Positions 1-39,293 of a stretch of DNA of 39,293 bases are shown piece after piece. Location of the stretch: contig WHTA01000055.1 in NCBI GenBank assembly GCA_009379825.1, positions 1-39,293 on the forward strand, in the 5' to 3' direction. The stretch's first letter is position 1; the number at the start of each line of letters is the position of its first letter. The DNA comes from Streptosporangiales bacterium (lineage in GTDB: Bacteria > Actinomycetota > Actinomycetes > Streptosporangiales > WHST01). The notes below the pieces were generated by a model. It was not told where the DNA came from. It ran no database searches and saw nothing but the letters and a program-made list of their open reading frames with translations. Made by a program: the position numbers and the translations under genes.

Positions 1-98
1 ACCAGCCCCGGCGGGAACACCCGCGTGAGCACCCCGACCGAGACCAGGTCCGACAACCGACGATCCGAGGACGGCTTCTTCCACCCAGCACGAGGCAT
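1..98 (-). CDS. IS4-family transposase, N-terminal 32 residues (partial)
   Basis: The start is ATG at 98 on the minus strand, and the reading frame stays open to base 1. The visible product begins MPRAGWKKPSSDRRLSDLVS and continues VGVLTRVFPPGLV. The pattern of an N-terminal Trp/Lys-Pro segment, then RLSDxVSxGVLTRxFPP, is characteristic of the N-terminal DUF4372/IS4-like domain of actinobacterial IS4 transposases. The DDE catalytic core is beyond the window, so activity cannot be judged. The gene lies antisense-to-plus and reads away from the flanking glycosylase gene. Confidence 0.7.
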   Translation of the reverse strand, partial: MPRAGWKKPSSDRRLSDLVSVGVLTRVFPPGL

Positions 99-135
99 AT
101 CACCAAACTACACCGTCCAACGCTAACTGAACGGT
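1..135 (-). mobile_element. 5' end of an IS4-family insertion sequence (cut by window start)
   Basis: The sequence from about 135 down to 1 on the minus strand carries the start of an IS4-type transposase gene with a short non-coding leader of about 35 bases. The leader contains CAGTTAGCGTTGGACGG (minus strand), which is a plausible part of the terminal inverted repeat. The neighbouring MBL-fold gene loses its family pattern at about 141, so the IS edge lies roughly at 125-140. The other IS end and any target-site duplication are outside the window, so the exact boundary is not fixed. Confidence 0.65.
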
Positions 136-140
136 ATTGC

Positions 141-253
141 GCGTAGCCGGGGTCGATCAGCAGGTGGTAGCCGTCGTGCTCGAGTAGGTAGCCGCTGCAC
201 GGCTGGTCCGCGGACGGCCACGCGCCCGCGCCGCCGAGCACGGTGAACCTCAT
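141..253 (-). pseudogene. MBL-fold metallohydrolase gene, N-terminal remnant interrupted by the IS
   Basis: ATG at 253 on the minus strand overlaps the TGA of the upstream glycosylase gene (ATGA, 4 bp), so the two were co-translated. The product starts MRFTVLGGAGAWPSADQPCS, followed by GYLLEHDGYHLLIDPGYA. This is the first beta-sheet unit of RNase Z/ElaC-like metallo-beta-lactamase hydrolases (TVLGxxGxxP, then a substrate-shielding loop and LLxDxG). The pattern stops at about base 141, and sequence belonging to the IS4-type element follows. The HxHxDH metal-binding motif is therefore missing. By chance the frame stays open into the IS, so a non-functional fusion peptide could be made. Whether the rest of the gene survives beyond the IS cannot be seen. 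Confidence 0.7.
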
Positions 254-1416
254 GCCAGCGCCTCCCGCAGCGGGTCCGCCAGCCGCTCCGGCAGCACCCG
301 ACGCACCTGGACATCGTCGCAGCCCACCCAGCGGGCCGCCTCGCGCAGCGCGGTTGCCGCCGGACGGACCGCCGCCGCGCGCTCGAGCGAGACCTGCTGC
401 GCCATTAGGGCGCTGCCGTCCCTGGCCGGGTCGACCCTGCCCACCAGCTGTCCGCCGCTGAGCAGCGGCATCGCGAAGTACCCGTGGACGCGCTTCGGCT
501 GCGGTACGTACGCCTCCAGCCGGTGCGTGAAACCGAACAGCCGCTCGGTGCGGTCGCGGTGCCAGATCAGCGAGTCGAACGGGGACAGCAGCGTGGTGCG
601 GCACCGGCCGGTGACCGGCTCGGCGAGCGCCGCCGGGTCCGCCCAGCTCGGCCCGCGCCAGCCCTCGACCTCGACGGGCACCAGGCCGGTGCCCTCGATC
701 ACCTGGTCGACCTGGTCGTTCCTGATCCGCACGTAGTCGGCCAGGTCGCCTCGGGTGGCGACCCCCATCGCCTGCCCGGCCTGCGCGACCAGCCTGGTCA
801 GGCACACGTCGTCCGGTTCGTCGCGGTACAGCTCGCCGGGCACGGTGTGCTCGGCGAGGTCGTACACCCGCCGCCAGCCGCGGCGCTCCACGCAGACCGC
901 CTCACCGATGTCGAGCAGCCACTCGATGGCGATCTTCACGTCCGACCAGTCCCACCACGGCCCGCCGTTCTTGGCGCCGCCGAGGTCGGTGGTGGTCAGC
1001 GGCCCTTCGGCGCGCAGCCGGGCCCGCACCTCGGTGAGCGTCTTCTTCGGCACGTGGTGCCAGCGGTGTCCGCGGCGCTTCCTGGCGCGGCGGCGGAACG
1101 CGTAGTACGGCCACTCGGTCAGCGGCAGGATGCACGCGGCGTGCGACCAGTACTCGAAGGTGCGCGGCGGCCTGGACCAGTACGCGCGCTCCACCCGGCG
1201 CCGGCCGACGGCGCCGAGCCGGGCGTACGGCACCAGCTCGTGCGAGCGGGCGAGCACCGAGATGGTGTCCAGCTGGACGGCGCCGAGCCTGGCCAGCACG
1301 GCCGCCGTGCCACCGGGCTGTCGCGGGCCGTACAGACCCTGGGCGCGGATGGCCAGCCGGCGGGCGTCCGCGATGTCGAGACTGGTCGTGGGGCGGGCGG
1401 CTGGGGCGGAGGTCAC
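250..1416 (-). CDS. AlkZ/YcaQ-like DNA glycosylase (winged-helix, HTH_42)
   Basis: This 388-residue protein has the length and motifs of the YcaQ/AlkZ (HTH_42) family. These winged-helix DNA glycosylases unhook DNA crosslinks or remove bulky alkyl adducts. The family signature is visible: RLAIRAQGL near residues 21-28, LGAVQLDTIS at 44-53 with the catalytic QxD (Gln48, Asp50), the segment with paired Trp residues PWWDWSDVKIAIEWLLDIGE, and the C-terminal LLSPFDSLIWHRDRTERLFGF block. GTG at 1416 is preferred because it lies just upstream of the conserved first helix; a larger open frame upstream is antisense noise. The stop overlaps the start of the broken MBL-fold gene. AlkZ and AlkX subfamilies cannot be told apart by eye. 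Confidence 0.85.
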   Translation of the reverse strand: MTSAPAARPTTSLDIADARRLAIRAQGLYGPRQPGGTAAVLARLGAVQLDTISVLARSHELVPYARLGAVGRRRVERAYWSRPPRTFEYWSHAACILPLTEWPYYAFRRRARKRRGHRWHHVPKKTLTEVRARLRAEGPLTTTDLGGAKNGGPWWDWSDVKIAIEWLLDIGEAVCVERRGWRRVYDLAEHTVPGELYRDEPDDVCLTRLVAQAGQAMGVATRGDLADYVRIRNDQVDQVIEGTGLVPVEVEGWRGPSWADPAALAEPVTGRCRTTLLSPFDSLIWHRDRTERLFGFTHRLEAYVPQPKRVHGYFAMPLLSGGQLVGRVDPARDGSALMAQQVSLERAAAVRPAATALREAARWVGCDDVQVRRVLPERLADPLREALA

Positions 1417-1454
1417 GCCGCCGAGCGTACGATCCGCCGCCGACAGTGCTCCAG

Positions 1455-1835
1455 CTACGCGGTGGTGGCGCCGCTGTCGCGGCCCGCCGGCTCCCCGGCG
1501 TCCTCGATCGGCTGGGAGGCGTCGACCTCGGGGGCGTCCCCCGGGATCTTCGGCGTGAGCTCGGCACTGGTGTCCGCGGACCTGGTGACCTCGTGCTTGA
1601 TCGGGCTCACGTGCGGGTCCGCGTCCGCCTGGTGCAGCGGGTCGAGCTGGACGTCGGCGAAGATGTCGATCGCCACCGCCAGGATGCCGCCCACCGCGAC
1701 GATGCCGAACGACACCCAGAACAGCCACCAGGTGCCCAGGATGAGGGCCAGGCCGCCGAGCGTGAACCCGCCGATGATGATGACGACGGCCAGCCACGAC
1801 ACCGCGCGGCCGCGATTGTGCCCGCCTTCAGCCAT
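1455..1835 (-). CDS. Small two-helix membrane protein (HGxxPAAW-like)
   Basis: The product is 126 residues. It starts MAEGGHNRGRAVSWLAVVII and has two predicted transmembrane helices at about residues 13-36 and 38-60, separated by a short Trp-rich turn (LGTWWLFW). An acidic, probably cytoplasmic tail of about 65 residues follows. The short N-terminal His-Asn-x-Gly stretch ahead of a Ser/Ala-Trp, with two helices, resembles the actinobacterial HGxxPAAW family, whose role is unknown. The gene lies 38 bp upstream of the glycosylase gene on the same strand. It is divergent from secA across about 280 bp (1836-2116), where I recognise no RNA gene or clear operator. A ribosome hibernation factor gene, a common neighbour upstream of actinobacterial secA, is absent. 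Confidence 0.7.
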   Translation of the reverse strand: MAEGGHNRGRAVSWLAVVIIIGGFTLGGLALILGTWWLFWVSFGIVAVGGILAVAIDIFADVQLDPLHQADADPHVSPIKHEVTRSADTSAELTPKIPGDAPEVDASQPIEDAGEPAGRDSGATTA

Positions 1836-2116
1836 CTCAGCTCCACCCGATGCTCGGTTGTTGGCTCGCCAGGAGAACGGTCGAAACCGTCACCGAGGTC
1901 AGTATGCCGTGTCGCTCCCGCGCGCGCTCGGTACCCCTGGGAGTGTGGCCTGCGCAACATCGGAACCCGACCGCGGTATCCACCGTCCGCCGCGGCGTGG
2001 TCTGATGGAACATAGCGACCTTTACCATGGTCGGACGAGGGGAACGACGACGTGGGTACTCCTGGCCGTCCCAGCTCCCCGGTCACTTCCGCGCGCCAGC
2101 TGAGGAGCATGCACCA

Positions 2117-4936
<2,820 letters not shown>

Positions 4937-5032
4937 CTACCCGGGTGCCGGCCGGTGACGTACGTACCCCGGCGGAGGCGCGTGCGGAGCGTCAGCCAGG
5001 TGCGGCAGTACCCGCGCACCCGGCACACCGAG

Positions 5033-5168
5033 TGACGTTGCGCGTTGTTCGTCCCGCGCGGTTGTCGTTTCGCAGTGAGGTGCCGTAGTGCCGCGTCTGG
5101 CGCACCGTGTGATGCTGCGCGCTGTTCGTCCCGTGCGCCGGTCGTTCCACGCGGTTGTGGTTCCGCAC
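5033..5168 (+). repeat. Diverged tandem repeat, about 75-bp period
   Basis: Two related blocks lie in tandem. One runs from about 5033 (GTGACGTTGCGCGTTGTTCG, then a TCCCGCGCGGTTGTCGTTTC stretch) and the second from about 5108 (TGTGATGCTGCGCGCTGTTC, then TCCCGTGCGCCGGTCGTTCC and ACGCGGTTGTGGTTCCGCA). Shared words include GTTCGTCCC, CGCGGTTGT and TTCCGCA or TTTCGCA. The copies are diverged by point changes and a small insertion. Confidence 0.55.
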
Positions 5169-5412
5169 GCCGATCCAGGCACTGGGCCTGTGCCGTGAGT
5201 CCGGCCGCGGGGCCAGCGGCCGCTCCCGCTGCTGTGCTCCCACGCGCCCAGTGGCGGGCTCGTAAGTAGCCAGGCGCGCCCAGCCGCCCCAAAGGCGGCC
5301 CGCAAACCACGCGGACCCGCGCACGGGCATGGTGCGCGCTCCCGCGCTCGCCGCAGAGCTGGCCGAGGTTCTCGCACGGTGCCCGCTCCGGCGCTCGGCC
5401 GCGGGCCAGCTG

Positions 5413-5470
5413 CCGCTCCGGCTGCTGCGCTCCCGTCCCCAACCGCTCCGGCTGCTGCGCTCCCGTCCCC
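5413..5470 (+). repeat. Two perfect 28-bp direct repeats, 30-bp period
   Basis: The 28-base unit beginning CCGCTCCGGCTGCTGCGCTC and ending CCGTCCCC occurs at 5413-5440 and again, identically, at 5443-5470, separated by AA. A diverged copy (CCGCTCCCGCTGCTGTGCTC) lies at about 5219-5238. The identity of the two adjacent copies points to a recent duplication. Confidence 0.85.
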
Positions 5471-5817
5471 AGCTACGCCAAGGCTGTGCGGCGGGCGGGG
5501 TCGCCGTCCTCGACCGCAACAAGCGGGCGTGCCGGCGGCTTTGCGGTCCAGGTGCCGCTCCGCCCGCGCACCCTCTTGGCCACCCGCATGCTGGCCGTGC
5601 TGAGCCCGCGCGCCGCGCCGGGCGCACGGCCGGCCGGCGGCACCCGCTTCCGGTCCCGTCTCGCGGCACGTCGCACGCCTTCCGCATGCTCCCCACACTG
5701 CGCGCGGCAACCGCCGCGCACAGCACATCCGCTCCGAGGCCGCGTGCGGCGAACGGCCGGCGGTACCGGCTCTCGGTCGCGTTGCGCCGCCGCCCGCGGG
5801 CCCGTACGGCGGACGCG

Positions 5818-5928
5818 GCGGAGAAGGCGCGGCTGTGGCCGACCATGGCCGGGCACTGGCCGCGGTACGACGACTACCAGGCGAAGACCGACAGGGACAT
5901 CCCCGTCGTGGTGCTCGACCGGGTCTAG
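5818..5928 (+). pseudogene. Deazaflavin (F420)-dependent nitroreductase gene, C-terminal remnant
   Basis: The frame ending at TAG 5926-5928 encodes KARLWPTMAGHWPRYDDYQA followed by KTDRDIPVVVLDRV. The pattern R-x-LWP-x(6)-P-x-YxxYQxKTxRxIPVVxL is the well-known C-terminal signature of the Ddn/Rv3547-type deazaflavin-dependent oxidoreductase family (PF04075). Upstream of about 5818 the same frame turns into low-complexity Arg/Ala/Pro sequence, so the F420-binding core is missing. The stop overlaps the convergent helix-turn-helix gene by 3 bases. It is probably the last surviving piece of a gene destroyed together with the repeat-rich region. Confidence 0.8.
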
Positions 5929-6158
5929 TCGGGCTGTTCCTCGTCACCCGTGAACGGGTGCGCGCGGATGAACTTCTGGGTCTCGTTGTACTTCTGCTGG
6001 ATGTAGTCCTCCAGCGCCTTCGCCTCGACCCGCCACTGACCGCGGCCGCCGACCTTGATGGCGGGGAGCTCTCCGTTACGTACCAGCGCGTACGCCTGCG
6101 ACGCCGAAATGTTCAGCTCGTCGGCGACGTCGGATAACCGGAGAAACCGCGGTGGCAT
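5925..6158 (-). CDS. Small helix-turn-helix (excisionase/MerR-type HTH_17) DNA-binding protein
   Basis: The product is 77 residues. It starts MPPRFLRLSDVADELNISAS, followed by QAYALVRNGELPAIKVGGRGQWRVEAKALEDYI. The order helix-turn-helix, a wing with G(G)RGQWRV, then a final helix is typical of HTH_17/excisionase-like winged helices, which in actinobacteria often act as small transcription factors rather than excisionases. ATG at 6158 is the natural start. The gene is divergent from the SAF/CpaE genes across 165 bp. HTH genes of this type commonly lie in front of actinobacterial SAF-CpaE-CpaF clusters, so regulation of the pilus genes is a reasonable inference, not shown. Confidence 0.85.
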   Translation of the reverse strand: MPPRFLRLSDVADELNISASQAYALVRNGELPAIKVGGRGQWRVEAKALEDYIQQKYNETQKFIRAHPFTGDEEQPD

Positions 6159-6323
6159 AGCCGAAGTCTGACACACGCCGTGCCGCCGAGACGGTACGCC
6201 AGGGCACATCTGGGGATAACTCGCACTAGGCGTGGTGACCGGTTGTGGAGCGCCCACTGCTCGTCCGGCGGAAAGTGTGGTAGTCAGGGGCGCGCCGAGA
6301 GGATCGCGAGGAAAGGCGGGGGC

Positions 6324-7028
6324 ATGGGCGTCGAGACGTTGCGCACGAGCGAGTCACCGTCGGGCGCACCCGGTGCGCCGGTGCCGGCGGCGAGCCGGGT
6401 GCGCGGGCCGCGCTGGCGCGACGCCCGGTTGCTCATCGGCCTGCTGCTCGTCCTCGCGTCGGTGGCGGTCGGCGCGCGGCTGTTCGCCACGGCGGACCGC
6501 ACGACGGCGGTCTGGGCGGCCGCGCGCTCGATGGACGAGGGCAGCGTGCTGGCGGCGGACGACCTGGTCAAGCGCCAGGTGCGGCTGCTCGACGTCACCG
6601 ACAAGTACCTCGCCGCCTCCACCACCCCGGTCGGCTACGTGCTGACGAGGGCGGTCGGTGCCGGTGAGCTGATGCCGTCGGCCGCCGTGCGCAAGCCGAG
6701 CAAGGCGGCGTCGCGGCGGCAGGTCACGGTGCCGGTGAACCGGGGCCGCCTGCCCGCAGGGTTGGCGGCGGGCCGACGGGTAGACGTCTACGTCACCCCG
6801 GAGAGCGAGGCGGCCGAGGAACCGCAACCGTCCGACCTGGCGGTCTCCGGTGCCGTCGTCGTGAACCCGGGCGACGCGCGCAACCGGCTGGGTTCGGCGG
6901 CGTCCGACGTGGGTGTCGTGCTGTCCGTGCCACCGGACGAGGTGAGCGGGTTGCTCACCGCGGTGCATCAGGGCGAGGTCGACCTGGTGCTGCTGCCGCT
7001 CGGCGGCAAGGCGGGAGACAACCCGTGA
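6324..7028 (+). CDS. SAF-domain membrane protein, CpaB/RcpC-like (Flp pilus assembly)
   Basis: The product is 234 residues with an N-terminal cytoplasmic stretch, one transmembrane helix at about residues 35-54 (ARLLIGLLLVLASVAVGARL), and a SAF domain. The domain shows the expected VWAAARSMDEGSVLAADDL and LTRAVGAGELMPSAAV elements, then a VTVPVNRGRLPAGLAAGRRV-type second half. CpaB-like proteins are periplasmic or exported subunits of Tad/Flp pilus machines. The start at 6324 follows an AGGAAAGGCGGGG ribosome-binding region. The stop overlaps the CpaE-like gene (GTGA), so the two form an operon. The rest of the pilus cluster is not next door but begins at 29,580. Confidence 0.8.
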   Translation: MGVETLRTSESPSGAPGAPVPAASRVRGPRWRDARLLIGLLLVLASVAVGARLFATADRTTAVWAAARSMDEGSVLAADDLVKRQVRLLDVTDKYLAASTTPVGYVLTRAVGAGELMPSAAVRKPSKAASRRQVTVPVNRGRLPAGLAAGRRVDVYVTPESEAAEEPQPSDLAVSGAVVVNPGDARNRLGSAASDVGVVLSVPPDEVSGLLTAVHQGEVDLVLLPLGGKAGDNP

Positions 7029-8305
7029 GCATCCCCGTCGTCACGGCGATCGCGGACGCCCGCGCGGAGTCAGAGCTGGTGGCCACGCTCGGCCGCGGTG
7101 ACGGTTCGCTGCAGGTGGTGCGCCGCTGCGTGGACGTCGCCGACCTCGCCGCCACCGCGCAGGCGGGCCTGGCGCGGGCGGCACTGGTGTCCGCCGGGCT
7201 GCGCCGCCTGGACCGCGACGTGCTCGGCCGGCTGGCCGGGGTGGGCGTGGCCGTTGTCGGCGTGGTGGCCGCAGGGGACGAGGCGGCCGAACGGCAGCTG
7301 CGGCAGCTCGGCCTCACGGTGGTCACCACCGTGGACGCCGACGCCGCCGCCGTGCACGCGGCGGTGCGGCAGGCGATGTCCACCGGCCACGACGGCAGCG
7401 CCGGCTGGCTCAACCGGGCGGAGCGTTCGACCGACGACGAACCCGCGGCGAGCGCGGAGCCGGTCGACGGCCGGGTGATCGCCGTGTGGGGGCCGACGGG
7501 AGCGCCGGGACGCAGCTCGGTGGCGACCGGGGTGGCCGCGGAGCTGGCCGACCAGCGCGTCGACACGTTGCTCGTCGACGCGGACACCTACGGCGGGTCG
7601 GTCGCGCAGGCGCTCGGTCTGCTCGACGAGGCGCCCGGGCTGGCCGCCGCCGTACGGCACGCGAACGCCGGCTCGCTCGACGTCGCGAGCCTGCGCAGTT
7701 GCGCGCGCCAGGTCGGCAAGGGGCTGAACGTGCTCACCGGCCTCACCCGGCCGGACCGCTGGCCCGAGCTCGGCGCCGCGGCGCTGGACCGGATCTGGGA
7801 GCTGGCCCGTACGACCATGCCGGTGACGGTCGTCGACTGCGGCTTCTGCCTGGAGGAGGACGAGGAGCTGAGCTACGACACCGTGGCGCCGCGCCGCAAC
7901 GCGGCCACGCTGTCCGCGCTGGCGGCGGCCGACGACGTGCTGGCGGTCTGCGCCGCCGACGCGCTCGGGGTGCAGCGGTTCGTCCGCGGCTACGCGGAGC
8001 TGACCGAGCTGGTGCCCGCCGCACGCGTGCAGGTGGTCGCGACGAAGGTGCGGCCCGGCCCGGTCGGCGCCAAGCCGGAGAAGCAGGTCGCCGCGGCGTT
8101 GCAGCGGTACGCCGGCGTCACCCCTGCGGCGGTCGTGCCCGACGACCGGGCGGCGTACGACAAGGCGATGGCTCGCGGCCGCACGCTGGCGGAGGTCGCG
8201 CCGCGCTCACCCGCGCGCGCCGCCCTGCGCGGGCTGGCCAGTAGGTTGGCGGCTGCGACGGGCGACCGACCCGCCGTCGCGGCGGCCGGAGGGAGCAGAC
8301 GATGA
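7025..8305 (+). CDS. cpaE: CpaE/TadZ-like P-loop ATPase (ParA/MinD superfamily)
   Basis: The product is 426 residues. An N-terminal receiver-like domain of about 120 residues is followed by a linker and a ParA/MinD-type ATPase domain. The latter starts at about residue 150 with VIAVWGPTGAPGRSSVATGV. That is a deviant Walker A in which the usual Gly-Lys-Thr is replaced by Gly-Arg-Ser-Ser, as in many actinobacterial CpaE-like proteins. LLVDADTYGGSVAQALGLLD follows, and MPVTVVDCGF is the Walker B region. CpaE/TadZ localises the pilus assembly machine at the pole or membrane. The altered Walker A makes ATP hydrolysis uncertain. It is coupled to the SAF gene upstream and to a 39-residue frame downstream, each by a 4-bp overlap. 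Confidence 0.8.
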   Translation: MSIPVVTAIADARAESELVATLGRGDGSLQVVRRCVDVADLAATAQAGLARAALVSAGLRRLDRDVLGRLAGVGVAVVGVVAAGDEAAERQLRQLGLTVVTTVDADAAAVHAAVRQAMSTGHDGSAGWLNRAERSTDDEPAASAEPVDGRVIAVWGPTGAPGRSSVATGVAAELADQRVDTLLVDADTYGGSVAQALGLLDEAPGLAAAVRHANAGSLDVASLRSCARQVGKGLNVLTGLTRPDRWPELGAAALDRIWELARTTMPVTVVDCGFCLEEDEELSYDTVAPRRNAATLSALAAADDVLAVCAADALGVQRFVRGYAELTELVPAARVQVVATKVRPGPVGAKPEKQVAAALQRYAGVTPAAVVPDDRAAYDKAMARGRTLAEVAPRSPARAALRGLASRLAAATGDRPAVAAAGGSRR

Positions 8306-8421
8306 GCGAAGGAGCCGACGAGCGCACCGGAGGCGGGGGCCGCGACACCACCACAGCATGCACGGACGCCGCCGCGGCACCCGCCGGAGTAAGCGAGGAG
8401 GCGGTCGCGTGGCCTCGATGA
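8302..8421 (+). CDS. Possible 39-residue coupling peptide between cpaE and the SIS gene
   Basis: ATG at 8302 overlaps the cpaE stop (ATGA), and its own TGA (8419-8421) overlaps an in-frame ATG of the SIS gene at 8418. The peptide is MSEGADERTGGGGRDTTTAC, followed by 19 residues rich in Ala, Glu and Val. Nothing in it resembles a known domain. The double 4-bp overlap is what one expects of a translated link in an operon, but the peptide could also be chance in GC-rich DNA. Confidence 0.4.
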   Translation: MSEGADERTGGGGRDTTTACTDAAAAPAGVSEEAVAWPR

Positions 8422-9482
8422 GCGCACGACCGGGCGCCAAGACGTTGATGAAGCGGGAGATCGAGCAGCAGCCGGAGGCGCTGCGCCGCACGCTCGACGC
8501 GGTGCTGCCCGAGCTGCCGGCGTTGTGCCGGCTCGGCGAGCAGACCAGGCAGGTGCTGTTCGTCGCGCGTGGTTCCTCGGACAACGCTGCGGTCTACGGC
8601 AGCTACCTGTGCGAGGTGGCGGCCGGCCGGCTGGCGACGCTGAGCTCGCCGTCGGTGGCGACGACGTACCGCAGCCGGCTCGACCTCTCCGGGGTGCTGG
8701 CCGTCGCGCTGTCGCAGTCCGGACGCACCGAGGAGATCGTGCAGACGATGGCGTGGGCGGCCGACTGCGGTGCCCGTACGGTCGCGGTGACCAACGACGC
8801 CGAGTCGCCGCTGGCCGAGGCGGCGGAGGTGACGCTGTGCACCCAGGCGGGCGTGGAGCAGGCGGTGCCGGCGACGAAGACCTACACCACCCAGCTCGCG
8901 GCGCTCGCGGTGCTCGGCCTGGCGCTGTGCGGTGACGACCAGGGTTTCCGCGCCGCCCTGCACGAGGTGCCGGACGCGGTCGAGGCCATGCTGCAGCCGC
9001 GCGGCGACTTCGCCGAGATGGTCGCGCGGCTCGCCGCGGTCGACGGCCTCGTGGTCTCCGGCCGCGGCTACGCGTACTCCACCGCGCTCGAGGTCGCGCT
9101 GAAGTTCAAGGAGACCAGCTACCGCACCGCGGAGGGCCTGTCGTACGCGGACCTGCTGCACGGGCCGATCGCCGTGCTCGACGGGGACACCCCGGTGCTG
9201 CTCGTCGCACCGGCGGACGGGCCAGTGCTGCCCGGCCTGGTCACCCTGGCGAGGCGGGCCAGGGAGCTCGACTCGGCCACGCTGCTGCTCGGCGGTGACG
9301 CCGGCCTGGCCGCCGCGTGCGACGCGAGCGTCGCCGGCCCGCAGCTGCCGGAGTTCCTCGCGCCGATCGGCCTGGTGGTGCCGGGTCAGCTACTCACCGA
9401 GGCGGTCGCCGTGACCACGGGCATCGACCCGGACACCCCGCGCGGGTTGCGTAAGGTCACGCAGACCGACGGCGCCGAGTAG
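8409..9482 (+). CDS. Double-SIS-domain protein (GlmS-isomerase/AgaS/FrlB-like)
   Basis: The product is 357 residues carrying two sugar-isomerase domains. The first has VLFVARGSSDNAAVYGSYLC and LAVALSQSGRTEEIV (phosphosugar-binding SxSG-like segments) and the TKTYTTQL region. The second has LVVSGRGYAYSTALEVALKF, then KETSYRTAEGLSYADLLHGP, which closely follows the catalytic segment of GlmS isomerase and glucosamine-6-phosphate deaminase-like proteins. It probably isomerises, deaminates or deglycates an amino-sugar phosphate; the glutaminase domain of GlmS is absent. GTG at 8409 has GGAGG seven bases upstream; ATG at 8418 is the alternative. It follows the cpaE operon closely, but no functional link is evident. 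Confidence 0.8.
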   Translation: MASMSARPGAKTLMKREIEQQPEALRRTLDAVLPELPALCRLGEQTRQVLFVARGSSDNAAVYGSYLCEVAAGRLATLSSPSVATTYRSRLDLSGVLAVALSQSGRTEEIVQTMAWAADCGARTVAVTNDAESPLAEAAEVTLCTQAGVEQAVPATKTYTTQLAALAVLGLALCGDDQGFRAALHEVPDAVEAMLQPRGDFAEMVARLAAVDGLVVSGRGYAYSTALEVALKFKETSYRTAEGLSYADLLHGPIAVLDGDTPVLLVAPADGPVLPGLVTLARRARELDSATLLLGGDAGLAAACDASVAGPQLPEFLAPIGLVVPGQLLTEAVAVTTGIDPDTPRGLRKVTQTDGAE

Positions 9483-9513
9483 CAGCGGCGTAACCTGCAC
9501 CGAGGGAGGTGAC

Positions 9514-10917
9514 GTGCCCGACCGGCTTAGCTCACTCGACGTGTCGTTCCTGTACATGGAGGAGACGACCACGCCGATGCACGTCGGCACGCTCGCCCTG
9601 TTCGACGGCGACGACCGGTTCGACCTGGTGCACCTGACCAGCCTGATCGAGCGGCGGCTGGCGAAGGTGCCGCGCTACCGGCAGCGCGTGCGTACGGTGC
9701 CCGGCCGGCTGGCCAACCCGGTGTGGGTGGACGACCCGCACTTCGATATCAACTACCACGTACGCCAGTCGGTGCTGCCGAAGCCGGGCAACGACATGCA
9801 GCTGCGCGAGCTCGTCGCCCGGGTGATGAGCCGGCCGCTCGACCGCGACCGGCCGCTGTGGGAGATGTACCTCGTGGAGGGGCTCGCGGACAACAGGTTC
9901 GCGATCCTGAGCAAGACCCACCAGGCGATGGTCGACGGCGTCTCGACGGTGGAGATCGGCCAGGTCATCCTGGCCCAGGAGCCCGGTGAGTACGGGCCGG
10001 ACCCGCAGCCGTGGCAGCCCGAGCCTGAGCCGTCCTGGGTCGACCTGCTCACCGACGCGGCCGCCGGCGCCGTGCGCCGGCCGTCGATGCTGGTGGACTC
10101 GGCGCGCGGCGCGGTCGGTGACGCCAGGTCGGTGGCGGAACGGCTGTGGGGCGCTGCGAGCGGCGTGCTCGCCGTCGCGACGACCGCCGTACGGCCGGCG
10201 ACCGAGACGCCGCTGAACGGCGTGATCAGCAGCCACCGCAGGTACGCGACGGCCGCGACCGACCTGGAGGACTACCGGCGGATCCGCGGGTCCAAGGAAA
10301 TGCGGCAGGAGAACACGGTCAACGACGCCGTGCTCGCCGTCGTCGCGGGCGCGCTGCGCGAGTGGCTGCTGATGCGCGGCGAACCGGTGGTGCCGCACAC
10401 CACCGTCCGTGCGCTCGTGCCGGTGAGCGTGCGGGAGGAGCCGGAGCGCGCCGGGCCACTCGGCAACACCGTCTCCACGTACCTGGTCGACCTGCCGGTG
10501 GGGGAGAGCAACCCGGTGATGCGGCTGCACCAGGTGACGTACGCGATGCGCGCGCACAAGGAGTCCGGCCAGGGCGTCGGCGCGAACACGCTCATCGCGC
10601 TGTCCGGGTTCGCGCCCACCACGCTGCACTCGCTCGCCGCGCGTACGGCGAGCGGCCTGTCGAAGCGGCTGTTCAACCTGGTCGTCACCAACGTGCCAGG
10701 ACCGCAGACGCCGCTTTACGCGGGCGACGCCGCCATGCTGCAGACGTTCCCCGTGGTGCCGCTGGCGAAGGGGCAGGCGGTCAGCGTCGGGCTCACCTCG
10801 TACAACGGCCAGGTCTACTACGGCCTCAACGCCGACCGCGACCTGCTGCCCGACGTCGACCTGCTCGCCGACTGCGTGGTCGACTCGCTCGCCGAGCTGG
10901 TGGGGGCGGTCGAGTGA
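9514..10917 (+). CDS. WS/DGAT-family O-acyltransferase with altered active-site motif
   Basis: The product is 467 residues, the normal length for actinobacterial wax ester synthase/diacylglycerol acyltransferases that make triacylglycerol or wax esters from acyl-CoA at the membrane. The N terminus MPDRLSSLDVSFLYMEETTT-PMHVG is typical, as are SRPLDRDRPLWEMYLVEGL and, near the C terminus, NLVVTNVPGPQTPLY and SVGLTSYNG. The catalytic HHxxxDG motif reads HQAMVDG (about residues 139-145): the second His, the presumed base, is Gln. The start is GTG 9514 behind GAGGGAGGTGAC. The gene overlaps the patatin gene by 4 bp, so acyl transfer and lipid hydrolysis are encoded together. Confidence 0.9.
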   Translation: MPDRLSSLDVSFLYMEETTTPMHVGTLALFDGDDRFDLVHLTSLIERRLAKVPRYRQRVRTVPGRLANPVWVDDPHFDINYHVRQSVLPKPGNDMQLRELVARVMSRPLDRDRPLWEMYLVEGLADNRFAILSKTHQAMVDGVSTVEIGQVILAQEPGEYGPDPQPWQPEPEPSWVDLLTDAAAGAVRRPSMLVDSARGAVGDARSVAERLWGAASGVLAVATTAVRPATETPLNGVISSHRRYATAATDLEDYRRIRGSKEMRQENTVNDAVLAVVAGALREWLLMRGEPVVPHTTVRALVPVSVREEPERAGPLGNTVSTYLVDLPVGESNPVMRLHQVTYAMRAHKESGQGVGANTLIALSGFAPTTLHSLAARTASGLSKRLFNLVVTNVPGPQTPLYAGDAAMLQTFPVVPLAKGQAVSVGLTSYNGQVYYGLNADRDLLPDVDLLADCVVDSLAELVGAVE

Positions 10918-11867
10918 CCGGCGGTACCGGGTTGGTGCTCGGCGCGGGCGGCGTGCTCGGCGCCGCGTGGTTGACGGGGGTGCTGCGGGCGCTCGAGGAG
11001 GTCACCGGGTTCGACCCACGTACGGCGGACCACCTGCTCGGCACGTCCGCCGGTTCGATCATGGCCGCGGCGCTCGGCGCCGGCGTGGATACCAACGTGC
11101 TGCTGCACCACCAGCTCGGCCTGGTGGTGGAGGGCGCGCCGCAGATCGACTTCGACCCGGACGTGGACTCCGGCGGCAAGCGGCCGCCGTGGCCGAAGCC
11201 CGGCATCGGCTCGCCGGAGCTGCTGCTGAACAGCTGGCGGCACCCTGGCCAGGTGCATCCCCAGGTCGCGCTGTACTCGGTGGTCCCAGAAGGCCGGGGC
11301 GACCTGGAACCGGTCGGCCGGCTGATCGACTCGGTGAACCCGGGCGAGTGGTCGCCGCACCCGAGCTGCCGGGTGGTGGCCGTCGACTACGAGAGCGGCC
11401 TGCGCACGGTGTTCGGGGACGACGACGCGCCGCCGGCGTTGCTGCGCGACGCGGTGAAGGCGTCGTGCGCGGTGCCCGGCTGGTACCACCCGGTGCGCAT
11501 CGACGGGCGAAGGTACGTCGACGGCGGCGTTCGGTCGACGACCTCGGCCGACGCGCTTGCGGACCTTGGGCTCGACCGCGTCTACGTGCTCGCGCCGATG
11601 GCGTCGTACGAGCTCGACAAGCCGCGGTCGGTGCGCGCGGCGTTCGAGCGCGGGATGCGGAGGTTCATCACGCGGGGGCTGACCGCCGAGGTCGCCCGGC
11701 TGCGGCAGGCCGGCACCATCGTCACGGTGCTCACCCCTGGCCCCGCGGACCTGGAGATGATCGGCCCGAACCTGATGGACCCGGCCCGCCGTACCGAGGT
11801 GCTGGAGACCGCGCTGCGCACCATGACCGAGCGGTTGGAGGCCGACGAGTTGGTAGGTGACCTGTGA
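10914..11867 (+). CDS. Patatin-like phospholipase/esterase
   Basis: The product is 317 residues starting at GTG 10914, which overlaps the acyltransferase stop. The patatin fold signatures are complete: oxyanion-hole GAGGVLGAAWLTGVL (about residues 10-24), nucleophile elbow GTSAGS (Ser at about residue 46), and the catalytic Asp in YVDGGV (about residue 204). The family hydrolyses acyl esters of phospholipids or neutral lipids. The frame is open far upstream, but that part lies inside the acyltransferase gene and is noise. Pairing with a WS/DGAT gene suggests neutral-lipid turnover. Confidence 0.9.
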   Translation: MTGGTGLVLGAGGVLGAAWLTGVLRALEEVTGFDPRTADHLLGTSAGSIMAAALGAGVDTNVLLHHQLGLVVEGAPQIDFDPDVDSGGKRPPWPKPGIGSPELLLNSWRHPGQVHPQVALYSVVPEGRGDLEPVGRLIDSVNPGEWSPHPSCRVVAVDYESGLRTVFGDDDAPPALLRDAVKASCAVPGWYHPVRIDGRRYVDGGVRSTTSADALADLGLDRVYVLAPMASYELDKPRSVRAAFERGMRRFITRGLTAEVARLRQAGTIVTVLTPGPADLEMIGPNLMDPARRTEVLETALRTMTERLEADELVGDL

Positions 11868-12361
11868 TGCGCGTCTACGTGCCCGCCACCTTGCCTTCGC
11901 TCCTGGAGTACGTGAGGTCAGGTTCGGTCGCGCAACAACAGGCGTACGCGGTGACCCCGGCGCTGCGGGAGTGGTACACCGAAGGTGACCTGGAGGAGCT
12001 GGAGTACGCCGCGATGACCGCCGCCGCCCGCCGCTCGCTGCGGCTGCTCGGCGAGGAGCCGCACGCGCCGCGCAAGCGCGTGGTGATCGCCGTCGACGTC
12101 GCGGACGGCGCGGTGGCCCCGGTCGGTGAGCTGGGCAAGGACGCCGCGGCCGTACGCCTCGCCGGCCCGGTGGCGATGGTGGACGTGGTGTCGGCCCACG
12201 TCGACGACGACCTCGCGGTGTCGGACATCGCCGCGGCCGTCACCGCGCTGCCCGCCGCCGACACCGGCGACGACGACGCCGCGTTCGCCGTCGATGGTGC
12301 CGAAGCGCACGAGCTCGCCTGGTACGCGGTGCAGGAGCTGCCCGACCTGGTCGGCGAGTAG
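11867..12361 (+). CDS. DUF6912-like small protein
   Basis: The product is 164 residues beginning MRVYVPATLPSLLEYVRSGS, then AYAVTPALREWYTEGDLEELEYAAMTAAARRSL. This arrangement (MRVYxPATL, then AxxVTPALREWY) is seen in an uncharacterised actinobacterial family. ATG 11867 shares its A with the patatin stop (TGATG); GTG 11864 is a possible alternative. The middle part is a beta-rich stretch (VVIAVDVADG, AMVDVVSAHVDD). The C-terminal ELAWYAVQELPDLV is also conserved in the family as I recall it. Function is unknown. It ends 7 bp from the convergent reductase gene. Confidence 0.75.
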   Translation: MRVYVPATLPSLLEYVRSGSVAQQQAYAVTPALREWYTEGDLEELEYAAMTAAARRSLRLLGEEPHAPRKRVVIAVDVADGAVAPVGELGKDAAAVRLAGPVAMVDVVSAHVDDDLAVSDIAAAVTALPAADTGDDDAAFAVDGAEAHELAWYAVQELPDLVGE

Positions 12362-12368
12362 CGCGACG

Positions 12369-12929
12369 CTACGCCGGTGCGTACCGCGTGTACGTGATGC
12401 CGCAGCGGAACGCCTGCGCGTCGAGCAACCGCAGCTGCGGCACCTCGAACCCGTCGGGGAACAACCGCCGGCCGCCACCCTGCACGACGGGGTAGACGAA
12501 CAACCGGTACTCGTCGACCAACCCGGCGGCGATAAGGGCGTGGCACAACGTGATGCTGCCGGTGGTCACGATGTCGCGGCCCGGTGTCGCCTTCAGCACC
12601 CGCACCTCCTCGACCGGGTTGCCGGCAAGCACCGTGGAGTTCCGCCACTGCGGGTCGGTCATCGTCGAGGAGACGACGTGCTTCTGCACCTGGTCGAGGT
12701 ATGCGGTGACACCGGTGCTGTCCGCGGACTGCTGCGGCCAGTAGCCGCGCAGGTCCTCGAACGTCTGGCGGCCGACGAGGAAACCGTCCGTCGCCTGCTG
12801 CTGGTGGTGTAGCTCGTCGAGCAGGTCCGAGTTGTCCACGTCGCCCTGGCCCTGGGGGTCGAACCAGTCCCCGAGCATCTCGATCGAGCCGTCGACGGTG
12901 ACGTTCTGCGTCACTGCGAGCGTGCGCAA
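12369..12929 (-). CDS. DHFR/RibD C-terminal-like reductase
   Basis: The product is 186 residues with the features of the RibD C-terminal/dihydrofolate reductase-like family. These are MRTLAVTQNVTVDGSIE at the start, FLVGRQTFEDLRGYWPQQ, HVVSSTM, DIVTTGSITLCHALIAAGLV (dinucleotide-binding loop) and the closing DEYRLFVYPVVQGGGRRLF. Such proteins bind NADPH; the substrate is usually unknown and most are not true folate reductases. The start is TTG at 12929, with GGAGGCACC just upstream. It lies 10 bp downstream of the SRPBCC gene on the same strand, so the two form an operon. Confidence 0.88.
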   Translation of the reverse strand: MRTLAVTQNVTVDGSIEMLGDWFDPQGQGDVDNSDLLDELHHQQQATDGFLVGRQTFEDLRGYWPQQSADSTGVTAYLDQVQKHVVSSTMTDPQWRNSTVLAGNPVEEVRVLKATPGRDIVTTGSITLCHALIAAGLVDEYRLFVYPVVQGGGRRLFPDGFEVPQLRLLDAQAFRCGITYTRYAPA

Positions 12930-12939
12930 CGGTGCCTCC

Positions 12940-13425
12940 TCAAACCCGGACGGTGGCCAGCTCGGCGAGGTGGCGCAGCGAGTTCTCCAGGTGGCTCATC
13001 GGGAACGGAGGGAACTGGAGGTACTCCCGTATGAACGCGGGTACCGCCGACCAGTCGTAGGTGAGCGTCACCTCCGTCTCGGCGGGGCCGGCGGCGCTCA
13101 GGTCGTACCGCCAGACCCAGCCGCCGAACGAGAGGTTGCCGTCGCCGGCCTGGTCCTCCTGGCCGGGTTCCCAGGCGATGGCGTGCGGCGCCTCGAACAC
13201 GACGACCTTGTTGGCTATCTCGTAGTCCCCGTCCGGGTGGTTCTTGTGGTACATGGCGATCCGGAAGACCTGCCCGGTGGCGGTCAGCTGCTCACCGTCG
13301 AGCGCGTCTCTGACCCAGCCCGTGCCGTCGATCGCGGCGTGCGTCGAGGGGTCGGCTAGGACCGCGAAGACGGTCTCCACCGGCGCCGGGATGGTGGTGC
13401 TCACGTGGACTGCTTCGTGCGTCAT
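12940..13425 (-). CDS. SRPBCC-family (polyketide cyclase/START-like) protein
   Basis: The product is 161 residues. It begins MTHEAVHVSTTIPAPVETVF with the helix-grip-fold hallmark of VxxTIxAPxExVFxxLADPSTHxxIDGTGWV, and ends with the long C-terminal helix FPMSHLENSLRHLAELA. The fold forms a hydrophobic ligand pocket; the ligand is unknown. ATG 13425 is preceded by GGAGGTCGACC. A longer frame to 13491 lacks family support. It is divergent from hrpA across about 120 bp and co-directional with the reductase gene. Confidence 0.88.
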   Translation of the reverse strand: MTHEAVHVSTTIPAPVETVFAVLADPSTHAAIDGTGWVRDALDGEQLTATGQVFRIAMYHKNHPDGDYEIANKVVVFEAPHAIAWEPGQEDQAGDGNLSFGGWVWRYDLSAAGPAETEVTLTYDWSAVPAFIREYLQFPPFPMSHLENSLRHLAELATVRV

Positions 13426-13544
13426 GGTCGACCTCCGAGCCGTGGTGACATCGTGCTTCGAGTAATGACCGCGCCGCCCACGGAAACTCATCGCACCCGG
13501 GGAAAGCGGTCTCGTATCCTTGGCGGTGGCATGGAAGTACGTCC

Positions 13545-16500
13545 GTGAACTCGTCGCCTGCTGGCCTGCGGCGACGCCTGTCCGGGGTGATGCTGCGCGA
13601 CGAGCGCCGGTTGCGGCGGCGCGTCGACAAGCTGCAGAAGACCCGTGACGAGGCGGCGCGGCAGGCGTTGGCCGAACAGCTCTCCGCCGACCTCGACGCC
13701 GCGCAACAGCGGGTGGAGCGGCGGCGTGCCGTGGTACCCGAGATCACATACCCGGACGAGCTACCGGTCAGCCAGCGCAAGGACGAGCTGCTCGCCGCCA
13801 TCCGCGACCACCAGGTGGTCGTAGTCGCCGGCGAGACCGGGTCGGGCAAGACCACCCAGCTGCCGAAGATCTGCCTGGAGCTCGGCCGTGGCGTACGCGG
13901 CGCCATCGGCCACACCCAGCCGCGGCGGCTGGCCGCCCGAACGGTCGCCGAGCGCATCGCCGAGGAGCTGGGCGTCGAGGTCGGCGGCGCCGTCGGCTGG
14001 AAGGTGCGGTTCACCGACTCGGCCAGCGACGACACGCTGGTTAAGCTGATGACCGACGGCATCCTCCTCGCCGAGCTGCAGAACGACCGGATGCTGCGCC
14101 AGTACGACACGATCATCGTGGACGAGGCGCACGAGCGCAGCCTGAACATCGACTTCATCCTCGGTTATCTGAAGCAGCTGCTGCCGCGCCGGCCCGACCT
14201 GAAGGTCATCATCACCTCGGCGACCATCGACCCGCAGCGGTTCGCCAGGCACTTCGACGACGCGCCTGTGGTCGAGGTGTCCGGGCGTACGTACCCGGTC
14301 GAGGTGCGGTACCGGCCACTGGAGGACGCCGACGCCGACCGCACGCAGGGGATCTGCGACGCCGTGGACGAGCTCTACACGGAGACGTCACGCGGCGACA
14401 TCCTCGCCTTCCTCTCCGGTGAACGCGAGATCCGCGACACGGCCGACGAGCTGCGTAAGCACCTGGAACGGCACCGGCTGCCGATCGAGGTGCTGCCGCT
14501 GTACGCGCGGCTGGCGGCGGCGGAGCAGCACAAGGTGTTCCAGCGGCACACCGGGCGCCGTATCGTGCTGGCGACGAACGTCGCGGAGACCTCGCTCACC
14601 GTGCCGGGCATCGAGTACGTCATCGACCCCGGCAGCGCCAGGATCTCCCGCTACAGCCAGCGCACGAAGGTGCAGCGGCTGCCGATCGAGCCCATCTCGC
14701 AGGCGTCCGCGAACCAACGAAAGGGCCGGTGCGGCCGGGTCGCCGACGGCATCTGCATCCGGCTGTACGCGGAGGAGGACTTCGTCGGCCGGCCGGAGTT
14801 CACCGACCCGGAGATCCTGCGTACGAGCCTCGCGTCGGTCATCCTGCAGATGCATGCGGCCGGCTTGGGGGAGATCACCGACTTCCCGTTCCTCGACCCG
14901 CCGGACAGGCGCAGCGTCACCGCCGGGATGCAGCTGCTCGAGGAGCTCGGCGCGCTCGACCCGAAGGTCACAGAACCCGGCAAGCGGTTGACGGCCGTGG
15001 GCCGCAAGCTCGCGCAGCTGCCGGTCGACCCGCGGCTGGCCCGGATGGTGGTGGCGGCCGACCACTACGGCTGCGTGCGCGAGGTGCTCGTCGTCGCGGC
15101 CGCGCTGGCGATCCAGGACCCGCGGGAGCGGCCGTCGGGCAGCGAGCAGGCTGCGGACGAGAAGCACCGCAGGTTCGCCGACGAGGGCTCCGACTTCGCC
15201 GGGCTGCTGACGCTGTGGCAGTACCTCAAGGACAAGCAGCGGGAGCTGTCGTCGAACCAGTTCAGGCGGATGTGCCGCAACGAGTACCTCAACTACCTGC
15301 GCGTGCGCGAGTGGCAGGACGTCGAGGGCCAGCTGCGGCAGATCGCGAAGGGCCTCGGCATCCACGCGCGCGGCAGACCCGCCTCGGGCGAGACGATCCA
15401 CCAGGCGCTGCTCGCCGGCCTGCTCTCGCACGTCGGTATGCGCGACCCGGACAAGCGCGACTACGCGGGCGCGCGCGGCACGAGGTTCGCTATCTTCCCC
15501 GGCTCCGGGCTGTTCAAGAAGAGCCCGCAGTGGGTGATGGCGGCCGAGCTGGTGGAGACGTCCAGGCTGTGGGCCCGTACGGTGGCGCGGATCGAGCCGG
15601 AGTGGGTCGAGTCGCTCGCCGGGCACCTGGTGAAGCGGGAGTACAGCGAACCGCACTGGGAGAAGAAGCGCGCGGCGGTGGTGGCGTACGAGCGGGTCAC
15701 GCTCTACGGCCTGCCGGTCGTCGCGGGGCGCAAGGTGAACTACGCGCAGCACGACCCCGAGCTGTGCCGCGAGCTGTTCATCCGGCACGCGCTCGTCGAG
15801 GGCGACTGGGACACCCATCACGAGTTCTTCCACGAGAACCGCGCGCTGCTCGACGAGGTCGAGGACCTGGAGCGGCGGGCGCGGCGGCGCGGCATCGTCG
15901 TCGACGACGAGACGCTGTTCGAGTTCTACGACCAGGGAGTCGGCGCGGAGGCCGTCTCCGGCCGGCACTTCGACAGCTGGTGGAAGAAGACCAGGCGCAC
16001 CCAGCCGCACCTGCTGACGTTCGACAAGACCGACCTGGTCAGCGACGCCGCCGACCGGGTCAGCGACGACGCCTACCCGGAAACCTGGGCACACGCCGAC
16101 GCCGAGCTGCCGCTGAGCTACGAGTTCGACCCCGGCACCGCGGTCGACGGGGTGACCGTGCGGCTGCCGCTCGCCACGCTCAACCAGGTGTCCGCGGACG
16201 AGTTCGCGTGGCACGTGCCCGGGCTGCGCGAGGAGCTGGTCACCGCACTCATCAAGACGTTGCCGAAGTCGCTGCGGCGGCACTTCGTGCCCGCACCCGA
16301 CCACGCGCAGGCGGCGCTGGCGCGGCTCGACCCCGGCGGCGGCCCGCTGCTCGACGCGCTCGGCCGTGAGCTGGAGCGAACCACAGGCGTGTGGGTGCCG
16401 CCGGACGCCTGGCGTCCGGACCAGCTGCCCGGCCACCTGCGGATGACCTTCCAGGTCGTGGATGCGGACGGCGCGGTGCTCGCCACGGGCAAGGACCTCG

Positions 16501-17432
16501 CCGCCGTCAAGGAGGAGGTCAGGCCGCGGCTGCAGCAGACCCTGTCCGCCGTCGCGGCCGGTCTGGAGCGCAACGGGGTCCGTACCTGGGACGTCGGCAC
16601 GCTGCCGCGCACCGAGCAACGCGACCACGGCGGCTACCAGGTGAAGGCGTACCCCGCGCTGGTGGACGAGGGCGACAGCGTCGCCGTGCGGCTGCTGGAG
16701 AGCGAGGCCGAGCAGCGGCGGGAGATGTGGCGCGGCATCCGGCGACTGCTGCTGCTCGAGCTGCCCGCCCCCATCAAGGTCGTGGACAAGCAGCTGAGCA
16801 CCCCGGCGAAGCTGGCGCTGAGCAACAACCCGCACGGCGGGATCAGTGCGCTGCTCGCCGACTGCGCCGACTGCGCGGTGGACGCGCTCATGCGCGACGG
16901 CGGTGCACCTGTCTGGGACGAGGCGGGGTATGCGCGGCTGCGCGACGTCGTGCGGGCGGGCTACGCCGACGCTCTCGGCGACGTCGTGCGGCAGGTCGAG
17001 CGCATCCTCGCGACCGCACACCAGGCGCAGGCGGCGCTCGCCGGCATGACCGGTTCGGCGGTCGCTGCGGCACGCGACGACATGCGCGCCCAGTACGCCG
17101 GGCTGGTCCATCCCGGCTTCGTGGCCGGAACCGGCCGGTCGCGGCTGCCCGACGTACTGCGGTACCTGCGCGGCATCCAGCGGCGGATCGAGCGGCTGCC
17201 GGACAACCCCGCACGCGACGCGGACCGGCAGCAGGCCGTAGCGATCGTGACCGAGGCGTACCAGGAGGCGCGCGACCGGGCACCCGCGGACGGTTCGCAC
17301 GACGAGGCGCTGACCGAGGTGCGCTGGATGCTCGAAGAGCTGCGGATCAGCCACTTCGCGCAGGTGCTCGGCACCGCGTACCCGATATCGGAGAACCGCA
17401 TCTACCGCGTGCTGGACCGGCTGACGGCCTGA
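13545..17432 (+). CDS. hrpA: ATP-dependent RNA helicase HrpA (DEAH box)
   Basis: The product is 1295 residues, the full length of bacterial HrpA. Visible motifs are GETGSGKTTQ (motif I, about residue 95), TQPRRLAARTVAERIAEELG (Ia), DEAHERSLNIDFILG (II, about 192), ITSATIDPQRF (III), FLSGEREI, LATNVAETSLTVPGIEYVID (V) and QRKGRCGRVADG (VI). The winged-helix/ratchet domains follow, and then the large HrpA-specific C-terminal DUF3418-like part. HrpA resolves stalled or collided ribosomes or remodels mRNA in other bacteria. GTG 13545 is the first plausible start; an internal GTG at 13587 (VMLRDERRLRRRV) is possible, and no strong ribosome-binding site decides between them. Confidence 0.95.
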   Translation: MNSSPAGLRRRLSGVMLRDERRLRRRVDKLQKTRDEAARQALAEQLSADLDAAQQRVERRRAVVPEITYPDELPVSQRKDELLAAIRDHQVVVVAGETGSGKTTQLPKICLELGRGVRGAIGHTQPRRLAARTVAERIAEELGVEVGGAVGWKVRFTDSASDDTLVKLMTDGILLAELQNDRMLRQYDTIIVDEAHERSLNIDFILGYLKQLLPRRPDLKVIITSATIDPQRFARHFDDAPVVEVSGRTYPVEVRYRPLEDADADRTQGICDAVDELYTETSRGDILAFLSGEREIRDTADELRKHLERHRLPIEVLPLYARLAAAEQHKVFQRHTGRRIVLATNVAETSLTVPGIEYVIDPGSARISRYSQRTKVQRLPIEPISQASANQRKGRCGRVADGICIRLYAEEDFVGRPEFTDPEILRTSLASVILQMHAAGLGEITDFPFLDPPDRRSVTAGMQLLEELGALDPKVTEPGKRLTAVGRKLAQLPVDPRLARMVVAADHYGCVREVLVVAAALAIQDPRERPSGSEQAADEKHRRFADEGSDFAGLLTLWQYLKDKQRELSSNQFRRMCRNEYLNYLRVREWQDVEGQLRQIAKGLGIHARGRPASGETIHQALLAGLLSHVGMRDPDKRDYAGARGTRFAIFPGSGLFKKSPQWVMAAELVETSRLWARTVARIEPEWVESLAGHLVKREYSEPHWEKKRAAVVAYERVTLYGLPVVAGRKVNYAQHDPELCRELFIRHALVEGDWDTHHEFFHENRALLDEVEDLERRARRRGIVVDDETLFEFYDQGVGAEAVSGRHFDSWWKKTRRTQPHLLTFDKTDLVSDAADRVSDDAYPETWAHADAELPLSYEFDPGTAVDGVTVRLPLATLNQVSADEFAWHVPGLREELVTALIKTLPKSLRRHFVPAPDHAQAALARLDPGGGPLLDALGRELERTTGVWVPPDAWRPDQLPGHLRMTFQVVDADGAVLATGKDLAAVKEEVRPRLQQTLSAVAAGLERNGVRTWDVGTLPRTEQRDHGGYQVKAYPALVDEGDSVAVRLLESEAEQRREMWRGIRRLLLLELPAPIKVVDKQLSTPAKLALSNNPHGGISALLADCADCAVDALMRDGGAPVWDEAGYARLRDVVRAGYADALGDVVRQVERILATAHQAQAALAGMTGSAVAAARDDMRAQYAGLVHPGFVAGTGRSRLPDVLRYLRGIQRRIERLPDNPARDADRQQAVAIVTEAYQEARDRAPADGSHDEALTEVRWMLEELRISHFAQVLGTAYPISENRIYRVLDRLTA

Positions 17433-17562
17433 GTCCGCCGGGTACGCCGAAGATGAGAAAACATCTCTGTTCGATGAGAAAGCTGTCATATACCTGGTGT
17501 TGGGCGTGGTCCTGCGCGTTGGATGAGGCATCATTTCGCAGCAATCGGCACCAGGAGAGCGC

Positions 17563-18573
17563 ATGCGGCCCCGACTTCTCGTCCTCTCCCGGCAAGGCGC
17601 CGCCAGCCTGTCGCGGCACGCGATGCCCGAGCTGAGATCGCTGGCGGACGTACGGGTAGTCGCCGCCTCGGCCGCACCCTCGCCGGCCGAGGCGGCCGAG
17701 CTACTCGCGGACGTCGACGTGCTCGCCGCCACGAACGTCTGCCTGCCGCGGCTCGACGCCGACCTGCTCGACGCCGCACCGCGGCTGGCCGGTGTGGTGC
17801 TCTACGCCACCGGTTACGACCACCTGGATGTGTCGTTGCTGCGCGACCGGTGCGTGCGGCTGTCGGTGCTGCCCGAATACGCGACCGAGGCGGTCGCCGA
17901 ACACTGCCTCGCGCAGGTGTTCGCGCTGGCCACCCGGCTGCACCTGGCGCATGACCGCAGCAGGGGCGTCGTGCCGCCGACGGCGTCGCTGCGTGGCATC
18001 GAGCTCGCCGGGCGCACGCTCGGGGTGGTCGGCGTCGGCCGGATCGGCTCGCGGCTGGCGGAGTTGGCGCGCGGCATCGGCATGCACGTCGTCGGCTGCG
18101 ACGTCGACCCGGTGACCCGGGTGGAGCGCGCCACGTCCGGTGTCACCATGCTGGAGCTGGCTGAGCTGCTGCCGGCCAGCGACGTCGTGGCGGTGTGCGC
18201 GAGCGCGCACCGGACGCCGCCGCCGATCCTCGGCGCGCGGGAGCTCTACCTGATGCGGCCGCATAGCCTGCTGGCGAACATCGGCCGGCCGCAGCTGGTC
18301 GACCTGCCTGCGGCGCTGGCCGCCGTGCGGGCGGGCCGGCTCCGCGGCTACGCCGTCGACGAGGTGGTCGTGGACTCGCGTACCGACGGTGACCTGCTCG
18401 ACGAGGGCCGCATCCTGCAGACCGGGCACAGTGCGTGGTGGCGCGACGAGGTGCTCAGCCGCGGTGCCCGCCAGTGGACCGGGCACATCCTGGCCATGCT
18501 CCGTGGCTCGCCGCTCGACGTGGTGACCGACGGTGAGGGCAGCTGCGAGGAGCTGACGGGAGTCGTCGGGTGA
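17563..18573 (+). CDS. D-isomer-specific 2-hydroxyacid dehydrogenase-like protein
   Basis: The product is 336 residues with the two-domain layout of the NAD-dependent D-2-hydroxyacid dehydrogenases. The nucleotide-binding loop is LGVVGVGRIGSRLAELARGI (about residues 149-168), and the Arg-containing loop is NIGRPQLVDLPAALAAVRAG. YAVDEVVVDS holds the region of the acidic partner, and QTGHSAWW the catalytic His. The Arg loop reads GRPQ rather than the usual ARGG, so the substrate may be unusual. ATG 17563 follows CAGGAGAGCGC. The preceding 130 bp (17433-17562) are AT-rich for this genome and contain GATGAGAAA twice (17454 and 17475 region), a possible promoter region. The gene overlaps the downstream membrane protein gene by 4 bp. 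Confidence 0.85.
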   Translation: MRPRLLVLSRQGAASLSRHAMPELRSLADVRVVAASAAPSPAEAAELLADVDVLAATNVCLPRLDADLLDAAPRLAGVVLYATGYDHLDVSLLRDRCVRLSVLPEYATEAVAEHCLAQVFALATRLHLAHDRSRGVVPPTASLRGIELAGRTLGVVGVGRIGSRLAELARGIGMHVVGCDVDPVTRVERATSGVTMLELAELLPASDVVAVCASAHRTPPPILGARELYLMRPHSLLANIGRPQLVDLPAALAAVRAGRLRGYAVDEVVVDSRTDGDLLDEGRILQTGHSAWWRDEVLSRGARQWTGHILAMLRGSPLDVVTDGEGSCEELTGVVG

Positions 18574-19205
18574 GCCGACGCCGCGGGCAGCTGGTCGCGG
18601 GCGCGGTGGTTCTGTGGCTGCTCGCCCCCGGGCTGCTCGCGGCGGCGCGGTGGCCGTCGTGGTGGGCGTGGATCGCGCCTGAGCAGACGCCCATGACCTG
18701 GCTGCAGAGCGTAGTGCTGGTCCTCGCCGCCGCCGGGGCGCTGCTGCTGGCGGCCATAGGCGCGCCTGCACCGCGCATCTGGCTGCTCCTCGCCGTGGGG
18801 CTGTGCGGGTTGGCGTTCGACGAGCGGTTCGCGGTGCACGAGCGGATCAGGGACGGTTTCCTCGCGCCGCGCGACGTGCGGGTGCCGTTCCTGCCCTGGG
18901 TCGGCCCCGGCGACTTCCTGCTCCTCGGCGTGGCTCTCGTCGGGCTGGGGGTGCTGCCGTTCGTCTGGCGTGCCCTGGCCGGCGACCGGCTCGCCAGGGT
19001 GGCGTTCGCGGTCGGGGTCGGGCTCGCCCTCGTCGCGGTGGCGTCGGACTCGGTCGATCCGGCGCGCTGGTCGGTGGCGGCCGAGCGGTGGGAGCAGAGC
19101 CTGGAGGAGGTGGTGGAGCTCGGGTCCGGGCTGGCGCTGCTCTGTGCCGTCTGGCTGCGGCTGCTCGCCGTGCTCGGCGACCGGCTGCGGGACGGCCGAA
19201 GCTAG
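18570..19205 (+). CDS. Integral membrane protein with DERFAVHERIRD motif
   Basis: The product is 211 residues with about five predicted hydrophobic helices (near 10-28, 45-63, 68-82, 113-133 and 143-160) and a last one at about 183-200. Two polar motifs stand out: GLAFDERFAVHERIRDGFLA between helices, and RWEQSLEEVVELGSGLALL before the last helix. The paired Glu-rich/His motifs could bind metal, but I do not recognise a family with confidence. GTG 18570 overlaps the dehydrogenase stop (GTGA), so the pair is one transcription unit. Confidence 0.75.
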   Translation: MSRRRGQLVAGAVVLWLLAPGLLAAARWPSWWAWIAPEQTPMTWLQSVVLVLAAAGALLLAAIGAPAPRIWLLLAVGLCGLAFDERFAVHERIRDGFLAPRDVRVPFLPWVGPGDFLLLGVALVGLGVLPFVWRALAGDRLARVAFAVGVGLALVAVASDSVDPARWSVAAERWEQSLEEVVELGSGLALLCAVWLRLLAVLGDRLRDGRS

Positions 19206-19214
19206 AGTCGACGC

Positions 19215-19856
19215 GTGGTGAAACACATCGTCTGGGACTGGAACGGCACGCTGCTGCACGACGTGGACATCGTCGTACGCACGATGAACGAGACGTTGGT
19301 GCAGGTCGGCTTCACACCCGTCACCGTCGAGGAGTACCGCGCGGCGTACTGCCGGCCGATCAGGACGTTCTACGCCAAGCTGGTCGGGCGGGAGCTCAGC
19401 GACGAGGAGTGGGTGTGGCTGGACGACGCGTTCCACGACATCTACCACGTGCGCGCCCGCGAATGCGTGCTCAGCCCGGGCGCGGAGCGGGCCCTGGACG
19501 AGTGGTGTGACCTCGGCGGCAGCCAGTCGCTGCTGTCGATGTACCACCACGACCAGCTGGTGGCCCTGGTGGACAAGCACGGCATCGCCGGGTACTTCAG
19601 CCGGGTCGACGGGTTACGCGACGCACACGGCGATCACAAGGCGGAGTTCCTGGTGCGGCACCTGCAGGAACAGCAGCTCGAGCCGACCGAGGTCCTCGTG
19701 GTCGGCGACAGCGTCGACGACGCGCACGCCGCGTGGCACGTCGGCGCCCGGTGCGCGCTCTACAGCGGCGGTTTCCACGACGCCGCCAGCCTCGCCGCCA
19801 CCGACCTGCCCGTCGTGTCGAGTCTCGGCGAGGCGGTGGCGCTCGCGTCCCGCTAG
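19215..19856 (+). CDS. HAD-superfamily phosphatase
   Basis: The product is 213 residues. Motif I is WDWNGTLLHD (Asp8 nucleophile, with Asn rather than the second Asp, i.e. DxN), the motif II region is SLLSMYHHDQ, the motif III lysine is in HGDHKAEFL, and motif IV is VLVVGDSVDDAHAAWHVGA. This is the phosphoglycolate phosphatase-like (subfamily I) arrangement with a helical cap at about residues 17-85. DxN instead of DxD is common in one actinobacterial subgroup and may alter substrate or rate. The gene starts 9 bp after the membrane protein gene at GTG 19215 (GTG 19218 is equally possible) and is probably in the same operon. Confidence 0.88.
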   Translation: MVKHIVWDWNGTLLHDVDIVVRTMNETLVQVGFTPVTVEEYRAAYCRPIRTFYAKLVGRELSDEEWVWLDDAFHDIYHVRARECVLSPGAERALDEWCDLGGSQSLLSMYHHDQLVALVDKHGIAGYFSRVDGLRDAHGDHKAEFLVRHLQEQQLEPTEVLVVGDSVDDAHAAWHVGARCALYSGGFHDAASLAATDLPVVSSLGEAVALASR

Positions 19857-19909
19857 TCGGGACCGGGCCGGCGGCGTTAGCCTCGCCGTAGGAGAGGGAG
19901 GTCGTCGCG

Positions 19910-21538
19910 ATGGACGCTGTCACGGAAGTGCCGCAGCCAGTCAACGAGCCGCAGCTGGGTCACGCGCCAGGCAGTGCGGAACGTCAGGGCCTGGAGGAGC
20001 GGGTCAAGGAGCTGGCCGGCGAACGGCACGAGCTGACCATGACCATCAACGGCAAGCAGCGGATGGGCGGCGGCGACAGCATCGACGTCGTGCAGCCGCA
20101 CAACCGGCACCACGTGCTCGGGGTGACAGGTAACGCGACGGAGGACGACGTGCGGGCCGCGGTGGAGGCGGCGAAGACGGCGGCGCCGGAGTGGCAGGCG
20201 ATGTCGTTCGACGACCGGGCTGCGGTGTTACTGCGTGCGGCCGACCTGCTCGCCGGGCCGTGGCGTGCGACGGTGAACGCGGCGACGATCCTCGGCCAGT
20301 CGAAGTCCGTGCAGCAGGCGGAGATCGACGCCGCGTGCGAGCTGATCGACTTCTGGCGGTTCAACGTGTACTTCGCGTCGCAGTTGCTGCGGGAGCAGCC
20401 GCTGTCGGTGCGCGGGGTGTGGAACCGGGCCGAGTACCGGCCGTTGGACGGGTTCGTGACCGCGATCACGCCGTTCAACTTCACCGCGATCGCCGGTAAT
20501 CTCCCCACCGCCCCGGCGCTGATGGGCAACACGGTGGTGTGGAAGCCGTCGGTGACCCAGCAGTTGGCCGCGCACTACACGATGCGCGTGCTCGAGGCCG
20601 CCGGCATGCCACCGGGCGTGATCAACCTGGTGACCGGTGACGGCACGGCGCTCGATGATGCGGCACTGCATGACCCCGGCCTCGGCGGGCTGCACTTCAC
20701 CGGCTCGGTACGTACGTTCCAGCTGCTGTGGCGCACCATCGGGGAGAACATCGCCGGGTACCGGCAGTACCCGCGCATCGTCGGCGAGACCGGCGGGAAG
20801 GATTTCCTGTTCGCGCACCCGTCCGCCGACCCGGAGTCACTGCGGGTGATGATGAGCCGCGGCGCGTTCGAGTACCAGGGGCAGAAGTGCTCCGCACTGT
20901 CGCGGGCGTACGTGCCACGGTCGCTGTGGAACCGGCTACGCGACGACCTGGTCGACGAGGTCAACACCCTCACCATGGGTGACGTCGCCAGCGACCTGTC
21001 CACGTTCATGGGCGCGGTCATCGACGACCGCTCGTTCGCGCGGCTGGACGAGGCGCTCGGCCGGATCACGTCCAGCGGTTCCACCGAGGTGCTCACCGGC
21101 GGCACCGCCGACGACAGCCGTGGCTACTTCGTGCAGCCGACCGTGGTCGAGTGCAGCGACCCCGGACACGAGCTGTTCACCACCGAGTACTTCGGCCCGA
21201 TCATCGGCGTGCACGTCTACGAGGACTCCAGGTGGGCCGATGTCGCCGCCCAGGCCGCCGACATCGCACCGTACGCACTCACCGGCGGCGTCGCCGCGAC
21301 CGACCGACGCGCCATCGCCGCACTCAGCGACACGTTCAGGTTCGCCGCCGGCAACTTCTACATCAACGACAAGCCCACCGGTTCGATCGTCGGACAACAG
21401 CCGTTCGGCGGCAGCCGCGCCAGCGGCACCAACGACAAGGCCGGCTCCGCACAGAACCTCGCCCGCTGGACCAGCATGCGGTCGATCAAGGAGAACTTCG
21501 TCCCGCCGACGGACTACCGTTACCCACACATGGGCTGA
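19910..21538 (+). CDS. pruA: L-glutamate gamma-semialdehyde (1-pyrroline-5-carboxylate) dehydrogenase
   Basis: This enzyme oxidises glutamate semialdehyde to glutamate with NAD, the second step of proline catabolism. The product is 542 residues, right for the monofunctional actinobacterial enzyme. Signatures are FVTAITPFNFTAIAGNLPTA, GNTVVWKPS, LHFTGSVRTFQ, the general base in VGETGGKDF (about residue 292), and the catalytic Cys in YQGQKCSALSRAYVP (about 327). The C terminus with PFGGSRASGTNDKAG is also typical. ATG 19910 follows GGAGAGGGAGGTCG. The NAD-glutamate dehydrogenase gene begins 48 bp downstream, so the product glutamate can be taken on to 2-oxoglutarate. No proline dehydrogenase gene is in the window. 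Confidence 0.96.
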   Translation: MDAVTEVPQPVNEPQLGHAPGSAERQGLEERVKELAGERHELTMTINGKQRMGGGDSIDVVQPHNRHHVLGVTGNATEDDVRAAVEAAKTAAPEWQAMSFDDRAAVLLRAADLLAGPWRATVNAATILGQSKSVQQAEIDAACELIDFWRFNVYFASQLLREQPLSVRGVWNRAEYRPLDGFVTAITPFNFTAIAGNLPTAPALMGNTVVWKPSVTQQLAAHYTMRVLEAAGMPPGVINLVTGDGTALDDAALHDPGLGGLHFTGSVRTFQLLWRTIGENIAGYRQYPRIVGETGGKDFLFAHPSADPESLRVMMSRGAFEYQGQKCSALSRAYVPRSLWNRLRDDLVDEVNTLTMGDVASDLSTFMGAVIDDRSFARLDEALGRITSSGSTEVLTGGTADDSRGYFVQPTVVECSDPGHELFTTEYFGPIIGVHVYEDSRWADVAAQAADIAPYALTGGVAATDRRAIAALSDTFRFAAGNFYINDKPTGSIVGQQPFGGSRASGTNDKAGSAQNLARWTSMRSIKENFVPPTDYRYPHMG

Positions 21539-21586
21539 CGCCCGGGTAGACAAGTGCAACAGTGACTCGACGGCGAGGTGGGGGCG

Positions 21587-24500
21587 ATGCACGACGAGCT
21601 CGAAGACGCCAAGGACGACGTGCTCGACCGGGCGGCGAAGATCGGGCTGAAGTCTTCTGGCGGCCACGAGCGGCAGGACGACCTGTCCAGTCTGTTGCAC
21701 ACCTACTACCGGCACGTGCCCGCGGAGGACCTGCTCGCGCGTGACCCCGTCGACGTGTTCGGGTCCGCGGTGGCGCACCGGCGGCTCGGCCGGGTGCGAC
21801 CGGCGGGTCGCACGCTCGTCCGCGCGTACACCCCCACGCAGGAGTCGCACGGCTGGGAGTGCGGCCACTCGGTGGTGGAAATCATCACCGAGGACATGCC
21901 GTTCCTCGTCGACTCGGTACGCATGGAGCTGCAGCGCAGAGACCTCTCGCTGCACTTCATCGCGCACCCGCAGATCCACGCACGCCGGTCGCTGAGCGGC
22001 GAGCTCATCGAGCTCTGCACGGGCGACGACAGCGTCGCGCCTCCGGACGACGCCATCGTGGAGTCGTGGATCCACTTGGAGGTGGACCGGCAGGACGACG
22101 ACGAGGCACTGCACAGCCTCGAGCAGGACATGACCCGGGTGCTGACCGACGTACGGGAGGCGGTCGAGGACTGGCCGCGGATGCGGCACACCATGCTCGA
22201 GCTCGCCGGTCAGCTCGAGACAGCGCCACCCGAGTCCGCGGGCGAATCGGCGGCAACCGCCGTCGAGCTGCTGCGGTGGTTGGCTGACGACCACTTCACG
22301 CTGCTCGGCTACCGCGAGTACGACCTGGTGACGAAGGACGGCGAGGACGCGCTCGTCGGCGTGCGGGGTACCGGGCTCGGCATCCTGCGTGCGGACAGGG
22401 ACGCGTCGGAGAGCTTCGCCAAGCTGCCGCCCGAGGTGCGGGCGCTCGCCCGTGTGCCGCAGCTGTTCTTCATCACGAAGGCCAACTCGCGCGCGACCGT
22501 CCACCGCGACTCGTACCTCGACTACATCGGCATCAAGAAGTTCGACGAGAACGGCGCGGTCGTCGGGGAACGCAGGTTCCTCGGCCTGCTGACGCACCAG
22601 GCGTACAGCGAGAGCATCACGAGGATCCCTGTGCTGAAGGAGAAGTACGCGCAGGTCCTCGACCGGTCGGGGCTCGATCCGAGCAGCCATGACGGCAAGA
22701 ACCTGCTCGAGATCATGGAGAACTACCCGCGCGACGAGCTGTTCCAGACCGAGCTCGACGAGCTGTACCCGATCGTGCTCGGCGTGCTCAACCTCAGGGA
22801 ACGGCGCCGGCTCAAGCTGTTCCTGCGCCGCGACAGGTACGGCAGGTTCATGTCGTGCATCGTGTACCTCCCGAGGGACAGGTACACGACTCCGGTACGG
22901 CTGCGGATCCAGGAGATCCTGCGGCAGACCTTCGACGGGGCCTCGGTGGACTACAGCGCGTCCATCGGGGAGTCGCTGCTTGCCATGCTGCACGTGGTGG
23001 TGCGGGCCAAGCGCGGGCAGTCGATCTCCGTGGTCGACCCGGACCCGGTGGAGAGCCGGATCGCGGACGCGATCAGGACGTGGGACGAGGACCTCGGCGA
23101 CGCCATCAGGCGCGAGTGCGGCGAGGCCGCGGCGAACCAGCTCATCCGAACGTACGGCGGTTCGTTCCCCGAGGCGTACAAGGAGGCGTTCCCCGCCCGT
23201 ACCGCCGTCGCCGACCTGAAGCGGATGGAGACCCTCGGCGACGAGCACGGCATCGACCTGAACCTGTACGAGCCGTACGATGCGGCGCCGGGGGAGCGGC
23301 GGCTGAAGATCTACCGCACCGGTCCTGCCATGTCGCTGACCGACGTCCTGCCGCTGCTGCAGTCGATCGGGGTGGAGGTCGTCGACCAGCGGCCGTACCT
23401 GGTCGAGCGGCGCGGCAAGGTCGCGGCGTGGGTGTACGACTTCGGCCTACGTTACGAGCCGGCCGGCGACGTCGAGGACCACAAGCTGAAGCAGCTCTTC
23501 CAGGAGACCTTCCTCGGCCTGTGGCGCGGCGAGATCGAGATCGACAGGTTCAACGCCCTGGTGCCGTACGCCGGCCTGGACTGGCGGCAGGTGATGGTGC
23601 TGCGGGCGTACGCGAAGTTCCTGCGGCAGGCCGAGTCGCCGTTCAGCTCCAGCTACATCGAGCGCTGCGTCACCGGCAACGTCGCGATCACCCGGTTGCT
23701 CGTGCAGCTCTTCGAGATCAGGCACGACCCGCGCTTCGACGGCGACCGCGAGCTTCGTACGAAGGAGCTGACCGAGCGGATCGGCGAGGCCATCGACCAG
23801 GTGACCAGCCTGGACGAGGACCGCATCCTGCGCAGCTACCTGGCGATGGTCCTCGCGACGCTGCGAACCAGCTACTTCCAGGCCGGTGCCGACGGTCGCC
23901 CACGGTCGTACCTGGCGCTGAAGTTCGACCCGGCGCAGATCGACGACCTGCCGAAGCCGCGGCCGGCGTTCGAGGTGTTCGTCTACTCACCGCGGGTGGA
24001 AGGCGTGCACCTGCGGTTCGGCAAGGTCGCCAGGGGCGGGCTACGTTGGTCCGACCGCCGCGAGGACTTCCGTACGGAGATCCTCGGCCTGGTGAAGGCG
24101 CAGATGGTGAAGAACTCCGTCATCGTGCCGGTCGGCGCGAAGGGCGGGTTCGTGGTGAAGCGATCGCCGGCCGACTCGTCCGACCGCGACGCAGTGCAGG
24201 CCGAGGGCATCACCTGCTACCGGATGTTCATCTCCGCCCTGCTCGACATCGTGGACAACCGGGTCGACGGCGCGATCGTGCCGCCGACGGACGTGGTCTG
24301 CCACGACAGCGCCGACCCGTACCTCGTGGTGGCTGCGGACAAGGGCACCGCGACGTTCTCGGACATCGCGAACGAGATCGCCGTGCAGCGCGGGTTCTGG
24401 CTCGGCGACGCGTTCGCGTCCGGTGGCTCCACCGGCTACGACCACAAGGCGATGGGCATCACCGCGCGCGGTGCCTGGGAGTCGGTGAAGTACCACTTCA

Positions 24501-26470
24501 GGCAGCTCGGCGTGGACGTCCAGTCCGAGGACTTCACGGTGGTCGGTGTAGGCGACATGAGCGGCGACGTGTTCGGCAACGGCATGCTGCTGTCCGAGCA
24601 CATCCGGCTGGTCGCCGCGTTCGACCACAGGCACATCTTCCTCGACCCGAACCCGGACGCCGCGACGTCGTACGCTGAACGGCGGCGGCTGTTCGAGGTA
24701 CCCAGGTCGTCGTGGGCCGACTACGACACGTCGCTGATCTCCACCGGCGGTGGGGTGTACCCGCGCGCCGCGAAGTCGGTGCGGATCAGCGCCGAGGTGC
24801 GCGAGGCGCTGGGTATCGAGACCGCGGTGGAGAAGATGACGCCGCACCAGCTGATGCGGGCGATCCTCTGCGCGCCCGTCGACCTGTTCTGGAACGGCGG
24901 CATCGGCACGTACGTGAAGGCGACCACGGAGACGCACGCCGACGTCGGTGACAAGGCCAACGACGCGATCCGCATCGACGGCAACGACCTGCGCAGCAAG
25001 GTCGTGGGCGAGGGCGGCAACCTCGGGCTCACCCAGCTCGGCCGGATCGAGTACGCAGTGTCCGGCGGCCGGGTGAACACCGACTTCATCGACAACTCCG
25101 CCGGCGTCGACACGTCCGACCACGAGGTCAACATCAAGGTGCTGCTCGACAGCGTCGTCCGTGCGGGCGACCTCACCGAGAAGCAGCGCAACGACCTGCT
25201 CGGCGGGATGACCGACGAGGTCGCGCAGCTGGTGCTGCGCAACAACTACGAGCAGAACGTCGTGCTCGCCAACTCGGTGAAGCAGAACGCGCAGATGCTG
25301 CACGTGCACATCAGGTACCTGCGCAAGCTCGAGCGCGACGGGCACCTGGACAGGAAGATCGAGTTCCTGCCCAACAACAAGCAGCTGAACGACCGGAGGT
25401 CGGCGGGCAGCGGGCTTTCCTCGCCTGAGCTGGCCGTCGTGCTCGCGTACACGAAGATCGTGCTCACCGAGGCGCTTCTCGAGTCCGACCTGCCCGAGGA
25501 CCCGTACCTCCGCAACGAGCTGTACACGTACTTCCCATCTGCGCTCGCCGACCGGTACCGCGACACGATGGACCAGCACCCGCTGCGGCGCGAGATCATC
25601 GCCACCTGCGTGGTCAACAACATGGTCAACCGCAGTGGCACGACCGCCGTGTTCCGGTTCCAGGAGGAGACGTCGGCGTCGGTCGCGGACATCACGTCGG
25701 CGTACGAGGTGGCCACCGAGGTGTTCGGCCTGCACGACTTCTGGGAGGACGTCGAGAAGCTGAACCACCTGGTGCCGCTCGACACCCAGCTGCAGATGCT
25801 GCTCGAGGCACGCAAGCTCACCGAGCGCGGCACCCGGTGGCTGTTGCACCACAGGCGGCCGCCGTTCGACATCGAGAACACCATCACCGCGTACCGCGAG
25901 GGGGTGCGCGCGATCATGCCGGACATGGCGAAGGTGCTGGTCGGCAGCGACCTGCGCTCGTACGCCGCGCGGCGGGACGGCCTGACCAGCCAGGGCGTGC
26001 CGAACGCGCTGGCCGAGTGGGTCGCCGGGTTCGTGCCCGCGTTCTCCGTGCTCGACATCGTAGACGTGGCGACCAGCATGGAGCTTTCGGTGCAGGAGGT
26101 CGCCGAGGTGTACTTCGAGCTGGCCGACCGGCTGTCCGTCGCGGCGCTGCGGGAGAAGATCATCGGCCTGCCGCGCAACGACCGGTGGCACACCATGGCC
26201 CGCAACTCGCTGCGCGACGACCTGTACGAGGCGCACAAGGACCTGGTCCGCAGCGTCTTCGCGTTCAGCGAGCCCGGCATGTCGGTGGACGAGCGGGTGC
26301 AAGCCTGGGCCGAACGCAACGCGACCGCCGTCGCCCGCGGCCGCCAACAGTTCGAGGAAATCTGGGACGAGGACGTCTTCGACATGGCCACCCTGTCCGT
26401 CGCCGTACGCGCCGTCCGCACGCTGGTCTCCGCCAGCGCCCTCCCGGACCAGGTGACAGCCGCGCCCTGA
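21587..26470 (+). CDS. gdhB: NAD-dependent glutamate dehydrogenase, large (180-kDa) class
   Basis: The enzyme deaminates glutamate to 2-oxoglutarate and ammonium using NAD. The product is 1627 residues, matching the large GDH class found in Streptomyces and Pseudomonas. A long N-terminal region with ACT-like modules includes MPFLVDSVRMELQRRDLSLH. The catalytic domain has GLRWSDRREDFRTEILGLVK, NSVIVPVGAKGGFVVKR (about residue 852), DFTVVGVGDMSGDVFGNGML (about 985, dinucleotide fold) and NGGIGTYVKATTETHADVGD. The C terminus is helical. ATG 21587 has GAGGTGG just upstream; GTG 21578 is an alternative. The gene is downstream of and co-directional with pruA, which makes a proline/glutamate catabolic unit. 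Confidence 0.95.
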   Translation: MHDELEDAKDDVLDRAAKIGLKSSGGHERQDDLSSLLHTYYRHVPAEDLLARDPVDVFGSAVAHRRLGRVRPAGRTLVRAYTPTQESHGWECGHSVVEIITEDMPFLVDSVRMELQRRDLSLHFIAHPQIHARRSLSGELIELCTGDDSVAPPDDAIVESWIHLEVDRQDDDEALHSLEQDMTRVLTDVREAVEDWPRMRHTMLELAGQLETAPPESAGESAATAVELLRWLADDHFTLLGYREYDLVTKDGEDALVGVRGTGLGILRADRDASESFAKLPPEVRALARVPQLFFITKANSRATVHRDSYLDYIGIKKFDENGAVVGERRFLGLLTHQAYSESITRIPVLKEKYAQVLDRSGLDPSSHDGKNLLEIMENYPRDELFQTELDELYPIVLGVLNLRERRRLKLFLRRDRYGRFMSCIVYLPRDRYTTPVRLRIQEILRQTFDGASVDYSASIGESLLAMLHVVVRAKRGQSISVVDPDPVESRIADAIRTWDEDLGDAIRRECGEAAANQLIRTYGGSFPEAYKEAFPARTAVADLKRMETLGDEHGIDLNLYEPYDAAPGERRLKIYRTGPAMSLTDVLPLLQSIGVEVVDQRPYLVERRGKVAAWVYDFGLRYEPAGDVEDHKLKQLFQETFLGLWRGEIEIDRFNALVPYAGLDWRQVMVLRAYAKFLRQAESPFSSSYIERCVTGNVAITRLLVQLFEIRHDPRFDGDRELRTKELTERIGEAIDQVTSLDEDRILRSYLAMVLATLRTSYFQAGADGRPRSYLALKFDPAQIDDLPKPRPAFEVFVYSPRVEGVHLRFGKVARGGLRWSDRREDFRTEILGLVKAQMVKNSVIVPVGAKGGFVVKRSPADSSDRDAVQAEGITCYRMFISALLDIVDNRVDGAIVPPTDVVCHDSADPYLVVAADKGTATFSDIANEIAVQRGFWLGDAFASGGSTGYDHKAMGITARGAWESVKYHFRQLGVDVQSEDFTVVGVGDMSGDVFGNGMLLSEHIRLVAAFDHRHIFLDPNPDAATSYAERRRLFEVPRSSWADYDTSLISTGGGVYPRAAKSVRISAEVREALGIETAVEKMTPHQLMRAILCAPVDLFWNGGIGTYVKATTETHADVGDKANDAIRIDGNDLRSKVVGEGGNLGLTQLGRIEYAVSGGRVNTDFIDNSAGVDTSDHEVNIKVLLDSVVRAGDLTEKQRNDLLGGMTDEVAQLVLRNNYEQNVVLANSVKQNAQMLHVHIRYLRKLERDGHLDRKIEFLPNNKQLNDRRSAGSGLSSPELAVVLAYTKIVLTEALLESDLPEDPYLRNELYTYFPSALADRYRDTMDQHPLRREIIATCVVNNMVNRSGTTAVFRFQEETSASVADITSAYEVATEVFGLHDFWEDVEKLNHLVPLDTQLQMLLEARKLTERGTRWLLHHRRPPFDIENTITAYREGVRAIMPDMAKVLVGSDLRSYAARRDGLTSQGVPNALAEWVAGFVPAFSVLDIVDVATSMELSVQEVAEVYFELADRLSVAALREKIIGLPRNDRWHTMARNSLRDDLYEAHKDLVRSVFAFSEPGMSVDERVQAWAERNATAVARGRQQFEEIWDEDVFDMATLSVAVRAVRTLVSASALPDQVTAAP

Positions 26471-26519
26471 AGTCGAGCCGGGCACGGACTGCGGTTGGGG
26501 CGGTCGTAGGCTCGGTGGT

Positions 26520-27428
26520 GTGGGGAACGCCGTCGCACCGAAGAGCAAGGGATCGACGGGTACCGCGGTCGGGCTGGTGCTCGGCGGGGTGTTCTCGCTC
26601 CAGTTCGGGGCTGCGTTCGCGGCGCTGCTGTTCCCGCGGGTCGGGGCGCTCGGGGCGGTCACCCTACGGTTGGTCATCGCCGCCGTGCTGCTGCTTGTCG
26701 TCGTGCGGCCGCGGCTGCGTGGGCACAGCAGGACGGATCTCGCCGTCGTCGTCGGGTTCGGGCTGATCCTCGCCGTGATGAACGGGTGCTTCTACCTCGC
26801 ACTCGAGCGGCTGCCCCTCGGCGTCGCCGTCACCTTCGAGTTCCTCGGGCCGCTCGGCCTCGCGCTTGTGATGTCGCGCCGGCTGCTCGACCTGCTGTGG
26901 GTCGGCTTCGCCGCGGGCGGCGTCGTGCTGCTCGGCGGCGGCGCGCCCGACGGGCTGGATTGGGTGGGCGTCGCGTTCGCGCTCGCCGCGGCCACCTGCT
27001 GGGCCATGTACATCCTGCTCAGCGCCGAGACCGGCAGACGGTTCCCGCGTACGGACGGGCTCGCGCTCGCGATGGGCATCGGCGCGCTCGCGATCCTGCC
27101 GTTCGGCGTGGTCACGGCGGGCAGCAGCATGGTCGAGCCGGTGATACTCGGCCTCGGCGCGCTGGTGGCACTGATGAGCTCGGTGGTGCCGTACACCCTC
27201 GAACTGCTCGCGCTGCGCAGGATCAAGCCGGCCACGTTCGGCATCCTGCTGAGCCTGGAGCCGGCGATCGCGGCGCTGGCGGGTGCGATCGTGCTGACGC
27301 AGTGGCTGAGCGGGTGGCAGCTGCTCGCGATCGGGCTGGTGGTCGTGGCCAGCGCGGGGGCGACGGCGCAGGCCCGCAAGGACGCGACCGAGCCGCCCGA
27401 GGTGGCGGCGAACAAATATCTTGGCTGA
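26520..27428 (+). CDS. EamA-family transporter, RhtA-like exporter
   Basis: The product is 302 residues with ten hydrophobic helices in two EamA repeats (about 15-140 and 150-285). The best-preserved stretches are GFGLILAVMNGCFYLALERL, PLGVAVTFEFLGPLGLALVM and the second-repeat PYTLELLALRRIKPATFGIL, followed by SLEPAIAALAGAIVL. These match the RhtA threonine/homoserine exporter group. The transported solute cannot be told from sequence. GTG 26520 is the only sensible start ahead of the first helix. It lies 49 bp after the GDH gene; amino-acid export next to amino-acid catabolism is plausible context, but co-transcription is not shown. Confidence 0.87.
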   Translation: MGNAVAPKSKGSTGTAVGLVLGGVFSLQFGAAFAALLFPRVGALGAVTLRLVIAAVLLLVVVRPRLRGHSRTDLAVVVGFGLILAVMNGCFYLALERLPLGVAVTFEFLGPLGLALVMSRRLLDLLWVGFAAGGVVLLGGGAPDGLDWVGVAFALAAATCWAMYILLSAETGRRFPRTDGLALAMGIGALAILPFGVVTAGSSMVEPVILGLGALVALMSSVVPYTLELLALRRIKPATFGILLSLEPAIAALAGAIVLTQWLSGWQLLAIGLVVVASAGATAQARKDATEPPEVAANKYLG

Positions 27429-27467
27429 GTCGCGAACTCACCCCGTCCTGCCGGACATGGACGGGGT

Positions 27468-28097
27468 ATGAGCGGGGCGGAGGCGAACCGGCGCACCGAC
27501 GCCGAACTGTGGACGCAGGTCAGCAACGACGACCCGGCCGCGTTCGGCGAGCTGTTCGAACGCCATGCCGACGCAGTCTACAACCACTGTTTCCGCCGCA
27601 CCGGCTCCTGGAGCACGGCGGAGGACCTCACCTCGGCGGTCTTCCTCGACGCCTGGCGCCGCCGCCGCGAGATCACCGTCACCACGGACAGCATGCTGCC
27701 GTGGTTGCTCGCGGTCGCCAACAACGACGTACGCAACCAGCAGCGCGCGCTGTGGCGGCGCCGACGGCTGATCGCCCGGCTGCCCGCGGTCGTCGTCCAA
27801 CCCGACCCGGCGGACGAGGCCGCCGAGCGGGTGGACGACGAGCACACCATGCGGCACATCCTGAAGGTCTTCCGCAAGCTCACCGCCGACGAGCAGGACG
27901 TGCTCGCGCTCTGCGTGTGGGCAGAGCTCAGCTACGCTGACGCCGCCGTGGCGCTCGGCATCCCGGTGGGCACCGTCAGGTCCAGGCTGGCGCGTGCCCG
28001 GCAACAGCTGCGGAAGCTGACCGGGCTCGACGAGGGGGCCGCAGGCGCGCCGCGCCGGGTCCCGCAGGAGGGAGTCGAAGGAGGCATGCTCCCGTGA
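27468..28097 (+). CDS. ECF-type RNA polymerase sigma factor
   Basis: The product is 209 residues. Region 2 is FGELFERHADAVYNHCFRRT-GSWSTAEDLTSAVFLDAWRRR, with PWLLAVANNDVRNQQRALWR after it. Region 4 is LTADEQDVLALCVWAELSYA-DAAVALGIPVGTVRSRLARARQQLRKL. This is the sigma-70 family ECF layout, in the subgroup often annotated as RNA polymerase sigma factor/transcription initiation protein. ATG 27468 is suitably placed. A membrane protein gene starts within its last codons (GTGA at 28094). That is the usual position of an anti-sigma factor or of a membrane reporter of the same regulon. Confidence 0.92.
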   Translation: MSGAEANRRTDAELWTQVSNDDPAAFGELFERHADAVYNHCFRRTGSWSTAEDLTSAVFLDAWRRRREITVTTDSMLPWLLAVANNDVRNQQRALWRRRRLIARLPAVVVQPDPADEAAERVDDEHTMRHILKVFRKLTADEQDVLALCVWAELSYADAAVALGIPVGTVRSRLARARQQLRKLTGLDEGAAGAPRRVPQEGVEGGMLP

Positions 28098-28615
28098 CCA
28101 TGACGCAACTGCCGCCGCCGCGCGAGTTCCCGGCGGACCGGCGTGCGCAGACCCGTGAGCTGCTCGAGGCGGCAGCGGCCAGAACGCTTCAGCCGCGCCG
28201 CGGGCGGTGGCTGAGCAGGACGACCGTCGTGGTGGTCGCCGCCGCGCTGTTCACCGGCGGCGGCGTGGCGACCGCGTACGTCGCCTTCCGGCAGGCGGAC
28301 CAGCTCACCGACATCCGCTGCTACACGAAGGTGGACGCCGACCAGAGCGCCGACTTCCCCGGCACCACGGTCACCAGCCGCGGCGTCGGTTCGCAGGGTC
28401 GCACCGCGGCCGCCGACCCGATCAAGGTGTGCGGCGACCTGTGGCGGCAGGGCGTGCTCGAGTCGGGCGCCGACACCGCGGCCGAACCGGGGAACGCCAG
28501 GCAGCGCGCGCCACGGCTGCAGGCGTGCGTGCTCGACGAAGGCACCGCCGCGGTCTATCCCAGCCGCGACTCGGGCGTCTGCCGCCAACTCGGACTTCCG
28601 CGCCTCAAACGCTAG
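28094..28615 (+). CDS. Single-pass membrane protein coupled to the sigma factor gene
   Basis: The product is 173 residues. It has a cytoplasmic N-terminal stretch of about 40 residues (MTMTQLPPPREFPADRRAQT, then RELLEAAAARTLQPRR), one transmembrane helix at about 42-62 (TTVVVVAAALFTGGGVATAY), and an exported domain of about 110 residues containing four Cys (IRCYTK, KVCGDLW, QACVLDEG, GVCRQLG). The 4-bp overlap with the sigma gene suggests an anti-sigma-like or sensor role. However, no zinc-binding anti-sigma HxxxCxxC motif is present. Function is inferred from context only. Confidence 0.75.
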   Translation: MTMTQLPPPREFPADRRAQTRELLEAAAARTLQPRRGRWLSRTTVVVVAAALFTGGGVATAYVAFRQADQLTDIRCYTKVDADQSADFPGTTVTSRGVGSQGRTAAADPIKVCGDLWRQGVLESGADTAAEPGNARQRAPRLQACVLDEGTAAVYPSRDSGVCRQLGLPRLKR

Positions 28616-28687
28616 GGATGGCGGATGCCAGCGGCGTCGAAGGCCTCCGGGGTGGGTCTTCGCAGCTCTGGCACCGGCGCGGAGACC

Positions 28688-28720
28688 GGCCGGCGGCGCT
28701 GACTGCGAGCGCCGCCGGCC
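28688..28720. terminator. Strong bidirectional hairpin between convergent genes
   Basis: There is a perfect 13-bp inverted repeat: GGCCGGCGGCGCT (28688-28700), a 7-base loop GACTGCG, and AGCGCCGCCGGCC (28708-28720). It lies between the 3' ends of the sigma/membrane operon (stop at 28615) and the convergent secreted protein gene (stop at 28737). A GC-rich stem without a clear U-tract is common for actinobacterial terminators. Confidence 0.75.
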
Positions 28721-28736
28721 ATCCCCGTGACGTGCG

Positions 28737-29300
28737 TCAGGACCAGCGGATGGAGCTGGTGCGGTCGTTCATCCAGCCCATGCTCGAGCACCCGCACGAA
28801 CGCTTCCAGCCGCCGAAGCCGGAGTGCTGGTAGTGCGTGCTGGTGCAGCCCTCGTAGCTGCGGGCCGAGGAGATCTCGTCGTTGAACGGGTCGTCGCTGA
28901 GGTCGCCGTCGCGGTACGAGCCGCCCGCGTTGCACGGCGCGGCGTTGACGTTGTACACCTTCGACGCCCCGCGGAAGTCCGTGTCCACGTACTCGATGCC
29001 GATGATCCGGCTGCTGCGCTTCGCCGTGGTGGACCGGTTGCCGCCGTCGAGCTGGGTCTGGGTGAGCGTGTTGCTGCCCGGCGGGATGTGCACGGTGTCG
29101 GCGGTGGCGTGCCGCACCGCCGCGGCGAGCGAGTCGAAGCAGGCGGTCGACTGCCTGGCCGAGCTGTCCGGCTGGAGCTGCACGACACACGACCGCGCCG
29201 GCGAGCCGCTCACCGGGCTGGCGAGCGCGGTGCCGGCCGTGCCGGCGACCAGTGCGGCGGCGGCGAGCACCGCAAGGACAGGCAGGCGTAGTACGCGCAT
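28737..29300 (-). CDS. Secreted cysteine-rich beta/gamma-crystallin-like (I36-inhibitor-like) protein
   Basis: The product is 187 residues. A signal peptide covers residues 1-27 (MRVLRLPVLAVLAAAALVAG, then TAGTALA before Ser-Pro). The mature part has six Cys (SCVV, ACFDS, PCNAGG, GCTST, SCGCSS), enough for three disulfides. It also has the segment DLSDDPFNDEISSARSYEGC with later HSGFGGW. The order F/Y-N-D-x-ISS-x-R followed by FGG is that of one beta/gamma-crystallin Greek-key motif, found in actinobacterial peptidase inhibitor family I36 and related secreted proteins. The function (inhibitor or surface protein) is not determined by this. ATG 29300 is divergent from the cpaF fragment across 279 bp (29301-29579), in which I see no further gene. 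Confidence 0.75.
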   Translation of the reverse strand: MRVLRLPVLAVLAAAALVAGTAGTALASPVSGSPARSCVVQLQPDSSARQSTACFDSLAAAVRHATADTVHIPPGSNTLTQTQLDGGNRSTTAKRSSRIIGIEYVDTDFRGASKVYNVNAAPCNAGGSYRDGDLSDDPFNDEISSARSYEGCTSTHYQHSGFGGWKRSCGCSSMGWMNDRTSSIRWS

Positions 29301-29579
29301 CGGTCCCCTTCCCGCAAGTCCTGGACCGGCGCGCACCGATGCCGCCGATGTCCCCCGTCACGCGCCCCGAGAGGGGCGGTTCCTGGTGACCGTACGTGCT
29401 CGCCTGGGCCGCGTGCAACGTGCCTGGTCCGCGCACCGCTGGAGAGGGCACATTCGGTGCAAATACGGCGGTATCCCCGCGGTAGCCGACCCGCCTTGTG
29501 GACAACCATCGACGCAACTGCGCAACCCACGGCATGCTGCCTATCCTGTGGGTCGCACGTACCCAGGGACGGGAGGGGC

Positions 29580-29984
29580 ATGGACGCTGTCGCCGTGGTC
29601 GAGGGCGAGGTGCGCGAGCTGGTACGGCGGCGCGGCCTGGACCCGGTGGCCGAGCCCGCGGCGGTACGCCTGCTGGTCGACGAGGTGGTGGCGCACTACG
29701 GCGAGCGCAGCCTCGCCGGCGGGCTGCCCCGGTTGGGCGACGCGGCCGGCGTGTCGCGCAGCGTCTTCGACGCGGTCGCCGGCTTCGGCCCGCTGCAGCG
29801 GTTCTTGGACGACCCGGCGGTGGAAGAGGTCTGGATCAACGAGCCCGGCCGGGTGTTCGTCGCGCGGCACGGGCGCAGCGAGCTCACCACCACCGTGCTC
29901 ACCGAGGTGCAGGTGCGCGACCTGGTCGAGCGGATGCTGAAGAACTCCGGCCGCCGGCTCGACCTGTCAAAACCTAGCATTTGA
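29580..29984 (+). pseudogene. cpaF: cpaF/tadA (Flp pilus secretion ATPase), N-terminal fragment cut by the element
   Basis: ATG 29580 follows GGGAGGGGC and starts MDAVAVVEGEVRELVRRRGL. The frame then shows the CpaF N-terminal domain: VDEVVAHYGERSLAGGLPRL, FGPLQRFLDDPAVEEVWINE-PGRVFVARHGRSELTTT, and VRDLVERMLKNSGRRLDLS. After Asp128 (bases 29961-29963) the sequence belongs to the integrated element, and translation ends six residues later (LSKPSI, TGA 29982-29984). The remaining ATPase is at 37293-38147. Joining the two at the shared GACCT gives an uninterrupted frame reading GRRLDLSAPFVDAMLPDGSR, exactly the conserved CpaF segment. CpaF powers pilin polymerisation in Tad pili, and the fragment lacks both Walker motifs. 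Confidence 0.93.
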
Positions 29985-29988
29985 CATA
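29939..29988 (+). repeat. attL of the integrative element
   Basis: The chromosomal arm (29939-29960, cpaF codons) meets the element arm (from 29966) at GACCT, 29961-29965. The element arm reads GTCAAAACCTAGCATTTGAC ATA and is the near inverted repeat of the element arm in attR. Combined with that arm it gives a 48-bp attP whose centre is GTTTTGACCTGTCAAAAC, with central dinucleotide CT at 29964-29965. This is the form expected for large serine integrases: dyad arms with a non-palindromic 2-base core. Confidence 0.85.
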
Positions 29989-30047
29989 CGTGTGATTCTT
30001 CTCACATCAATTTGCCGTCTGACCTGCGGAAACTCTCGATTTTGGCA

Positions 30048-30070
30048 CCTCTGGAGGGGGCTCTCCGAGG
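30048..30070 (-). terminator. Possible terminator of the leftward element operon
   Basis: There is an imperfect stem of CCTC-T-GGAG and CTCC-GAGG (8 bp with one bulged T) around a GGGGCT loop, 3 bases beyond the stop of the leftmost element gene. It has no U-tract. Position supports the call; structure alone is modest. The 29985-30072 stretch is otherwise non-coding and AT-richer than the element average. Confidence 0.35.
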
Positions 30071-30072
30071 GG

Positions 30073-31014
30073 TCAGCGGCGGAGATGCGCCCAGGGCTCA
30101 CGCGAGGGCGCGGCGCCGCTCACGGCCCACGCGGGCAGCGCGCCCGGCGCGACGCTGGCGAGGCGGGCCTCGTCGTCCTGGCCGGTGCGGCGCAGGTGGC
30201 CGAGGTAGGCGCGCTCGCGCCAGCTGGGGCCGACCGAGCCCACCGACTCGCGGGCGTCCGCGCACTGCGGGCACAGGTGCCCGGTGAGCTTGGTGGGCGA
30301 GCGCCTGCCGCCGAGCGCATGGGTGGAGGCGGTCAGCGACTGCCAGGCGTCGGCGGCGGCGGCCTGGCGGCCACCCAGCCGGGCGACCGTGGCGGCGGGC
30401 ATCTGGACACTCTCGACCCCGCACAGCAGGCAGGCGCCGTCGGCCGGCTGGGCGTTGCGCTCGCTACGAGCGGCGGGAGGCGGCACCTCGACGGGTGGCT
30501 GGCCCGTCGCCATGCGTTCCTTGAGCGCGGCGGCGGCGGCCTCGCGCAGGGTGGCGCGGTCGGCGTCGAGGAGGTGGCCGAACGGGACGAGGCTGGCCAG
30601 GCCCCGGCGGCCGTGCGGCGCGGCAGCCCAGGCGGCGGCCAGCCCGGCGTTGGCGAGGTGGCGCACCAGGCAGCCCAGCTCGGCGTCGCTGATGTGCTCG
30701 CTCGGGGCGGGGCGGCTGGGCAGGGCCAGCGCCAACGCGGTCAGCACGCCCTCGCACGCCTGCCCGGCGCGGTCTGGGCCGAGCCTGCCGACCAGCGCGG
30801 GGTGGGCGGCGGCCAGCCGGAGCGCGGCCTGCTGGCGGTCCTCGCACGTCGGGCAGCGCGTCAGCGCGAGCACCTGGTCGCGCTGCGGCGCGGCGAGCGG
30901 GAAGCCGTCAGGCCGGGTCGCGGGGAGGTGGATCTGCTCGACCTCGCCCGGCCGGGCGGGCACGCCGCACACGCGGCAGGCCAGGTGACCATCCGGCAGG
31001 TCGACGGTGCTCAT
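30073..31014 (-). CDS. Element-encoded protein with paired zinc-binding CxxC motifs
   Basis: The product is 313 residues. It contains CRVCG and, about 40 residues later, CPTC near the N terminus (HLACRVCGVPARPGE, then LTRCPTCEDRQQAALRLAAA). A second pair in the C-terminal half is GACLLCGVES and GHLCPQCADAR. This suggests two zinc ribbons flanking a helical Ala-rich middle domain. No catalytic motif is recognised. The C terminus has SWRERAYLGHLRRTGQDDEA. ATG 31014 overlaps the stop of the upstream frame (ATGA); GTG 31020 is possible. The position is last in the leftward operon, next to attL. A nucleic-acid-binding role is inferred from the zinc ribbons only. Confidence 0.8.
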   Translation of the reverse strand: MSTVDLPDGHLACRVCGVPARPGEVEQIHLPATRPDGFPLAAPQRDQVLALTRCPTCEDRQQAALRLAAAHPALVGRLGPDRAGQACEGVLTALALALPSRPAPSEHISDAELGCLVRHLANAGLAAAWAAAPHGRRGLASLVPFGHLLDADRATLREAAAAALKERMATGQPPVEVPPPAARSERNAQPADGACLLCGVESVQMPAATVARLGGRQAAAADAWQSLTASTHALGGRRSPTKLTGHLCPQCADARESVGSVGPSWRERAYLGHLRRTGQDDEARLASVAPGALPAWAVSGAAPSREPWAHLRR

Positions 31015-31436
31015 CGCCACCGCCTGTTGTGCAGGGCGGCGGTCTGCTGCTCCACGACCCGCAGCTGCTCGGCGGAGAGCAGGGTGAAGGGCAGGGGCGG
31101 GGGCGGGGCCTGTCCGCTCAGAGAACCGGCCCCCTCTCGGCGCGCCGCCTCCGCCGCCGGTCGCGGTGCTCCTCCAGCGCCAGGTCGCCGAGGATGAGCG
31201 CCGCGGCGAGCAGGCCGCCGGACAGGATGAAGATCGGCGTCATGAGGCGTTCCTTTCGGTGAGCTGGCCGGGGCGGGCGTGGGCTCGGCGGGCTCGGCGG
31301 GCGTCCGAGCGCGCCGGGCAGCGGAGGCTGCGGCGAGCACCTGCGCCGCACGATCGCGGCGACGCTCGGCCTCCAGCTCGCTGGCGCTGACCAGGCGGCC
31401 CCAGCGGTAGACGCGCTGGTCGGCTGGGATGGTCAC
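31011..31436 (-). CDS. Element protein of 141 residues, unknown, possibly a fusion of two short genes
   Basis: GTG 31436 has GAGGAG five bases upstream and gives MTIPADQRVYRWGRLVSASE, then LEAERRRDRAAQVLAAASAARRA. This start looks like a genuine element protein. The same frame runs without a stop to TGA 31011-31013, which overlaps the next gene (ATGA), and its last part (PFTLLSAEQLRVVEQQTAAL) also looks coded. The middle (about residues 65-105) is Arg/Pro/Ala-rich and overlaps a better membrane-peptide frame, so the true arrangement may be two short genes whose frames happen to be joined. No known domain. Confidence 0.55.
   Translation of the reverse strand: MTIPADQRVYRWGRLVSASELEAERRRDRAAQVLAAASAARRARTPAEPAEPTPAPASSPKGTPHDADLHPVRRPARRGAHPRRPGAGGAPRPAAEAARREGAGSLSGQAPPPPLPFTLLSAEQLRVVEQQTAALHNRRWR
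31118..31243 (-). CDS. 41-residue single-helix membrane peptide
   Basis: ATG 31243 has AAAGGAACG seven bases upstream. The peptide starts MTPIFILSGGLLAAALILGD and continues LALEEHRDRRRRRRAERGPVL. It has one hydrophobic helix (residues 3-19) followed by an acidic turn and a strongly basic tail, i.e. an N-out/C-in single-pass protein. It lies inside the 141-residue frame in a different phase. Small membrane peptides in integrative elements may act in spread or regulation, but nothing here identifies a function. Confidence 0.55.
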   Translation of the reverse strand: MTPIFILSGGLLAAALILGDLALEEHRDRRRRRRAERGPVL

Positions 31437-31537
31437 GGCTCCTCCTCGGTGTGTCGGTGGATGTGGCGGGGACCGCCCCGACCGAGGTGCGGGCCACGCC
31501 GGGGGAGCCAGCCCGCAGACCCCGGCCGGGGCGGGGG

Positions 31538-31954
31538 CTAGGGGTAGCCAACAGCGCGCGGGTCGAACCAGGCGCGCTCGGCGTCGGTGAACAGGGCCGG
31601 GCACTCGTTCTGGTGCGTGATCCCCACCGATACCGGCGCGAGGCGGTACGCGGCCAGGCGGCCATGCTCTGGGTCGGGCGCGTCGATCCCGGCCGCCTCG
31701 CCGCACAGCGGGCACCGCCCGGTGCCGTTGGCCACGACGCGGGCGAGGTAGCGCTGGCGCACCCGCAGGGGGGCCGTGGGTCGCAGCGCGGGCAGTGCGG
31801 TGATCGGCCCGCCGCCGACGCGCCAGGCCGTGAAGCCCGGCGGGACGGGTGCCCCGTCGAGGCGCTCGACCAGGGGCCACCCGCCCGGTGGGGCGGCGCG
31901 CGCCGCGCGGTCGGCGGCGTCGGCCAGCTTGGCGCGGAGATCGGCTGCTGGCAT
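31538..31954 (-). CDS. 138-residue element protein with a C-terminal zinc site
   Basis: ATG 31954 gives MPAADLRAKLADAADRAARA, a helical start, then a segment rich in Pro, Trp and Gly (PGGWPLVERLDGAPVPPGFT-AWRVGGGPI). The C-terminal half has NGTGRCPLCGEAAGIDAPDPEHG and later SVGITHQNECPALFTDAERAWF. CPLCG together with His-x(3)-Cys forms a probable zinc ribbon. The frame extends to 32275, but the upstream part crosses the promoter-like dyad and is noise. It is probably the first gene of the leftward operon, with 101 bp to the next start. Unknown function. Confidence 0.7.
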   Translation of the reverse strand: MPAADLRAKLADAADRAARAAPPGGWPLVERLDGAPVPPGFTAWRVGGGPITALPALRPTAPLRVRQRYLARVVANGTGRCPLCGEAAGIDAPDPEHGRLAAYRLAPVSVGITHQNECPALFTDAERAWFDPRAVGYP

Positions 31955-32065
31955 GGGCACTCCCGGCGTGGTGCGGCGGCGGTGGCCCGGCCCTGCTGCC
32001 AGCGGCTGGGGCCAGCGTAGCGAGTGGGCGGAGCGGGGCGGGCGGCTCACGCCCTGGAGGGCGGA

Positions 32066-32076
32066 CTGTACTACAG
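32066..32076. promoter_or_regulatory. 11-bp dyad CTGTACTACAG
   Basis: CTGTA-C-TACAG is a perfect 5-bp inverted repeat immediately left of the larger 20-bp dyad, in the gap between the divergent element genes. It contains TAGTAC on the minus strand (32073-32068), a possible -10 for leftward transcription. It may be a second operator or simply part of that promoter. Confidence 0.35.
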
Positions 32077-32096
32077 ACCTCAACCGTGGTTGAGGT
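32077..32096. promoter_or_regulatory. 20-bp operator-like dyad resembling a SoxR/MerR box
   Basis: ACCTCAACCGTGGTTGAGGT is a perfect palindrome with 9-bp arms and a GT centre. Its core, CCTCAA-N6-TTGAGG, is the pattern of SoxR boxes and of several other MerR-family operators. It lies between the divergent starts of the 138-residue gene (minus, 31954) and the 58-residue frame (plus, 32132). For leftward transcription the dyad would lie between CAAACC (-35-like) and TAGTAC (-10-like) with a long spacer, as in MerR-type promoters. The regulator is unknown; the element's own excisionase-like HTH is one candidate. Confidence 0.6.
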
Positions 32097-32131
32097 TTGT
32101 GCCACACTGGCGGGAGGAGAAGGGAGACGAC

Positions 32132-32308
32132 ATGCGTACACGACCGAGCGTGAGCCCGAGGGCGGTAGCCACCCGCTCGCTGACCCGAGTGATGCGGCTC
32201 ACCGGAGACGCCCGCCGTGAGGCGCTGCGTGAGCACGCCGCCCTCGTCTGGCCTTCGGTCTGCTCCTTCAGTCATCAGTCGGCGCCTTCGGTCAGACCGA
32301 AGAACTGA
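32132..32308 (+). CDS. 58-residue basic protein, the only rightward gene of the element
   Basis: ATG 32132 has an excellent ribosome-binding region (GGGAGGAGAAGGGAG, ending 6 bases upstream). The product begins MRTRPSVSPRAVATRSLTRV, then MRLTGDARREALREHAALVWPSV. It is basic and helical, with no recognised domain. It sits right of the 20-bp dyad and its 3' end enters the CTTC(A/G)GT repeat cluster, so the last 18 residues are repeat-derived. It could be a small autoregulator controlling the divergent operon; that is inference from position. Confidence 0.6.
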   Translation: MRTRPSVSPRAVATRSLTRVMRLTGDARREALREHAALVWPSVCSFSHQSAPSVRPKN

Positions 32309-32411
32309 AGGCGGCGGGTCTTCAGTCTTCAGTCTTCAGTCCCCAGACAGAGTCTGGGGATGACTGAAGACTGAAGGACTGAGAGAGACCGCCGATTCAG
32401 TCGGCTTCGGT
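32253..32411. repeat. Cluster of CTTC(A/G)GT repeats in both orientations with a long hairpin
   Basis: CTTCGGT occurs at 32253-32259, 32286-32292 and 32405-32411. CTTCAGT occurs at 32266-32272 and as three tandem copies at 32320-32340. The inverse ACTGAAG occurs at 32304-32310, 32363-32369 and 32370-32376. Two inverted repeats are built from them. One is CTTCGGTC-A-GACCGAAG (32286-32302). The other is a long hairpin with two CTTCAGT units plus CCCCAGAC (32327-32348), loop AGA, and GTCTGGGG, ATG bulge, two ACTGAAG units (32352-32376). The cluster lies at the 3' end of the AAA ATPase gene, between convergent genes. It could be an iteron-type origin, a regulator-binding array or a bidirectional terminator. 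Confidence 0.85.
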
Positions 32412-33686
32412 CGGGGACTGAACGGGCCAGTAGTGGGTGCGGCGGTGGTGTGGACGCGAACAGCGCGTGCAGGCGCTGGTGCACTTCTCCTCACGGACCC
32501 AGCCGTTCTCCAAGGCCTTCGTCCTGCCTTGGAGGTTGAGGGGCTTGAGCCCGCCGGAGTCCACGTTGTCGGTCAGCTCCTGCCCGTCCGCGCCGGGGTG
32601 CTCGCGGACGTAGGCGGCGGTCAGTGCGGCCACGCCCGCGACCCCATCGAGGTCAACGCTCGGCTTCGCCTCACCGGTCGCCTTCCCGTCCACCACCGGC
32701 CGCCCCTCGGGGTTGAGGACCACCCGCATGGGCGGCACCGCCACTCCGCCCGTCCTCGGCCGGACACTGAACCGGCGGGTAGAGGCCGGGTCGTCGGCGT
32801 TGTCGGAGGAGTAGGTCCACAGCGCGTCGGGTCCCGCCTGGGCCTCGACGCCGCCCATCAGGTGGCTGCCTGCCATCGTGTTGTGCGCGATCGCCAGCGC
32901 GTTCGGCACGTCGATCTCACGCATGAGCCGCCGGAACGCGGCGTACCACTCGCCGTACGCCTCGACTCCCTTCCCGGCGGCGTGCAGAATCGCCGTCACG
33001 CCGTCCACGATCACGGCGAACGGCGTCCAGTCGTCCATGCCGTCGCAGTCATGGCACTCGGTGAGGCGGTTGGCCCACAGGTCGTAGAGCGCCGGGTCGG
33101 TCACGTCGAACATGTGCGCGCCGCCGAGGTCTTCGAGGTGCTCGATTCCCAGCAGGTCACTGACCGGGAGGTGGTGGTCGAGGATGGCCACCTTCTGCTC
33201 CGTGAGCCAGTCCAGCGGCGCCTCCAAGTCCTCCGGCGGCGTCTCGGCGTTGATGAGCAAGAGACCCCGACCCAGCTCCTCCTCGGTCAGCTCGGCGGGC
33301 TCGAAGTGGCCGAGGAACCTGTAGCCGGGCATCACGAGGGCCGTCGCGAAGTCGACCGCGATCGTGGTCTTGCCCGCCTTCGGGTTACCGCCGAGCATCG
33401 GGATCGTCCCCCACGGCATGAAACCGGGGATCAGCATCCGGCGCTGAGCGGAGGAGCGACGCCCCAAGTAGGACTTGTCCGGCAGATTGGCATACGTGCC
33501 GAGCACGCGCTCACGGAGCCTCTGCAAGGGCCTGCCGGTGATCGGGGTCCCGTCGTCGTAGGTGAACTCGCCCTCGCGGATCATCGCCTCGTAGCGCTCG
33601 GGGGATGTCACTTCCGACAGAGCGGGCAGCTCGAACGACCCTCGATAGGTTCTAGTCTGGCCCTGGTAGGTGATCTTGATCTTCAC
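32397..33686 (-). CDS. AAA ATPase, RepA/DnaB-like (AAA_25 type)
   Basis: The product is 429 residues starting at GTG 33686 behind GGAGGTGACC. Walker A is GGNPKAGKTT (about 99-108), preceded by the usual IPGFMPWGTIPML. Walker B is FAVIVDGVT (about 206-214), and AIAHNTMAGSHLMGGVEAQA is a sensor-like segment. This is the RecA-like fold of plasmid RepA helicases and of AAA_25 ATPases in actinobacterial elements. The C terminus has a winged-helix-like part (VREHPGADGQELTDNVDSGG) and a possible zinc site CTSACTRCSRPH. It may be the element's replication or maintenance protein. The repeat cluster directly beyond its 3' end would suit an origin, but this is not proven. Confidence 0.82.
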   Translation of the reverse strand: MKIKITYQGQTRTYRGSFELPALSEVTSPERYEAMIREGEFTYDDGTPITGRPLQRLRERVLGTYANLPDKSYLGRRSSAQRRMLIPGFMPWGTIPMLGGNPKAGKTTIAVDFATALVMPGYRFLGHFEPAELTEEELGRGLLLINAETPPEDLEAPLDWLTEQKVAILDHHLPVSDLLGIEHLEDLGGAHMFDVTDPALYDLWANRLTECHDCDGMDDWTPFAVIVDGVTAILHAAGKGVEAYGEWYAAFRRLMREIDVPNALAIAHNTMAGSHLMGGVEAQAGPDALWTYSSDNADDPASTRRFSVRPRTGGVAVPPMRVVLNPEGRPVVDGKATGEAKPSVDLDGVAGVAALTAAYVREHPGADGQELTDNVDSGGLKPLNLQGRTKALENGWVREEKCTSACTRCSRPHHRRTHYWPVQSPTEAD

Positions 33687-33779
33687 CGGTCACCTCCGGG
33701 CCACTCGTCATCGTGCATGATGGAAGTCCCTTCGTAGTTGGTCGAGAGCCCCGGTCCCCCGCCGGGGCTCTCGTGCGGT

Positions 33780-34070
33780 CTAGGCGCCCAGTGCCTCGGC
33801 CAGTCGGCGGTACGCGGCCCAGCACTCAGCGGCGATCTGCGAGGGCGTCAGCGGTGGCAGCAGGGACGGGGAGCCCAACGGGTCGCCGTAGAGCCGCCAG
33901 CGCCGGTAGTGCTTGGCGCACCAGCCGCGACGGATCGGCCCGGTGGCGTCGCAGCCGGGCGCGTCGCAGCCGCGCAGGTAGGTGACGTGCCGGGTCGCCC
34001 AGCGGTGCCGGTGGTACGGGTCGTCGGGAGGACATCCGCGCTCGATCCGCGCAGGCGGGGTGACGCTCAC
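33780..34070 (-). CDS. 96-residue zinc-motif protein, HNH/phage-type N-terminal zinc finger
   Basis: GTG 34070 overlaps the stop of the preceding 34-residue frame (GTGA). The product has a basic N terminus rich in His, Arg and Pro, then RGCDAPGCDATGPIRRGWCA-KHYRRWRLYGDP. The Cys-x4-Cys-x(9-10)-Cys-x2-His-Y-x-RW-x-x-x-GDP pattern is the zinc-binding module found at the front of many phage HNH-type and recombination-directing proteins. No His-Asn-His nuclease core follows, so a nuclease call is not justified. The C-terminal 30 residues are helical (TPSQIAAECWAAYRRLAEAL). Confidence 0.75.
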   Translation of the reverse strand: MSVTPPARIERGCPPDDPYHRHRWATRHVTYLRGCDAPGCDATGPIRRGWCAKHYRRWRLYGDPLGSPSLLPPLTPSQIAAECWAAYRRLAEALGA

Positions 34071-34171
34071 TCGGCCGCCTCCTCGTCCACTCCGGTCAGC
34101 AGCCAGGCGACCTGCTGCACCTGCTCCTCGGTCAGCGGCGGGAGCGCGGCGGCGGCCTCGGCCGGGGTCAC
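34067..34171 (-). CDS. 34-residue coupled peptide
   Basis: GTG 34171 overlaps the excisionase-like stop (GTGA), and its own TGA (34067-34069) overlaps the start of the zinc-motif gene. The peptide is MTPAEAAAALPPLTEEQVQQ, then VAWLLTGVDEEAAE. It is an acidic, amphipathic helical peptide with the LPPLTEEQxxxVAxLL pattern often seen at the ends of small element proteins. The 4-bp overlaps on both sides make translation likely. No function is known. Confidence 0.6.
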   Translation of the reverse strand: MTPAEAAAALPPLTEEQVQQVAWLLTGVDEEAAE

Positions 34172-34416
34172 CGCAGCACCTCCGCGTCGTCCACGACGAC
34201 GCGGCTCAGGTCGATGACCTCGGCTCCGTCGAACACGCCGTAGCTGCGGGTCTTGGCGAGCACCCGCTTGGCCTCGTCGAGGTCGACGACGTGCTCGTTC
34301 CTGTTTCCGAGCCGGAAGACCTTCAACTGCTTGTTCTTGATGCGGGCGCGGACGGTGTTGTACGTGACGCCGCACTCGGCGGCGGCTCGGGGGATAGTCG
34401 CGAAGCGACGGGACAT
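34168..34416 (-). CDS. Excisionase-like winged-helix DNA-binding protein
   Basis: The product is 82 residues from ATG 34416, with AGGGAG about 9 bases upstream. It begins MSRRFATIPRAAAECGVTYN, then TVRARIKNKQLKVFRLGNRNEHVVDLDEAKRVL. This helix-turn-helix-wing-helix layout is that of HTH_17/Xis-type proteins. In an integrative element the likely role is a recombination directionality factor or a repressor/activator. The region upstream (34417-34852) probably carries its promoter. It heads a tightly coupled three-gene set (HTH, 34-residue peptide, zinc protein). Confidence 0.75.
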   Translation of the reverse strand: MSRRFATIPRAAAECGVTYNTVRARIKNKQLKVFRLGNRNEHVVDLDEAKRVLAKTRSYGVFDGAEVIDLSRVVVDDAEVLR

Positions 34417-34852
34417 GATGGTGCTCCCTTGCGGGATGCACAGCCGAGGGGCAGTGTGCCCTGACACCGGGGCTGCTGGAGTCACACCATCGCGGCCCTC
34501 ATCAGAGGGAACCGCTTCTCGTCCGTCGCGCTCGCTGGATCGGCTGGGTGTCTCAGTGCCAGCGAGGAACCGTGGCTCCCGAGCGGTCTGACGGCCAACC
34601 CTCGGGCGGTGGCTTCTGCGAAGTCCATTCTAGCGCCTTGTGCGCGGCTCTCTGCGCCATTCTGCGGCTCTCACCGGGTGCGTTTGACCTTGCGGCACAG
34701 GGGCGATTTTCGCGGGCCTTAGAAAACGATTTCTCAAATCCGGCCGCTGGGCAGAGACACGACAACGGCCCGCCACCACCGAGGATGACGGGCCGCTGCG
34801 CCGTGCCGGGCCGTGCCCGTGCCGTGCTGCCCGCCGGCCGTGCTGCGGCCGT
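34417..34852. other. 436-bp non-coding region, probable control region of the element
   Basis: No gene is supported here. The part 34680-34745 is the most AT-rich stretch of the element interior. It contains two small dyads: GCGA-TTT-TCGC (34713-34723 region) and AGAAA-ACGA-TTTCT (34721-34734). TAGAAT at 34632-34627 (minus) could be a -10 for leftward transcription, but no good -35 is at 16-18 bases. An origin or promoter with operators is the most reasonable reading. Confidence 0.45.
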
Positions 34853-35038
34853 TCAGCGGCGTTCCACGCGCCCCGCTGCCGGCGTTCCACCGTCGCGCGC
34901 CTGGCGGTACCGGTCGAGCGCCGCGCGGATGCGGTCGAGCTTCCCCGTCGGGCTGTCGTACTCGCTGGCGACGATCGCCTCGACGCGGCCGACCAGGTCG
35001 TGCGGGCTGTCGCGGTAGGCGTCGGGGTCGGCGGTCAC
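34853..35038 (-). CDS. 61-residue element protein, unknown
   Basis: GTG 35038 overlaps the stop of the upstream gene (GTGA). The product begins MTADPDAYRDSPHDLVGRVE, then AIVASEYDSPTGKLDRIRAALDRYRQARDG. It is charged and mostly helical with no recognised domain. Strict coupling to its neighbour suggests the two act together. Base composition and codon use are the same as in the rest of the element. Confidence 0.65.
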   Translation of the reverse strand: MTADPDAYRDSPHDLVGRVEAIVASEYDSPTGKLDRIRAALDRYRQARDGGTPAAGRVERR

Positions 35039-35259
35039 TGGTCACCTCCGTCTTGGTCGTTCATCGGGTGGAGGAGCTGTTCGAGCCGGAACGCCAGGTA
35101 CTCGGCGTCGTCGGCGCGCTGCCGGTAGAGGCGGCGCATGTCCTCGCTCGTGGTCTGGGCGTAGCTCTTGATGGCGTCGCGCTTCATGCGGCGCAGCACG
35201 TCGAGCGCGGCCTGGAGCCGTCGCTCGTCGCGGGGGTCGTTCGGTACGTTGGTGGCCAC
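35035..35259 (-). CDS. 74-residue helical element protein, unknown
   Basis: GTG 35259 is preferred over the GTGs at 35265 and 35268 because it lies 8 bases after AGGAGG. The product begins MATNVPNDPRDERRLQAALD, then VLRRMKRDAIKSYAQTTSEDMRRLYRQRADDAEYLAFRLEQLLHP, two long charged helices that could form a helical hairpin or coiled coil. No family is recognised. It is coupled to the 61-residue gene by a 4-bp overlap. A stem-like CCTAGCTAGG lies just upstream (35271-35280). Confidence 0.65.
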   Translation of the reverse strand: MATNVPNDPRDERRLQAALDVLRRMKRDAIKSYAQTTSEDMRRLYRQRADDAEYLAFRLEQLLHPMNDQDGGDQ

Positions 35260-35359
35260 GGCCACCACCTCCTAGCTAGGTGGTTGGTCTAGGCCCCGGC
35301 TCGGTGCTGACACACCGGTCGGGGCCGCTTCCTACTCGCCAGCAGGTGCGGGCGAGGGC

Positions 35360-35743
35360 TCAGCACAGGCGGGACTCGTCGTCCCACCCGGCGGCGTCGG
35401 CGGGCTTGCGGTTGATCACGGTGCCGTCCTCCATGATCCAGTAGGAGAACTCGTCCAGGTCGATCGAGCGGAACCCGCGCCCGCGCCACCAGCGCAGGTA
35501 GTAGAACCAGCGGATCAGCTCGAACAGGGCCTCATGCCCCTCGCCCAGCTCCCTGCTGGTCCCCCACGCCCGCTGCCGCACCACGTACCAGTGCGGGTTG
35601 TCCGGCATCGTCTTGGCGAAGGTCCACTCGCTGGCGGCGATGTAGTCGCGGGCACGGTGGACCAGCGCGGGCGGCGGGTGCCCCTCGCGCTGGCCGTGCG
35701 CGAGCCCGCAGTCCGGGCAGGGCGTTACAGTGTCGCTTGTCAT
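35360..35743 (-). CDS. 127-residue element protein with N-terminal CxxC and Trp/Tyr-rich core
   Basis: ATG 35743 follows GAGAGGA. The product starts MTSDTVTPCPDCGLAHGQRE. Its core, ARDYIAASEWTFAKTMPDNP then HWYVVRQRAWGTSRELGEGHEALFELIRWFYYLRWWRGR, ends in FRSIDLDEFSYWIMEDGTVINRK. The ASEWxFAKTMPxxPHxYxVR and YYxRWW-x-G patterns recur in an uncharacterised protein family of actinobacterial phages and genomic islands, as I recall it. The function is unknown. The N-terminal CPDCG could hold zinc or be an addition. It lies between the integrase and the small coupled genes. Confidence 0.75.
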   Translation of the reverse strand: MTSDTVTPCPDCGLAHGQREGHPPPALVHRARDYIAASEWTFAKTMPDNPHWYVVRQRAWGTSRELGEGHEALFELIRWFYYLRWWRGRGFRSIDLDEFSYWIMEDGTVINRKPADAAGWDDESRLC

Positions 35744-35809
35744 CGAGGGTTCCTCTCGGTGTCCGGACCCCCGGAGGTTGTCGCCTCGCGGGGGTCGCCT
35801 TCTGTCGGG

Positions 35810-37273
35810 CTACGCCTCGCCCGCTGCCACGACCGGGCTCAGCACGAGCCGGTCGCTGGACCACTTGTCGCCGCGCTTGGCGACCGGCTGCACCTGCACC
35901 CGCAGTACCGCGCGCAGCACCGCCCGCTGCACGTCCACCGGGGCGGCCAGGAACGCCGCGCCGGGGTCCGGTGCGCGCATCACCTTGGAGGTGAGCGACC
36001 GTTGCAGCCCGGTCGCCAGCTGGGCGTCGATCTCGGTGATCTCCGCGGTGAGCCGGTCGGTCTTGGCCTTGTAGCGGCGGGCGTCGATCAGGTCGTGGTC
36101 GTAGTCGATCTCGGTCTGTTCCAGCGAGGTGGTCAGCGTCGCCCGCCGCGCGCGGTCGGCCTGCATGGCGTCACCGTCGCCGACGCTCATCGCGGCCACC
36201 ACCCGAGGGTCACGGACCAGCTCCGCGACGACCTCCCTGACGTACTCGTCGGTCTTCGGCGCCGCCACGCTCAGGTGGTTCTGCTCCGCGCAGCGGTAGT
36301 GGTAGCGGCGTCCCTGTGACCCGCCCGAGGAGGTGGTCCGCATGAGGGCGTGGCACCCCGGCCGACCGCACTCGTAGGTGTTCGAGCCCAGCCACCGGGG
36401 CTCGGTCGAGGTGTGCACGCGGCGGGAGGGGTCCAGCAGCAGCGCGTGGACGGCACGCCAGGTGTCCTCGTCCACGATCGGCTGCCACGACGCCTTGCCG
36501 ACGATCTCGAACCCGGCGAAGTAGCCGGGCCGGTAGTCGGGCCGGTCGGGACGCCCGTGGTTGATCAGCCCGGCGTTGCGCGGCCTGATGAGCACGTCCC
36601 GGAGCCGCTGGTAGGTCCACGGCTTGCCCACCGAGGTCTTGACGCCCCGGTCGCCGAGGTCGCGGGCGACGGCCGCCAGCGACCGCCCGGCGAGCACCGC
36701 TGTGGTGGCCTCGCGGATCACCTGGGCCTCGTCCTCGCGGATCGTCACCCCGTCGGCGTCGAAGCCGAACGGGCGGGGGCCACCTCGGTACCTGCCGTCG
36801 GCGGCGGCCTGTGACTTGGCCCGGCGCATCCGCTCGCGGGCGTGGTCCACCTCGTGCTGGGCCGCCGCGCCGAGCATCCGCGCCACCATCCGCCCCGAGG
36901 CGGTGGACAGGTCCACGGTGCCCGCCGAGACAGTCTGCACCTGGGTGCCGTGCGTCTCGGCCACGGTGACGAACTCCTCCAGCTCCAGCGCCCGGCGGTG
37001 CAGCCGGTCGGGGTGCCAGGCGAGGATCGCGGCGATCTCGCCGTCGCGGACGGCGCGCAGCATCAGCTCGTACTGCGGGCGGCGCTGGCCGGAGTAGGCG
37101 CTGATGTCGTTGTCCACGAACACCGCCACCACGTCCCAGCCGAGCCGGGCGGCGAGGTCTCGGCAGTCGGCCTCCTGGCGCTCCACGCCGAGCCCGGCAC
37201 CGGCGCGGTCCTTGGAGATGCGGCAGTAGATCGTGGCGGGCAGGCGGGGCGTCTGGTCGGGTGTCGGGCTCAT
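35810..37273 (-). CDS. int: Large serine recombinase (integrase)
   Basis: The product is 487 residues. The N-terminal resolvase domain has IYCRISKDRAGAGLGVERQE with catalytic Ser20 in YCRIS, then FVDNDISAYSGQRRPQYELM, and WHPDRLHRRALELEEFV with the conserved Arg pair. The recombinase domain includes RARGGPRPFGFD-like YRGGPRPFGFDADGVT and LRDVLIRPRNAGL. The zinc-ribbon part shows YECGRPGCHALMRT and YHYRC, and a coiled-coil segment follows (ATLTTSLEQTEIDYDHDLID). It integrates the element at attB in cpaF by 2-base-core strand exchange. The start is only one base from the 23-bp attR arm, with no ribosome-binding site but a -10-like TAGAAT six bases upstream, suggesting a leaderless mRNA. Confidence 0.95.
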   Translation of the reverse strand: MSPTPDQTPRLPATIYCRISKDRAGAGLGVERQEADCRDLAARLGWDVVAVFVDNDISAYSGQRRPQYELMLRAVRDGEIAAILAWHPDRLHRRALELEEFVTVAETHGTQVQTVSAGTVDLSTASGRMVARMLGAAAQHEVDHARERMRRAKSQAAADGRYRGGPRPFGFDADGVTIREDEAQVIREATTAVLAGRSLAAVARDLGDRGVKTSVGKPWTYQRLRDVLIRPRNAGLINHGRPDRPDYRPGYFAGFEIVGKASWQPIVDEDTWRAVHALLLDPSRRVHTSTEPRWLGSNTYECGRPGCHALMRTTSSGGSQGRRYHYRCAEQNHLSVAAPKTDEYVREVVAELVRDPRVVAAMSVGDGDAMQADRARRATLTTSLEQTEIDYDHDLIDARRYKAKTDRLTAEITEIDAQLATGLQRSLTSKVMRAPDPGAAFLAAPVDVQRAVLRAVLRVQVQPVAKRGDKWSSDRLVLSPVVAAGEA

Positions 37274-37285
37274 ATGTCAATTCTA
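37274..37285 (-). promoter_or_regulatory. int: Candidate leaderless promoter of int inside the att arm
   Basis: On the minus strand TAGAAT (37285-37280) is followed by TGACAT and then the int ATG (37273-37271). The transcript would then start at or next to the A of ATG. Actinobacterial leaderless genes usually have TANNNT 6-7 bases before the start codon, and no Shine-Dalgarno sequence is present here. No convincing -35 lies 17 bases upstream in the integrated state. The sequence upstream differs between attR and attP. Confidence 0.5.
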
Positions 37286-37319
37286 GGGTTTTGACCTCAG
37301 CGCGCCGTTCGTCGACGCG
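37274..37319 (+). repeat. attR of the integrative element
   Basis: The element arm (TATGTCAATTCTAGGGTTTT GAC, ending 37295) meets CT (37296-37297) and then cpaF sequence (CAGCGCGCCGTTCGTCGACG). The arm matches the inverted attL arm at 18 of 23 positions, including the outer eight and inner nine bases. An in-frame TAG at 37284-37286 closes the cpaF frame just inside the element. Confidence 0.85.
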
Positions 37320-38147
37320 ATGCTGCCAGACGGCAGTCGACTCCATGTGGTGATCCCGGACGTCACCAGGGACGCCTGGGCGGTGAACATCCGCAAGTTC
37401 GTGGTCGCGGCGTCGTCGCTGGACGAGCTGATCAGGTTCGGCACACTCACCAGGCACTGCGCGGACTTCCTCGAGGCCGCGGTGGCGTCCGGGCTGAACG
37501 TGATCGTGTCCGGCGGTACGCAGGCGGGCAAGACGACCTTGCTGAACTGTCTGGCGGCCGCCATCCCCGCGGCCGAGCGCGTGATCAGCTGTGAGGAGGT
37601 CTTCGAGCTGAAGCTGCACCACCTGCCGGACTGGGTGGCGATGCAGACCAGGCAGGCGAACCTCGACGGGCGCGGCGAGATCCGGCTGCGCCGGCTGGTC
37701 AAGGAGTCGCTGCGGATGCGGCCGTCCCGGCTGATCGTCGGCGAGGTGCGCCAGGAGGAGTGCCTCGACCTGTTGATCGCGTTGAACAGCGGCATCCCCG
37801 GGATGTGCAGTGTGCACGCGAACAGCGCCAGGGAGGCGATCACCAAGCTGTGCACGTTGCCGCTCCTGGCCGGCGAGAACGTCACGCACGGCTTCGTGAC
37901 ACCGACCGTCGCGGGGTGCGTCGACCTGGTCGTGCAGCTCGACCTCGGCGGCGGTGGGCAGCGGCACGTGCGTGAGGTCGTCGCCGTGACCGGCAGGGTC
38001 GAAGGCGACGTGGTCGAGACCGCCGACGTGTTCGTGAGCAGCGACGGCCGGCTGGTGCGCGCGGACGGGTTCCCGCCGCACCCGCAGCGGTTCGCCCGTA
38101 TGGGGTACGACCTGCAGGCCCTGCTCGCGGGCGAGCGGGTGCCCTGA
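37293..38147 (+). pseudogene. cpaF: cpaF/tadA, C-terminal fragment with the ATPase core
   Basis: The frame resumes at GAC 37293-37295 as DLSAPFVDAMLPDGSRLHVV. It contains the NTPase core: GLNVIVSGGTQAGKTTLLNC (Walker A), VISCEEVFELKLHHLPDWVA (Asp box region; Cys-Glu-Glu where Glu-Asp is usual), RMRPSRLIVGEVRQEECLDL (Walker B) and GMCSVHANSAREAITKL (His box). An in-frame TAG lies at 37284-37286. ATG 37320 could start a 275-residue N-terminally truncated product if transcribed. With the left fragment it makes a 411-residue CpaF, the normal length. The stop overlaps the tadB-like start by one base (TGATG). Confidence 0.93.
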
Positions 38148-38416
38148 TGGGGGCGTTGCTCGGGCTGACCTTCGGCCTCGGCGTGCTGCTGGTCTGGCTG
38201 GGCTGGACGGCGCCGCCGGTGGTACGCAGGACCGGTCGGCGCTCGCGCACCGGCGACCTGCTTGCCGAGGCGGGCATCGAGGGCGTCACGGCCGGCCAGT
38301 TCTTCGTCATCTCCGGCGTACTCGGTCTGGTCGGCGGGTTGGCGATGCTCGCCGCGTCCCGCGTGTGGCTGGTCGCGTTGTCGTTCGCCGTCATCACCGC
38401 ACTCGCGCCGCGGATG
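38147..38416 (+). pseudogene. tadB-like inner-membrane pilus protein, N-terminal fragment
   Basis: ATG 38147 follows cpaF directly. The start MGALLGLTFGLGVLLVWLGW is one transmembrane helix. The sequence then has RRTGRRSRTGDLLAEAGIEG (the basic segment with DLLAxAGxxGVTxxQF typical of actinobacterial TadB), and two more helices ending VWLVALSFAVITALAPRM. At about 38411-38416 the sequence becomes the antisense of an IS1182-like transposase 3' end, and the frame continues only to TAG at 38528-38530 with foreign residues. The type II secretion F domain is missing. TadB and TadC form the membrane platform for the CpaF motor. Confidence 0.8.
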
Positions 38417-39293
38417 AGCTTCCATTCGCTGTCCGCCGCTGCGAGCCCTCGACGGAAGAGACTTCGGATCCTGCGGTTGTGCTTGATCTGGGCGAATACG
38501 GGCTCGATGCTGGCGGCTCTCTTCTTGTAGGTCTTGCGACCTCTGGGGGTGTCGAGCTTGGCCATCATTGTGGTGGTCAGTGGATCGGGATTGCCTGCTC
38601 TGCGGCGTCGTAGCAGCTGGTTCACTCGTGCCCTGGTCACGCCGAGTTGTTCGGACGCCTCGAGCGTGTCGATCTCGCCGGCCTCCACGCGGTCGAGGAG
38701 CTCGGCGCGTTGCTGGTCGTTGTCGGCAAGGCGTTTGAGTTCCCTGGCGCGTCCGGGAGCGATGAACGATTCCACGCCCTTCATGTTGACGTTCTCGGTG
38801 CTCCAGTAGCCGGCATCGGCGACGATCCTGCGGACCCGGCGCTTCTCCCCGGCGACGCGCAGGTTCTTCTTGGCCGCGGTCACCATGGGTGCGTAGGTCG
38901 GCGCGTCGTTGGCCTGGTTGGTGACCTCGGCCGCGACCACGAACTGGTCGGTGGTCGCCACCGCCTGGGCGTTGTAGCCCTGGAGGTAGCCGCCCCTTGG
39001 TCTTGAGCAACCTGCTGTCCGGGTCGGTGACGTTGGCCTGACTGCGGGCCTTGTGCGTCGAGGATGTCGGCGAGGGACGCCGGCCGCGGGTCGGCTTGCC
39101 CGTGGCTGCCTGTTTCTCCGCACGCCTGGCCATGTGCGCCTCGTACGACTTCTCCGCGGCCTCGGCTTCCAGCTCGTCGAGCAGGGCACGCAGCCGCGCG
39201 CGGCGACCAGTCCGCTCTTGCAGTTCACCCGCCGCATCGCCCTCGTCGGGCGGGGCAGCGTCTGCGTCCTCGGCCGCGTCTGTGGCGGCGGCC
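38411..39293 (-). pseudogene. IS1182-like transposase, frameshifted and 3'-truncated, continues past window end
   Basis: On the minus strand the DDE transposase is recognisable. An N-terminal stretch (RLRALLDELEAEAAEKSYEA, then HMARRAEKQAATGKPTRGRR) and NVTDPDSRLLKTKG are in one frame. GGYLQGYNAQAVATTDQFVV, AAEVTNQANDAPTYAPM, RIVADAGYWSTENV and EPVFAQIKHNRRIRSLFRRG, then LAAADSEWKLI, are in another. The switch is at a C-run (38993-38996) where one extra base breaks the frame. The C terminus ends abruptly at EWKLI (38413) against tadB sequence, so the last residues and the IS end are lost. The element is therefore a relic, unless the extra base is a sequencing error. Confidence 0.85.

Follow-up and report, generated by a model that had tools for sequence, protein, structure and literature searches.

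The 39,293-nucleotide stretch of a Streptosporangiales contig analyzed here (the window) carries, beside the gene of an AAA ATPase, a dense array of one 7-bp word in both orientations, which raised the question of the role of such an array at this position. The sequence-only reading of this DNA had suggested an iteron-type replication origin that might also work as a transcription terminator; it had not recognized the integrative element around the array. From the comparison of sequences described below, we consider it likely that replication of a 7.3 kb integrative element starts at this array, for which an AAA_25/winged-helix mechanism is proposed.

The integrative element and its word array

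The contig belongs to a 6.15 Mb actinobacterial genome, and the array sits in an integrative element of 7332 bp (29966-37297) that is inserted in a TadA/CpaF ATPase gene. When the flanks were joined at the core GACCT a single open TadA/CpaF frame of 411 aa was obtained, and joining the ends of the element produced a strongly palindromic attP. The sequence CTAG was also tried as a core for flank joining and was rejected, because it breaks the TadA frame whereas GACCT keeps it open. The features of the element and its flanks are as follows (strand and basis are given where assigned).

29580-29965, + strand: interrupted TadA/CpaF gene, 5' part (flank joining)
29961-29965: left core GACCT, attL (flank comparison)
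30073-31236, - strand: Cys-rich protein of ~390 aa, common to both close relatives
32132-32308, + strand: small convergent ORF of 58 aa, kept in the Nocardiopsis and Demequina elements, its end entering the array
32238-32317: hairpin 1, arms 32238-32262 and 32293-32317 (inverted repeat)
32250-32423: word array CTTC(A/G)GTC in both orientations, proposed replication origin with iterons (counts, shuffles, folding)
32320-32376: central hairpin, tandem-word arms 32320-32341 and 32359-32376, cap CCCCAGAC-AGA-GTCTGGGG at 32340-32360 (inverted repeat, folding)
32391-32427: hairpin 3, arms 32391-32402 and 32416-32427 (inverted repeat)
32397-33686, - strand: AAA_25 helicase, proposed initiator/helicase with a predicted C-terminal winged helix (domain match, model)
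34168-34416, - strand: HTH excisionase/MerR-like protein, candidate Xis/AlpA (ORF scan, relatives)
35810-37273, - strand: large serine integrase (ORF scan)
37293-37297: right core GACCT, attR (flank comparison)
37298-38147, + strand: interrupted TadA/CpaF gene, 3' part, T2SSE (flank joining)

No capsid, relaxase or Tra gene (including FtsK-like and FtsK/SpoIIIE-type) was recognized among the element ORFs scanned, which took in only some of the small ORFs, and none of its genes was identified as a primase. The Cys-rich protein, which is conserved in all three close elements, gave no Pfam or NCBIfam match above the cut-off; Rfam gave no believable match within the element, and no further element at the same site was found in 396 genomes with the integrase as probe. 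In size and gene order the element resembles a satellite or an AICE, with a serine integrase and no recognized transfer or capsid genes (cf. PICMI, PMC10803314). Some other sequences were observed around these genes. A stretch that covers the HTH gene start and the DNA before it (34349-34619, containing GAGGGGCAGTGTGCCCTGACACC) is 74% identical at the DNA level to positions 3792-4054 of the Nocardiopsis locus L014, while the proteins are only about 50% identical; this stretch may be leader or regulatory DNA. It had no Rfam match, and its fold was not significant in the window copy. An operator-like inverted repeat, ACCTCAACC-GT-GGTTGAGGT (32077-32098), precedes the small convergent ORF, and a region that reads as transposase-like (38400-39293) follows the TadA flank near the contig end.

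Exact counting gave 11 copies of CTTCRGT in 32253-32411 (7 on the + strand and 4 on the - strand), three of them in perfect tandem at 32320/32327/32334, which bears out the earlier claim of at least nine copies in both orientations. The word is also as rare elsewhere as had been stated, with 13 copies on both strands of the whole 39.3 kb contig, that is, only two outside the array. One-mismatch forms of the word (CATCAGTC at 32273, ATTCAGTC at 32395 and GTTCAGTC at 32416 on the - strand) extend the array to 32250-32423. Dinucleotide shuffles of the 175-bp array contained a mean of 0.11 and a maximum of 2 copies of CTTCRGT, and the best 6-mer per 170-bp stretch reached 10 copies in the array, compared with no more than 6 elsewhere in the contig and at most 5-7 in shuffles of the whole window. 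Moreover, the array DNA folds far better than its shuffles (z = -8.6) into three hairpins, the longest with ~24 pairs, in line with the predicted inverted repeats, one of which was to exceed 20 pairs. Many of the words are located outside the main hairpin. The GC content of the array is 59%, versus 72% for the element, and its center is formed by a hairpin with a GC-rich cap; sets of iterons separated by an AT-rich block were not seen. As in iteron origins, several copies of a short word accompany a replication gene, the 11 CTTCRGT occupying 160 bp where the AAA_25 gene has its 3' end.

The array had been placed between convergent gene ends. The two genes are indeed convergent, but the array does not lie strictly between them, since it contains the ends of both the AAA frame, whose stop is at 32397, and the small ORF (32132-32308). 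This arrangement, together with the long hairpin and its GC-rich cap, would fit a bidirectional transcription terminator whose words are a by-product of the long hairpins. However, the array lacks a T-tract, no terminator-like site was found in 31900-32700, many words fall outside the main hairpin, and termination has no need of a lineage-specific 7-bp word.

Arrays at other AAA_25 genes

The close family has three members. The element of Nocardiopsis quinghaiensis (L005/L014) has a tyrosine integrase and an AAA protein 51% identical to that of the window; the one of Demequina salsinemoris (L015) has a serine integrase 57% identical to the window enzyme and occupies the same insertion site in the same TadA/CpaF gene. 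The HTH gene, the AAA gene, the small convergent ORF (identified by eye in Demequina) and the Cys-rich protein are common to the three elements, and the order helicase, array, convergent small ORF is the same in all of them, but the words differ. The Nocardiopsis array is built on GTTCAGT, with a cap (CCCCAGACnGAGTCTGGGG) and layout as in the window and a DNA fold z of -10.4. In Demequina the word is AAGYGTG and the DNA forms a single long hairpin whose loop has 3 nt (z = -6.3); the word count, 4 versus up to 5 elsewhere, is not above its surroundings, and only the hairpin stands out. Both close relatives thus have nested hairpins built on a word different from that of the window: place and architecture are retained while the word changes.

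In two distant homologues (L006 and L007), about 30% identical to the window over the AAA part and with an N-terminal Prim-Pol, the word GCGCACT occurs 14 and 15 times, respectively, at the same relative place and within the open rep frame; the corresponding words are CTTCAGTC (window), GTTCAGT (Nocardiopsis) and GCGCACT (L006/L007). When 2.9 million viral contigs were scanned for GCGCACT arrays, with no use of the gene, 8 loci were returned. An AAA_25 gene adjoins the array in 4 of them, one being the L006 sequence and another, L022, having the word spacing of L007; the other 4 resemble plain 8-bp tandem repeats. The 71 matches to CTTCAGTCTTCAGTC in viral contigs were set aside as mostly due to chance, with no more than 6 words within 200 bp, those on one strand. 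Neither the phage and plasmid records searched with the window AAA gene (DNA and protein) nor the viral contigs scanned with AAA peptides gave a match.

A test set was chosen by the helicase alone, through a profile search with AAA plus winged helix in 346 genomes of the class, which yielded 9 loci, one of them cut by the contig end. When words were ranked without constraint, the one with the highest density anywhere in the locus was located immediately 3' of the AAA match in all 8 loci that could be tested; 7 of the 8 pass if the span is fixed at 300 bp, the array of L038 being 203-351 bp away. Ties at k = 7 in 2 of the 8 were clear at k = 6, and the hairpin z did not stand out for L033 or L038. 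The words were mostly different (CACCCCG, CAGTTCG, ACCTCCT, CGGGAC, ACCTCCC, CCTGCCA, CGAGGCG and GGGGTAC). The sequence-only reading had proposed a search for the same word at the equivalent place in related elements; an array was found there, but mostly with another word.

The host genome itself contains five other AAA_25 genes that, judging by resemblance, probably belong to mobile elements. Four of them (L114, L116, L117 and L118, on contigs C81, C122, C4 and C34) have arrays, with the words GGCCGAA, CTGCCAG, CCGAAG and CCGGCCA; no clear array was seen at the fifth, L115, and none at L119, a gene assigned as RadA-like by sequence reading. These AAA_25 modules with different words suggest several compatible elements in one cell. 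In five prophages of the Mycobacterium abscessus group, TGTTTC/GAAACA words come after the helicase gene, at the beginning of the following gene, which is read in the same direction. Most copies of these words are unchanged, though the region is only 68-77% identical between diverged members, and the capping hairpin covaries, both sides having changed in 5 of 9 pairs (four distinct sequences, a small sample).

These loci bear on the terminator as well. The array is wholly or mostly within the rep frame in seven loci (L006, L007, L034, L114, L116, L117 and L118), which makes termination an unlikely function, and in the mycobacterial prophages it sits at the start of a gene read in the same direction. 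The suggestion that the array doubles as a terminator was thus not sustained, and termination as its sole role appears highly improbable. An operator or a partition (centromere-like) site bound by the HTH or small protein of the element has also to be considered, since centromere and operator clusters, too, typically consist of words densely packed in either orientation, and the small ORF that adjoins the array is conserved alongside it. Nevertheless, the array tracks the AAA_25 plus winged-helix gene also where the small ORF is not recognized (the mycobacterial prophages and the Prim-Pol loci), no ParA/ParB-like gene was recognized among the scanned element ORFs, no promoter-like site was found near the array, and such a site would not explain the coupling of the array to the helicase gene, so that we regard this possibility as very improbable. 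The origin proposal, on the other hand, is strongly supported by the comparison of sequences, in which like arrays recur at the 3' end of AAA_25 plus winged-helix genes in phages and elements from many actinobacteria.

The helicase and the proposed mode of replication

The neighboring gene had been described as RepA/DnaB-like. Its product is an AAA_25 helicase, and an AlphaFold model built with six sequences (mean pLDDT 68, that is, moderate confidence) predicts a RecA-like helicase whose top Foldseek match is RSF1010 RepA (E 1.8e-8, Z 18.8, over 223 residues). At this level of confidence, the modeled window protein has the fold of the RepA hexameric helicase. In the same model a C-terminal helix-helix-helix-strand-strand (residues about 348-421) fits a winged helix. 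The window protein is devoid of Prim-Pol, which was found in L006, L007 and L035; between loci the primase part differs (Prim-Pol, Toprim or none), whereas AAA_25 and the array are constant. Across 14 loci, word similarity tracks winged-helix similarity (Spearman 0.43, 1 in 2000 permutations), a correlation that may arise from shared descent alone.

The basis for the origin is the array, its position and recurrence, the lineage-specific words, the hairpin covariation in one clade and the predicted helicase fold. From these we infer origin activity and a cycle in which the serine integrase would excise the element, the HTH protein being the likely Xis. The C-terminal winged helix of the AAA_25 protein would then bind the repeated words, in both orientations, on duplex DNA. 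Loading of a RepA-like hexamer would lead to DNA opening, and melting or extrusion of the capped hairpin would let the host or a helper prime. Each lineage's word would presumably be matched to its own winged helix, which might allow several such replicons to coexist in one cell.

A RepA-like helicase would also suit a single-strand initiation or nicking hairpin (RSF1010 ssi-like or a rolling-circle dso), in which the words are purely structural; covariation conserves the hairpin in one clade, and rolling-circle replication has been suggested for the stem-loop of pRN1 too. In the mycobacterial clade, however, the words are nearly unchanged while the letters of the hairpin tip change, no HUH nickase or RepB-like primase was recognized among the scanned ORFs of the element, and this reading would not explain the retention of words outside the hairpin. 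There is accordingly only a slim chance that the words are purely structural.

The iteron origin bound by a winged helix may extend beyond this element. It seems more likely than not that phages and AICE-like or satellite-like elements of actinobacteria make up a widespread class of replicons that start at capped-hairpin word arrays at the 3' end of their own AAA_25 plus winged-helix gene, the word changing with the winged helix to give mutually compatible replicons with origins readable from sequence. We found no description of the origins of actinobacterial AAA_25 replication modules in the open literature. If the proposal is true, the densest bidirectional word 3' of such a gene would predict origins, words and compatibility groups in phages and integrative elements, the system would be ready for studying the joint divergence of initiator and origin, and the small replicons could be used as actinobacterial vectors.

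Comparison with known replication systems

The present group shares with AICEs (SLP1 type, Prim-Pol/RepPP; PMC3218068) that they are actinobacterial integrative elements with Prim-Pol replication genes. No FtsK-like Tra was recognized among the element ORFs scanned, and the sections of that survey considered here describe no origin array. RSF1010 RepA has a helicase fold in common with the modeled window protein, but in RSF1010 the iterons are served by RepC, a separate protein, and the ssi hairpins by RepB' (reviewed in PMC4234260), whereas in the window the predicted winged helix is fused to the helicase.

The origins of PICIs lie immediately 3' of rep and contain iterons (PMC6092414). PICI/SaPI and P4 are like the window in having an origin, proposed in the window, 3' of rep, iterons and a small island with int and an AlpA/Xis-like gene (PMC6092414). 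They differ in that an AT-rich region lies between two sets of iterons in the origins of PICIs (PMC6092414). This arrangement is absent from the window array, which has a GC content of 59%, combines its words with a hairpin whose cap is GC-rich, and lies beside a different rep family.

The closest proven case is the Sulfolobus plasmid pRN1, whose replication depends on a stem-loop of ~100 bp located 3' of the rep gene and needs nothing beyond this stem-loop and the replication operon (PMC4234260); its mode of replication is a matter of disagreement between the authors and a second group (PMC4234260). The helicase of pRN1 is of the SF3 type with Prim-Pol, a combination lacking in the AAA_25/RepA-like protein of the window, and its origin was described without iterons, whereas the window has a RecA-like AAA_25 protein and stems made of repeated words. 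In both, nevertheless, a stem-loop origin, proposed in the window, adjoins the 3' side of the gene for a multi-domain helicase that ends in a winged helix, predicted in the window, and in both pRN1 and the array family (the window, Nocardiopsis, Demequina, most other loci and the covarying mycobacterial hairpin) the structure is kept while the sequence diverges.
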